DNA of 45,740 nt. It comes from Oscillatoriales cyanobacterium CG2_30_40_61. Lineage in GTDB: Bacteria > Cyanobacteriota > Cyanobacteriia > Cyanobacteriales > Microcoleaceae. The translations under genes and the position numbers were made by a program. Below are positions 1 through 45,740 of this stretch, in pieces. The notes beneath the pieces were generated by a model. The model saw only the letters and a list, made by a program, of their open reading frames with translations, made no database searches and was not told the origin of the DNA. The stretch spans positions 1 to 45,740 of the forward strand of contig MNYZ01000060.1 in NCBI GenBank assembly GCA_001873365.1, given 5' to 3'. How positions within the stretch are numbered: the first letter of the stretch is position 1; each line of letters starts with the position of its first letter.

Positions 1-40
1 GCAGGGGGAGCAGGGGGAGCAGGGGGAGCAGGGGGAGCGG
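1..40. repeat. 9-bp tandem repeat encoding an Ala-Pro-Pro linker
   Basis: Four consecutive copies of GCAGGGGGA are seen. On the minus strand they read GCT CCC CCT, adding Ala-Pro-Pro triplets to the CheA-like protein. The unit length is a multiple of three, so copy-number change would lengthen or shorten the linker without a frameshift. Confidence 0.8.
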
Positions 41-782
41 GTTGTGGGGTTGTTAAGTAGGGTTGCCAAGTTAGGCCGGGTTGATCGCTTTCTTGAAGGG
101 GAATTTCACTGGCGGATGTTGCTAAGATCAAATCAAATAGGATTTTGTTGCCCTGACTCATGCGGGGGGCGACATAAATGAATTGACCCAAGGTTTGTAA
201 ATGTTCTCGAATGGTATTGACTCTAATGCCCTGGGCAGAAAGTTCGTTGGTCGGTGTGAAAACAAAGTGCCAGAGGTGTTCCCCGTTGCTTAGGGCTTGA
301 TCAAGTTCTTTTTGTTCTTGGGGTTTGAGTTTTAATTCTACGGGAGTGACTAAGCCGGAGGGAAATTCTTGTTCGTGAGGAATTACTGCTTTTAGTTGGT
401 TGATCCCGTCGCTAATATCCGGTGGCGGGGTTTGGGAGTGTTGACAACTGATGACTTGTTCAAGTAGTTTGGTTCCTGTAATTAAGGCATCAAATCCTTG
501 AGCAGACAGGGAAATTTGTTGATCGCGTAATACCCGTAAATAGCTTTCCATTTCATGGGCTAATTCTTCCGCCAAACCCACTCCCACCATTCCTGATAAG
601 CCTTTAATGGAATGGAAACAACGGAATAACTCATTCAAGCTAGAACGTTCAATATGAGATTGATCAATCCAAGATTCAAGGGTTAGAAGTTCTCGTCTGA
701 CGACGGCTAAATGTTCTTCACATTCTGCAAAATAATCTTCTAAAAAGTCCTCGAAAAAATTATTTTCAGTTGAATTAGACAC
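1..782 (-). CDS. CheA-like histidine kinase, N-terminal part (runs off the window edge)
   Basis: An open frame begins at a GTG (782-780) and stays open to base 1, so only about 260 N-terminal residues are present. The first ~110 residues form an Hpt (P1) phosphotransfer domain with the motif FHSIKGLSGM, in which the His accepts the phosphate. A second segment (residues ~150-235, around LWHFVFTPTNELSAQGI) resembles the P2-like region of CheA proteins. The visible end is an Ala-Pro-Pro repeat linker. By family knowledge, catalytic and CheW-like domains would follow, but they are outside the window. A CheY-like regulator gene lies just upstream in the same orientation, consistent with a chemotaxis or pilus-type phosphorelay. 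The start is uncertain because no clear Shine-Dalgarno is visible. Confidence 0.8.
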   Translation of the reverse strand, partial: MSNSTENNFFEDFLEDYFAECEEHLAVVRRELLTLESWIDQSHIERSSLNELFRCFHSIKGLSGMVGVGLAEELAHEMESYLRVLRDQQISLSAQGFDALITGTKLLEQVISCQHSQTPPPDISDGINQLKAVIPHEQEFPSGLVTPVELKLKPQEQKELDQALSNGEHLWHFVFTPTNELSAQGIRVNTIREHLQTLGQFIYVAPRMSQGNKILFDLILATSASEIPLQESDQPGLTWQPYLTTPQPAPPAPPAPPAPP

Positions 783-961
783 AATAATCAGTTATCAGTT
801 GTTGGTAATCAGTGATCAGTTATCAGTGTAAGATTTGTCAGTAATCGTGATGGGATTCACGGGTTATCAGCGTAAGTTTTGTCAAGGATTAGGGTAAAAT
901 TTGAAATTTGATTTTTGACTGATTCTGTGATTCTTTGATTGATGCTTACACTGATCACTGA
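783..961. repeat. Spacer filled with short degenerate ATCAGT repeats
   Basis: The gap between the kinase and regulator genes is rich in degenerate copies of TTATCAGT, TGATCAGT and ACTGATCA in both orientations (for example 788-830 and 948-982). This is the style of short tandemly repeated repetitive sequence common in filamentous cyanobacterial spacers. No gene is visible. Confidence 0.55.
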
Positions 962-1345
962 TTACTGATGACTGACCACTGAATTGAGTAGTTCTTGAAT
1001 ATGACTGGCAAGGAATTTAGGTTGAAAGGGTTTGGTTAAATAGCAAGCTGCACCGGCGGCGATCGCTTCACTTCGACTTTTTTCATCACCTTTTGTGGTG
1101 AGAATCACAATCGGGGTATCGTGATAACTGGGATGTCCTAAAACAAATCTGAGAACTTCTAAACCGTGCATATCGGGCATATTCAGATCTAAAATCATTA
1201 AGTCAAAGGGAGCAATTTCCATTTTTTCAATCGCTTCTAAACCATTCTCGGCTTCGCTAAAACTGACATCAGTTAAATCTCGCAAAGACACGATGACCAT
1301 TTTTCGCATCGTTGCTGAATCATCAACGACTAAAACACGCTTCAT
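962..1345 (-). CDS. Single-domain CheY-like response regulator
   Basis: The 127-residue protein is a lone receiver domain. The acidic pocket is D8-D9, the phosphoacceptor Asp is D53 (ILDLNMPD), the conserved Thr lies in VILTTKG and the conserved Lys in YLTKPF. There is no output domain, so it probably acts by binding a partner, as CheY or PatA/PilG-type regulators do. I chose the ATG at 1345 rather than the longer frame starting at 1387, because AAGGAG lies seven bases upstream of 1345. The CheA-like gene follows 179 bp downstream on the same strand, suggesting one signalling operon. Confidence 0.88.
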   Translation of the reverse strand: MKRVLVVDDSATMRKMVIVSLRDLTDVSFSEAENGLEAIEKMEIAPFDLMILDLNMPDMHGLEVLRFVLGHPSYHDTPIVILTTKGDEKSRSEAIAAGAACYLTKPFQPKFLASHIQELLNSVVSHQ

Positions 1346-1829
1346 AACCCGAACTCCTTGAGGGGATAAGGCACAAATAGTTTGCATTTTTATGACTCCT
1401 ATATTGGCATAGTAAATGCCGATTTGGGGATATTTAACATCCCACCATAACTAGGAAGTTAATCAGAGGAATTTTTTACGGTCTCCCCCCACCTATTTTG
1501 AGGGATCAAGACTAGAAAAATACTCCGATTGCTCCTGTTTTGAAAAATTCTGCTTGGGTCGATTTTCTCCGCTATTAACCGGGACAGCTTTCCCCCTAAA
1601 AATCACGATATCCCAATTATAAATCAACTTATTCTATAAGTTATCAACCTTGTTTGAAAAGTTAACAGTTGACCACTTTCCATCGGATTAAATTTGTTCT
1701 GGAATTCCCTTTTGGGACATGAAATCCCCCTAGTTGGCTAATCTTGTCCTCTCCGGGGATGATTAACTCGCGTTAAACTGTAAATAGAGGTAATCAAAAA
1801 CCGTACACCGTCAAAGGAAGAACAGCGTC
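1346..1829. other. 484-bp spacer between divergent genes
   Basis: This must hold the divergent promoters of the response regulator (minus) and vipp1 (plus). It is AT-rich. I see no convincing open frame, RNA gene or well-matched operator. Confidence 0.4.
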
Positions 1830-2591
1830 ATGGGATTATTTGATCGCATTAGCCGTCTTGTCAGAGCCAATTTGAATGATCTGGTCAACAAAGCCGAAGA
1901 CCCAGAGAAGATTCTGGAACAGGCGATCATTGATATGCAGGAGGATCTGGTGCAGTTGCGTCAGGCTGTTGCTCAAGCGATCGCTACTCAAAAACGCAGT
2001 GAACAACAGTATAATCAAGCCCAGTCCCAAGCCAATCAATGGGAGTCTCGCGCTAAGTTAGCCCTGCAAAAAGGGGAAGAAGGGTTAGCCAGAGAAGCCT
2101 TACAGCGCAAAAAAGGCTACACGGAAACGGCCAATACTATTAAATTGACTCTGGATCAACAATTTGGTCAGGTGGATGCCCTCAAGCGCAATTTAATTCA
2201 GTTGGAGAGCAAAATCTCCGAAGCCAAAACTAAGAAAAATATGCTCAAAGCCCGGGCGCAAGCGGCTAAAGCCAATGAGCAGTTACAGGGTTTATTGGGG
2301 AGTATTAATCCCACTGGAGCGACCGCAGCCTTTGAACGGATGGAGGAAAAGGTGATGCAGTTAGAAGCCCGCTCCCAAGCAGTTGGAGAATTGGCGGGGT
2401 CGGATTTTGAAAGCAAATTTGCGGCGTTGGAAGCCGGAAGCGATGTGGATGATGAATTAATGGCCCTGAAAGCTCAGATTTCTGGTGGCCCGGCTCCCGG
2501 GTCCCTCCCCCCGGGACAAACAGCGGCAACCCCTAATGTTCCTGTGGATGATGAGTTAGAAAAGCTGAGACAGGAGTTGAATAAAATGTAA
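1830..2591 (+). CDS. vipp1: Vipp1/IM30 (PspA family) membrane-remodelling protein
   Basis: The 253-residue protein begins MGLFDRISRLVRANLNDLV, the amphipathic membrane-binding helix of the PspA/Vipp1 family, followed by about 170 residues of heptad-rich coiled coil. A flexible Gly/Pro-rich stretch (residues ~213-235) then leads to a short C-terminal helix around DDELEKLRQELNKM. That extra C-terminal helix distinguishes Vipp1 from PspA. The family forms ESCRT-III-like rings and rods and is needed for thylakoid biogenesis and membrane-stress protection at the inner and thylakoid membranes. AAAGGAAG lies upstream of the ATG. The gene appears monocistronic. Confidence 0.92.
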   Translation: MGLFDRISRLVRANLNDLVNKAEDPEKILEQAIIDMQEDLVQLRQAVAQAIATQKRSEQQYNQAQSQANQWESRAKLALQKGEEGLAREALQRKKGYTETANTIKLTLDQQFGQVDALKRNLIQLESKISEAKTKKNMLKARAQAAKANEQLQGLLGSINPTGATAAFERMEEKVMQLEARSQAVGELAGSDFESKFAALEAGSDVDDELMALKAQISGGPAPGSLPPGQTAATPNVPVDDELEKLRQELNKM

Positions 2592-2910
2592 GCCTTAATT
2601 CATGGGTTTTATCGGGTTTGGGCTTTTTGTCACCGGGTCAAGGGTAACGGAGTGTTACAGTCGCCATTGACTCCGAAAGGTTGATGGAAAGCCCTTGTCT
2701 GGAAATAGGGTAATGGGTAATGGGTAATACTTCGACTTCGCTCAGTAACAGGGTAATGGGTAATGGGGAATACTGGTATTTTGAAAAACTCCGATTCCTT
2801 AAGTCATCCTTTAAAATTTGGTTGTATAGTGATAATCAGTTTGATCCGGTACTTATACTTAATGACCGAATCTGATCCTGCATTTAATTTTTATTCCCCG
2901 GCTTAACTCA
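2592..2910. repeat. Spacer with TAATGGG short tandem repeats
   Basis: Between 2708 and 2769 there are about six copies of the heptamer TAATGGG in two blocks split by a CTTCGACTTCGCTCAGTA segment. AAGCC and GGCTTTTT at 2590-2630 could form a weak terminator for vipp1. No gene is visible. Confidence 0.5.
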
Positions 2911-3162
2911 ATGATGGCTAAGGTACGTTTACTGATTCTTAGTTCCTTTGCGGCGGGCTTTGGACTTTGCTCGATTGTTTTTTCGGTTTTTACAATGATT
3001 TCTGAATTTAATTTTTCTACGGTATTTAGATTTATTTTAACCCTGGGATTTTTTGTAATTAATCTTTTATTTACTTTACATTATTATGGATTAATTTTTA
3101 AAGAATTTAAGTTAATTAATAAGATCAAAGCACAGCTTAAACGATTTAATTATAATTTTTAA
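2911..3162 (+). CDS. Small two-helix membrane protein, unknown function
   Basis: The 83-residue product is hydrophobic, with two likely membrane segments (residues ~8-30 and ~39-62) and a basic C-terminal tail rich in Lys, Arg and Asn. I do not recognise the family. The start is one of two adjacent ATG codons. The base composition matches the AT-rich surroundings. It is followed 83 bp later by the glutaredoxin gene on the same strand, which says nothing definite about its role. It is probably real because frame and hydrophobic pattern agree, but support is only from the sequence itself. Confidence 0.5.
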   Translation: MMAKVRLLILSSFAAGFGLCSIVFSVFTMISEFNFSTVFRFILTLGFFVINLLFTLHYYGLIFKEFKLINKIKAQLKRFNYNF

Positions 3163-3245
3163 TTAAAGTTTTGGCGATCGCCATCCTAAAGTTAGAAATA
3201 GGTTAAAGTTAAGATTAGAGTTAGTTTATCCCTAGGAATTTACTT

Positions 3246-3557
3246 ATGTTAGATGCTCTTAACGCTTTATTTGGTCGCCACCCCGAACGAAATCAAGCGA
3301 CGGTTGAAATCTATACTTGGCAAACCTGTCCCTATTGTATTCGGGCTAAATTATTATTATGGTGGAAAGGAGTTAACTTCACCGAATATAAAATAGATGG
3401 AGATGATGGCGCCCGAAATCAAATGGCAGAAAGAGCCAGTGGAGGGCGCACAGTTCCCCAAATCTTTATTAATAATCATCATATTGGGGGTTGTGATAAT
3501 CTCTATCAATTGGATGCGGAAAAAAAATTAGACCCCCTATTAGCTGAACCTGCTTGA
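3246..3557 (+). CDS. grxC: Glutaredoxin 3 (GrxC-type)
   Basis: This 103-residue dithiol glutaredoxin has the active-site motif CPYC (residues ~28-31, in TWQTCPYCIRAK), the cis-Pro motif TVPQIF and the glutathione-binding GGCDNL. Family members reduce protein and mixed disulfides with glutathione in the cytosol. Length is normal for GrxC, with a short N-terminal extension (MLDALNALFGRHPERNQ). TAGGAA lies upstream of the ATG. A stem-loop repeat follows the stop and probably ends the transcript. Confidence 0.93.
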   Translation: MLDALNALFGRHPERNQATVEIYTWQTCPYCIRAKLLLWWKGVNFTEYKIDGDDGARNQMAERASGGRTVPQIFINNHHIGGCDNLYQLDAEKKLDPLLAEPA

Positions 3558-3571
3558 TAAGTTGTGGAGCC

Positions 3572-3640
3572 GTTGTTGGGCTTAGGCCAACTCTTGATTA
3601 GGGTTAAAGCCCAACAACTTAGGGCTAAATGTTTTTTTTG
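3572..3640 (+). terminator. REP-like inverted repeat and probable grxC terminator
   Basis: Arms GTTGTTGGGCTT (3572-3583) and AAGCCCAACAAC (3607-3618) are exact reverse complements and are followed a few bases later by eight T residues. The same arms occur at 20599 and 20706, so this is a dispersed repeat probably acting as a terminator here. Confidence 0.6.
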
Positions 3641-3739
3641 ATTAACAAGACGTTAAATTGTGGCAAAAACACTATAGATTAATAGAGTAGGCGAATTGAG
3701 AAACCAGAATTTATAATTTATATTCGTGGAGTAAAAGAT

Positions 3740-5809
3740 ATGTCAGAAACTGTCGGAAACTTCCGTAATGTTGCCATTGTTGGCCCCTATTTAAGTGGTA
3801 AAACCACACTCCTAGAGAGTATTTTATCAGTGAGTGGAGCCATCTCTCGCAAAGGAACAGCTAAAGAGACAAATAGGGTTGGGGATAGTTCTCCAGAAGC
3901 GAAAGAACGGAATATGAGCGTAGAAGTTAATGCCGCGAGTACCGAATATAACGGCATTCACTTTACATTTTTAGACTGTCCAGGTTCTGTAGAATTTGCC
4001 CAAGAAACCTATAATGCTTTAATCGGTACGGGATTAGCTATTGTGGTTTGTGAAGCTGATCCGGGTCGGATTTTAACCCTATCTCCTCTGTTCAGATTCT
4101 TAGATGATTGGGAAATTCCCCATCTAGTTTTTGTTAATAAAATGGATCGGGTTTGTACCAATGAGGAACGCTGTGTTAATAGTTTTACCGAAATATTAAA
4201 TGCTTTAAAATCTGTTTCCACTCGTCCAATTATTCCCCAACAATATCCCATTGGTCATAGTGAACAATTAGTCGGTTTTATTGATTTAATTACGGAACAG
4301 GCCTATCATTATCATTCCGGTGCTGCTTCTGATCCCGTACCCCTTCCCGAGTCTTTAAAAGAAGCTGAACACGCTGCCAGTCAGGCGATGTTGGAGGAGT
4401 TAGCCAACTTTGACGATCATTTATTAGAAGAACTATTAGAAGAAATTGAACCGCCTCAAGATGAAATTGTTAAGGATTTAAAAATGGAATTGGGGGCGGA
4501 TTTAATTGTCCCGGTGTTAATTGGGGTGGCTGAACAGGATCATGGGGTGCGGGCGCTGTTGGATGCGTTAGTTCGGGAAGCTCCAGAACCCACTATTACC
4601 GCAGAACGTCGGGGGCTAAAATCCTCGGAAGGCGTGCCCATTGCCCAGGTGTTGAAAACCTATTATACCCCCCAAGGCGGTAAACTTTCCCTGGTGCGGG
4701 TTTGGCAGGGGGAACTCAGCGAAGGGATGACCTTAAATGGGGTACGCCCCGGGGGAATGTATCGGATGACGGGACAACAAACCCAAGGCGTACAAATTGC
4801 ACAAACTGGGGAAATTGTGGCTTTGGGACGGATGGAAGGAATTCAAACTGGAGATACCTTAACTTCCGAACCCAATGGGTTAAAAAATCCCTTGCCCAAA
4901 GCGGCTTTACTTCCTGCGGTTTATGGATGGGCAATTACTCCAGAAAATCGTAAGGATGAGGTTAAAATTAGTGCTGCTTTATCAAAAATGCTCGATGAAG
5001 ATCGGGCATTAAATTGGGAACAAAATAGTGATACCCACGAAATTATTTTATGGGGTCAAGGTCAAATTCATTTGCAAGTAACTTTAGATCGGTTACGGCG
5101 TAAATATAATTTACCTATGGTCTCCCATGTACCGAGTGTTCCCTATAAAGAAACTATTCGCAAAACTACTAATTCCCATGGTCGCTATAAACATCAAAGT
5201 GGGGGTCATGGACAGTTTGGAGATGTGTATTTAGATATTAAACCTCAAACCCGGGGCGAGGGATTTAATTTCAGTGAAACTATTGTGGGCGGTGTGGTTC
5301 CTCGCCAATATATTCCGGGGGTGGAAACGGGAGTCCGAGACTATTTAACCCAGGGGCCGTTAGGGTTTCCCGTGGTAGATATTGCGGTGACGTTAACTAA
5401 TGGTTCCTATCATGCGGTTGATAGTTCGGAACAGGCTTTTAAACAGGCTGCTCGGTTAGCAATGCAGTTGGGAATGGAGCAATGTGAACCGATTTTATTG
5501 GAACCAATTACTTCTGTTGAAATTTGCGCGCCGAGTGATTTTACTTCCCAAATGTTTCAGTTAATTACCGGACGTCGGGGACAAATTTTAGGTTATGAAC
5601 CGATGTCGGAATGGAAGGGATGGGATAAAATTTCTGCCTATATTCCGCAAGCAGAAATGCAGGATTTAATTGTAGAATTGCGTTCTTTAACTTTAGGAGT
5701 GGGTTATTTTAATTGGCAATTTGATCATTTACAGGAGGTTCCTGAAAAGTTGACGGAAAGGATTTTAGCAACGGTGAAGGAAAATGGCAATGGGAATGGG
5801 AAATCATAA
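3740..5809 (+). CDS. EF-G-like translational GTPase (paralogue of FusA)
   Basis: The 689-residue protein has the EF-G domain order. The G domain carries P-loop GPYLSGKT (residues 15-22), G3 motif DCPG (79-82) and G4 motif NKMD. A beta-barrel domain II and the C-terminal domains III-V follow (residues ~390-680, including GGHGQFGDVYLDI and SEQAFKQAARLAM). The residue after DCPG is Ser, where canonical EF-G and EF-Tu have the catalytic His, as in the diverged EF-G-like family. It is therefore probably an accessory ribosome GTPase rather than the main elongation factor. Its exact job is unknown. It has its own spacer on both sides and a terminator-like hairpin after the stop. Confidence 0.85.
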   Translation: MSETVGNFRNVAIVGPYLSGKTTLLESILSVSGAISRKGTAKETNRVGDSSPEAKERNMSVEVNAASTEYNGIHFTFLDCPGSVEFAQETYNALIGTGLAIVVCEADPGRILTLSPLFRFLDDWEIPHLVFVNKMDRVCTNEERCVNSFTEILNALKSVSTRPIIPQQYPIGHSEQLVGFIDLITEQAYHYHSGAASDPVPLPESLKEAEHAASQAMLEELANFDDHLLEELLEEIEPPQDEIVKDLKMELGADLIVPVLIGVAEQDHGVRALLDALVREAPEPTITAERRGLKSSEGVPIAQVLKTYYTPQGGKLSLVRVWQGELSEGMTLNGVRPGGMYRMTGQQTQGVQIAQTGEIVALGRMEGIQTGDTLTSEPNGLKNPLPKAALLPAVYGWAITPENRKDEVKISAALSKMLDEDRALNWEQNSDTHEIILWGQGQIHLQVTLDRLRRKYNLPMVSHVPSVPYKETIRKTTNSHGRYKHQSGGHGQFGDVYLDIKPQTRGEGFNFSETIVGGVVPRQYIPGVETGVRDYLTQGPLGFPVVDIAVTLTNGSYHAVDSSEQAFKQAARLAMQLGMEQCEPILLEPITSVEICAPSDFTSQMFQLITGRRGQILGYEPMSEWKGWDKISAYIPQAEMQDLIVELRSLTLGVGYFNWQFDHLQEVPEKLTERILATVKENGNGNGKS

Positions 5810-5820
5810 ATTTTAAATCA

Positions 5821-5857
5821 AAACAGGGGAATAATAATCATGTGTATTCCCTGTTTT
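5821..5857 (+). terminator. Probable terminator after the EF-G-like gene
   Basis: AAACAGGGGAATA and TATTCCCTGTTTT form a 12-bp stem with one bulged base, 12 bp after the stop codon, followed by a T-rich tail. Confidence 0.65.
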
Positions 5858-6068
5858 CCTAATATTTATAGGACTTCCGCCAATTGGGGGATGTCCTGGG
5901 GGTAATTTAGGAATTGTCCCTACTTTTTAGGGCCGTGATGGGTGTCAGTCTTAATATTTAAAAAATAGGATTTGCCCAATAGTCGAGGGTAAGGGCATGA
6001 TTTGAAACCATAACCCATTGATGTTATTATAAAAGATTAGGCTTAAATTAATATAGGAAATCATAAAC

Positions 6069-7628
6069 ATGGCTAAAAATGAAACCCGCAATGAAGTAGA
6101 AGTTCGTTTTCAGAAAGTCAATGAATTGAGAGAATTAGGAATAGAACCCTATCCGAGTCACTCGGTTCAACGGTCACATACGACCCAAGAGATTAAGGAT
6201 TTATTTGCACAACCGGGGAAAACCTTAAACGATGGAGAAAGTGACCCCGATGCTATTCCCTTAAAAGTTTGTGGACGAATTACTTTTAAACGGGATAGTG
6301 GTAGTATTGGGTTTATTGGGTTAACCGATATTGCGGGAACTATTCAACTCAAACTAGAGAAAAAAATAGTCACGGGTGAAACGGGATTATCTTTTAATCA
6401 GGTAAAAAAATATCTCGATTTAGGGGATTTTATTGCCGCCGAGGGTATTGGTTGTCGCACCAACCGAGGAGAATTATCCGTACAAGTGGAACGGATTTTT
6501 ATTGTTTCTAAAGCAACGATGCCGTTTCCTGATTCCTATTATGGAATTAATGATCCTGAACTCTGTCGTCGAAATCGAGAAATTGATTTAGTTAGTAACC
6601 CTAAATCCTTAGAAACCTTTAAAGCTAGGAATCGAATTATTAAAAAAATTCGGACTTATTTATGGGATAATAGTTTTGAGGAATTAGAAACCCCCGTATT
6701 ACAAGCCATTTATGGCGGGGCGGCGGCGCGTCCTTTTGTTACCCATCATAATGCTTTAGATATTAATTTATATCTGCGAATTGCTACGGAACTTCATTTA
6801 AAACGGGCTATTTGTGGCGGTTTTGAAAGGGTATTTGAAATTGGGCGAGTGTTTAGGAATGAAGGGATTGATAGCACCCATAACCCGGAATTTACCTCCA
6901 TTGAATTATATCAAGCCTACGCGGATTATTTTGATTTAATGACTTTGATCGAGGATTTAATTTGTGCGGTGGCGACGGATCTTTTTGGGGATAATATGGA
7001 ATTTGACTACCAAGGAGATAGGATTAGTTTAGAACGAAAATATGATTATTCTGAACAATATCCTACCTTTACTCGAACCCATTGGAAAGTTCAAACCATG
7101 GTAGAAGCGGTACGGGAAAAAACTGGGTTAGATTTTGATACTTTAGACTTAAATGAAGCCTTGAAAGCGGCGGAAACTCTAGGGTTGAATTTATCCAAAC
7201 TAGAAATCCAAAGTTTAGGATATGTGCTTTATGCGGTGTTTGATAAATTAGTTTCACCTGAATTACTTCAGCCGACTTTTATTACTGAATTTCCGGTGGA
7301 AGTCAGTCCCCTAGCCAAACGTCATCGTTCTAAACCGGGATTTGTAGAACGGTTTGAGTTATTTATCCATGGGACGGAATACTCTAATGGGTTTTCGGAA
7401 TTGAATGATCCTAAAGACCAACGCCAACGATTTGAAGAACAATTAGCCCAGAAAAATGCTGGGGATGAAGAAGCTCATCCCATGGATGAAGACTTTATTC
7501 AAGCACTATCTTTAGGAATGCCAAATTGTGGCGGAATGGGGATTGGAATTGATCGATTAGTCATGTTATTTACGAATACTGCGAGTATTCGAGATGTGAT
7601 TATGTTCCCCACCATGCGAACTATATAA
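6069..7628 (+). CDS. lysS: Lysyl-tRNA synthetase, class II
   Basis: The 519-residue enzyme charges tRNA-Lys with lysine using ATP. An N-terminal OB-fold anticodon-binding domain (residues ~60-165, around VCGRITFKRDSGSIGFIGL) precedes the class II catalytic core. Motif 2 is visible as FEIGRVFRNEGIDSTHNPEF and motif 3 as GMGIGIDRLVMLF. Length and order match bacterial LysRS. The ATG at 6069 gives the usual N-terminus. There is no close neighbour on the same strand upstream, and a GC-rich stem-loop follows the stop. Confidence 0.95.
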   Translation: MAKNETRNEVEVRFQKVNELRELGIEPYPSHSVQRSHTTQEIKDLFAQPGKTLNDGESDPDAIPLKVCGRITFKRDSGSIGFIGLTDIAGTIQLKLEKKIVTGETGLSFNQVKKYLDLGDFIAAEGIGCRTNRGELSVQVERIFIVSKATMPFPDSYYGINDPELCRRNREIDLVSNPKSLETFKARNRIIKKIRTYLWDNSFEELETPVLQAIYGGAAARPFVTHHNALDINLYLRIATELHLKRAICGGFERVFEIGRVFRNEGIDSTHNPEFTSIELYQAYADYFDLMTLIEDLICAVATDLFGDNMEFDYQGDRISLERKYDYSEQYPTFTRTHWKVQTMVEAVREKTGLDFDTLDLNEALKAAETLGLNLSKLEIQSLGYVLYAVFDKLVSPELLQPTFITEFPVEVSPLAKRHRSKPGFVERFELFIHGTEYSNGFSELNDPKDQRQRFEEQLAQKNAGDEEAHPMDEDFIQALSLGMPNCGGMGIGIDRLVMLFTNTASIRDVIMFPTMRTI

Positions 7629-7635
7629 ACCCTAA

Positions 7636-7667
7636 CCCACCCCTAGCTATACTTGTTAAGGGGTGGG
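7636..7667 (+). terminator. Stem-loop after lysS
   Basis: CCCACCCCT (7636-7644) and AGGGGTGGG (7659-7667) are exact reverse complements 8 bp after the lysS stop. There is no clean T-run, so termination activity is likely but not certain. Confidence 0.5.
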
Positions 7668-7727
7668 GTGCTTGATTTCTGTTAAAATTAATATAAGATT
7701 ATATTTTGATTAGGGAAAACTCGATTT

Positions 7728-7946
7728 ATGGAACGTTCAAAAATTATTGCTTATATTACGGGTGGAATTTCAATTATTTTGGCGTTAGCTTATTTATTGA
7801 TTGTCTCTATATTAGATTTCCGAGGTGAAATGTTACCCGCACCTGTAAGTCAAATTCCATCGACTGTATTAGTTGAAAATATAGTGGAAAATTTGAGCGT
7901 CAACTTCCAAGCTGTTAACGCCAATTTAAAATCAGACGAGATGTAG
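7728..7946 (+). CDS. Small single-pass membrane protein, unknown function
   Basis: The 72-residue product has one membrane segment near the N-terminus (residues ~8-30) and a polar C-terminal half (NIVENLSVNFQAVNANLK) predicted to lie outside the membrane core. I do not recognise a family. It follows lysS by 100 bp after a stem-loop and has its own AT-rich leader, so it is probably transcribed separately. Confidence 0.5.
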   Translation: MERSKIIAYITGGISIILALAYLLIVSILDFRGEMLPAPVSQIPSTVLVENIVENLSVNFQAVNANLKSDEM

Positions 7947-7993
7947 AATTTTTATCCTTGACTTTCTAATCCCTAGAATTTCCTGGGATAAGT

Positions 7994-8281
7994 TTATTTT
8001 TCAACTGTAGAAATTTCGTCTACAACTTCGATTTGTTTCCTAGCAATAGCCCGATAAATTCGAGAGAGCGATCGCAATTCTTCTTCGGTTAAATTATCAT
8101 CAAAAATTGCGGCTAATAGTCCATAACGGTCAGCTAAGGTAACCTGACCTGTTTCGTGAATTTTGGCGAATAATTCACTGAGTCCTGACTCAATCAAGCA
8201 AATGGGTGCTTCCATGATCTGGTGGGTTGGGGTAGCGGAATTGATCTGATGATGGGGAATTGAACATCTTTCAAAGTCCAC
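7994..8281 (-). CDS. Small helical protein, conserved-looking, unknown function
   Basis: The frame encodes up to 95 residues from a GTG at 8281. An ATG at 8215 would give 73 residues beginning MEAPICLIESGLSELF. I favour the shorter form because residues before it look unstructured, but no Shine-Dalgarno decides it. The core (residues 23-85) is mostly helical and acidic, around YGLLAAIFDDNLTEEELRSL, and looks like a compact soluble domain. No function can be assigned. A HIP1-like site lies inside the gene. Confidence 0.55.
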   Translation of the reverse strand: MDFERCSIPHHQINSATPTHQIMEAPICLIESGLSELFAKIHETGQVTLADRYGLLAAIFDDNLTEEELRSLSRIYRAIARKQIEVVDEISTVEK

Positions 8282-8485
8282 ATTTTCAGCACAAATTCAG
8301 TAGAATTTTAGCTGTGAGTCCCCGGAGAATTGTTGAATTAGGAGACGGGCGACACTGAACTTTATTCTGATTATTTCAGTGTTTCGGATTTAGGGGCGTG
8401 ATTAAACTTCAGGAGGAATTGTGATTCTTTGGAGATAACTCTGTGATCTAAATCACTGCTAGTTAGTGATTTATCTTATGATAAG

Positions 8486-8692
8486 TTAGTTTAATTTTAA
8501 AGCACTAACAGGAACATCATCCCAGGATTCAACGGTTCTCAATACGGCCACCCAACCTTCTTGTTTTTGGGTTTCCGTGAGGTCTTTTTGAAAGGATTCG
8601 TGACAGTCTTGAGCTTGCTTTTGATCGGAACAAGCAATACAAGAGTAGACTATTCCCATCGGATCAAGTTGTTCATTTACCCAAATAATCAT
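8486..8692 (-). CDS. Small soluble protein, unknown function
   Basis: The 68-residue protein starts at an ATG preceded by AGGAG at good spacing. It has two cysteines in SCIACSD (a C-x-x-C pair) and a C-terminal segment VAVLRTVESWDDVPVSALKL. The cysteine pair could bind a metal or be redox-active, but a single small protein does not show which. It sits upstream of the porin gene on the same strand, though the porin ends before it begins in the opposite sense of transcription order, so no operon is implied. Confidence 0.55.
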   Translation of the reverse strand: MIIWVNEQLDPMGIVYSCIACSDQKQAQDCHESFQKDLTETQKQEGWVAVLRTVESWDDVPVSALKLN

Positions 8693-8756
8693 TGTAGATT
8701 TTCTCCTGATCTAATCCAACTAAATTGCTTTTATTTTATAGCATTACCTTCTCACC

Positions 8757-10307
8757 TTAAAACCGGATATTGGCTCGAAGTCCAGCAATAAAAGCATCAT
8801 CTATGAAATTACGGGGAGGATCAATATATTGAAAGTCAGCAGTAAGATAGAAGTAGGGAGTCACCGCATAGCTGTAGTAGACCTCCAATCCCTGTTCATC
8901 GCCAAACCGATTTTGTCTGGGATTCAGGGTGTCTTGCAGAGCATTGCTTAAGTCATAGTAGTAATATCCTAAACCAAAACTATCTAACTCCCGTCCCCGG
9001 AATAGCCCCGTCCCTCCAATGCCTGCGATCAAAGAATTCTGGACATAATTCGGATTACCGTCGGAGATAGCACCCTTGAAAAATACGCCCCACCCTTGTC
9101 GGGGGTGACTTGGATTCAGATGTAATAGATGGGAGAATTGGAAGGCAAGGCTATAGGCTCCCTGCTTTGTCGAAGGTTCTATACCCGCCCTAAAATTCTC
9201 GGATATAGAACTAAAATCTGTCCCTTCTTTGGTGGTATAAATGCCTGTGATAGAAAAGGTAGTGGGTCGCTTAAAAATCTGGGTGTTATAGGAGGTAGTG
9301 AGGGAGAAGGTTATCCCATTGCTAAACAGATCCCCTGGCCAGTAATCCCGAGTCCGATCATCAGGATCATAAACCCAAAAGGACAGATTCACCGGATCAA
9401 GTCTAACATTGGCGATCGCACCGATGAACACAGGTGGCACTAGACCACTGGGCGGAGCCGCAAAAACCGCATTCATAAATCGACGGTTGCCCCATCCCCC
9501 AAAAAAGAGATCGTTTTCCAGCAGATCCAGGGCATTGATTTTGCCGATCAGGAAGGAAGCGTGATCGCCCAAGCGTTGGGAGAAATACAGGGACGTAGCT
9601 ATCACCGTATTCGGACTTTCTGAGGGAAACTCCATCGCTGTATTGGTCGGGAAAAAAGTATTCCCTAAAGCTCCAGGGAGATTGCCAAACCGATACTCAA
9701 TATGGGTATTCAAACCTCCTCCTTCCCAGAGTCCGAGTTTGGCGGTATCCAATTTTACAAAGCCATCCAGCCGACCGCCATATTCAAAGGGTTGATTTCC
9801 GGCCCCGGATACTAGCCCCTGGTAAAACTGGGTGAATTCTAGGTCGAAGGTCATCCCCTGATCGGCAAGGGTGCTGCGAAAACCACCCCAATCACCCGTC
9901 AGCTTGTCAGTAAAAGGGTTTGGGGGTTGGGCTTCTGGGGATTGAGTCCGATCTTCCGTTTCAGTTGGGTTGGTTTCAGGGGAAGGAGTCTCAAGGGTTA
10001 AATCCGTCCTATTTTCAACTAATAGATCTTTCGCCTGAGTAGAAAAGACAGATATCTCTGATAAGGAGAGAATTGCTTGGTTATCAGTGAATAATTCTGA
10101 ATATTTTGGTACTTGCTGATGATTAGAATTGATTCCCTCGGAAGGGGTAGAAATCGGCGATCGCTGATTAGCTCTAACCGGGAAAGGTGCGATCGCTATT
10201 GATAACGTCAACAGACTACCAACCAAAAGTTTACTAGCATTTTGGGCGCGATCACTCAAGTGGTAATTGCCATTTTTTTGTTGAGGCTGACCAGTTTGAA
10301 TCTGCAT
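8757..10307 (-). CDS. OprB-family outer-membrane porin
   Basis: The 516-residue protein has an N-terminal hydrophobic export signal (residues ~26-46, ending near VRAN). A Pro/Thr/Glu-rich linker and a C-terminal beta-barrel follow. The family signature is NPFTDKLTGDWGGFRSTLAD at the barrel start, then LEFTQFYQGL, alternating beta-strands and a terminal Phe (ANIRF) typical of BAM-inserted barrels. OprB proteins pass carbohydrates and other small solutes. Many cyanobacterial homologues carry an SLH domain before the barrel, but here the linker is short and no SLH domain is evident. The gene starts 17 bp after the stop of the upstream CoA-disulfide-reductase-like gene, so the two are probably cotranscribed. 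Confidence 0.85.
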   Translation of the reverse strand: MQIQTGQPQQKNGNYHLSDRAQNASKLLVGSLLTLSIAIAPFPVRANQRSPISTPSEGINSNHQQVPKYSELFTDNQAILSLSEISVFSTQAKDLLVENRTDLTLETPSPETNPTETEDRTQSPEAQPPNPFTDKLTGDWGGFRSTLADQGMTFDLEFTQFYQGLVSGAGNQPFEYGGRLDGFVKLDTAKLGLWEGGGLNTHIEYRFGNLPGALGNTFFPTNTAMEFPSESPNTVIATSLYFSQRLGDHASFLIGKINALDLLENDLFFGGWGNRRFMNAVFAAPPSGLVPPVFIGAIANVRLDPVNLSFWVYDPDDRTRDYWPGDLFSNGITFSLTTSYNTQIFKRPTTFSITGIYTTKEGTDFSSISENFRAGIEPSTKQGAYSLAFQFSHLLHLNPSHPRQGWGVFFKGAISDGNPNYVQNSLIAGIGGTGLFRGRELDSFGLGYYYYDLSNALQDTLNPRQNRFGDEQGLEVYYSYAVTPYFYLTADFQYIDPPRNFIDDAFIAGLRANIRF

Positions 10308-10324
10308 CGAGAGTTAACAAGATT

Positions 10325-12037
10325 TTAGTATAAAGTACCGCCCACTGTTTCCTCCCTTAAAATGACCGAATGTGACATCATCCCTCCAGAGAGATTTCGG
10401 GCTTTAAATCCGTTTTGTACCAGAATGCGGGTGGCGTAGTAAGCACGCTGACCGGAGCGACAAAAGACGAGGATCTCTTGATCCTGGGGGAGCTCGCCCA
10501 AGCGATCGCGGAGTTCATCTAAAGGAATGTTGACCGCACCGGGTATATTTTCTACTGCGAGTTCTTCTGGATGACGGACATCAAGCAGGAAGCCTGATTC
10601 TATGTTATTCCAATGACTTAAAGGCATATCACCTCTGAGAACATCGGCTGCCACCATCCCCGCAAAGTTGACAGGAGCTTTGGCACTACCAAACTGCGGT
10701 GCATAGCAAAGCTCGGTTTCTTCTAAATCATAAATTGTCCCACCCATCTGAATCGCCATAGCAATAGCATCAATTCGCTTGTCCACCCCGTCCAAACCCA
10801 GGGCTTGCGCTCCCAGAAGTCGGCCATCGGATTTGCGGAAAATGACTTTCATCGCCAGCATTTTCGCGCCTGGGTAATATCCGGCGTGGGAGTTGGGATA
10901 GATATAGATTTTTTCAAAATCCGTATCCCCGAGTCGGGTTAGGACTTTTTCACTAACACCCGTCCAGGCGATCGCACCTCCAAACAAGCCAATGATTGCA
11001 GTGCCTTGAGTCCCTCGGAAACGGGAGTCACGTCCGGCAATAACATCGGCGGCAATTCTACCCTGACGATTCGCTGGGCCAGCCAGAGCGTAGAGAGCCC
11101 ATTGCCCGGTGACAAAATCCTTAACCTCGATCGCATCCCCAACGGCAAAAATATCCGGTTTGCTAGTCCGCATTTGGTCATCAACCCGGATGCCGCCTCG
11201 CTCGCCGATTTCTAGTCCCGCCTGTTTCGCTAGATCGGTTTCCGGTTTTACCCCAATTCCCAGGATCACAATATCTGCGGGATAGACCTTACCCGATTTG
11301 GTGAGAACTTCCAAGGAGCCATTAGCGGCTTGTTGAAATCCGGTCAAACCATCATTTAGGGAGATGCGAAGACCATGTTTTTCTAGGTAGCGTTCGCCAA
11401 AACGGGCCATTTCCTGATCGATGGGAGACAGGATTTGATTACCTCTCTGGATCAGAGTAACTTCCAGTCCGAGATGAATCAGGTTTTCTGCCATCTCCAG
11501 TCCGATAAAGCCACCGCCGACTACTACCGCCCGTTTCGCCCGTTTAACTGTCTGAAACCCCGAATAGGTGTCCATTCCACATTCAGCCGTTGTACCCTGT
11601 TCAATCCAGGTGCGGATGGTGCGGGCATCGGGTACAGTCCTGACAGAAAAGATCCCCGGAAGATCAATCCCAGGTACTGGGGGGCGAATCGGAGCGGCTC
11701 CCGGAGAGAGCACCAGTTTGTCGTAGGATTCGGTGGTGACTTCACCCGTGGCAACATTCCGCAAATCTACGGTTTTATTTTCCGGTGAAATTGCGATCGC
11801 CTCGCAGCGTGTTCGGACATCAATGGCAAACTGACCTCGGAATGTTTTTTCATCCGCTACTAATAGACTGGACTCTCTTTCAATTAATCCCCCGACATGG
11901 TAAGGTAGCCCACAATTAGCGTAGGAAACATAGGAGCCACGTTCTACCATAATGATTTCCGCCGTTTCATCTAATCGGCGCAGACGAGCCGCACAGGACG
12001 CACCACCAGCCACTCCACCCACAATCACAACTTTCAT
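10325..12037 (-). CDS. CoA-disulfide reductase-like flavoenzyme fused to rhodanese domain
   Basis: The 570-residue protein is a two-domain fusion. Residues 1-450 are a pyridine nucleotide-disulfide oxidoreductase with FAD motif GGVAGGASCAARLRR, active-site Cys42 in YANCGLPYHVGG, an NAD(P)H-binding motif (VVVGGGFIGLEMAENL) and the second FAD motif DIFAVGDAIE. Residues ~475-570 are a rhodanese domain with catalytic Cys526 in VFCRSGQRAYYA. Characterised relatives reduce CoA disulfides, polysulfide or CoA persulfide with NAD(P)H, so a role in low-molecular-weight thiol or sulfane-sulfur handling is likely. Substrate cannot be fixed from sequence. It is followed closely by the porin gene. Confidence 0.88.
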   Translation of the reverse strand: MKVVIVGGVAGGASCAARLRRLDETAEIIMVERGSYVSYANCGLPYHVGGLIERESSLLVADEKTFRGQFAIDVRTRCEAIAISPENKTVDLRNVATGEVTTESYDKLVLSPGAAPIRPPVPGIDLPGIFSVRTVPDARTIRTWIEQGTTAECGMDTYSGFQTVKRAKRAVVVGGGFIGLEMAENLIHLGLEVTLIQRGNQILSPIDQEMARFGERYLEKHGLRISLNDGLTGFQQAANGSLEVLTKSGKVYPADIVILGIGVKPETDLAKQAGLEIGERGGIRVDDQMRTSKPDIFAVGDAIEVKDFVTGQWALYALAGPANRQGRIAADVIAGRDSRFRGTQGTAIIGLFGGAIAWTGVSEKVLTRLGDTDFEKIYIYPNSHAGYYPGAKMLAMKVIFRKSDGRLLGAQALGLDGVDKRIDAIAMAIQMGGTIYDLEETELCYAPQFGSAKAPVNFAGMVAADVLRGDMPLSHWNNIESGFLLDVRHPEELAVENIPGAVNIPLDELRDRLGELPQDQEILVFCRSGQRAYYATRILVQNGFKARNLSGGMMSHSVILREETVGGTLY

Positions 12038-12086
12038 ATTTGTTATTTTTATTAAGTTTACCTTTAGTAATATTACCTAATTTTGA

Positions 12087-12602
12087 CTAATCCTGACTGG
12101 CGCTCAAGTTTCTTGTTCTATTAGGGTCATAAGCTGTTAGAGAGTCTCCGGTTAAACGACAAATCCGCCAGTCGGGTAAAATTTTGGCTCCGATTTTTTG
12201 ATACAAATTAATAGCGGGTTGATTCCAGTCTAAAACCGACCATTCCAAACGTCCATAACCTCTGGATACGGCTAATTCTGCTAGATAAGTGATTAAGGCT
12301 TTTCCCATCCCTTGACGACGATATTCAGGGAGGACAAATAAATCTTCTAAATACATTCCAGGTTGGGTTAAAAAGGTAGAATAGTTATAAAAAAATAGAG
12401 CAAAACCCACGGCTTTTCCTTCTATTTCAGCTAGAATAGCTTCTGCATAGCTGGGAGATCCAAATAAATGTTTTTTTAAGGTTTCGGCATTTCCTGTAAC
12501 TTCATGGGATAACTTTTCATATTCGGCTAAGGCTTGGATTAACTCAAATAAAACCGAAACATCCTCTATCGTTGTGAGGCGGATAACTGGGGGTTTAGAC
12601 AT
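12087..12602 (-). CDS. GNAT acetyltransferase, SSAT-like
   Basis: The 171-residue protein is a single Gcn5-related N-acetyltransferase domain with the acetyl-CoA loop motif PEYRRQGMGKALI (residues ~95-108) and the downstream NQPAINLYQKIGA motif. The overall pattern (LAEYEKLSHEVTGN near the start, YSTFLTQPGMYLEDLFV in the centre) resembles the spermidine/spermine or thialysine acetyltransferase branch. Polyamine or a related primary amine is therefore the likely acceptor, by inference. It is monocistronic on appearance, in an AT-rich spacer. Confidence 0.85.
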   Translation of the reverse strand: MSKPPVIRLTTIEDVSVLFELIQALAEYEKLSHEVTGNAETLKKHLFGSPSYAEAILAEIEGKAVGFALFFYNYSTFLTQPGMYLEDLFVLPEYRRQGMGKALITYLAELAVSRGYGRLEWSVLDWNQPAINLYQKIGAKILPDWRICRLTGDSLTAYDPNRTRNLSASQD

Positions 12603-12670
12603 ATAATAATGACAAGAAAATGGTTGTATTCTTAATCATTATACCACAATTTTAATCCCTAATCAATTAA

Positions 12671-13669
12671 TTATCTAATCCAACCTTTTAAACGTTCTGC
12701 AACATGAGGACGGCGTAATTTTCGCATGGCTCGGGCTTGAATTTGTCGGACTCGTTCCCGGGATAAATTATAAACTGCACTGACTTCTTCTAAGGTATAG
12801 GGAACCCCCGTCACTAATCCAAATCGCAGGGCTAAAACGTCTTTTTCCCTTTCCGTTAAAACCGTTCCCAAAACCTCTAATAAGTCCTGTCTCATCATCA
12901 TTTCATTCATTTGAGCTTCAGGAGTTTGGGTTTCTTGATCTTCTAAAATGTCCATTAATTCTGAGGTTTCCTCAGAACCAATCCGATGATTTAAAGACAG
13001 GGATTTGCGGTGAACTTGTTCGAGTAATATCACTTGTTCTGGGCTAATTCCCATGGCTTTAGCCAGTTCTTCTTGGCTGGGTTTTCGATGCAGCGATCGC
13101 TTTAAATCCAAATAGCTTAATTTCATTTTATTTAACTGTTCAACAATATGAACAGGTAGGCGAATTGTCCGACCTTGATTAGCAATAGTGCGGGTAATTC
13201 CTTGACGAATCCACCAATAGGCATAGGTTGAGAATTTATATCCTTTATCGGGATCAAATTTTTCCGTGGCGCGGTTGAGTCCTAATGCTCCTTCCTGTAT
13301 TAAATCTAATAGGGGAACGCCTCGATTAATATAACGTTTAGCAATAGAAACTACTAGGCGTAAATTAGAACTAATCATGCGATTTTTGGCGGCATTTCCC
13401 GACTGTAAACGATGTTTAAGTTCGGTTTCGGTGACTCCGACTAAAGTTGCGAGTTCTGCGGGAGTGGGTAAACGTCCTAATTCTAAGGTGAGTTGAGTTT
13501 GTAGGGCTTCAATTTTAACTAAACTTTGAATATGACGGGCGAGTTCTATTTCTTCATTTGGTTTGAGTAAAGGATAACGGGCCATGCGTTTAAATAGGGC
13601 GGCGATGGCGTCATCTCCAGATGCAGTCGCTTCCATAATCGGAAAAAGTGTAGCATTCTGTGGATTCAT
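12671..13669 (-). CDS. Group 2 RNA polymerase sigma-70 factor
   Basis: The 332-residue protein contains sigma regions 1.2, 2, 3 and 4 but lacks the long region 1.1 of the housekeeping factor. Region 2 carries LLDLIQEGALGLNRATEKFD and FSTYAYWWIRQGITRTIANQ. Region 4 ends with LSRERVRQIQARAMRKLRRP, the -35 recognition helix. This is the layout of cyanobacterial group 2 factors (SigB-SigE), which redirect RNA polymerase under stress, nutrient or light change. I cannot decide which of these it is. The ATG at 13669 is chosen over one nine codons upstream because GGGAGG precedes it at ideal spacing. Confidence 0.92.
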   Translation of the reverse strand: MNPQNATLFPIMEATASGDDAIAALFKRMARYPLLKPNEEIELARHIQSLVKIEALQTQLTLELGRLPTPAELATLVGVTETELKHRLQSGNAAKNRMISSNLRLVVSIAKRYINRGVPLLDLIQEGALGLNRATEKFDPDKGYKFSTYAYWWIRQGITRTIANQGRTIRLPVHIVEQLNKMKLSYLDLKRSLHRKPSQEELAKAMGISPEQVILLEQVHRKSLSLNHRIGSEETSELMDILEDQETQTPEAQMNEMMMRQDLLEVLGTVLTEREKDVLALRFGLVTGVPYTLEEVSAVYNLSRERVRQIQARAMRKLRRPHVAERLKGWIR

Positions 13670-13901
13670 TGTATCCTCCCGGTTAAGATTCGCCATGACA
13701 GAATGGTTTTGGCGATCTAAAATTTGAACAGTCCGCTTTGAGTTTTTCCCATCGTCATGATTTTTAGTCCGATGAGAAGATCAGCAAATACTCGTGATAA
13801 CTCTTTGATGCTCATTCTATTATAGAACCCATTGAGAGCGTTAATCGGTGGTGATCAAAGGATTTCCTGTTTTCAGTCTGAAGACTGATATAAGAAACAG
13901 C

Positions 13902-15374
13902 TTAAAAATCAAAGTAAATATAGGGTAAACCGCCTGCGGGTGCCAATAACCAAACTGTAAAGAAACTTAGGGGAACTAAGGCTAATTTTACCGTCCAATT
14001 TAACTCTAATTTTAACCCTCGGTTGAGGAGGGTGGTGATCGCCATTAATCCAAAAACAGAGGATAATAAAATTACTAGATGGTGTCGTTCTAAACCCAAG
14101 GCTTCAACATAAACTTTATGGGCAAACTGGACATCGGCGGTATGACCCCATAAACGATTAATTACTAACCAAGAATCGGGTAAATTCGGAAGTCTGAAAA
14201 AAATCCAAGTGATAAATACCATTGATTGGGTCATAAACCAGGCGATTAAAATTCCGGGTAGGCTTTTCCAAATCCAATTTATGGATAATTGATTAGATAG
14301 GGCTTCTGTGAGTCGATTTACCATTAATGCTAACCCATGTAATCCCCCCCAAATAATGAATCCCCAGGCGGCGCCGTGCCAAATTCCGGCGATTAACATA
14401 ACCAGGATTAAATTTAAACAGGTGCGGAATAATCCCGCCCGAGAACCGCCCAAGGGAAAGTATAAATAATTGCGTAACCAATCCCCTAATGTAATATGCC
14501 AACGGCGCCAAAAATCTCCGATACTGGTGCTAAAATAGGGAGAATCAAAGTTAATTGGTAAACTTAATCCTAAGAGTAAGGCGGTTCCTCGGGCTAGGTC
14601 TACATAACCACTAAAATCCAGGTATAATTGCAACCCATAGGCAAAAATTGCTAACCATAAATCCCCGCTTCCAGCCCGTTGTAAATTACTAAAACTCAGG
14701 TCAACTAAAATCCCAATATTATCAGCTAAAAGACCTTTTTTAATTGCTCCCCTAGCCAGTAACCATAATCCGTCGGCTATTTGTTCGGGGACGGGAAATT
14801 TCAGGGTTTTAAACTGATTATTCAGGTGATGATAACGGGTAATTGGCCCGGAGATAAGTTTGGCAAAAAATAATTTATAAGCGGTAAATTCTAGGAGGGA
14901 AGTGGCGGCGGGTGCGCCCCTATAAACATCGACTAAATAGGCGATTAATTCAAAGCAGAAGAAACTTAATCCCAAGGGTGCAATAACATATTGATCAATC
15001 CAATTTCCGGTATTAATAATAATAGGAATATTCCAAATTGTTCCCAGGTTATTGAAAATAAAAGGTAAATATTTAAACCCGACTAAAATTAAGATGTTAG
15101 TGACAATTCCTAGGATGAGTAAAAACCAGCGGCGACGATTCCAAGAAATATGGGGGATTTCCCATTCTTGAGGTTCGACAATGGTTAATGCTAAACCAAA
15201 GTTAAATACTGTCCAAAGTAAGAGTAAGGGAATATATTGAATTTGTAGGGTAGAATAGAAAACTAAACTGGAGATTAATAGGATAAAAAGCTGCCAGGAT
15301 TTCCAAGGAATTATCCAATATAATCCTAATAAAATTAATAAAAATAGTCCGTAGGTAATTGAAATAAAGGTCAT
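13902..15374 (-). CDS. MBOAT-family membrane O-acyltransferase (AlgI-like)
   Basis: The 490-residue polytopic protein has about ten membrane segments. It carries the family motif GDFWRRWHITLGDWLRNYLY (His293) and the invariant catalytic His333 in GIWHGAAWGF. MBOAT proteins move acyl groups onto polysaccharides, lipids or proteins across the membrane. AlgI and DltB relatives work with a periplasmic SGNH/AlgX-like partner, but no such partner is next door. The acceptor is unknown; a cell-surface glycan is the likely target by analogy. Confidence 0.88.
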   Translation of the reverse strand: MTFISITYGLFLLILLGLYWIIPWKSWQLFILLISSLVFYSTLQIQYIPLLLLWTVFNFGLALTIVEPQEWEIPHISWNRRRWFLLILGIVTNILILVGFKYLPFIFNNLGTIWNIPIIINTGNWIDQYVIAPLGLSFFCFELIAYLVDVYRGAPAATSLLEFTAYKLFFAKLISGPITRYHHLNNQFKTLKFPVPEQIADGLWLLARGAIKKGLLADNIGILVDLSFSNLQRAGSGDLWLAIFAYGLQLYLDFSGYVDLARGTALLLGLSLPINFDSPYFSTSIGDFWRRWHITLGDWLRNYLYFPLGGSRAGLFRTCLNLILVMLIAGIWHGAAWGFIIWGGLHGLALMVNRLTEALSNQLSINWIWKSLPGILIAWFMTQSMVFITWIFFRLPNLPDSWLVINRLWGHTADVQFAHKVYVEALGLERHHLVILLSSVFGLMAITTLLNRGLKLELNWTVKLALVPLSFFTVWLLAPAGGLPYIYFDF

Positions 15375-15498
15375 AAATTATTTTAGGAATAAAAATTTAA
15401 TGGGTTGTTGGATCACAAAGGTAGGATGGGAATATCTATCCGTCTTTACTTTTGTTATTGTATCGGCAATGGGTCATAACTGAATTATTAGAGAGAAT

Positions 15499-16902
15499 TT
15501 ATTGTTTCCCTATTAACCAATAGGTTCGCATTTCGCCTTTCCCTTTGATCACAATTAGACCTCTTTCTTCGAGTAAGTAACTATGTTTAATTTTTTCATA
15601 GGTGGTGTGACTGACCTGAATTTGTCCGGGTAAACCTTGGGATTCCATGCGAGAGGCAATATTAACCGCATCTCCCCATAAATCATAACTAAATTTTTTT
15701 AATCCGATGACTCCAGCAACGACTGGCCCAGTATTAATCCCAATTCTAAGATTTAATAATTGACTATCATTGTACCGAAATGTTTGAATGATTTGTTGCA
15801 TTTCCAGGGCCATTTCTGCGATCGCTGTGGCATGATTCGGTTTAGCAATGGGGATACCCCCAGCCACCATATAAGCATCCCCAATGGTTTTAATTTTTTC
15901 TAATTCATATTTATCTGCCAGGCGATCAAATTCAGAGAAAATTTCATTCAAAATGGTGACAATTTGTGTGGGAGAACAGCGAGAAGATATGCCGGTAAAA
16001 TCTGTTAAATCCGCAAACAAAATCGTGGTTTCTTCAAAGCGATCGGCAATACATCCCTGATTTTTTTTGAGTTTTTCCGCGATCGCTAGGGGTAAAATAT
16101 TGAGTAATAATTTCTCAGATTTGTCCTTTTCTAATCTTAGATCAGCTTCGGCTTGATTTCTTTCTAAGGTAGCTTGATAAATTTTTTCAAACATGGTTTT
16201 AAAGGTAACAATAACATCCCCTAGTTCATCATTTCTTTGGATTAAATTTGAATAAAATTTGGGGATGGGTTGGTTATCAACAATGGCTTTTCCCGCTTCA
16301 ATCAAATCTAAACGGAGTTTAATAATCGGCAAAATCACATTTTGCCCTAATACAAATAAAGTCGTTGAGGTGACAAAAATCGAAATAATTAAAACTAATC
16401 CCGCAATTCTTAAAATATAAGCATAAACTTTGTTCTGAATATCAGAAGCATCATGACGAATAATCACAATATATTGATTTTTGCTGAGTGCCGTATTACT
16501 AACTACATCATAGCGATCACCATTTGGGTGACGCAAATATAATGTTTTCCCCTCTATAGCTTGTGAAAATGTGAGAATAGGAGGTTCACCAAATTTACCC
16601 ATTAACTCCCCCGTGGGCTGATAAACCGCTCCTCCCAAAATATCAGGATTCAAATGGTGTAAATGGCTCAATTGTTTGAAGAGTTCAGCATTAGAACTAT
16701 GGGGATAGGTTTGAACCATCCAGGCAATTTTACTCGCCGACATAGCAGGAAGTTGTTTTAAAAGTTGCTGCTGATATCGATAAACTGAAGGAATCAGAAT
16801 GGCAATTTCAATTATGACTAAGCTCAAAAATACCCAAAGGGCAATCTTTCGAGAAAGCCGGGCATTCAAAATTTTTAAAAATAATTTGAATCGTTCAGAC
16901 AT
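15499..16902 (-). CDS. Membrane-bound class III adenylate cyclase with HAMP domain
   Basis: From the ATG at 16902 (467 residues, AGGAG ten bases upstream) the order is membrane segment (residues ~18-39), extracytoplasmic sensor (~40-160), membrane segment (~161-185), HAMP (~188-242), coiled linker and class III cyclase (~285-460). Catalytic residues are all present: metal-binding D298 and D342, adenine-selecting K338 (IKTIGD) and D407 (YDLWGD), and transition-state N414 and R418. The Lys/Asp pair points to ATP, hence cAMP, rather than GTP. An alternative start at 16971 would add 23 residues. The signal sensed by the periplasmic domain is unknown. Confidence 0.92.
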   Translation of the reverse strand: MSERFKLFLKILNARLSRKIALWVFLSLVIIEIAILIPSVYRYQQQLLKQLPAMSASKIAWMVQTYPHSSNAELFKQLSHLHHLNPDILGGAVYQPTGELMGKFGEPPILTFSQAIEGKTLYLRHPNGDRYDVVSNTALSKNQYIVIIRHDASDIQNKVYAYILRIAGLVLIISIFVTSTTLFVLGQNVILPIIKLRLDLIEAGKAIVDNQPIPKFYSNLIQRNDELGDVIVTFKTMFEKIYQATLERNQAEADLRLEKDKSEKLLLNILPLAIAEKLKKNQGCIADRFEETTILFADLTDFTGISSRCSPTQIVTILNEIFSEFDRLADKYELEKIKTIGDAYMVAGGIPIAKPNHATAIAEMALEMQQIIQTFRYNDSQLLNLRIGINTGPVVAGVIGLKKFSYDLWGDAVNIASRMESQGLPGQIQVSHTTYEKIKHSYLLEERGLIVIKGKGEMRTYWLIGKQ

Positions 16903-17192
16903 GAATGGATCACTCCTACAAAGATCTTGTTTTTGATTAACAATAATTCCAGTCTCCTCCCCCCAACTCAAAATCTAATTTTAGATAATTTGTGGAATTG
17001 ATTTAAAATATCTATATGATTAATACCTTGATCTTGATAATTGTAGAACTTCTGCACACTTAGAAAATATTTTATCTAAATAAATCCGATCAGGGAACCC
17101 TGAACTAATGTTAAGCTAGATTGAGCTAAAATCAGGATAATTTTAATTAAAATAATTTTCAGCATGAACACAACAGAGGTTAACTGATCACC

Positions 17193-18479
17193 ATGGAGCC
17201 AAATTCATCCCCATCCCATCCCCAAGGACTTGAGGATACCCCCGAAACCCTCAATGGTGCGACGCCTAAACCTGCCGTTGAGCCTTCAGAAGCGCCAACT
17301 GCGACGGAGGCGATCCCACCTGCCTCGGCGGACTCTTGGGAAATCGAAACCGAAAACCCGACTTTTGACAATCGGCCAAATCAAGTATCGGGTTCGGTGG
17401 TGGTGCTATCGGCGATGGCATTGATGATTTTAGGGTTGGGAATTGATAATATTGGATTAGGATATGTGGGAGCTTTGACCACATTAGCCGTGTCTTTGCG
17501 GTTAGTTTGGTCAAATTGGGCTAAGGCTTGGCAAACATTAATTCCCCCGATTTGGCGCAATTTAATTATTGCTTGTTTTGGAATTTTAGGCTCTTTAATT
17601 GGGTTAGTTATTTTTAGTAATGCGAATACTCCCAATGAGGTAAGTAACATTACAATTAATTGGGATGCCATTGGTGCTTTGGGGGATTTAGGAGGAGCAT
17701 TAGGTCAAATTTTAATTGCTGTTATTGCCGTTTATGTGGCTTGGAGACAGTATATTATTTCTCGGGATTTAACGATTCAACAAAACCGAATTACTCAACA
17801 ACAAACCATTGATGCTTATTTTCAAGGAGTCTCTGATTTAGCTTTAGGAGAACAGGGATTATTAGAAGATTGGCCCCAGGAAAGAGTGATTGCAGAGGGA
17901 CGAACTTCAGCGATTATTAAAAGTGTGGATGCGGAAGGAAAAGCTAAAATTCTGAGGTTTTTATCCCAAGCTCGATTAATTACTCCGTTACAACGCGATC
18001 GCCATCTGGGACGCCCGATGTTAGATGGTAATGGTAATTATGCTGAAGATCGCGCCCATGGGGTGCGGGTGATTGATTTGGGGGCGATGTTAGCGGGGGC
18101 AGATTTAGCGGAAACTGACCTACGACGCACGGATTTAACGGATACTAATTTAGTCAAAGCTAATTTAACCGGATGTAATTTAGTCCGCGCTAATTTAGCC
18201 CGTTCTATTCTGTATGAAGCTGATTTATCGAATACAAATTTACGTTCGGTCAAACTTTTTTATGGCTCTGTAGAAACAGCTTCCCCCCGCAGTCGGACAT
18301 TAATTCCTAATTTTGATACGGGAGAATATACCGGGGCTGTGGTGGAGAATGCTAACTTTACTAGCGTTGATAATTTATCAGAAGAAAATCGTTATTATTG
18401 TTGTGCATGGTGCGGTTCTAAATCTCGTAAAACTATCCCCGGAGGGTGCGAGGGTATTCCTAATAAATTAGGTCGATAA
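17193..18479 (+). CDS. Membrane pentapeptide-repeat protein
   Basis: The 428-residue protein starts with a Pro/Ala/Glu-rich tail (1-60), then two hydrophobic regions (about residues 68-105 and 115-140) and a further membrane segment (~165-183). A soluble domain and about ten pentapeptide repeats of the A(D/N)LXX type (residues ~293-350, e.g. TDLTDTNLVKANLTGCNLVR) follow, and it ends in a Cys-rich tail with CCAWC and GGC. Pentapeptide repeats fold into a right-handed beta-helix used for protein contacts. No enzymatic function is indicated. Confidence 0.8.
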   Translation: MEPNSSPSHPQGLEDTPETLNGATPKPAVEPSEAPTATEAIPPASADSWEIETENPTFDNRPNQVSGSVVVLSAMALMILGLGIDNIGLGYVGALTTLAVSLRLVWSNWAKAWQTLIPPIWRNLIIACFGILGSLIGLVIFSNANTPNEVSNITINWDAIGALGDLGGALGQILIAVIAVYVAWRQYIISRDLTIQQNRITQQQTIDAYFQGVSDLALGEQGLLEDWPQERVIAEGRTSAIIKSVDAEGKAKILRFLSQARLITPLQRDRHLGRPMLDGNGNYAEDRAHGVRVIDLGAMLAGADLAETDLRRTDLTDTNLVKANLTGCNLVRANLARSILYEADLSNTNLRSVKLFYGSVETASPRSRTLIPNFDTGEYTGAVVENANFTSVDNLSEENRYYCCAWCGSKSRKTIPGGCEGIPNKLGR

Positions 18480-18537
18480 TTATTAAAGAAACACAAAGAC
18501 ACTAAGACACTAAGCAGAAGCATAATCTCAGGTTTGA

Positions 18538-18663
18538 TATAGCAATCCTAAATGATTTGTAAAGGACGTAGGGGTAGTGTCCGGTGTGCCTACCCCAATC
18601 TAACGGGCAACCACGGGGGGTTTGCGCCTACAAGGTGTTTGGATCTGATTTAGGATTGCTATA
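18538..18663. mobile_element. MITE-like element with 16-bp terminal inverted repeats
   Basis: TATAGCAATCCTAAAT (18538-18553) and ATTTAGGATTGCTATA (18648-18663) are perfect reverse complements bounding 126 bp. The core has GTAGGGGTAGTG, GTGCCTACCCC and GGGCAACCACGGGGGG, and encodes nothing. Related core sequence recurs at the right end of the window. It would need a transposase supplied elsewhere. Confidence 0.65.
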
Positions 18664-18735
18664 GTATGGATAAGGGCAGGTTTTGATCAATATTGGAGAC
18701 TTGCCAACGGATGTTTTAAACCTGATCTTTATCCC

Positions 18736-20571
18736 CTATTTCTGATCGATTTTTTCCCAGAAAATTTCCAGAATTTCAGTTAATCCTAAACCTAGGGTTA
18801 ATAAAAGTTCGATGAATAGAAATAATGGCAATAAAATTACTTGAAATAACCGCATTAAAATTTTCTTCCTATTTTTCATTTCAGTTTGGGTGCTGATCAT
18901 TCTTAACCCCCGAATTAATATTCTAATTAAGCGGATTCTATAGCTAATTTTTAAGTCTTTAATCTTGGGATTATCAAATTGAATTTGACCAGAATCAAAG
19001 ATTTTATTTAACCTTGAAATTGAATTTTTGCTATCAATTTGATGGAAATTTAAGTGTAACCAAGTTAAACCACAAAGTCGGCCTAAAATAAAATCCTGTT
19101 CTCGATATTTTCTATCAAAAAAACCTCCAAAAGCATTGAGAAAATCTGAAGCCAATAGTTGCTCGACGTCTGTAGGTTTCTCTAACAGAGGCGTTTTAAA
19201 TAAATAGCGGAATTTTTGATAGAGATTCTCTAATTGCTCTCGCGTTTCTATATTTTCAATCCCTGGAATTTGATTCAGAATTAAGGGTGTAATCGGTGAT
19301 AGTTGAATATGATCATAGGGAATTGCTTTTTCTAGGTCAGTTTTAATTTTAGAGGTGGTTTCTTGGGATTCGTTTGTAGATAAAGTTTCTAAAAGTGATA
19401 ATATATTTGTTTTATAATCCACCTGTTGATTGATTTCCACAATCTGTTTTAACTGCATAGCATCCTGTTGAATAGAAGGAATTTTTAACCCATCAAATAA
19501 CAAATCTAATAGATTAAAATTATTCTTTTTTAAACTAGGTTTACTTTCTAAATTTTCTAAGGAATAGGGAGCAACATAAGCATAAATTCGCCGATCTCGT
19601 TGCGCTTGAATTTTGCTGTTAAAATCATGACTAAATTTAATAAAATCTGCCCCTTCTTCCTGAATTAAATATTCTGAATTAGGTAAAGAACTTAAATGAA
19701 TCTTAGCTTCTAAATCAATGGCTTTGAGAATAGGTAAATTATCTAAAATCCCCCCGTCACTGTACCAAAACTTGAGTTTTTCTCCATTTTCTTCCGTACA
19801 AAGCATGGGTAAATCTGGATCTAGCTGTTGTTTCCCTGAGTGATCACAAATTTTGAAATAAGCAGGACTAAGATTTTTTAAGTTATAACTTTTAATACTT
19901 GATGAATCTTGAATTGGAGGAAAAGCAACCGGAAAAGCCCCGGAAATTAGGCTGGTATCGAGCACTTTCCCCCAAATTTTTTGTAAGCGATCGCCTTGAC
20001 GATTTAATTCGGAATGAAACAAAAACCGCCGAGTTTCTGCATGATTCACCGCCGGAATACCGGAAAAATTGCGACATTTGTTTTCGTAGGTGACGAGCAG
20101 CCCTTGTAAATTTGTGACTGTCATAATTAAGGCTAAGGGTTGATGCACTTTCAGTTTATCGGTATTTTCAGTAATTAAATTAGCAATATTTTTAATCCCT
20201 TTTTGAGATAATAAACTGTCATTTTGACTGTTAAATAAATTCTTTAAAACTTGACGGTAATCTTCAATGGCGAACACCGTATCAATATCTTTCATATCGG
20301 CTTTTTCTACCCAAGCTCTTTGTAAGAGATTTTGGGATTCATACTCAACATCGGTAATCTCTCGATTTAATAAATAATAGGCGGTAATAGCTCCGGTCAT
20401 GGCCCCCGCCGATGCTCCGGTAATCAAATCAATTAATAGGGGAGAATTGTCTTTTCTAGCTTGTCTAACTAATTCAAAACATACCCCAGCCATATAAGCT
20501 CCGAGGGCAATTCCTCCTGACAAATTTAAGGAAATTGGGCAGGGGTTGGGAGTTGTATTTTCCAGGGTCAT
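18736..20571 (-). CDS. Patatin-like phospholipase family protein
   Basis: The 611-residue protein has the patatin catalytic elements: the oxyanion-hole segment SGGIALGAY (residues ~18-26), the nucleophile elbow GASAG with Ser54, and the catalytic Asp272 in SDGGILDN. A long middle region (300-520) has no motif I know, and a hydrophobic C-terminal segment (~580-602) suggests membrane anchoring. The family hydrolyses acyl esters of phospholipids and other lipids. It is much longer than a minimal patatin domain (~300 residues), so the C-terminal half is an added domain. It is followed by a MITE-like element. Confidence 0.85.
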   Translation of the reverse strand: MTLENTTPNPCPISLNLSGGIALGAYMAGVCFELVRQARKDNSPLLIDLITGASAGAMTGAITAYYLLNREITDVEYESQNLLQRAWVEKADMKDIDTVFAIEDYRQVLKNLFNSQNDSLLSQKGIKNIANLITENTDKLKVHQPLALIMTVTNLQGLLVTYENKCRNFSGIPAVNHAETRRFLFHSELNRQGDRLQKIWGKVLDTSLISGAFPVAFPPIQDSSSIKSYNLKNLSPAYFKICDHSGKQQLDPDLPMLCTEENGEKLKFWYSDGGILDNLPILKAIDLEAKIHLSSLPNSEYLIQEEGADFIKFSHDFNSKIQAQRDRRIYAYVAPYSLENLESKPSLKKNNFNLLDLLFDGLKIPSIQQDAMQLKQIVEINQQVDYKTNILSLLETLSTNESQETTSKIKTDLEKAIPYDHIQLSPITPLILNQIPGIENIETREQLENLYQKFRYLFKTPLLEKPTDVEQLLASDFLNAFGGFFDRKYREQDFILGRLCGLTWLHLNFHQIDSKNSISRLNKIFDSGQIQFDNPKIKDLKISYRIRLIRILIRGLRMISTQTEMKNRKKILMRLFQVILLPLFLFIELLLTLGLGLTEILEIFWEKIDQK

Positions 20572-20598
20572 AACTATTAAAAGTTTTAGAAAGGCACT

Positions 20599-20717
20599 GT
20601 TGTTGGGCTTTAGCCCATTCTTATTAGGGAGTTTATCGTAACAATTAGGAGGGGTTAAAGCCTAATAATTAGGAGGGGTTAAAGCCTAATAATTAAGAGG
20701 GGCTAAAGCCCAACAAC
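20599..20717. repeat. REP-like inverted repeat with internal 24-bp tandem units
   Basis: The outer arms are GTTGTTGGGCTT (20599-20610) and AAGCCCAACAAC (20706-20717). Between them, units of the type AATTAGGAGGGGTTAAAGCC repeat about three times with a period near 24 bp. It lies between the TPR gene stop and the patatin gene start, both on the minus strand, so it may also end the TPR transcript. Confidence 0.65.
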
Positions 20718-20724
20718 GGGGAGA

Positions 20725-23232
20725 TTAAGATTGGAGTTTAGCTTTCGGACGCAATAACTTAATAATGGCATATAAATCCGGGTCGGTTTTGGCTTCCTCT
20801 CGATAACGGGGGCTCAAATCAATCGCTTGCTCTAAATTTTCTACCGCCAATTCTGTTTGACGTTGTTGGGCGTAAATAATTGCTTTATTATAATAAGCAT
20901 CGGCATAATCTGGTTTTAAAGTTAACGTCCGATCTAAACTTTCTAGGGCTTCTTTTCCCCGTTTTAACTTAATTAAAACATAGCCTCGATAATTCCAAGC
21001 CTTGGAGTTATCGGGATCAAATTCAATTGCTTGATCAAAGGAGGTAGCCGCATCTTGATATCTTTCAATTGCTTGTAATGCCATACCTCGATTTAACCAA
21101 GCCACAGCATCTTCTGGTTTGGCTTTCACCGCTTGATCAAAGGCTTCAAAGGCTTCTTGATGTTTTTGTAATTTGCCATAGGCTACACCTAAATCTACCC
21201 AGGCTTGATGATAGTCTGGTTTGATTTCTAGGGCTTTTTTATAGGATGCGATCGCCTCATTTTGACGTTTTAAACGACTTAATGCCATGCCTCGATTTAG
21301 CCAGGATCGATAATCATTAGGCTGTAATTCTACTACTTGATGAAAGGTGGCTAAAGCATCCTCATAACGACCTTCAGCAAATAATAAATTTCCCCGTTGA
21401 ACATAATCATCAACGTTTAAAAATAACTCAGGTTTATTGGATTTTAACCGATCCAATTGATCGGTAATAGTATCAATTTTCTCCATCATTTCTGACACCG
21501 CCGATTCCATTAAATCCTTGGGTGAAACGGCTAATAACTGTTGGAGAATTTCATCTTTTCTGGCTAATGCTTCCGACTGCATTGCGACTAATTCTTGGAA
21601 AATTCCGGCTTTTTGAGTATTAGCATCGGCTTGAACTTCCGCAATCTGTTCGGTTAACATTAAATCAAATTTATCTAATTTATTAAAAGTAGAATCCTTC
21701 CGGGTTTGTAAATCTCCTCTTAACTGTTCAATCACCCCAGTCACATCTTGATCAAACTTCTCTAAACGTTGAACAATGCGTTCTTTTTGGGTTTTCCATC
21801 CGGTCTGACTATCGGCAATAATGGTAGCATATTCGGCTTCTAATTGTTGTAATCTTTGTAACTTTTCATCCACTTGAACTTGTAGTTGTTGTTGATAGGT
21901 TGCCCGTTGGGTTTCTGCTTGCTGTTCTAACTGTTGAATCCGTTGGAGTTTCTGCTCCATTTGTCCTTGAATTCTGCCTTGGGATTCGGATAGTTGAGTC
22001 ACCGCATCCTTACCAAATTTCTCTAAATTCTTCAGGGCTAAATCAATTTGTTCTTGAGCTTTTTGTTCTGATTTAATTCTAATTTCTTCTAGTTGCGGAG
22101 CGAAATCTGTTTCATAGCGTTCTAAACGGGCAAAGACCCGATCTTTTTGGGTTTCCGCCTGTTTTTGCAGTTGGGATAATTCCTGAGCTAATTCGGTTTC
22201 AATTTGTTGTAAATTCTTACCGACGGTATTCTTTTGACCTTCGATATCGGTTTGCCAACCGGATAGGGTGGTTTTAAATTCTGTACCTACTTGATCTAAG
22301 GTTTTGAATAGGCGATCGCGCTGATTTTGAACTTGAACTTGTAACTCGGATAATTGATTGGTTAAGGCGGTTTCTGATTGTTTGAAATTCTCTAAAACCG
22401 TATTTTTTTGAACGTCTACATCCGCCTGTAACCCCGCCACATGATTAGCGTAATTTGTTCCGAGTTTATCTAAATTTTGTAAAATTAAATCCTGTTGATT
22501 ACTGGCGCGATTTTGTAACTCTGCGAGTTGTTTAGAAAACTCAATTTCTAAGCGATGTAGTTCCTTTTCAACGTCTTGGGTTTCCTGTTGAAAGTTTTGT
22601 AACGCCCCTTGACGAATTTGGGATAATTCGGTTAACCAGACCCCAATTTGCTGACGATGGCTGCCTAATTCATCCTGAAAATCATCAGCTTCTGCATTTA
22701 GGTCTTGAGCAATTCGATCAGTTTCTTGAATTACCGCTTGCATTTGTTGATTGGCGGCGGCGATTTTTCCTTCTAAATCCCCTAATTCATTCAGATGATT
22801 TTTAACAATAACGGTTACTTCTCGGACAACAGAACGCCGTAATAACCATAATCCCACTAGGGTTGCTGCTAATAAAATCCCTAACAATCCTAACAACAGA
22901 TTAAACAGGGTCATGGTCTGTTTAAAAGTCCGTTGGGCTTCCGCTTGGACTTGTTCCTGTAAAAGCTGCTGTTGTCGCAGTTGTTCCAATTCCAGCCGCT
23001 CCTTGGGGGAGACTTTTTCGGTTGCAGTGGTGGGTTTGGTTTCGGGAGACCTGGGCGACGGGGACTGAGCCAGGCTAACTCCGCTTGAAAGTAAGACTAA
23101 GGTTAGAATAGCGCTGCTACGCGATATCCACACCCAAAAATTCAGGTGTTTACTAGAGATCATACCCGCATTAACCCGTTGATAATTTTGCATGAATAGC
23201 TTTGTCTGCTTAACCAAGTCCGAGTTCTCCAA
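20725..23232 (-). CDS. Membrane-anchored coiled-coil protein with C-terminal TPR domain
   Basis: The 835-residue protein has an N-terminal hydrophobic segment ending in SLAQS (residues ~33-56, signal-like), a second membrane segment (~110-130, LLLGLLGILLAATLVGLWLL) and a very long Gln/Glu/Leu-rich coiled coil (~135-590). The coil is made of roughly 40-60-residue internal repeats (QKNTVLENF, QKNTVGKNL and similar). Six or so TPR units follow (~612-815, e.g. AWLNRGMALQAIERYQDAATSFDQA). It is probably an envelope scaffold that reaches from the membrane and binds partners through the TPRs. The TTG start at 23232 is doubtful; ATG codons at 23193 and 23160 are alternatives. Confidence 0.8.
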   Translation of the reverse strand: MENSDLVKQTKLFMQNYQRVNAGMISSKHLNFWVWISRSSAILTLVLLSSGVSLAQSPSPRSPETKPTTATEKVSPKERLELEQLRQQQLLQEQVQAEAQRTFKQTMTLFNLLLGLLGILLAATLVGLWLLRRSVVREVTVIVKNHLNELGDLEGKIAAANQQMQAVIQETDRIAQDLNAEADDFQDELGSHRQQIGVWLTELSQIRQGALQNFQQETQDVEKELHRLEIEFSKQLAELQNRASNQQDLILQNLDKLGTNYANHVAGLQADVDVQKNTVLENFKQSETALTNQLSELQVQVQNQRDRLFKTLDQVGTEFKTTLSGWQTDIEGQKNTVGKNLQQIETELAQELSQLQKQAETQKDRVFARLERYETDFAPQLEEIRIKSEQKAQEQIDLALKNLEKFGKDAVTQLSESQGRIQGQMEQKLQRIQQLEQQAETQRATYQQQLQVQVDEKLQRLQQLEAEYATIIADSQTGWKTQKERIVQRLEKFDQDVTGVIEQLRGDLQTRKDSTFNKLDKFDLMLTEQIAEVQADANTQKAGIFQELVAMQSEALARKDEILQQLLAVSPKDLMESAVSEMMEKIDTITDQLDRLKSNKPELFLNVDDYVQRGNLLFAEGRYEDALATFHQVVELQPNDYRSWLNRGMALSRLKRQNEAIASYKKALEIKPDYHQAWVDLGVAYGKLQKHQEAFEAFDQAVKAKPEDAVAWLNRGMALQAIERYQDAATSFDQAIEFDPDNSKAWNYRGYVLIKLKRGKEALESLDRTLTLKPDYADAYYNKAIIYAQQRQTELAVENLEQAIDLSPRYREEAKTDPDLYAIIKLLRPKAKLQS

Positions 23233-23306
23233 CCCATTCCCTCTAGTTTACTCTACTTCAAGATTTGACTCAATCAACACCTCCGCAAATTTGGGGATTT
23301 AACCCG

Positions 23307-23334
23307 GTCAGGGTAATTAATTAATTACCCTGAC
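23307..23334. promoter_or_regulatory. 28-bp perfect palindrome between dxr and the TPR gene
   Basis: The arms GTCAGGGTAATTAA and TTAATTACCCTGAC meet without a spacer. It lies 35 bp past the dxr stop and 75 bp before the TPR gene start. No T-run follows on the minus strand, so an operator or recognition site is as likely as a terminator. Confidence 0.5.
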
Positions 23335-23368
23335 TCTCTATGGAGATGATGGGGAAGTCCTGACTTGC

Positions 23369-24553
23369 TTAAACCGCAATTTTTTGGCTGAGTTTTTCAG
23401 AAGCTGCAATTACTTCTTGTCTTGCCCAACGATCTGCTTCTATAATATCTTCTAAAGTTGGATCTTGACGATTATCAATGCGATGGCGATCGCAAGTTAA
23501 TTCTATCACCTTGGGAATATCTAAAAATGCAATTTTTTCTTCTAAAAATAAAGCAACTGCTTGTTCATTTGCCGCGTTTAAAACCGCAGGCATCGAACCC
23601 CCAGCCCTTCCAGCAGCATAAGCTAAAGACATACAAGGATATTTTTGATCATCCGGTGCTTTAAAGGTTAAATTCCCGGCTTTAACTAGATCTAAACGTT
23701 CCCAATTAGTATAAATTCGTTCCGGCCAAGACATGGCATATAAAATCGGTAAACGCATATCCGGCCAACCTAATTGAGCTAAAACCGAGGTATCTTGTAA
23801 TTCAATTAAGGAGTGAATAATACTCTGGGGATGAATCACAATTTCTATATCATCATATTCTAATCCGAACAAGAAATGGGCTTCAATTACTTCTAAACCT
23901 TTATTCATCATTGTGGCTGAATCAACGGTGATTTTTTTGCCCATTGACCAGTTAGGATGGGTAATGGCATCAGCAACGGTGACTTCCTTTAATTTTTCTA
24001 CGGGCCAATCTCTAAAAGCACCCCCAGAAGCTGTTAATATAATTCGTCTTAATCCCGATGCAGGAACTCCTTGTAAACATTGAAAAATGGCTGAATGTTC
24101 CGAGTCCGCAGGCAATAATTTAACCCCATGTTTTTTGATTAAAGGATTGACAACTGGCCCCCCAGCAATTAAAGTTTCTTTATTAGCCAGGGCGATATCT
24201 TTTCCGGCTTCAATCGCAGCAATAGTCGGTAATAAACCCGCACAACCGACGATTCCGGTCACGACGGCTTCTGAGTCCCCGTAACGGGCAACTTCAATGA
24301 TTCCTTCATCCCCGGCTAGTAAAATTGGCTGGGGGTTAATATCAGTAATCAGGGCTTTTAATTCGGGTAACTGCTCAGGATTGGAAATGGCGACGATACT
24401 GGGGTTAAAGGCGCGAATTTGTTGGGCTAATAGGGTAATATTCCGTCCGGCGGTTAACCCAACAATCCGAAACTGTTCGGGATATTCTGCTACAATGTCT
24501 AGGGTTTGAGTCCCGATAGAACCTGTGGAACCCAGAAGTGTAATTGCTTTCAT
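23369..24553 (-). CDS. dxr: 1-deoxy-D-xylulose 5-phosphate reductoisomerase
   Basis: The 394-residue enzyme converts 1-deoxy-D-xylulose 5-phosphate to 2-C-methyl-D-erythritol 4-phosphate with NADPH and a divalent metal. This is the committed step of plastid-type isoprenoid synthesis, feeding carotenoids, phytol and quinones. The N-terminal NADPH loop [15 protein letters not shown], the metal-site stretch [13 protein letters not shown], and the flexible loop [20 protein letters not shown] are all present. Length and start agree with the family. The neighbouring DUF2079 gene is divergent. Confidence 0.96.
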
Positions 24554-24723
24554 CTTTTTTTAAGAACTATTTGATATAACCATAGTACGATGGTTGATCC
24601 CCATTGCCCAATTCCTGCTCAAATCGGTTGGGTAATGTAATCTATGAGTTAAAAAATTGAGGTATAATCAAAGATTCTACTGTTCACAGGATTCACTCTC
24701 AGGTAGACTGAACTTCGTTGTGA

Positions 24724-26241
24724 GTGATGAACAAAATGCAGACCCACCCAGACCATCTTGAACCTTCAACAGCGATAGAGACTAACGGCCTATTTTCCCT
24801 TTCGATCTGGAAAGTTATGGGAATTGGCACAATTATTTTATTTTTCTATAGCAGTTTACGTCACTTTTTATTTCAGTCTACGGCCTATGATTTAGGGATT
24901 TATGATCAAATTATATACTTAATTAGTAGAGGAAGTCAACCTATTTCTTCTTTTTTAGGGTTTCATTTTCTGGGAGATCACGCAGCGATCGCAATTTATC
25001 CTTTAGCGTTATTATATAAAATTTATCCGAGTGTTTATTGGTTATTTTTAGTTCAAGCTATTTGTTTGGGAGTTGGCACAGGATTAACTTGGAAATTAGC
25101 TCAATTAGCGGGATTAAATCAACGATTAAGTTTAGCAGTTGCGATCGCCTATTTACTCTATCCTGAAATTTTTAATATTAATTTATTTGATTTTCACCCG
25201 GATGTTTTAGCCGTCCCCGCTATTTTCGGAGCAATTTTAGCTGCAAAACAGAAAAAAATCATCTGGTTTATTCTAGCAATTCTTTGGATATTAGCCTGTA
25301 AAGCGGTTTTTGCCCTAACGGTAATTGCTATAGGATTTTGGTTAATCTTTTTTGAACAACGGCGTTTTTATGGGATGATTGCCATGGCATTAGGCATCGC
25401 TTGGTTTTTAATTGTGACTCAGATTATGATTCCTTTTTATAGTGGTCAAGAAGCCGCTGGGGTGTCTCGATATGCCTATTTAGGAAGTTCGGTTTTAGAG
25501 GTAATTTTTAATACTTTTGCGAAACCGCAGTTAATTTTAGGAAGACTATTTTCTCTGGATACCTTGATTTATTTATTAGAATTTAGTGTGGCGGTGATTT
25601 GGTGGTTAAATCCTAAAAAGTTTATTTTATTATTCCCCGCTATTCCCACTTTATTACTCAATATTTTATCCGTTGACCCCATGCAACGGAGTTTAATTTA
25701 TCAATATTCTCTCCCGGCTTTACCGTTTTTATTATTAGTAATGATTCAAACTTTAGCGGAAGAAAAACCAGGGTTAGGCAATGGGTTATGGAGTTTATGG
25801 AATAAATTTCATAATCATAATTCCTCTGAGACTTCCCATCTATTCACAATTCCCCATCAAAAACTGCCGAAATGGATTATACTTTGGTCAAGTTTAGTAT
25901 TCTTATTATGGGCAGATCATACCCAGGTTTTAGGCTATTTTACTCGGATTAATAATTGGCCAGCAGTCCGAAATGCTATCACCCAAGTTCACACCAAAGC
26001 AGGAGTATTAACTGATAACCGACTGGCTCCCCATTTAACCCATCGTCAAACGATTAAATTGCTGAATCAAGTGTCACCAGACTTTGATTTAAAAGCATTT
26101 GATTATGTGATTTTAAATTTGCGCCATCCTTGGCCAGATACCAAAGATTTAGGCGAAAAATATGCCACTCAATTAAAAGCAAAACCCAACTTTAAGTTAA
26201 CCTATGAACAGGATAATGTGTTAGTGTTTAAACGGAATTAA
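24724..26241 (+). CDS. DUF2079 polytopic membrane protein
   Basis: The 505-residue protein has about eleven hydrophobic segments and matches the DUF2079 pattern. Conserved blocks are STAYDLGIYDQIIYLISRG near residues 53-71, GFHFLGDHAAIAIYPLALL, and FDFHPDVLAVPAIFGAILA. The overall form resembles GT-C-type glycosyltransferases, with an acidic first extracytoplasmic loop, so transfer of a lipid-linked sugar is possible but unproven. GTG 24724, ATG 24727 and ATG 24736 are all possible starts. Its stop overlaps the convergent histidine-kinase gene by 4 bp. Confidence 0.82.
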   Translation: MMNKMQTHPDHLEPSTAIETNGLFSLSIWKVMGIGTIILFFYSSLRHFLFQSTAYDLGIYDQIIYLISRGSQPISSFLGFHFLGDHAAIAIYPLALLYKIYPSVYWLFLVQAICLGVGTGLTWKLAQLAGLNQRLSLAVAIAYLLYPEIFNINLFDFHPDVLAVPAIFGAILAAKQKKIIWFILAILWILACKAVFALTVIAIGFWLIFFEQRRFYGMIAMALGIAWFLIVTQIMIPFYSGQEAAGVSRYAYLGSSVLEVIFNTFAKPQLILGRLFSLDTLIYLLEFSVAVIWWLNPKKFILLFPAIPTLLLNILSVDPMQRSLIYQYSLPALPFLLLVMIQTLAEEKPGLGNGLWSLWNKFHNHNSSETSHLFTIPHQKLPKWIILWSSLVFLLWADHTQVLGYFTRINNWPAVRNAITQVHTKAGVLTDNRLAPHLTHRQTIKLLNQVSPDFDLKAFDYVILNLRHPWPDTKDLGEKYATQLKAKPNFKLTYEQDNVLVFKRN

Positions 26242-28268
26242 CAGGGAATTTCAATGATAAATTCTGTTCCCTGCTTTTCTTTGCTAGTAAATTCTAGTTT
26301 GCCACCATGGGCTTTAACAATGACTTGATAACAAATAGCCAGCCCCATTCCTGTCCCTTGACCCACAGGTTTTGTCGTAAAAAATGGATCAAATATTCGC
26401 GATTGAATTTCATCGGGAATTCCTAATCCATTGTCTTTAATTTTAATTCGGATACAATCTGGACTGTAATCTTCTGTGGTTAGGGTAACTTCTCTCCCTT
26501 CGCCACGATATTTAACCGCATCGATCGCATTATTTAAAATTTGGAAAAACACTTGATTAATTTGGCTGGGAAAACAATTAACTTTAGAAATTTTTTGATA
26601 ATTTTTATTAATTTTAATTTGATCCATTCGATGTTCTAATAATCTTAAACTACTTTCTAAACCCTCGGTTAAATCAACGGATTTCCATTCGGATTCGTTT
26701 AAATGGGAGAAATCTTTTAAGCTGTCAACAATAGAACGAATTCGCACACTTCCCTGTTCCATAGAATCAATTAATTGGGGAAAGTCCTCTTGAATAAAAT
26801 CGAGTTCTACTTCCTCGCCGATTTGATCTAAAAAATCTCCCAATTCTGGGCTAAACTCTCGACACTTATTCACAACTTCTAGCAAGTTTTGAACGTAGCT
26901 TCGGGCGTGGGAAATGTTAGCATAGATAAAGTTATTGGGGTTATTAATTTCATGGGCAATTCCAGCCACCATTTGACCCAAACTTGATAGTTTTTCACTT
27001 TGAATTAATTGAATTTGAGTAGTTTTTAATTCTTCTAAGGTGGTTTGTAAATGTTGAGTTTGAAGTTGATATTGACAGGCGGTTTCCTGAACTTGGGTAT
27101 AAAGTTGGGCTTGTTTCAGGGCGATCGCTAATTGATCAGCCAGTTGTTTTAATCCATCAATTTCCCAATTTTTCCAAGTCCGAGGATTACTACATTCATG
27201 GGCAATTAGTAATCCCCAAAGTTGACCATCTATCTGCGGTTGATGATCTTCTAGTTCGGCGCCCATGAGAATCGGGACAACTAAATTAGCTCGGACTTGT
27301 AACATATCCAAAAAATTAAGATGACAGGGATCTAAATCGGATGTATGGATATCATTAATCGCCCGGACTCGTCCATTTTTGTAGAGTTCTCCATGTTTTT
27401 CAGGAAAGCAATTATCGGTAATTTTATCCCCAAAAATTGAAGGCCAAGGGACACGATAATTCTCAACTTTGATTTCTCCTTCCCAGCCATTAATAAACTG
27501 ATAAATTACGACTCGATCTGTATTCAGAACTTGCCGCACTCCTTGGACGGCGGTATTTAAAATTGCATTCAGATCTAAACTACTTCTAATTTGGTTAATC
27601 ACTAATCTTAATAATGCTTCTTGTTCCCCTTTAGCCCGGGTTTCTTGATAGAGTTGGGCGTGATGAATGGCGATCGCTAAGGGTGAAGCAATACCGTCTA
27701 AAAGTTGAATTTCCCAATCTTGCCATTCCCGTTCATGATCGCATTGATGCAGCCCAATAATCCCTTTGACTTCCCCTTGATAGCGCACTGCCACCGCTAA
27801 CATTGATTGGATGTCTAATTGATTAATTAAGGCTTTGGTCGTCTGATCAAAACCAGTAAATTCTTTAAATTTTGTTACTGCTAAAGGTTGAAATTGAGAC
27901 AATAAAGCTTGTAAATGGGCATTATCATCCGCATTGAGTTTAATCCCCAATTGACTTAAATACCCGCCTTGATTATATTCATTTTTAGTGGTAAATTCCC
28001 GTTCAGAATGGGATTCTTTGACTAAAATACTGACACGACTACACTTAATGATTTGACCTAAATATTGACAAGCAGAACCTAAAACTTGATCTAAATCTAA
28101 GGTACTGATAATCTCTTTGTTAATCTGATTAACCAGATTATAAAACTGCATCTGATGCTCCTCTGTATTGTCTTGAGAGGTGAGAACTGATGATAATTTT
28201 TCAGAATGACTAAAAATAGAATTTTCAGGCAAGGAAAAAGATGGAGAATGTAAATCAAGCATAGACAT
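26238..28268 (-). CDS. Hybrid GAF-GAF histidine kinase with DXCF cyanobacteriochrome-like GAF domain
   Basis: The 676-residue soluble kinase has GAF1 (residues ~56-205), GAF2 (~217-390), a coiled linker, HisKA with phosphoacceptor His439 (GIAHEINNPNNF) and an HATPase domain with N box (QILNNAIDAV), DNGLGIPD and GTGMGLAI. GAF2 has the canonical bilin-binding pair Cys315-His316 (LDPCHLNFL) and a second Cys287 in D-N-C-F, the DXCF motif. By family knowledge this pair marks cyanobacteriochromes that attach a linear tetrapyrrole and switch between blue-absorbing and green- or teal-absorbing states. No receiver domain or response regulator is adjacent, so its target is unknown. Confidence 0.88.
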   Translation of the reverse strand: MSMLDLHSPSFSLPENSIFSHSEKLSSVLTSQDNTEEHQMQFYNLVNQINKEIISTLDLDQVLGSACQYLGQIIKCSRVSILVKESHSEREFTTKNEYNQGGYLSQLGIKLNADDNAHLQALLSQFQPLAVTKFKEFTGFDQTTKALINQLDIQSMLAVAVRYQGEVKGIIGLHQCDHEREWQDWEIQLLDGIASPLAIAIHHAQLYQETRAKGEQEALLRLVINQIRSSLDLNAILNTAVQGVRQVLNTDRVVIYQFINGWEGEIKVENYRVPWPSIFGDKITDNCFPEKHGELYKNGRVRAINDIHTSDLDPCHLNFLDMLQVRANLVVPILMGAELEDHQPQIDGQLWGLLIAHECSNPRTWKNWEIDGLKQLADQLAIALKQAQLYTQVQETACQYQLQTQHLQTTLEELKTTQIQLIQSEKLSSLGQMVAGIAHEINNPNNFIYANISHARSYVQNLLEVVNKCREFSPELGDFLDQIGEEVELDFIQEDFPQLIDSMEQGSVRIRSIVDSLKDFSHLNESEWKSVDLTEGLESSLRLLEHRMDQIKINKNYQKISKVNCFPSQINQVFFQILNNAIDAVKYRGEGREVTLTTEDYSPDCIRIKIKDNGLGIPDEIQSRIFDPFFTTKPVGQGTGMGLAICYQVIVKAHGGKLEFTSKEKQGTEFIIEIPC

Positions 28269-28495
28269 AAAAATGTCCCCAATAATAATTGAATAAAATC
28301 CGATAACTTTCTAGTCAGTGCGGCAGTTTAAAAATTAGATGTTTCCTAGCTGGAGATGAAAAAAGTCTCGGGTTAAGGGGGTGATACCAGGATCTTTGCG
28401 ACAATAGAGTTTGCAGATGCACGGTCAACCCTTAGAATTTATGTAAAGATATTTTACAATATTGTTACACGAATTGAAAGTATTTCTAAAGATAG

Positions 28496-29242
28496 ATGTG
28501 TAAATCCCCTGAATCTCACTTATACCTAAGTCTTCCCTGGTTAGGGTTGATGCTGGGAAATTCTCGACGGCATTGGGCCAAGTTATTAGGTCAAACCCTA
28601 TTAGAGACTTGGGACGAGGACAATGCCCAGCCCCCCCCGGCCCCCAAACAGGATTTGCCCTTAATTGTGGCTTCGGTGGTCGGTGAACCCAGCCCCTACT
28701 TGGCTAGATTCCCCCAGGTAAGGGTTTTGACCTTAGCCGATATTCCCCTCAAAGGAATTTATTCCACCCTGGGGATTGATCGGGCCCTGGGGGTCTTAGG
28801 AGGGGGAACCCACTATGGATGGCCGATTTTAGTGATTGATGCGGGAACGGCCCTCACTTTCACGGCCGCCGACGCCGATCAACGGTTAGTCGGAGGTGCT
28901 ATCCTACCCGGTTTAGGGCTACAAGGGTCTTCCCTGGCTCTGCAAACCGCCGCCTTGCCCAGAATTGAATTCCCTCCCCATCTACCGCCACGCTGGGCTA
29001 CCGCCACCCCAGAGGCAATTCAGAGCGGAATTATTTATACCCTGGTGGCCGGAATGCACGATTTTATCGAAGCCTGGCAAAGACAATATCCCCAGGGGCA
29101 GATGGTGATCACCGGAGGCGATCGCAATTTATTACTTTCCTATTTTACCAAGCAGTTTCAGGATAAGAGTATCCATCCTGTGGCCGATCCTGATCTAATA
29201 TTTCGGGGGATGGCGGCTCTGAAAAATGAACCTGATAAGTAA
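28496..29242 (+). CDS. coaX: Type III pantothenate kinase
   Basis: The 248-residue ASKHA-fold kinase phosphorylates pantothenate, the first step of coenzyme A synthesis. Motifs are the N-terminal phosphate loop (GNSRRHWAKL), IDAGTALTFTAAD with the catalytic Asp, GGAILPGLGLQ and the C-terminal ITGGD. The first motif is the diverged cyanobacterial form (LMLGNSRRHW in place of DIGNT). The base composition is GC-richer than most neighbours. The last 98 bp overlap the 3' end of the convergent alpha/beta-hydrolase gene. The ATG at 28496 fits, but no strong Shine-Dalgarno is present. Confidence 0.9.
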   Translation: MCKSPESHLYLSLPWLGLMLGNSRRHWAKLLGQTLLETWDEDNAQPPPAPKQDLPLIVASVVGEPSPYLARFPQVRVLTLADIPLKGIYSTLGIDRALGVLGGGTHYGWPILVIDAGTALTFTAADADQRLVGGAILPGLGLQGSSLALQTAALPRIEFPPHLPPRWATATPEAIQSGIIYTLVAGMHDFIEAWQRQYPQGQMVITGGDRNLLLSYFTKQFQDKSIHPVADPDLIFRGMAALKNEPDK

Positions 29243-30044
29243 TAAATTCCCGAATATATTGGGCGATAACTTCCGGCATTTGCCGGGGTAAATTCGGTTT
29301 TCCGCCCTCAATTCTCTGATATTGAGCCCTGGGTGCGATCTGAGAAAATGTTTGACTCTGGTTTAAGGCCGTGGCGGTATCTTCATCTCCTTGTAAGACC
29401 AAGGTGGGTAATTTCAACGACTCCAGAGGTTGATTCAATATTTCCTCTTGAATTTCTGCCCAACGACGACGGTATAATAGTTGACTGGCAACTGGCCATT
29501 CTAAGAGGATTTGGCGATCGCTAAACCAAGCCTTAATTTTTTTTCCCTGTCCGAATAGAAACGCTAAGGGATAAATCAGTTTTAAAAACCCAGCCAAGGG
29601 GGAAAAGTTAGAGGCTAATTGTCGCTTCCATCCCCATTCTTTTTGATAATTTGGAAATGTTATTCCCTCGGGGGCAATTACCACTAAACCCTTAACCATT
29701 TCGGGATATTTCAAGGCGTAACTGGTTGCTATCCAAGCTCCCAACCCATTACCAACTAAACATAATTCTTTAATTTTGAGGGTTTGAATATATTCAGCTA
29801 AACACTCAACTTGTAAATTAATTGAAGGGTGAATTTTCGTAAATGCTCGGGACTCTCCAGAGCCCAAGGTATCCGGTGCAAAACAATGGTGATCCAGACT
29901 TAAATGCTGCATCAAAGGCACCCACTGACTGCTATCAGTCCAAGACCCATGCAGAAAAACAATTGCCGGGCCATCACCGACCTCCCGCCAGAAAATCTGC
30001 CCCTGGGACACTTGAATCCGAAAATGATGAAATAATTGATACAT
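29145..30044 (-). CDS. Alpha/beta-hydrolase fold protein
   Basis: The 299-residue protein has the oxyanion motif FLHGSWTDSSQW (HGSW), the nucleophile region LVGNGLGAWIA (G-N-G-L-G, where the usual Ser of GxSxG is replaced by Gly) and late Asp/His-type segments (LQGDEDTATA). The elbow lacks a Ser or Cys nucleophile, so it may be a non-hydrolytic member or use another residue. Residues ~268-299 (after REFITYQ) are encoded antisense to the end of coaX and add an unusual Pro-rich tail. Substrate unknown. Confidence 0.8.
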   Translation of the reverse strand: MYQLFHHFRIQVSQGQIFWREVGDGPAIVFLHGSWTDSSQWVPLMQHLSLDHHCFAPDTLGSGESRAFTKIHPSINLQVECLAEYIQTLKIKELCLVGNGLGAWIATSYALKYPEMVKGLVVIAPEGITFPNYQKEWGWKRQLASNFSPLAGFLKLIYPLAFLFGQGKKIKAWFSDRQILLEWPVASQLLYRRRWAEIQEEILNQPLESLKLPTLVLQGDEDTATALNQSQTFSQIAPRAQYQRIEGGKPNLPRQMPEVIAQYIREFITYQVHFSEPPSPEILDQDRPQDGYSYPETAW

Positions 30045-30073
30045 CCTAAAATTTTAATATCGTGGACAAAACC

Positions 30074-30541
30074 TTAAGCTAAGGTCGTTACACCCTCTAA
30101 ATAGTCCTGAAGATGTCGTTCACAGTCATGGCTAAACTCGGAGGGGAGGGATGTAACCCGAAAGGCTTTAACCTCCGTAATTTCCTGGATGTCCTGAACT
30201 TGAAAGTTACCTTGAACATCTGCTTCTACGACCACACAAATCGAATGAACTCGCGGATCTCGATCAGGCGCAGAATAGACACCCACTAGACGGCGAATTT
30301 TCACCAATTCTAACCCAGTTTCCTCTGCCAGTTCTCGTTTAATAGTGGTGGGGATATCTTCACCCCAGTCTACCATTCCCCCAGGTAAAGCCCATTTGCC
30401 ATTATCTCGACGGCGCACCAATACAATTTTGCCATCGGGTAGAATTGGTATAATACTGGTTCCGGGGATAGGATGACGAAAAATAATTCCTAGTACGGTT
30501 TGTCCAAACTTCCAAACATATTTGGTAAAGGATACCACCAA
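30074..30541 (-). CDS. Nudix hydrolase
   Basis: The 155-residue protein has a complete Nudix box: G55-x5-E61-x7-R69-E70-x-x-E73-E74-x-G76 (GGMVDWGEDIPTTIKRELAE). The glutamates bind Mg2+ for cleavage of nucleoside-diphosphate-linked substrates. The segment VYSAPDRDPRVHSICVVVEA after the box is typical of ADP-sugar or NAD(P)H-type branches, but the substrate is not fixed by sequence. It is on the same strand as the hydrolase gene 30 bp downstream, so cotranscription is possible. Confidence 0.92.
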   Translation of the reverse strand: MVVSFTKYVWKFGQTVLGIIFRHPIPGTSIIPILPDGKIVLVRRRDNGKWALPGGMVDWGEDIPTTIKRELAEETGLELVKIRRLVGVYSAPDRDPRVHSICVVVEADVQGNFQVQDIQEITEVKAFRVTSLPSEFSHDCERHLQDYLEGVTTLA

Positions 30542-30637
30542 AGTGTTTTTTCTCCTATAATTAAAAACCTATAGGCGTTTTTAAGTTTTTACTACTCATT
30601 AGCCTATCTCTATTTTAAATAAATAATCAGGAAAATC

Positions 30638-31108
30638 CTAGGGTTTCCCCAGGGTTTGTAGAATTTCTAGGCTATGGGTTTCCGGTTTAACTTTCCGATA
30701 AATAGCTTCTATCCGACCCTGAGTATTAATCACAAAAGTATGGCGAAACACCCCGATAAATTCTTTCCCCATAAATTTTTTTAGTCCGTAACTGCCATAT
30801 TGAGTTGCAACTTTTCCTCCTTCATCAACTAATAGGGGAAAGGGTAACTGATATTTATTAATAAATCTACGATGAGCCGCCGAATTATCCGTACTGACCC
30901 CCAGAATAATTATATTTTTTTCCTGGTATTCTCGGTAATTATCCCGAAACCCACAGGCTTCCTTTGTACATCCAGGGGTATTATCCCGGGGGTAAAAGTA
31001 TAAAACCACCGTTTTCCCGCGAAAATCACTAAGACGGATAGGGTTTTCATCGCTATCGGGTAGAACAAAGTCCGGTGCTAAATCACCGGGGTTCAGGGTT
31101 ATGTCCAT
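30638..31108 (-). CDS. bcp: Peroxiredoxin Q / Bcp
   Basis: The 156-residue thiol peroxidase reduces hydrogen peroxide and organic hydroperoxides. The peroxidatic Cys47 in PRDNTPGCTKEACGFRD and the resolving Cys52 five residues later are the atypical two-Cys PrxQ signature. Electrons would come from thioredoxin. The length and the FPLLVDEGGKVATQYG segment match the family. There is no signal peptide, so it is cytosolic or stromal-side. It starts about 100 bp from the tRNA-Leu gene, with a stem-loop between. Confidence 0.94.
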   Translation of the reverse strand: MDITLNPGDLAPDFVLPDSDENPIRLSDFRGKTVVLYFYPRDNTPGCTKEACGFRDNYREYQEKNIIILGVSTDNSAAHRRFINKYQLPFPLLVDEGGKVATQYGSYGLKKFMGKEFIGVFRHTFVINTQGRIEAIYRKVKPETHSLEILQTLGKP

Positions 31109-31163
31109 TTTAAATAATTTTAATATTGGGTGATTGGGATAGGGAAACCTTTAAATAATGATA

Positions 31164-31179
31164 AAGCCCTAAAGGGCTT
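31164..31179 (-). terminator. Stem-loop downstream of tRNA-Leu
   Basis: AAGCCCT-AA-AGGGCTT is a perfect 7-bp stem with a two-base loop, followed on the minus strand by TATCATTATTT. It is placed to end the tRNA transcript before the peroxiredoxin gene. Confidence 0.55.
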
Positions 31180-31212
31180 ACTACGGGAGTGAAGCTCTTT
31201 AAGGCTTTGTAG

Positions 31213-31294
31213 TGGGCGGGAAGAGACTTGAACTCTTATGACCGAAGCCGCCGCATTTTGAGTGCGGTGCGTCTACCAATTCCGCCACCCGCCC
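31213..31294 (-). tRNA. tRNA-Leu (anticodon CAA)
   Basis: The minus strand folds into a class II tRNA of 82 nt. The acceptor arm GGGCGGG pairs with CCCGCCC plus discriminator A. The anticodon arm CCGCA-CTCAAAA-TGCGG gives anticodon CAA (decodes UUG), a long variable arm is present, and the T-arm loop has GTTCAAGTC. CCA is not encoded. The 5' end overlaps the last codons of the M48 protease frame. Confidence 0.95.
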
Positions 31295-32148
31295 TTTTGG
31301 TTGGTTTCACCATCATACACCATAAACTTTCTTTTTAGCAAGTCCTGATAATTCGGACTACTTGACCAACGATCAATTTCCCTGGCCCGTAGCACCGGGA
31401 GAGGATGGCTTAATTGGGCTGTTTGGGCTTGTTTAAGCAGTTCTCCGAGTTCGGTACTACTAATTTGATCATAGGTTCTGGCTTGGGCGACAAAGGCATC
31501 TAAGTTGAGTTGGGGGGCTAAACTGGGAGAGCCTCCCGACAATTTCATTAATACCGACATTACAATTCGGGGATCTTGGGTGGCGAGTAAGGCTGCCCGA
31601 TCGCAAGTAAATTCGGCACAGCGCACCCATTCCATTAACTGAGTTTGTAAACCCTGGGCCAAGATTGTTCCCCAGGGAGATAATTGATTAGCCGCTAATA
31701 CCACTAAATTCGCCAGGGTTAAATAAACCCCATGTTCACACTTTAAATGTCCCAACTCATGGGCAATCACCGCTTGAATTTCATCCGGGGTCAATAATTC
31801 AATTAACGACGTATGAATCACAATAAAAGGTTGTTTTCCCCGCATAGCAAAGGTATAGGCATTGGGAATAGGATTTTGGCGAATATAAAGTTGAGGAGGT
31901 TCTAAATCCAATATTTGGCAAGCATCTAATAATAATTGATGCAAATCAGGTAATTGTTTTTCACTCACCAAAATACTAGAAGCAATATTTTCTAAATAAA
32001 AAAACTGTTCTCCCACACCCCCTAACAATTGTCGTACTAATAAATCTAAACCAGGAAATTGTTTTAAATTATTTGTAGCTTGTAAATCCAAAGGATGGCG
32101 GAAATGATCAGCCCGTAGCCCAATTAAAGGAATAGTTGAAAATGTCAT
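31273..32148 (-). CDS. M48-family zinc metallopeptidase (HtpX/Ste24-like)
   Basis: The ATG at 32148 gives 291 residues beginning MTFSTIPLIGLRADHFRH. A much longer upstream frame runs into the neighbouring gene and is rejected. The zinc motif HELGH spans residues 130-134 (IAHELGHLKCEH) and the third ligand probably lies in AEFTCDRAALLA. The family degrades misfolded membrane or membrane-associated proteins. Only weakly hydrophobic stretches (for example LANLVVLAANQL) are present, so membrane attachment is peripheral. The last seven codons and the stop lie inside the tRNA-Leu gene. Confidence 0.87.
   Translation of the reverse strand: MTFSTIPLIGLRADHFRHPLDLQATNNLKQFPGLDLLVRQLLGGVGEQFFYLENIASSILVSEKQLPDLHQLLLDACQILDLEPPQLYIRQNPIPNAYTFAMRGKQPFIVIHTSLIELLTPDEIQAVIAHELGHLKCEHGVYLTLANLVVLAANQLSPWGTILAQGLQTQLMEWVRCAEFTCDRAALLATQDPRIVMSVLMKLSGGSPSLAPQLNLDAFVAQARTYDQISSTELGELLKQAQTAQLSHPLPVLRAREIDRWSSSPNYQDLLKRKFMVYDGETNQKGGWRNW
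31312..31341 (-). promoter_or_regulatory. Candidate sigma-70 promoter for tRNA-Leu
   Basis: On the minus strand TTGCTA, an 18-bp spacer and TATGAT end 17 bp before the mature tRNA 5' end. It lies inside the 3' part of the M48 protease gene. The match is moderate and unproven. Confidence 0.35.
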
Positions 32149-32207
32149 AATAGGTAATTTTGCTATAGAGTCAAGACTTTTGGCTGTTTTTTTGTGTTCT
32201 TGATATT

Positions 32208-32231
32208 CTTTGTGTCTTTGTGTCTTTGTGG
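32208..32231. repeat. TTTGTGTC short tandem repeat
   Basis: About three copies of the 8-mer CTTTGTGT lie upstream of the M48 gene. The complementary pattern (ACACAAAGACACTAAGACAC) occurs at 18491-18512. This is a dispersed short repeat of cyanobacterial spacers. Confidence 0.5.
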
Positions 32232-32270
32232 TTAAATCAACCCTCCCGCGCGTAAAAATACCAATTCTAA

Positions 32271-33878
32271 CTAACGTCTTTTCCACCAGACAAACACCCC
32301 CATTCCAAACCCGAATAAGGGCAAAACCAATAACGCCAACCAACTCAAAGTTTGTCCTAAAGTTGGGGTCATGGCAATTCGGCGACTGGTAGCTAATTTC
32401 GGACGAATAGATAAAGTTTCTTGGTCGGACTGACTCAACCAACTGACAGAATTAAGAAACACATCAGCATTCAGTTGCTGACCAAACCAGCCATTGGTGG
32501 CAAATTGGGAATTTCCGAACACCACTAACCGGGCTTCGGGTTTCTCTGGAGAGGGCTGGGAGGATGGTTGAGTTTCCGACTTTTCAGCCTGTTTCTGGGG
32601 ACGACTCAAGGCCACTCCTAGGGATAGGGGGCCAGGTCGGTCTACTTCCGGGTTGAGCTTGAGTTCAGGACTTTTGAGATCACTTTCCGCCCAGGTTTGA
32701 TCATTTGTCCAAATTAAGGGACTTTCGGTAATCCCATCAATAGTGCGGGTTTCCACCGGACTGGCGTAGGGATAAATCGAAATTCCATTACCAAAATCTT
32801 GAGTAATCGGATGTTTACCATATTCTCGCACAATCGGAACTGTCGGCCCCAAACCCACTAAACGGCCACCCCCCGACCCATCAATGGCCAGGCGCGGATC
32901 AACTTTAACCCCCCATTTTTCTAGGAGTTGATCTAAACCATGATTAGTTTGCGGGTCTAATAATAATAAAACACTACCTCCTTGATCTAAATAGGTTTCT
33001 AGGGCCTTAACTTCTCCTTCAAATAATTTCCGTTGAGGACTAGCAAGAATAATCACATCCGCATCCGCCGGAACAGCAGTTTGTTCAGCTAAATTTAACG
33101 GTTCGGCGATAAAATTCTTGTCGGTTAAACTTTTGATCGCCTCCGATAATCCTCCCTGTCCCTCGGTTAAGGGTCGTTCTCCATGACCTTGTATAAAGTA
33201 AACTTTGGAAGTCCGGTTACTGAATAATTGTTCAATATTATTGGTAAGTTTTAATTCGGTTAAGGGTTCTAAGGCTTCTTTGCTTACCCGTTGTCGTTTT
33301 TTTCCTGACTCTAAATAGATTTCGCCAAACTCTTTCACCCCAAATTGTTGCGCCAGTCCTGGTTGAGCTTGGGGGTCGATAAATTCATACTGAAAATTTT
33401 TACCCCCAAGGCGTTGATAGTTGGTTAATAATTCTTGAATTTGGGGATTTTTCCCTCGGTCGAAAACCCAAACTTTTATGGGTTGTTCAACGGTTTTAAC
33501 TAGGTTTTGGGTTTGGGGAGACAGGGTAAATTGTTGATTTTCGGTTAAATCAATACGGAAGTTATTTCTAATCGCGACAAAATTAATTAATCCTAAAATT
33601 AAGAATACAGAAACCGTCGAGGCTAAAGCATTTGTTCCGGCTTGGGTAGAGCGGCGACTCCAATAGGGAGTTTGAGAATGATCCTGGGGTTTAAAATAGG
33701 CTTGGAATAAAAACCATAATCCTAAAATTACAACTCCGGTAATGATTAAGATTAAAGGAATTGGTTCCCAACTGCCGATCACGACCCCCGCAGATAATCC
33801 CATGACGATCAAACTAGGGCCAAGCCAGAATAGGAATTGTATCAATTGACGATTGATTTTAAATTGGGTTTTGAGCAT
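32271..33878 (-). CDS. GldG-like ABC-associated membrane protein
   Basis: From the ATG at 33878 the product is 535 residues. It has membrane segments near the N-terminus (residues ~15-35, 40-60 and 85-105), a large extracytoplasmic domain with the GldG/intraflagellar-like fold (VYFIQGHGERPL and DVIILASPQRKLFEGEVKAL), and a final membrane anchor (~510-530, LLVLPLFGFGMGVFVWW). In Bacteroidetes the homologue works with GldA and GldF. Here the same three-gene order is kept: ATPase, permease, then this gene with only 4 bp between it and the permease stop. The cargo in cyanobacteria is unknown. Confidence 0.87.
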   Translation of the reverse strand: MLKTQFKINRQLIQFLFWLGPSLIVMGLSAGVVIGSWEPIPLILIITGVVILGLWFLFQAYFKPQDHSQTPYWSRRSTQAGTNALASTVSVFLILGLINFVAIRNNFRIDLTENQQFTLSPQTQNLVKTVEQPIKVWVFDRGKNPQIQELLTNYQRLGGKNFQYEFIDPQAQPGLAQQFGVKEFGEIYLESGKKRQRVSKEALEPLTELKLTNNIEQLFSNRTSKVYFIQGHGERPLTEGQGGLSEAIKSLTDKNFIAEPLNLAEQTAVPADADVIILASPQRKLFEGEVKALETYLDQGGSVLLLLDPQTNHGLDQLLEKWGVKVDPRLAIDGSGGGRLVGLGPTVPIVREYGKHPITQDFGNGISIYPYASPVETRTIDGITESPLIWTNDQTWAESDLKSPELKLNPEVDRPGPLSLGVALSRPQKQAEKSETQPSSQPSPEKPEARLVVFGNSQFATNGWFGQQLNADVFLNSVSWLSQSDQETLSIRPKLATSRRIAMTPTLGQTLSWLALLVLPLFGFGMGVFVWWKRR

Positions 33879-33882
33879 ATTA

Positions 33883-34683
33883 TTAAGAACGTTGGAAGCG
33901 TAAAGCATCAATGGACTGTGCTGTTAGAAATACCCCTAAAATAATATAACTGGCTAACAGGACTATACTACTACTATCCACAATTCCTCGGATAAAGTTA
34001 GTATAACTAGAAATTAGAGATAATTGTTTTAACCCCTCTCCTACAACTCCTCCCAGACTTCCACCAATTAAGTCAATTACCCATAAAAATAAAACCAATG
34101 CAAAGGTAAATACCGCCGCCAAAATTGTACTATCGGTCAGGGAAGAAATAAACATTCCCAGGGATAAAATTCCCGCCGCCAATAAAATTAACCCTAAATG
34201 AGCTAATAAAAATAACCCCGGAGAAACTGGAGGTTGAGATGGGCTGAAGGCTAAGGCTTGCAATCCCATTAAGGGTAAAATCATTGTTAGATAAAATGTC
34301 AGTACCCCTAGCAATTTTCCCGTAGCGATCGCCCAATTTGTTAGGGGAGAAGTCGCTAACAGTTCCAAAGTTCCCAGTTTCCGTTCTTCTGCATATAAAC
34401 CCATAGACAACATCGGTAACACAAATAACGATAAGGTTCCAATCAAACGCAAATACACTTGTAAAAATTCATAGGGTAAATCAATCGGGGGTTCAGTAAT
34501 TCCCATCTGATCTCGGTAGGCAACCTGTTGAATTAACCCTTCTGGCCCTAATAAAATCGCAATAAAAAAGTATCCGGTAATTAGCCAAAAAACTCCAGCA
34601 ATGGAGTATGCTAGGGGAGAGGCAAAATACCCCTGTAATTCCTTGCGATAAATTGCCAGAATATTGTTCAAAATTATTAACAT
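33883..34683 (-). CDS. ABC-2 type transporter permease (GldF-like)
   Basis: The 266-residue protein has six membrane segments and the ABC-2 pattern: YRKELQGYFASPLAYSIAGVFW at the start, then LPMLSMGLYAEERKLGTLELLATSPLTNW, the hallmark of this permease family. It forms the membrane pore with the ATPase gene directly upstream, whose stop is two bases before this ATG. Export of an unknown substrate is inferred. The GldG-like gene follows after 4 bp, so all three form one operon. Confidence 0.9.
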   Translation of the reverse strand: MLIILNNILAIYRKELQGYFASPLAYSIAGVFWLITGYFFIAILLGPEGLIQQVAYRDQMGITEPPIDLPYEFLQVYLRLIGTLSLFVLPMLSMGLYAEERKLGTLELLATSPLTNWAIATGKLLGVLTFYLTMILPLMGLQALAFSPSQPPVSPGLFLLAHLGLILLAAGILSLGMFISSLTDSTILAAVFTFALVLFLWVIDLIGGSLGGVVGEGLKQLSLISSYTNFIRGIVDSSSIVLLASYIILGVFLTAQSIDALRFQRS

Positions 34684-34685
34684 AA

Positions 34686-35789
34686 TTATTCCTCCTCCTG
34701 ATCTAATGTTAAATTTTTAGGTTGAGAATCAGGATCTTCTATATGTTTAGATTCGGTGATTCCCAATTCTGAACTAATATTTTCCTCTATTTCCAGATTC
34801 TCTACAGTCTGGGAGTCTGTTGTTGTAATCAACTCGGTTTTTCCCGGCTGAGTTTGGGTAGTTAACTCTAAAAATACATCTTCCAAACTCGCACGAGTCC
34901 GCCGCAGTTCATATACCTTCAAATCTGCTGCTAGTAACACCGCTAAAATTTCCGGCGCAGGATAAGAATCTAGTTCACAACCCAACCGCCATATCCCTCG
35001 GTTTGACTCCCCCAAATTACCCACTTTTTCAATAACTTTTACCCCCGATATCTGTTTCAACCCGGCTAATTTTTCCGCCTCTATTTCTTGGTCGAGTTCT
35101 ACTTCATATCCCGAACCTCCCGTCAACTGTTCCATCAGGGTTTCCGGTGTCCCCGTAGCTACAATTTCACCTCGGTTAATAATCGCCACTTGGCTACAGG
35201 TCATACTAACTTCCGGTAGAATATGGGTTGATAAAATAATCGTATGACTCCCGGCTAAACTCTTAATTAAATTCCGGACTTCAATAATTTGTCGCGGGTC
35301 TAGCCCAACCGTGGGTTCATCTAATACAATTACAGGTGGATCATGGACAATGGCTTGAGCAATTCCTACCCGTTGACGGTAGCCTTTCGATAATTTTCTG
35401 ATTAGGGATTTTCGCCTTTCTAATAACCCGCATTTTCTCATCGCCGTTTCTACGTTGGTTTGGCGATCGCCCGCCGATACTTGTTTAATTTGCGCGACAA
35501 AATACAAATATCCTTCCACGGTCATATCGGGATATAACGGTGGATTTTCTGGTAAATAACCAATCCGTTGTCGCACATCCATGGATTTTTCATGCACATC
35601 AAACCCGGCAATTCTCGCAGTTCCACTGGTAGCCGGAAGATAGGCCGATAAAATTCGCAGGGTGGTGGTTTTTCCCGCCCCATTCGGCCCTAAAAATCCT
35701 AAGATTGCCCCAGGTTCCACCGCAAAGGAAACATCCCGCAGCGCTACAGTAGAACCGTAGGTTTTACACAACTTTTCAACTTCAATCAT
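34686..35789 (-). CDS. ABC transporter ATPase (GldA-like)
   Basis: The 367-residue ATPase has Walker A GPNGAGKT (residues 34-41), signature LSKGYRQRVGIAQA (~138-151) and Walker B VIVLDEPTVGLDP, then the ABC-2 exporter C-terminal domain (~215-310). The last ~55 residues are an acidic Glu/Ser-rich tail that is longer than usual. It powers the ABC-2 permease encoded next. The operon is read on the minus strand and starts after a long spacer that contains a Fur-box-like palindrome. Confidence 0.92.
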   Translation of the reverse strand: MIEVEKLCKTYGSTVALRDVSFAVEPGAILGFLGPNGAGKTTTLRILSAYLPATSGTARIAGFDVHEKSMDVRQRIGYLPENPPLYPDMTVEGYLYFVAQIKQVSAGDRQTNVETAMRKCGLLERRKSLIRKLSKGYRQRVGIAQAIVHDPPVIVLDEPTVGLDPRQIIEVRNLIKSLAGSHTIILSTHILPEVSMTCSQVAIINRGEIVATGTPETLMEQLTGGSGYEVELDQEIEAEKLAGLKQISGVKVIEKVGNLGESNRGIWRLGCELDSYPAPEILAVLLAADLKVYELRRTRASLEDVFLELTTQTQPGKTELITTTDSQTVENLEIEENISSELGITESKHIEDPDSQPKNLTLDQEEE

Positions 35790-36416
35790 GCTGAGTGCTA
35801 GAGCAACGTTTCTTACTTTAGCTTGAAACGGACATTCAATTATCTACTATTATTTTTAACTCTATTATCCCCCATCCCCGAAGGCAAAACTCATAAGTAA
35901 AAATAATAAATCTGTACAGAGTATTTTAAACTTTAAAACATTCGCAATTGTAAACAACTGTAAACTGCCAAATTATTGAGAATAATTCTCATATTTTTAA
36001 CGAAAAATCAGGGGGTTGACAGGATGAGGTGGATGATGTAGAATTTTTGTCAAGATACCAAAATGGCTTTTTTGTCTAAAAAATTACAAAAAGTGGCTGT
36101 AACCCTAATGATATTGTTGATTTAAGCAATTTTATCCTGGATTAGGGGGGCATTTCTACAAAAAAACTCCGGGCTTAATCCCCCTCGTGAAATATTTTTG
36201 ATTATTACGAACTGTAAAGATTTGTAATTGCTATTGACAAAACCAAAAAAGTATGTAATGTCTTGATATAGAGGATATAAGTATTCTTTCTGCTGCCTAG
36301 AATAGTAAAATAATTAAAAGTCATAAACCCAATTAATGGAGCATCGGGATCTCAAAATTCTCCTGAGTTTATCAAACCCTCGGTGAAGTCAAAATCAAAT
36401 TACACCCCGAATAAAA
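35790..36416. other. 627-bp AT-rich spacer between divergent genes
   Basis: It holds the divergent promoters of the ABC operon (minus) and the SH3-like gene (plus). Apart from the palindrome at 35977-35991 I see no feature I can name and no credible open frame. Confidence 0.4.
35977..35991. promoter_or_regulatory. Fur-box-like 7-1-7 palindrome
   Basis: TGAGAAT-A-ATTCTCA is a perfect 7-1-7 inverted repeat of the form bound by Fur-family repressors (consensus TGATAATnATTATCA, two mismatches in symmetric positions). It lies 188 bp upstream of the ABC ATPase start and 426 bp from the SH3-like gene. Confidence 0.35.
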
Positions 36417-36896
36417 ATGCGATTAATTATTACTCACACCACCCTGTTAAAATTGCATCCTGTTGATTCCTCAACCTTAACAGAGACTCAAAAAATCAAT
36501 TTTCCGCTCGGAAGTCGCTTAATTATAAGTAGCTACGAGGAGCATAACCCCGATCATTACAAACTTACATTAGCTGCATCCTTAGGTAGTGGCAAAGATA
36601 AAAGTATGGTTTGGTATGTATACAAACCCCATGCTTTTATTCTACCTTCTGACCGAGAGTTTGCTACCGTGAATTTATCCACGGACACCCATCTTAATGT
36701 TCGTTCATCTCCTAATGTTGTTTCGGATAATATAATTTATAAAATCCCCAATCAGATTGATGTCGAATTAATTGAATGTTGCTTTAATCAACAATTATGG
36801 TGGTTAGGAAAACCGTTAGGTGATGATAAAAAAGCCTATGGCTGGATGTCAGCAAAATATTTAAACCTTTATACTCCAGAAGGGTGTTCGCTGTAA
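36417..36896 (+). CDS. Bacterial SH3-like domain protein
   Basis: The 159-residue protein has no signal peptide that I can see. The C-terminal half contains an SH3b-type fold signature, LSTDTHLNVRSSPNVVSDNI, ending in a Trp-rich strand WWLGKPLG and the closing GWMSAKYL. The first half (residues 1-75) may be a second, diverged SH3 repeat, with PLGSRLIISSYEE. SH3b domains usually bind peptidoglycan or proteins. It is convergent with the oxygenase gene on the other strand. Confidence 0.72.
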   Translation: MRLIITHTTLLKLHPVDSSTLTETQKINFPLGSRLIISSYEEHNPDHYKLTLAASLGSGKDKSMVWYVYKPHAFILPSDREFATVNLSTDTHLNVRSSPNVVSDNIIYKIPNQIDVELIECCFNQQLWWLGKPLGDDKKAYGWMSAKYLNLYTPEGCSL

Positions 36897-36990
36897 TGGT
36901 TTTCTTGATTAATCCAATTTTCAATCAAGGGTTAAAAAGCGGTCAGTCTTTAAACAAGGCGATCGCTTTTTGCAACTATCAAATATTGAA

Positions 36991-37899
36991 TTATCCCGCC
37001 CGAAACCAACCATTCAGGGTAAACCGTCCATCTTCAAACCGTTGGGACGGACAACTGACAGGCATGACCTCATGTTTGCAACGACTATCAAAAAAAACAA
37101 TACTATTATTATGGGGTTCAATATCAATAAATTCCCGTTCATTTAAGGCATAACCATTTTGCCATTCCGTGGCATACAGTCTTAAATTTCCCCCGGAAAA
37201 GTTTTTAGGTTCTCTATAAAAATAATAGACATAAGTAATCATACGAGTATTGGTTTCGGGACTCCCTGAATCATTATGAATTTTATAAAAACACCCATCA
37301 TTATGGGAGGTTAGTTGCATTTCCACCTGAGAAACGGTAAAGGGCGAAAGGTTTAACTGAGTCAGAACAGAAGGAATTGTAGCAATTAATTTTTTACGCA
37401 GTAATTCATAGAAATCAGGAAATAAAGTCGCATAGAGAATGGAAGATTTTCGATAATTACTTGCTTGAGTGGTTGTTTTTGAACCCACAAATTTATCCGG
37501 TTGTTTGAAAGCAATTTTTAATGCTTCTTTGTGTTCTTGAGGTTTTAAAAAATTTTCAATCTGTACATAATTAGCGGGTAAAATTTCCAGATTGTTCTCA
37601 ACTACAATTTGGGGGGAAGGGGGGAGAAGTTCAACGGTGGTTGTAGAGGGTTGGGAAATAGGAGAAGCGTTAAAATTTGTAGAGGCAGTGAGTAGGGAGG
37701 GAGATTGTAGAAGTTCCAGGGGAGTAACGGAAGCACATCCCGACATTTCTAATATTTTTAAGGCAATATTCGCTCGTTCAGTCGGAGAAACTGCTTGATC
37801 TTGAAGTAGGGTTTCTAGGGTGGTAATTGATTGATTAATTAAATGTTTGAGTCTTTCTATGGGAATTAGAGCGGCGGTTGGAGGAGGGATAGTATTCAT
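36991..37899 (-). CDS. 2-oxoglutarate/Fe(II)-dependent oxygenase (P4H-like)
   Basis: From the ATG at 37899 (302 residues; a TTG five codons upstream is an alternative) the N-terminal ~95 residues are a low-complexity helix and Ser/Pro/Thr linker. The rest is a prolyl-4-hydroxylase-like double-stranded beta-helix. Iron ligands are H208-x-D210 (YKIHNDSG) and H276 (CKHEVMPV), and R292 (GRFTLNGW) should bind 2-oxoglutarate. The family hydroxylates protein side chains or small molecules. No substrate protein is obvious next door. Confidence 0.88.
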   Translation of the reverse strand: MNTIPPPTAALIPIERLKHLINQSITTLETLLQDQAVSPTERANIALKILEMSGCASVTPLELLQSPSLLTASTNFNASPISQPSTTTVELLPPSPQIVVENNLEILPANYVQIENFLKPQEHKEALKIAFKQPDKFVGSKTTTQASNYRKSSILYATLFPDFYELLRKKLIATIPSVLTQLNLSPFTVSQVEMQLTSHNDGCFYKIHNDSGSPETNTRMITYVYYFYREPKNFSGGNLRLYATEWQNGYALNEREFIDIEPHNNSIVFFDSRCKHEVMPVSCPSQRFEDGRFTLNGWFRAG

Positions 37900-38005
37900 A
37901 AGGAGTTTGAGCAAAAACCATTAGAAAGCTATTTTTTCTATAGTGACATAAATTTTAGCATGGGGGTAGAGAAATGCAACAGAGCCACAACAACAGAGCC
38001 ACAAG

Positions 38006-38029
38006 AGAGACGCGCCATGGCACGTCTCT
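38006..38029 (-). terminator. Palindromic stem-loop after nrdB
   Basis: AGAGACG-(N)10-CGTCTCT forms a 24-bp interrupted palindrome 8 bp beyond the nrdB stop. A similar hairpin (GAGAGTCGCCTTGGCAACTC) lies at 43496. It may be a dispersed terminator-like repeat. Confidence 0.45.
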
Positions 38030-38037
38030 ACCATAGG

Positions 38038-38424
38038 TTAGATTTCGTCCCAACCACTGACCCCAGAAGACATCACATAGCTGGTGACGCTGGCTTCAAA
38101 GAAATTGGCTTTAGTATGGGCTTCTTTTTTGGTATCCGAGAAGCGTTCTAAATGGGTATAGGGACTTTTACTATACTTTTTATCGGGATAAAGGGGCTCT
38201 AAACCGATAGAACGTAGCCGAATATTTGCTAGATATTTGGTGTATTGTTCGGTACTATATTCCGTGATTCCTAAGATATTATTTCCCACAATATGATTCG
38301 TCCATTTACATTCATGTTCAACGGCGGTATTGAACATTTCATAAATTTGATCAACGGAGTGGGTAAACACTTCCATGGCTTCAGGAATTAATTTTTGGAA
38401 TAACCGAACATGAGAAAGTTCATC
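38038..38424 (-). other. nrdB: nrdB exon 4
   Basis: Encodes residues 243-370, beginning DELSH with iron ligands E244 and H247, and ends with the C-terminal tail SSGVSGWDEI needed for docking to NrdA. Confidence 0.9.
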
Positions 38425-40759
38425 CTTAATATTCAACAAGGGTCGTTAGTCCTTGCCCGTTCTGGTAAAGAACTGCTGAAAGTCACCTTTCAGAATAGAC
38501 TATATCATCTTCCTAATAGGAAGCCCCCCGTTTCGGTTCACTTGAACCTACGCTTTTACCGCTAGTCGTTGCACCTTTAGAATCAATAACTTCCCAAGCA
38601 TCAATCCATGTTTTTCTATGACGAACATTGCTAATAACAGAGCAGTCAACATCAAGCCATTGGGCTAATTCCTTATTAGAACAAGTCGGAAGTCTCTTAA
38701 TAGCTTCAATTCTTTGCTCAATAGGAATTTTACTGTTTAAACCCGAACTATTTTTAACTTGAACGACTTGATTTTCATTCTCGAATTGCTGCCAAACAGA
38801 CTTCAGACGTTTTCTATGACGAATCAGTGAGATATATCGGGAGTGTAACCCATACTTATCAGCAACCTCTTGATTGGTTGCCCCATTGACAAGATCATGG
38901 ATTATTTCCAAATATTGTTCATTAGTGAGTTTAGCCATAGAGTTAGTTTCGGCTGATTTCCCTTGTTTTAATCCTGTTTTGACTGCATGACGGATATTTT
39001 CAGCAGGTGTCACCAACTCAAGATTAGACAGACTATTATTAGCTTTATTTCCATCAATGTGATTGATTTGCAATCCCTGTGGTATTTCCCCGTTAAATGC
39101 TTCCCAAACAACTCTATGAACAAGAAATGTCTTTCCATAGCAACTAATCTGACGATATCCGGCGGTACTTCGGGTCGTCTTCTTAATTCCTTGACCTCTT
39201 ACTTTGAGCATAGAACCATCTTCGGAAACCGTATAAGGTAAATTAGGGTGTTTCGCATCCATGAGCTAAGACATCTATTAGGCTATAGATGAATTATAAC
39301 ATGGGGAAGTTCATCTTTCTACTTGGCTCAGGATTGTCTCAATTGAGAGTTTCCCTGAATTAGAGGGGTTTTCGATTCACGTTACCGTGAAAAGCCGCTA
39401 TGAATTTAACGGTTAATCATTTTGAAAATATCAGCAGATCCCGGCATTAACATCCGTGACGCTAAATTGTAGAAATAAATGAAGCCATTGTAGAAGTAAA
39501 TCCCTTCTAACATATAGTCAGCTAACAGGGAAATAAAGTAATTTTCCAGGGTGGGATTATCCATATATTGTTGATAAATCCCGGCAATAAATTCACAGCG
39601 ATCGCGCAAGACACTATCGGTTTTCCAAAACTCATAAACAAAGGTTCTCCGATCGGATGGAATAATCGTTTCAATCATGTATTGATACAAGGTGTTCAGT
39701 TAGGTTCGCTAATCCTAACCCGCTTTATTCAAGCTGCCATAAGTCACCTTATGGATCAGACTATATCTTCAACCCAATGGGTTGCTCCCCATTTCGAGCC
39801 GCTTGGCTCTACGCCTTTCAGCTAGTCGTTGAACTTTTGACCAATTCAACTTCTTGACCGCTATTAATTAGCGAAAATGCAGTTATCTTGTTTGGTCACT
39901 TAGCTGCTGATTGTCTCTATCGTATATTTTAAAATATTCGAGTGAGATTTTCCAGCAATTAAAGGAGTGATCGATCGCCATTACTGACGAAAGGAGCTAT
40001 CAATTAACTCTGATTGTGCATCGCCTCCTGGGAAGTTTGTTCCGCCATACAAAGACTAATTTCTGGGGCAGTTACACAACTTTTGAGGTGAGGAATATTG
40101 CAGGTTTGAACAGAATCTAAGAAGGTTAAATAACTTAAAATTCCATCAAATGCCCAACGTTCATCGGGAGTTAAGTTAACATAATCCACGACGTCCTGAG
40201 TAATATCTAATTTTTCAGGTCATTTGTGTTCAGTTAGATTCGCTAAGTCTAACCCGCTTGATTCAAGCTGCCATAAGTCACCTTATGGATCGGACTATCT
40301 GATCATCCTTTTAATAGAAAAAGGAGTCCCCCGCTTCGACAGTCAATCGCTTACTGCCTACTCCCCTATAGGGTTAGTCTCTACACCTTCTACTGTTTTT
40401 AATAGTAGCTTGGCACGGTATTGTCTGTAAGGTTAGAGATACTTTTTTTGCCTATAACAAAAATTTTTCTCATGCTAATTCAGAGTTTCACCGTTTTCAA
40501 GGGATTTAGTCTGGGCTACCTAATTAACCCAGAAATTCTCGCGCATTTGTTTATATAAACCCACGGCCCAGGAATAACGCACATCATTTAATTGCATTAA
40601 ATTTGTGGTTTCCCCAAACCAAATAGAACGATGATTAATATCATCATTTCCATTCGGATTGAAAATCGGATTTATCGGCATAGTTAAGGGCTTTTTATGC
40701 CCATTTTTGTCCCTGGCTAGGGATGAAGCAAAGTCTAGGGTCATACTGCTAAAATCCAT
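38038..40759 (-). CDS. nrdB: Class Ia ribonucleotide reductase small subunit, split by three group I introns
   Basis: Joining exons 40759-40527, 40220-40007, 39687-39409 and 38424-38038 (233+214+279+387 nt) gives one frame of 370 residues. NrdB provides the di-iron/tyrosyl-radical cofactor that starts reduction of nucleotides in NrdA. Iron ligands D113, E143, H146, E210, E244 and H247 are intact, as is the radical Tyr150 (EAMHNQSY, equivalent to E. coli Y122) and Trp77 (W48). AGGAG precedes the ATG. The gene lies 51 bp after nrdA, as one operon. Read without splicing it would look like four broken fragments; with splicing nothing is missing. An ordinary pseudogene is therefore unlikely. In vivo splicing is inferred, not seen. 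Confidence 0.93.
38425..39408 (-). mobile_element. Group I intron 3 in nrdB carrying an HNH homing endonuclease (984 nt)
   Basis: P1 is CCGU-U with AGCGG, a U.G at the site and terminal G. P2-like hairpin TCACG-GUAA-CGTGA follows, then P strand TTCAGGGAAACTC and Q strand GACAATCCTGAGCCAAG, identical in form to cyanobacterial group I cores. R strand GCAACGACTAGC (38556-38575 region) and S strand GATGATATAGTC are present. P9 is CTGAAAG-GUGA-CTTTCAG (38476-38493), a perfect stem with GNRA loop. The endonuclease frame fills the loop between Q and R and enters the R region. This element can probably home. Confidence 0.94.
38513..39262 (-). CDS. HNH homing endonuclease encoded in nrdB intron 3
   Basis: The 249-residue protein has an N-terminal NUMOD4-like stretch (1-45) and an HNH nuclease fold (46-95): H49 in LVHRVVWEAF, then N67-H68-x-D70 and N76 in QINHIDGNKANNSLSNLEL. 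Two helix-turn-helix modules follow (about 111-157 and 180-224), each ending in an RHRK-x-x-x-x-W-like sequence. This is the layout of I-HmuI-type enzymes, which nick the intronless allele to start intron homing. Residues 230-249 (GATTSGKSVGSSEPKRGASY) are read from bases that also form the ribozyme R/P8 region, so protein and RNA constrain each other. No strong Shine-Dalgarno is visible. Confidence 0.92.
   Translation of the reverse strand: MDAKHPNLPYTVSEDGSMLKVRGQGIKKTTRSTAGYRQISCYGKTFLVHRVVWEAFNGEIPQGLQINHIDGNKANNSLSNLELVTPAENIRHAVKTGLKQGKSAETNSMAKLTNEQYLEIIHDLVNGATNQEVADKYGLHSRYISLIRHRKRLKSVWQQFENENQVVQVKNSSGLNSKIPIEQRIEAIKRLPTCSNKELAQWLDVDCSVISNVRHRKTWIDAWEVIDSKGATTSGKSVGSSEPKRGASY
39409..39687 (-). 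other. nrdB: nrdB exon 3
   Basis: Encodes residues 150-242, from radical Tyr150 through iron ligand E210 (YMLEGIYFYNGF) to Arg242. The exon end CCGU pairs with the guide GCGG. Confidence 0.9.
39688..40006 (-). ncRNA. Group I intron 2 in nrdB (319 nt, no ORF)
   Basis: P1 is GAGU-U paired with AGCUC, with U.G at the site and terminal G. The core is textbook: Q strand GAGACAATCAGCAGCTAAG, R strand GTTCAACGACTAGC, S strand GAAGATATAGTCTGATCC (rc of 39755-39770). P9 at 39737-39754 is identical to that of intron 1 (CCATAAG-GUGA-CTTATGG). The 3' ~70 nt are about 90% identical to intron 1. The intron starts with an in-frame UAA. Confidence 0.94.
40007..40220 (-). other. nrdB: nrdB exon 2
   Basis: Starts with the last base of codon 78 and continues PEKLDITQD. 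It contains iron ligands D113, E143 and H146 and ends with Ser149, one residue before the radical Tyr. The exon end GAGU pairs with the guide GCUC. Confidence 0.9.
40221..40526 (-). ncRNA. Group I intron 1 in nrdB (306 nt, no ORF)
   Basis: P1 is CUGGGU paired with AGCCCAG with U.G at the 5' site, and the last base is G. P and Q strands of P3-P4 are visible as ACGGTGAAACTCT and CAGACAATACCGTGCC. The P7 strands are GAGACTAACCC and ATAGTCCGATCC. P9 is CCATAAG-GUGA-CTTATGG, a perfect 7-bp stem with a GNRA loop (40271-40288). A second 3' hairpin GTTAGA/TCTAAC is at 40233-40253. No open frame. The intron is a self-splicing ribozyme by family knowledge. Confidence 0.92.
40527..40759 (-). other. nrdB: nrdB exon 1
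   Basis: Encodes residues 1-77 and the first two bases (GT) of codon 78, ending ENFW-V after the E. coli Trp48 equivalent. The exon ends CUGGGU, which pairs with the intron guide AGCCCAG through a U.G wobble at the splice site. Confidence 0.9.
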
Positions 40760-40810
40760 AATTTTCTCCTACCAGTATGACATAGTTTTATAAAGTTAGC
40801 CTGTTAGCCT

Positions 40811-43069
40811 TTAATTAGCACAAGCAACGCAACCATCATCGGCTTCTTTGAAACTATCACGCTGTACGGTTCTGACATAATAAACCGCCTTACAGCCTTC
40901 CTGCCAAGCCAAAATTAAGGTATCAAAAATATCCTTAGCCTTGATGGTGCGATCGGGTTCATCAGGAAAATAAACACCTTCATTCAAATTAAACATTAAT
41001 TCCATAGAAATTCCGGTATCAATCCACTTTTGAACCGTCGCCACCGCCTTCACAACAATTTGTTGATTTAGGCTTTTATTTTCCGGGTAAAACCAAAAAT
41101 GATCCTGAAGAAATGGGGGAGCAATGGGAACCGTTCCTTTTGCCCATTTGTCATAGAAAAAACGACTATAACAGGGTAAAATACTGGCGGTACATCCTTG
41201 CACTAAAGAAGAAGATGTGTTAGGGGCGATCGCGGTAATATGAGAATTACGAATCCCATATTTTTGAATATCTAAACTCAATTGTTGCCAGCGTTCTTTC
41301 TGGGCTGCGTGTTGTAAAAACCACTCTACAGATTTCGCCCCAATTAACTTTCCTTGACTCCAAGAACTGCCTTGAAAAGCTGGATAATACCCCCGTTCCT
41401 TAGCAAGTTCCATAGAGGTTTGAGTGCAATAGAAACCGATATCCTCAAACAGATGACTAATTTCGTTTAAATGATTATAGGTTAAGCGATTTTTGGCTAA
41501 CCAATCGGCTAATCCCATCGCCCCAACCCCAATCGTCCGATATTTTTGGTTATGGGTTTTACTAGCTGTAAAGGGTGTGTTAGTAATTTCAATTGTATTA
41601 TCTAACATTCGCACCGCAATTTCACAGACTTCTGGTAGTTCTTCCTGTTCAATATTAGCTAAATTCAAAGAATCCAAATTGCAAGTATGTGCTTCTTCTC
41701 CGGGTTTAACATTCGACCAGCTTTCCTGGCACAAATTCCCCCCCGGAATATAGCCTTCATGTTGATTAGGATTAGCCCGATTTGAAGTATCTTTAAACCA
41801 CAAATAGGGCATTCCTGTTTCTACTTGAGAACGCATGATCAACTTAAATAAATCCCGGGCATTAACCTTCTTATAAAGGGTAATTTCCGTATCTAAGTTA
41901 GCTTCTATTTTTTGATAAACACTTTCAAAGGATTCCCCCCAAGTTGTAGCTAATTCAATCCCCAGTTTTTCCCTAACTTCATAGGGATCAACCAGTGTCC
42001 AATCCTCTCGACTGATCACCCGACGCATGAACTCATCAGGAATGACTAATTGAGGAAAAATATCATAGGCTTTGCGACGTTGATCGCCATTTTCAGTCTG
42101 CATTTCTAGGAATTCAGGCACATCTAAATGCCAGACATCTAAACTAACCGTAATCGCCCCCGCCCGACGTCCGCCTTGATTAACTGCGATCGCCGTATCA
42201 TTTAATAATTTAATCCAAGGAATCACACCCCCCGAGGTGTTTTGTTTTCCCATCACCCAACTGCCCGTTGACCGCACTCGACTAACATTTGTACCCACAC
42301 CGCCGCCATTTTTAGAAATTCTAGCAGCATCTTTAATTGTATCAAAAATGCTTTCCAAATTATCATCCATTGCCGTAATAAAACAGCTACTCAAGGAGCC
42401 GTGAGGAATCCTTAAATTTGCTAAAATCGGGGTAGCCAAGGAAACTTTCCGTTGGGCGATCGCTTGATAAAACTTTCTCGCCCAGAATAACCGCTTTTCT
42501 GGTTTTTCTACAATTGCTAATAGCAACGCACAGGTTAATAGAGCTTCTTGGGGTAATTCATCCGTCAATAAATAGCGTTTACTTAACAAAACAGCCCCAG
42601 CATAATCATAATCTTTGTCCCATTCGGGGTTAATCCAACTTCCGGCCTCTTGAAGTTCTTCGGCGGTGTAAGTCAGAATCCGAACGTCATATTGTCCCTG
42701 TTCCACTTTATTATGAACCGTTCTGCAATAGTCCCCGTATTCGTAGCCCCGGCGGACTAAGGTATCTTTCCATACACTCCAAATATGTAGTCTTCCGGCC
42801 ACATAACGCCAGTTTGGGTCAGAGGGACTGCATAACTCTAAGGCACAATTAATTAAATTATCCTGAATTTCTCGGGTAGTCACACCATGGCGCAGACGGG
42901 TGGTGAGTCCCGCTTCTAGGGTAATCGGATTCGCCGACCTTCCCTCACAGGCCCAGTTAACGACTTGTCGAATTTTAGAGACATCTAATGGGGCCAGACT
43001 ACCATCTCGTTTAACGACTTTAATATTTTTATTAGGGGTGATGGTAAGGGATAGTGATGTTGATTGCAT
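40811..43069 (-). CDS. nrdA: Class Ia ribonucleotide reductase large subunit
   Basis: The 752-residue catalytic subunit starts at ATG 43069; a TTG two codons earlier also fits the frame. An N-terminal ATP-cone (residues ~16-105) gives dATP/ATP control of overall activity. Active-site Cys229 (SLSSCFITAMDD) and Cys463 (EEAHTCNLDSLN) form the reducing pair; Cys447 in NLCQES carries the thiyl radical next to Glu449. Radical-transfer Tyr730-Tyr731 (VYYVRT) are present. The C-terminal redox pair is Cys747-x-x-Cys750. It is uninterrupted, unlike its partner nrdB 51 bp downstream. NrdR-box-like sites lie upstream. Confidence 0.95.
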   Translation of the reverse strand: MQSTSLSLTITPNKNIKVVKRDGSLAPLDVSKIRQVVNWACEGRSANPITLEAGLTTRLRHGVTTREIQDNLINCALELCSPSDPNWRYVAGRLHIWSVWKDTLVRRGYEYGDYCRTVHNKVEQGQYDVRILTYTAEELQEAGSWINPEWDKDYDYAGAVLLSKRYLLTDELPQEALLTCALLLAIVEKPEKRLFWARKFYQAIAQRKVSLATPILANLRIPHGSLSSCFITAMDDNLESIFDTIKDAARISKNGGGVGTNVSRVRSTGSWVMGKQNTSGGVIPWIKLLNDTAIAVNQGGRRAGAITVSLDVWHLDVPEFLEMQTENGDQRRKAYDIFPQLVIPDEFMRRVISREDWTLVDPYEVREKLGIELATTWGESFESVYQKIEANLDTEITLYKKVNARDLFKLIMRSQVETGMPYLWFKDTSNRANPNQHEGYIPGGNLCQESWSNVKPGEEAHTCNLDSLNLANIEQEELPEVCEIAVRMLDNTIEITNTPFTASKTHNQKYRTIGVGAMGLADWLAKNRLTYNHLNEISHLFEDIGFYCTQTSMELAKERGYYPAFQGSSWSQGKLIGAKSVEWFLQHAAQKERWQQLSLDIQKYGIRNSHITAIAPNTSSSLVQGCTASILPCYSRFFYDKWAKGTVPIAPPFLQDHFWFYPENKSLNQQIVVKAVATVQKWIDTGISMELMFNLNEGVYFPDEPDRTIKAKDIFDTLILAWQEGCKAVYYVRTVQRDSFKEADDGCVACAN

Positions 43070-43124
43070 AGTCAATATTTTTACCCAATGCTATAATGAA
43101 TTGACGCCTTACCACTGTACTCTA

Positions 43125-43181
43125 ATTCCATATTTAGTGACAGGGATTGACAAAAATCTTATTTTCCGCTATATTTAGTGT
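43125..43181 (-). promoter_or_regulatory. Candidate NrdR-box pair upstream of nrdA
   Basis: Minus-strand 16-mers ACACTAAATATAGCGG (43166-43181) and TCACTAAATATGGAAT (43125-43140) match the NrdR consensus ACACTATATATAGTGT at 13 and 11 positions. They are spaced 41 bp apart (about four helical turns). NrdR boxes usually occur as aligned pairs upstream of nrd operons. Quality of the second box is weak. Confidence 0.4.
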
Positions 43182-43818
43182 GATATTTGCTAATTTTACT
43201 TATAATTAGGCTTATTAGTATTATTAAGTTGCCACAAAAAACAACCCTAAATTTCGAGTCAAGTCTGGTGTTACCCATTTTCTAAACCGACGCTCTAGGC
43301 GCGGGTTGATCTTCAGAATAAAAATGGGTTCCTCGGCTAAGTCGTCTTTTTGTTGGGAATATCCCCGGTTTTCTGATTCGCTTCAGCGATTAAAATTACT
43401 CGCACAAATTCGGTCAAGATCATTCCATACTTATCAGTCTATATTTCTTTTGGGAGCCTGTTCCCGGCTACACCATCGATCACCAAAAAGAAAGAGAGAG
43501 TCGCCTTGGCAACTCTCCCTACCATCAGGGTGCATCTACATACCACAATATAACCTTTTTAGCGTGGGGGGTCAAGCCCCCTATCTAAAGATTATGTAAA
43601 AAATTGTCAGCAATTGCTAAGGCTTTGTAAAAATAACCCGGTCGGCGGTGGGGATATTCGGCTTCAAGTCTGCCCACCAGGGCTAGTTAACGGTTATTAG
43701 CTTGACTTTTGGAAAGCTTAACTGGGTGATAGGTTTTTTAATAAATCTTTACCATTAATCCATGCCACAATAGAAAATAACTCAAAAAGTCATAACCAAT
43801 TATCTAGGGAGGTCATGA
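43182..43818. other. 637-bp spacer between divergent nrdA and flv genes
   Basis: It holds the flv promoter and possibly more nrd control sequence. A hairpin GAGAGTCGCC-TT-GGCAACTCTC (43496-43517) resembles the one after nrdB. A 97-codon frame (43306-43599) has no start signal or family look and is not accepted. Nothing else can be supported. Confidence 0.4.
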
Positions 43819-45549
43819 ATGGTAGCCCTCACTGATCCTGTAAAACAAAATCGTTTAACAATTGAAGTTCAAGAGATTGCTGTTGATACCACGACAATTC
43901 GTTCCCTGGACTGGGATCGGGAAAGATTTGATATAGAATTTGGCCTGCAAAACGGTACAACCTATAATTCATTTATGATTCGCGGGGAAAAAACCGCCCT
44001 GGTTGATACCTCCCATGGGAAATTCCGCTCCCTGTATTTAGACACCCTCAAGGAATTAATTAATCCTGCGGATATTGACTATTTAATTATTAGTCATACC
44101 GAACCCGATCATAGTGGGTTAGTCAAAGATGTCCTAGAACTTGCCCCTAACGTGACAGTTGTCGGGTCGAAAGTAGCCATTCAATTTTTAGAAAATTTAA
44201 TTCATACCCCTTTTCAAAGCCAATTAGTTAAAAATGGCGATACCTTAGATTTAGGCAATGATCACGTTTTAGAATTTGTTTCCGCCCCGAATCTACATTG
44301 GCCTGATACCATTTTTACCTTTGATCGGAAAAGCCAAACCCTGTTTACTTGCGATGCCTTTGGAATGCACTATTGTTCCGATCAAACCTACGATGAGAAC
44401 TTAGCATCACTTGAACCGGATTTTCACTTTTATTATGAGTGTTTAATGGCTCCTAATGCTCGTTCGGTAATTAATGCGATGAAACGCATGGAATCTTTAG
44501 GAGAAATTACCACCATTGCCACCGGACACGGCCCATTATTACGTCATAATTTAGCAGAATTAAAAGGACGGTATTGGAAATGGAGTCACGAACAAACTAA
44601 ATCGGAAACAGCCGTGGCGGTATTTTATTTCTCCGATTATGGTTATAGCGATCGCCTCTCCCAAGCCATCGCCCACGGAATTACCAAAACCGGTGTAGCC
44701 GTTGAAATGATGGATTTACGCCAGGCTGAACCCACAGAAGTGCGGGAATTGGTGATGAGTTCTGCGGGATTTATTATTGGAATGCCTCCAGTTTCTGGTT
44801 TGGGTTCTGAACTCGCCGGAGAAACTATTAACACTATTATTGCATCCGCTCATAATAAACAATCCTACGGTTTATATGAGTCGGGAGGCGGCAATGATTT
44901 ATCCTTATATCCCTTGCAAGTTAAACTCAATGATGCCGGATTAAAACAAGCCTTTCCTTCAATTCGGATTACGGAAACTCCTCAAGATACCACCTATCAA
45001 ACCTGTGATGAAGCTGGAACCGATATCGGACAGTGGTTGAGTCGAGATCAAACCGTTAAGCAGATGAAATCCATTGATAGCAACTTAGATAAAGCCCTGG
45101 GACGCTTAAGCGGTGGATTGTATATTATTACGGCTCAAAAAGGAGAAGTTAGTAGTGCGATGTTAGCCTCCTGGGTGACTCAAGCCAGTTTTCAACCCCT
45201 AGGATTAACAATTTCAGTCGCCAAAGATCGGGCAATTGAAGCCTTAATGCAAGTTGATGATCAATTTGTGCTCAATGTTTTAGCAGAAAGTAATTATCAA
45301 AAACTGATGAGACACTTCTTAAAACGATTCACGCCCGGGGCGGATCGGTTTGCTGGAATTAATACCCAAACTGCTAATAATGGCAGTCCGATTCTAACTG
45401 ATTCCTTGGCTTATTTAGAATGTCAAGTCCAAAGTCGGATGGAGTTAAGTGATCATTGGATTGTTTACGCCACCGTTGATAATGGACGAATCAGCGATCC
45501 TGATGTGCTCCCGGCGGTTCACCATCGCAAAGTCGGAAATCATTATTAA
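43819..45549 (+). CDS. flv3: Flavodiiron protein, Flv3-like
   Basis: The 576-residue protein has three domains: a metallo-beta-lactamase di-iron domain (residues ~35-250), a flavodoxin domain binding FMN (~262-400), and a cyanobacterium-specific C-terminal flavin reductase domain (~430-576). Canonical iron ligands H93-x-E95-x-D97-H98 (SHTEPDHSG), H160 and D179 are present, which favours Flv3 over Flv1, where these ligands are replaced. Flv1/Flv3 reduces oxygen to water with photosynthetic electrons after photosystem I and protects it under fluctuating light. A strong AGGGAGG precedes the ATG. Whether it is Flv3 or a Flv4 relative is not fully certain. Confidence 0.88.
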   Translation: MVALTDPVKQNRLTIEVQEIAVDTTTIRSLDWDRERFDIEFGLQNGTTYNSFMIRGEKTALVDTSHGKFRSLYLDTLKELINPADIDYLIISHTEPDHSGLVKDVLELAPNVTVVGSKVAIQFLENLIHTPFQSQLVKNGDTLDLGNDHVLEFVSAPNLHWPDTIFTFDRKSQTLFTCDAFGMHYCSDQTYDENLASLEPDFHFYYECLMAPNARSVINAMKRMESLGEITTIATGHGPLLRHNLAELKGRYWKWSHEQTKSETAVAVFYFSDYGYSDRLSQAIAHGITKTGVAVEMMDLRQAEPTEVRELVMSSAGFIIGMPPVSGLGSELAGETINTIIASAHNKQSYGLYESGGGNDLSLYPLQVKLNDAGLKQAFPSIRITETPQDTTYQTCDEAGTDIGQWLSRDQTVKQMKSIDSNLDKALGRLSGGLYIITAQKGEVSSAMLASWVTQASFQPLGLTISVAKDRAIEALMQVDDQFVLNVLAESNYQKLMRHFLKRFTPGADRFAGINTQTANNGSPILTDSLAYLECQVQSRMELSDHWIVYATVDNGRISDPDVLPAVHHRKVGNHY

Positions 45550-45624
45550 CTCTGATTAAATCCCCCTCGGGCAGCAGGGGGATCAGGGGCAGAGCTGTTT
45601 CATTTTCAGGGAAACCCGGGTCTT

Positions 45625-45740
45625 GTAGGGGTAGTGCCCCCGTGCCTACCCTCCTCCCCATCCAAGATTTGCAGGCGTTTCAGAGATGGGGGCAACCACG
45701 GGGGGATGGGGGCAACCACGGGGGGATGGGGGCAACCACG
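45625..45740. repeat. MITE-related sequence with 20-bp tandem repeats at the window end
   Basis: GTAGGGGTAGTGCCCC, GTGCCTACCC and then three copies of the 20-bp unit GGGGGATGGGGGCAACCACG (from 45684 on) are seen. The first part matches the core of the MITE-like element at 18538. The array runs past the window edge. Confidence 0.6.

Follow-up and report, generated by a model that had tools for sequence, protein, structure and literature searches.

Three predicted group I introns in a single-copy Planktothrix nrdB

The locus described here raises the question of how a cell could obtain the NrdB protein of ribonucleotide reductase from a gene whose DNA contains no intact frame for it. In the window, as we will refer to the whole 45,740-nt stretch of DNA that was analysed, nrdB extends over positions 40759-38038 of the minus strand, and a 370-residue NrdB is obtained from it only once three intervening stretches are taken out (Table 1). 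The four remaining exons amount to 1113 nt (370 codons and a stop), and the spliced product matches the Pfam family Ribonuc_red_sm with a score of 230.9 bits. An earlier note on this DNA had claimed that four fragments rejoin into exactly such a protein, which is borne out by these results, and the coordinates, lengths and splice sites that it gave for the introns are right to the base. The U before each intron and the terminal G that it described are likewise seen (T at every 5' junction, G at every 3' end), and the core strand GAAGATATAGTC is present inside intron 2. The interpretation that we favor, with a probability of about 0.95, is that the intervening stretches are three separate group I introns in the single-copy nrdB of a Planktothrix species, which would remove themselves to give NrdB mRNA. 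Other genomes have the very same junctions, base for base, which rules out chance or misassembly as their source.

Table 1. Positions of nrdA, the nrdB exons and the predicted introns in the window
Feature	Position	Strand	Description
nrdA	40811..43075	-	Directly upstream of nrdB, uninterrupted; Pfam Ribonuc_red_lgC (461.3 bits), lgN, ATP-cone
nrdB exon 1	40527..40759	-	CDS nt 1-233, 3' end ...TTCTGGGT; from spliced reading frame
Group I intron 1	40221..40526	-	306 nt, without long ORF; RF00028 58.4 bits
nrdB exon 2	40007..40220	-	CDS nt 234-447; from spliced reading frame
Group I intron 2	39688..40006	-	319 nt, without long ORF; RF00028 89.1 bits
nrdB exon 3	39409..39687	-	CDS nt 448-726; from spliced reading frame
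Group I intron 3	38425..39408	-	984 nt, HNH gene inside; two RF00028 matches
Intron 3 ORF (candidate HNH homing endonuclease)	38513..39262	-	249 aa; Pfam HNH_3 69.1 bits
nrdB exon 4	38038..38424	-	CDS nt 727-1113 including stop; from spliced reading frame

The assignment of these stretches to group I, which had been proposed from the sequence, is backed by matches to the Rfam model RF00028, by their P1 and core helices and by the terminal G. The forecast that all three would be recognized by Rfam held for introns 1 and 2, which lie above the cut-off of 50 bits, but for intron 3 only below it, with matches of 35.7 bits (E = 8.4e-7) and 38.8 bits (E = 9.9e-8), one on each side of the ORF. A short form of the intron at this site in Planktothrix genome G004 (297 nt) scores 102.6 bits. 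The P1 pairings are CUGGGU/AGCCCAG in intron 1, GAGU/GCUC in intron 2 and CCGU/GCGG in intron 3, with the expected U.G at the 5' splice site in each case, and those of P10 are GGU/ACC, GAUA/UAUC and, identified by eye only, UUCAU/AUGAA, respectively. Two further group I matches of this genome were rejected as nrd introns, being by eye a tRNA-Leu(UAA) intron (C54) and a tRNA-Arg(CCU) intron (C57); ARAGORN found no tRNA in these two loci. Another match (C15) scores 27.5 bits.

The positions of the introns and their reading frames bear upon the possibility that each fragment is translated on its own, the products then forming a split protein without any RNA splicing. Such an arrangement has a precedent in the nrdA gene of phage Aeh1, which in a passage of PMC3653736 is described as split yet functional without a self-splicing intron. 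However, intron 1 interrupts a codon (phase 2), intron 2 lies immediately 5' of Tyr150 and intron 3 falls between Arg242 and Asp243 (INR/DELSH), and translation running into them would meet an in-frame stop at codon 3 in intron 1 and at codon 1 in introns 2 and 3. These early stops, together with the RNA family match, also eliminate inteins. The folds, the P1 and P10 pairings and the exact recurrence of the sites all point to removal at the RNA level, and we regard a split protein as extremely improbable.

We drew the helices on the sequence of the window itself and compared them with introns at the same sites in other genomes, so that the counts lean towards the window. Standard pairs were found in 726/748 cells at site 233 (intron 1; 12 rows), 281/300 at site 447 (intron 2; 7 rows) and 488/504 at site 726 (intron 3; 11 distinct rows), as against 33–48% in a control with one strand slid. 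The P1 pairs are kept in every row counted at all three sites. At site 233, an exon-guide pair of P1 is G-C in seven rows and A-U in five, these rows being related, and at site 726 a P7 pair is T-A in five and C-G in five of the 11 rows. Two pairs of P10 at site 233 are kept in 12/12 rows and the third in 8/12; at site 447 the outer pair is kept in 5/7 and the three others in 7/7. The core helices P3, P4-P6, P7, and P8 expected of group I introns were thus found with covariation, P6 being counted at site 233 only. Exceptions are P8 at site 447, which as drawn is mostly unpaired and unsupported in the seven rows, P9.1 at site 726, which is broken in several rows, and one row at the latter site in which 4/5 P7 pairs are broken. 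Introns of subgroup IA (IA2-like) are recognized by two additional stems, P7.1 and P7.2, that lie between P7 and P3; a P7.2-like stem at site 233 is kept in 12/12 rows.

The genome of the window is 99.07% complete, and in it no NrdB was found elsewhere, nrdA was the sole match to PF02867, with no second large-subunit (NrdJ-like) match, and NrdD gave no match. Because of this, removal of the introns appears to be obligatory. These observations also argue against nrdB being a decaying pseudogene, with its four pieces left unjoined and the cell relying upon another reductase. Although the DNA lacks an intact frame and group I cores could be dead, the exons are free of stops and, in comparison with eight other Planktothrix, show dN/dS values of 0.016–0.092; moreover, compensatory changes keep the helices. 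The exons do not resemble pseudogene remnants, and we find this alternative scarcely credible.

Based upon these features, we infer that each intron would fold into a group I ribozyme and remove itself from the transcript with an external guanosine. Its guide sequence would pair with the 5' exon to form P1, with the U.G at the cut, after which the terminal U of the exon would attack behind the last intron G, while P10 would line up the 3' exon; the predicted outcome is the mRNA for the 370-residue NrdB. Many group I introns need protein helpers, and it is conceivable that those of nrdB are removed only with such help and would not self-splice in vitro. In favor of this, intron 1 contains AGATAGTC instead of ATATAGTC, as do all six Planktothrix introns at site 233, the changed base standing just before the P7 strand. 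The cores, however, are compact with the expected helices present, and a Nostoc punctiforme reductase group I intron is reviewed among self-splicing introns (in an excerpt of PMC12702839). We therefore consider strict dependence on helpers somewhat unlikely.

The nrdB gene is split in 10/10 Planktothrix genomes searched, with 1–5 introns each, in total 21 group I introns at four exact sites and nine group II introns at scattered sites. Three group I introns are present in five of the ten, including that of the window, and three of these five also carry group II introns (one or two each). When similar cyanobacterial genes were scanned, nrdB was found to be interrupted in 24/72 classifiable cases; two others suggested by the aligner (L127 and L131) were rejected, the genes being whole. 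The 47 free-standing group I introns in 30/33 interrupted genes occupy only four sites (233, 447, 652, and 726), of which 652 is without an intron in the window. Counting the window's gene, introns are present at site 233 in 15 genes, at site 447 in seven and at site 726 in 13, and 45/47 introns have an in-frame stop within four codons past the 5' splice site.

Recurrence at fixed sites raises the alternative that the three introns were copied from one another within nrdB and do not represent separate, site-bound lineages. An 18-nt P9 hairpin is identical in introns 1 and 2 and is found in 6/6 Planktothrix introns at site 233 and 3/3 at site 447, and the 3' domains of introns 1 and 2 are 0.85–0.89 identical. 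However, exchange of 3' ends alone accounts for this likeness, and over the first 120 nt the two introns are just 0.35 identical. In a tree of 35 introns, grouping was by site, with two label changes in all, the minimum possible: site 233 formed a group supported at 100/100, site 447 one group at 74/98, and site 726 two groups. Because the tree sorts by site, copying within the gene is weakened and appears very unlikely, and copying of intron 1 into intron 2 as the main origin was rejected. General lateral transfer, as judged by identity alone, is unsupported, intron identity exceeding exon identity in just 69/214 cross-genus pairs. Outliers are Planktothrix G002 versus Snowella at site 447 (intron 0.89, exon 0.78) and Planktothrix G004 versus a Prochloron MAG at site 726 (intron 0.88, exon 0.73). 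Four plasmid records are partly like intron 2, and intron 1 had no blastn match among 50,697 phage records.

The separate introns may persist because each sits in a conserved stretch recognisable by a homing endonuclease. Endonuclease genes (HNH, GIY-YIG, and LAGLIDADG) have been swapped in and out of cyanobacterial nrdB introns, and introns 1 and 2 of the window have none. At site 726, the window has an HNH gene and Planktothrix G009 a LAGLIDADG gene, and short forms are found in G004 and G007 (315 nt). Spread by homing, with phages sometimes as carriers, would account for the four recurrent cyanobacterial sites, one of which is also used in a phage. This is Alicyclobacillus phage KKP_3916, where the parts of NrdB join at Arg242, in keeping with the position of intron 3 (CGT/...G/GAT), and whose HNH protein is related to that of intron 3 (46% over 166 aa). 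In contrast to the three introns of a bacterial gene, there is a single insertion here, and the phage has a Firmicutes host; the insertion gave no Rfam match at E<=0.01 and its DNA is weakly like the introns, best with those of site 233. The HNH protein (YosQ) of Bacillus phage SPbeta is also related (42% over 163 aa); its gene bnrdF, likewise for a small subunit, is tabulated in PMC1995217 with a group I intron that bears HNH, and by eye this intron lies some 8 nt upstream of the position of intron 3. Viral contigs yielded six weak relatives of the intron 3 HNH protein. The nrdB of T-even phage RB3 also has a group I intron, about 6 nt by eye from site 652, with a core 71.1% like window intron 2 (its nt 170-314); for the T-even nrdB intron, the HNH endonuclease I-TevIII is reported in a passage of PMC3653736.

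To the earlier note, three group I introns in a cyanobacterial nrdB seemed new. This is right only in part: such introns as a type are already in print, with one in the ribonucleotide reductase (RIR) gene of Nostoc punctiforme (PMC12702839; PMC1995217; PMC3984707), and within its genus the window is no exception, as half of the Planktothrix genomes searched have three. The N. punctiforme case (Meng et al., 2007) involves, going by the title of the paper, one intron with an insertion sequence, as opposed to three in the window's nrdB. Some nrdE genes of cyanobacteria are said to contain introns in a review of 2014, which in citing Arthrospira NIES-39 names nrdE, not nrdB (PMC3984707). The nrdB genes of two Arthrospira, one of them PCC 9108, have introns at the shared sites 233 and 726 (RF00028 60.0–72.3 bits; 315–358 nt), i.e., two compared with three in the window. 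A gene of phage Twort is reportedly interrupted by three introns, going by a paper title. The nrdE of Brochothrix phage A9 also has three (in a section of PMC3653736); both equal the window's nrdB in number but are phage-borne and not nrdB. Within the open-licence PMC literature, what is new is the density of introns, the mixing of two intron classes and their presence in a sole-copy essential host gene.

An essential gene, the sole one of its kind in the tested genome, is thus interrupted throughout the sampled Planktothrix. We consider it quite unlikely, but worth stating, that their nrdB serves as a lasting reservoir of splicing elements. The entire dNTP supply (no other reductase having been found in the window's genome) would then depend on as many as five ribozyme reactions in series, with two chemistries among them; the need of group I splicing for guanosine may couple the output of NrdB to the pool of guanosine nucleotides, and phage-borne homing would reload the same codons. 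Because close relatives vary in the presence or absence of nrdB introns, some introns carry an endonuclease gene while others do not, and both intron classes occur in one gene, it becomes possible to test in culturable bloom-forming cyanobacteria how self-splicing introns of a bacterial protein gene are gained and lost and what they cost. Genes split in this manner can also escape notice, as in KKP_3916, whose annotation gives the 3' part of NrdB no name beyond "hypothetical protein."

In the window, removal of stretches of 306, 319 and 984 nt (introns 1, 2 and 3, respectively) from nrdB joins exons of 233, 214, 279 and 387 nt into a spliced frame of 1113 nt, which encodes a 370-residue protein matching the ribonucleotide reductase small chain in Pfam (230.9 bits). 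These lengths are those proposed in the earlier note, and the ends that it assigned, a preceding T and a terminal G, were also confirmed for all three introns. The adjoining nrdA on the upstream side is uninterrupted. A profile search of the genome (4.82 Mb in 119 contigs; completeness 99.07%) detected no PF00268 outside this nrdB, a single PF02867 match, which is the nrdA beside it, and no match for NRDD. The dN/dS of this nrdB versus those from eight other Planktothrix was 0.016–0.092, with no stops, and the median was 0.074 over 36 pairs of nine Planktothrix genes, from which G006 was excluded because its nrdB is spread over two contigs. The low dN/dS and lack of stops argue that nrdB is under purifying selection and, given the results of the profile searches, the removal of its introns looks obligatory.

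The expectation that the Rfam group I model (RF00028) would match all three introns was borne out for introns 1 and 2, with 58.4 and 89.1 bits, respectively, against a cut-off of 50, but intron 3 showed only sub-threshold matches of 35.7 and 38.8 bits flanking its ORF. In Planktothrix G004, a form of intron 3 that is 297 nt long reached 102.6 bits, so the low score in the window is probably due to the inserted gene. Helices drawn by hand on the window introns were then counted across same-site relatives, whose rows are related to one another, with one strand slid as a control. At CDS site 233 (intron 1), 726 of 748 cells were paired compared with 37–43% in the control (12 of 15 rows, after exclusion of the three with ORFs). 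The corresponding results, for alignments restricted to the 5' and 3' ends of the introns, were 488/504 and 34–48% at site 726 (intron 3; 11 distinct rows, with the relative RI_101 removed beforehand) and 281/300 and 33–47% at site 447 (intron 2; 7/7 rows). Compensatory changes were observed in P1, P3, P4, P6a, P7.2, P8, P9, and P9.2 at site 233, where the change in P1 couples one base of the exon with one of the guide, and in P2, P7, P8, P9, and P9.2 at site 726. Against these assignments, P9.1 is broken in several rows and four of five P7 pairs in one row at site 726, and P8 as drawn is mostly unpaired at site 447.

The nrdB gene was interrupted in all 10 Planktothrix genomes searched, including that of the window, by a total of 21 group I and nine group II introns. 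Each of these 30 matches RF00028 or the group II model (RF00029) at E ≤ 0.001, with several group I scores below the cut-off. Three group I introns are present in five of the 10 genomes. The lengths of the eight uncut group II introns range from 2.40 to 2.56 kb, and reverse transcriptase and maturase domains were found in all five of their ORFs that were tested. In open-licence PMC papers no description of the Planktothrix nrdB introns was found; for Arthrospira NIES-39, group I introns are noted in protein-coding regions. Of the novelty suggested earlier, the kind of intron proved to be already known, and what stands as new is how densely, and in what mixture, introns fill a sole-copy gene.

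Introns of nrdB in Planktothrix genomes and positions of other features
Genome or locus	Feature	Position	Strand	nrdB introns	Remark
Window genome	nrdB	40759-38038	minus	3	four exons, spliced reading frame
G001 (P. rubescens PCC 7821)	nrdB			4	
G002	nrdB			3	
G003	nrdB			2	
G004 (PCC 11201)	nrdB			4	
G005	nrdB			1	genome 73% complete
G006	nrdB			2	second is group II; its 3' end is on another contig, ahead of the last exon
G007 (P. paucivesiculata PCC 9631; L045)	nrdB			5	three group I, two group II
G008	nrdB			2	
G009	nrdB			4	
L038 (Planktothrix)	177-aa ORF, site 233	1030-1560			
L039 (Planktothrix)	177-aa ORF, site 233	933-1463			
L083 (Symploca sp. SIO3C6)	mixed twintron	6907-9926			
L148 (phage KKP_3916)	HNH gene and 3' NrdB piece	1376-2486			
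L007	weak group I match	1501-1795			

A scan with exon 4, which is biased to genes resembling the window nrdB and is not a random sample, retained 80 of 86 related loci; nrdB was uninterrupted in 48, interrupted in 24 (four of them Planktothrix) and incomplete in eight. The interruptions were at one position in 13 genes, two in eight, four in two and five in one, with one gene (L134) lacking its 5' end. NrdB was present in 24 of 59 genomes searched, the window's own among them.

Of 33 interrupted genes, 14 from one search and 19 from a second, 30 contained a total of 47 free-standing group I introns, counted by position and ends, and these occupy no more than four sites: 233 (n = 15), 447 (n = 7), 652 (n = 12), and 726 (n = 13). 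For the subset of genes searched at E ≤ 0.001, RF00028 matched all 28 introns, and among the remaining 19 it matched 11 at the cut-off; the eight that were missed are all 891–1134 nt long and hence carry an insert. In 45 of the 47, the reading frame runs into a stop no later than the fourth codon past the 5' splice site. Another 14 insertions start within 2 nt of a group II-type GTGYG and are spread over 10 positions, with placements that may be 1–2 nt off due to the aligner. A mixed twintron is present in Symploca sp. SIO3C6, where a site-652 group I intron has a group II intron precisely at its 5' splice site. Site 447 is immediately 5' of Tyr150 in MHNQSY, site 726 immediately 5' of Asp243 in RDELSH, and site 652 just past LEGIYFYNG; these motifs presumably correspond to those holding the radical tyrosine and iron ligands in E. 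coli R2.

In a tree of 35 introns from sites 233, 447, and 726, based upon their first 95 and last 165 nt (the 12 site-652 introns, in which the 3' end is laid out differently, were excluded), the introns clustered by site, with support of 100/100 for 233 and 74/98 for 447, while 726 takes two changes. The site labels change twice on this tree, the minimum possible, versus a mean of 15.8 when shuffled. This grouping indicates that the three window introns belong to separate site-bound lineages. Although the first 120 nt of introns 1 and 2 show an identity of only 0.35, their 3' domains past P7 are 0.85–0.89 identical, and this likeness is read as a 3'-end exchange between two introns of one gene. 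An identical 18-nt P9 hairpin is present in 6/6 Planktothrix introns at site 233, 3/3 at site 447, and also in Geminocystis at 233. Given such alike 3' domains, P10 (GGU/ACC versus GAUA/UAUC) should prevent the skipping of exon 2, a loss of 214 nt that would disrupt the frame.

Among the intron ORFs at site 726, Pfam found HNH_3 in intron 3 of the window and in G043 and RI_101, and LAGLIDADG_2 in G009; site 447 carried HNH_3 in all three ORFs tested, site 652 GIY-YIG in three of four, and site 233 LAGLIDADG_2 in Geminocystis. No Pfam match at E ≤ 0.001 was obtained for the two 177-aa Planktothrix ORFs at site 233, which contain CxxC motifs and may represent an endonuclease type absent from Pfam. 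Both long and short intron forms occur at every one of the four sites, as would be expected from a homing cycle.

The intron 3 HNH protein is related to an HNH protein of Alicyclobacillus phage KKP_3916 at 46% over 166 aa and to YosQ of the SPbeta bnrdF intron at 42% over 163 aa. In KKP_3916, the junction of the two NrdB pieces lies at Arg242, consistent with the position of intron 3; the insertion between them received no Rfam support as group I, and its weak likeness to the nrdB introns suggests that it may be such an intron. The 3' NrdB piece of this phage and the preceding HNH gene are annotated merely as hypothetical proteins. By eye, the SPbeta intron is placed about 8 nt upstream of the intron 3 site, and roughly 6 nt separate the T-even phage nrdB intron from site 652. 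Intron 2 matched the T-even intron core at 71.1% and, at 80% over 43%, a stretch between two nrd alpha pieces of Bacillus phage phiNIT1; intron 1 had no match in the phage records searched. Phages are plausible intron carriers.

Upstream of nrdB, nrdA is also interrupted in the cyanobacterial loci L085, L093, and L104 (also L066, L098, and L102), at about codons 301 and 330 of the window NrdA, with RF00028 scores of 60.0–85.5 bits at the gaps; L085 has a third gap near codon 460. At L001 and L003 of the window genome, more group I introns were recognized by eye in tRNA-Leu(UAA) and tRNA-Arg(CCU), both of kinds already known. A weak group I match (27.5 bits, below the cut-off) was also observed in L007 beside a histidine kinase-like gene.
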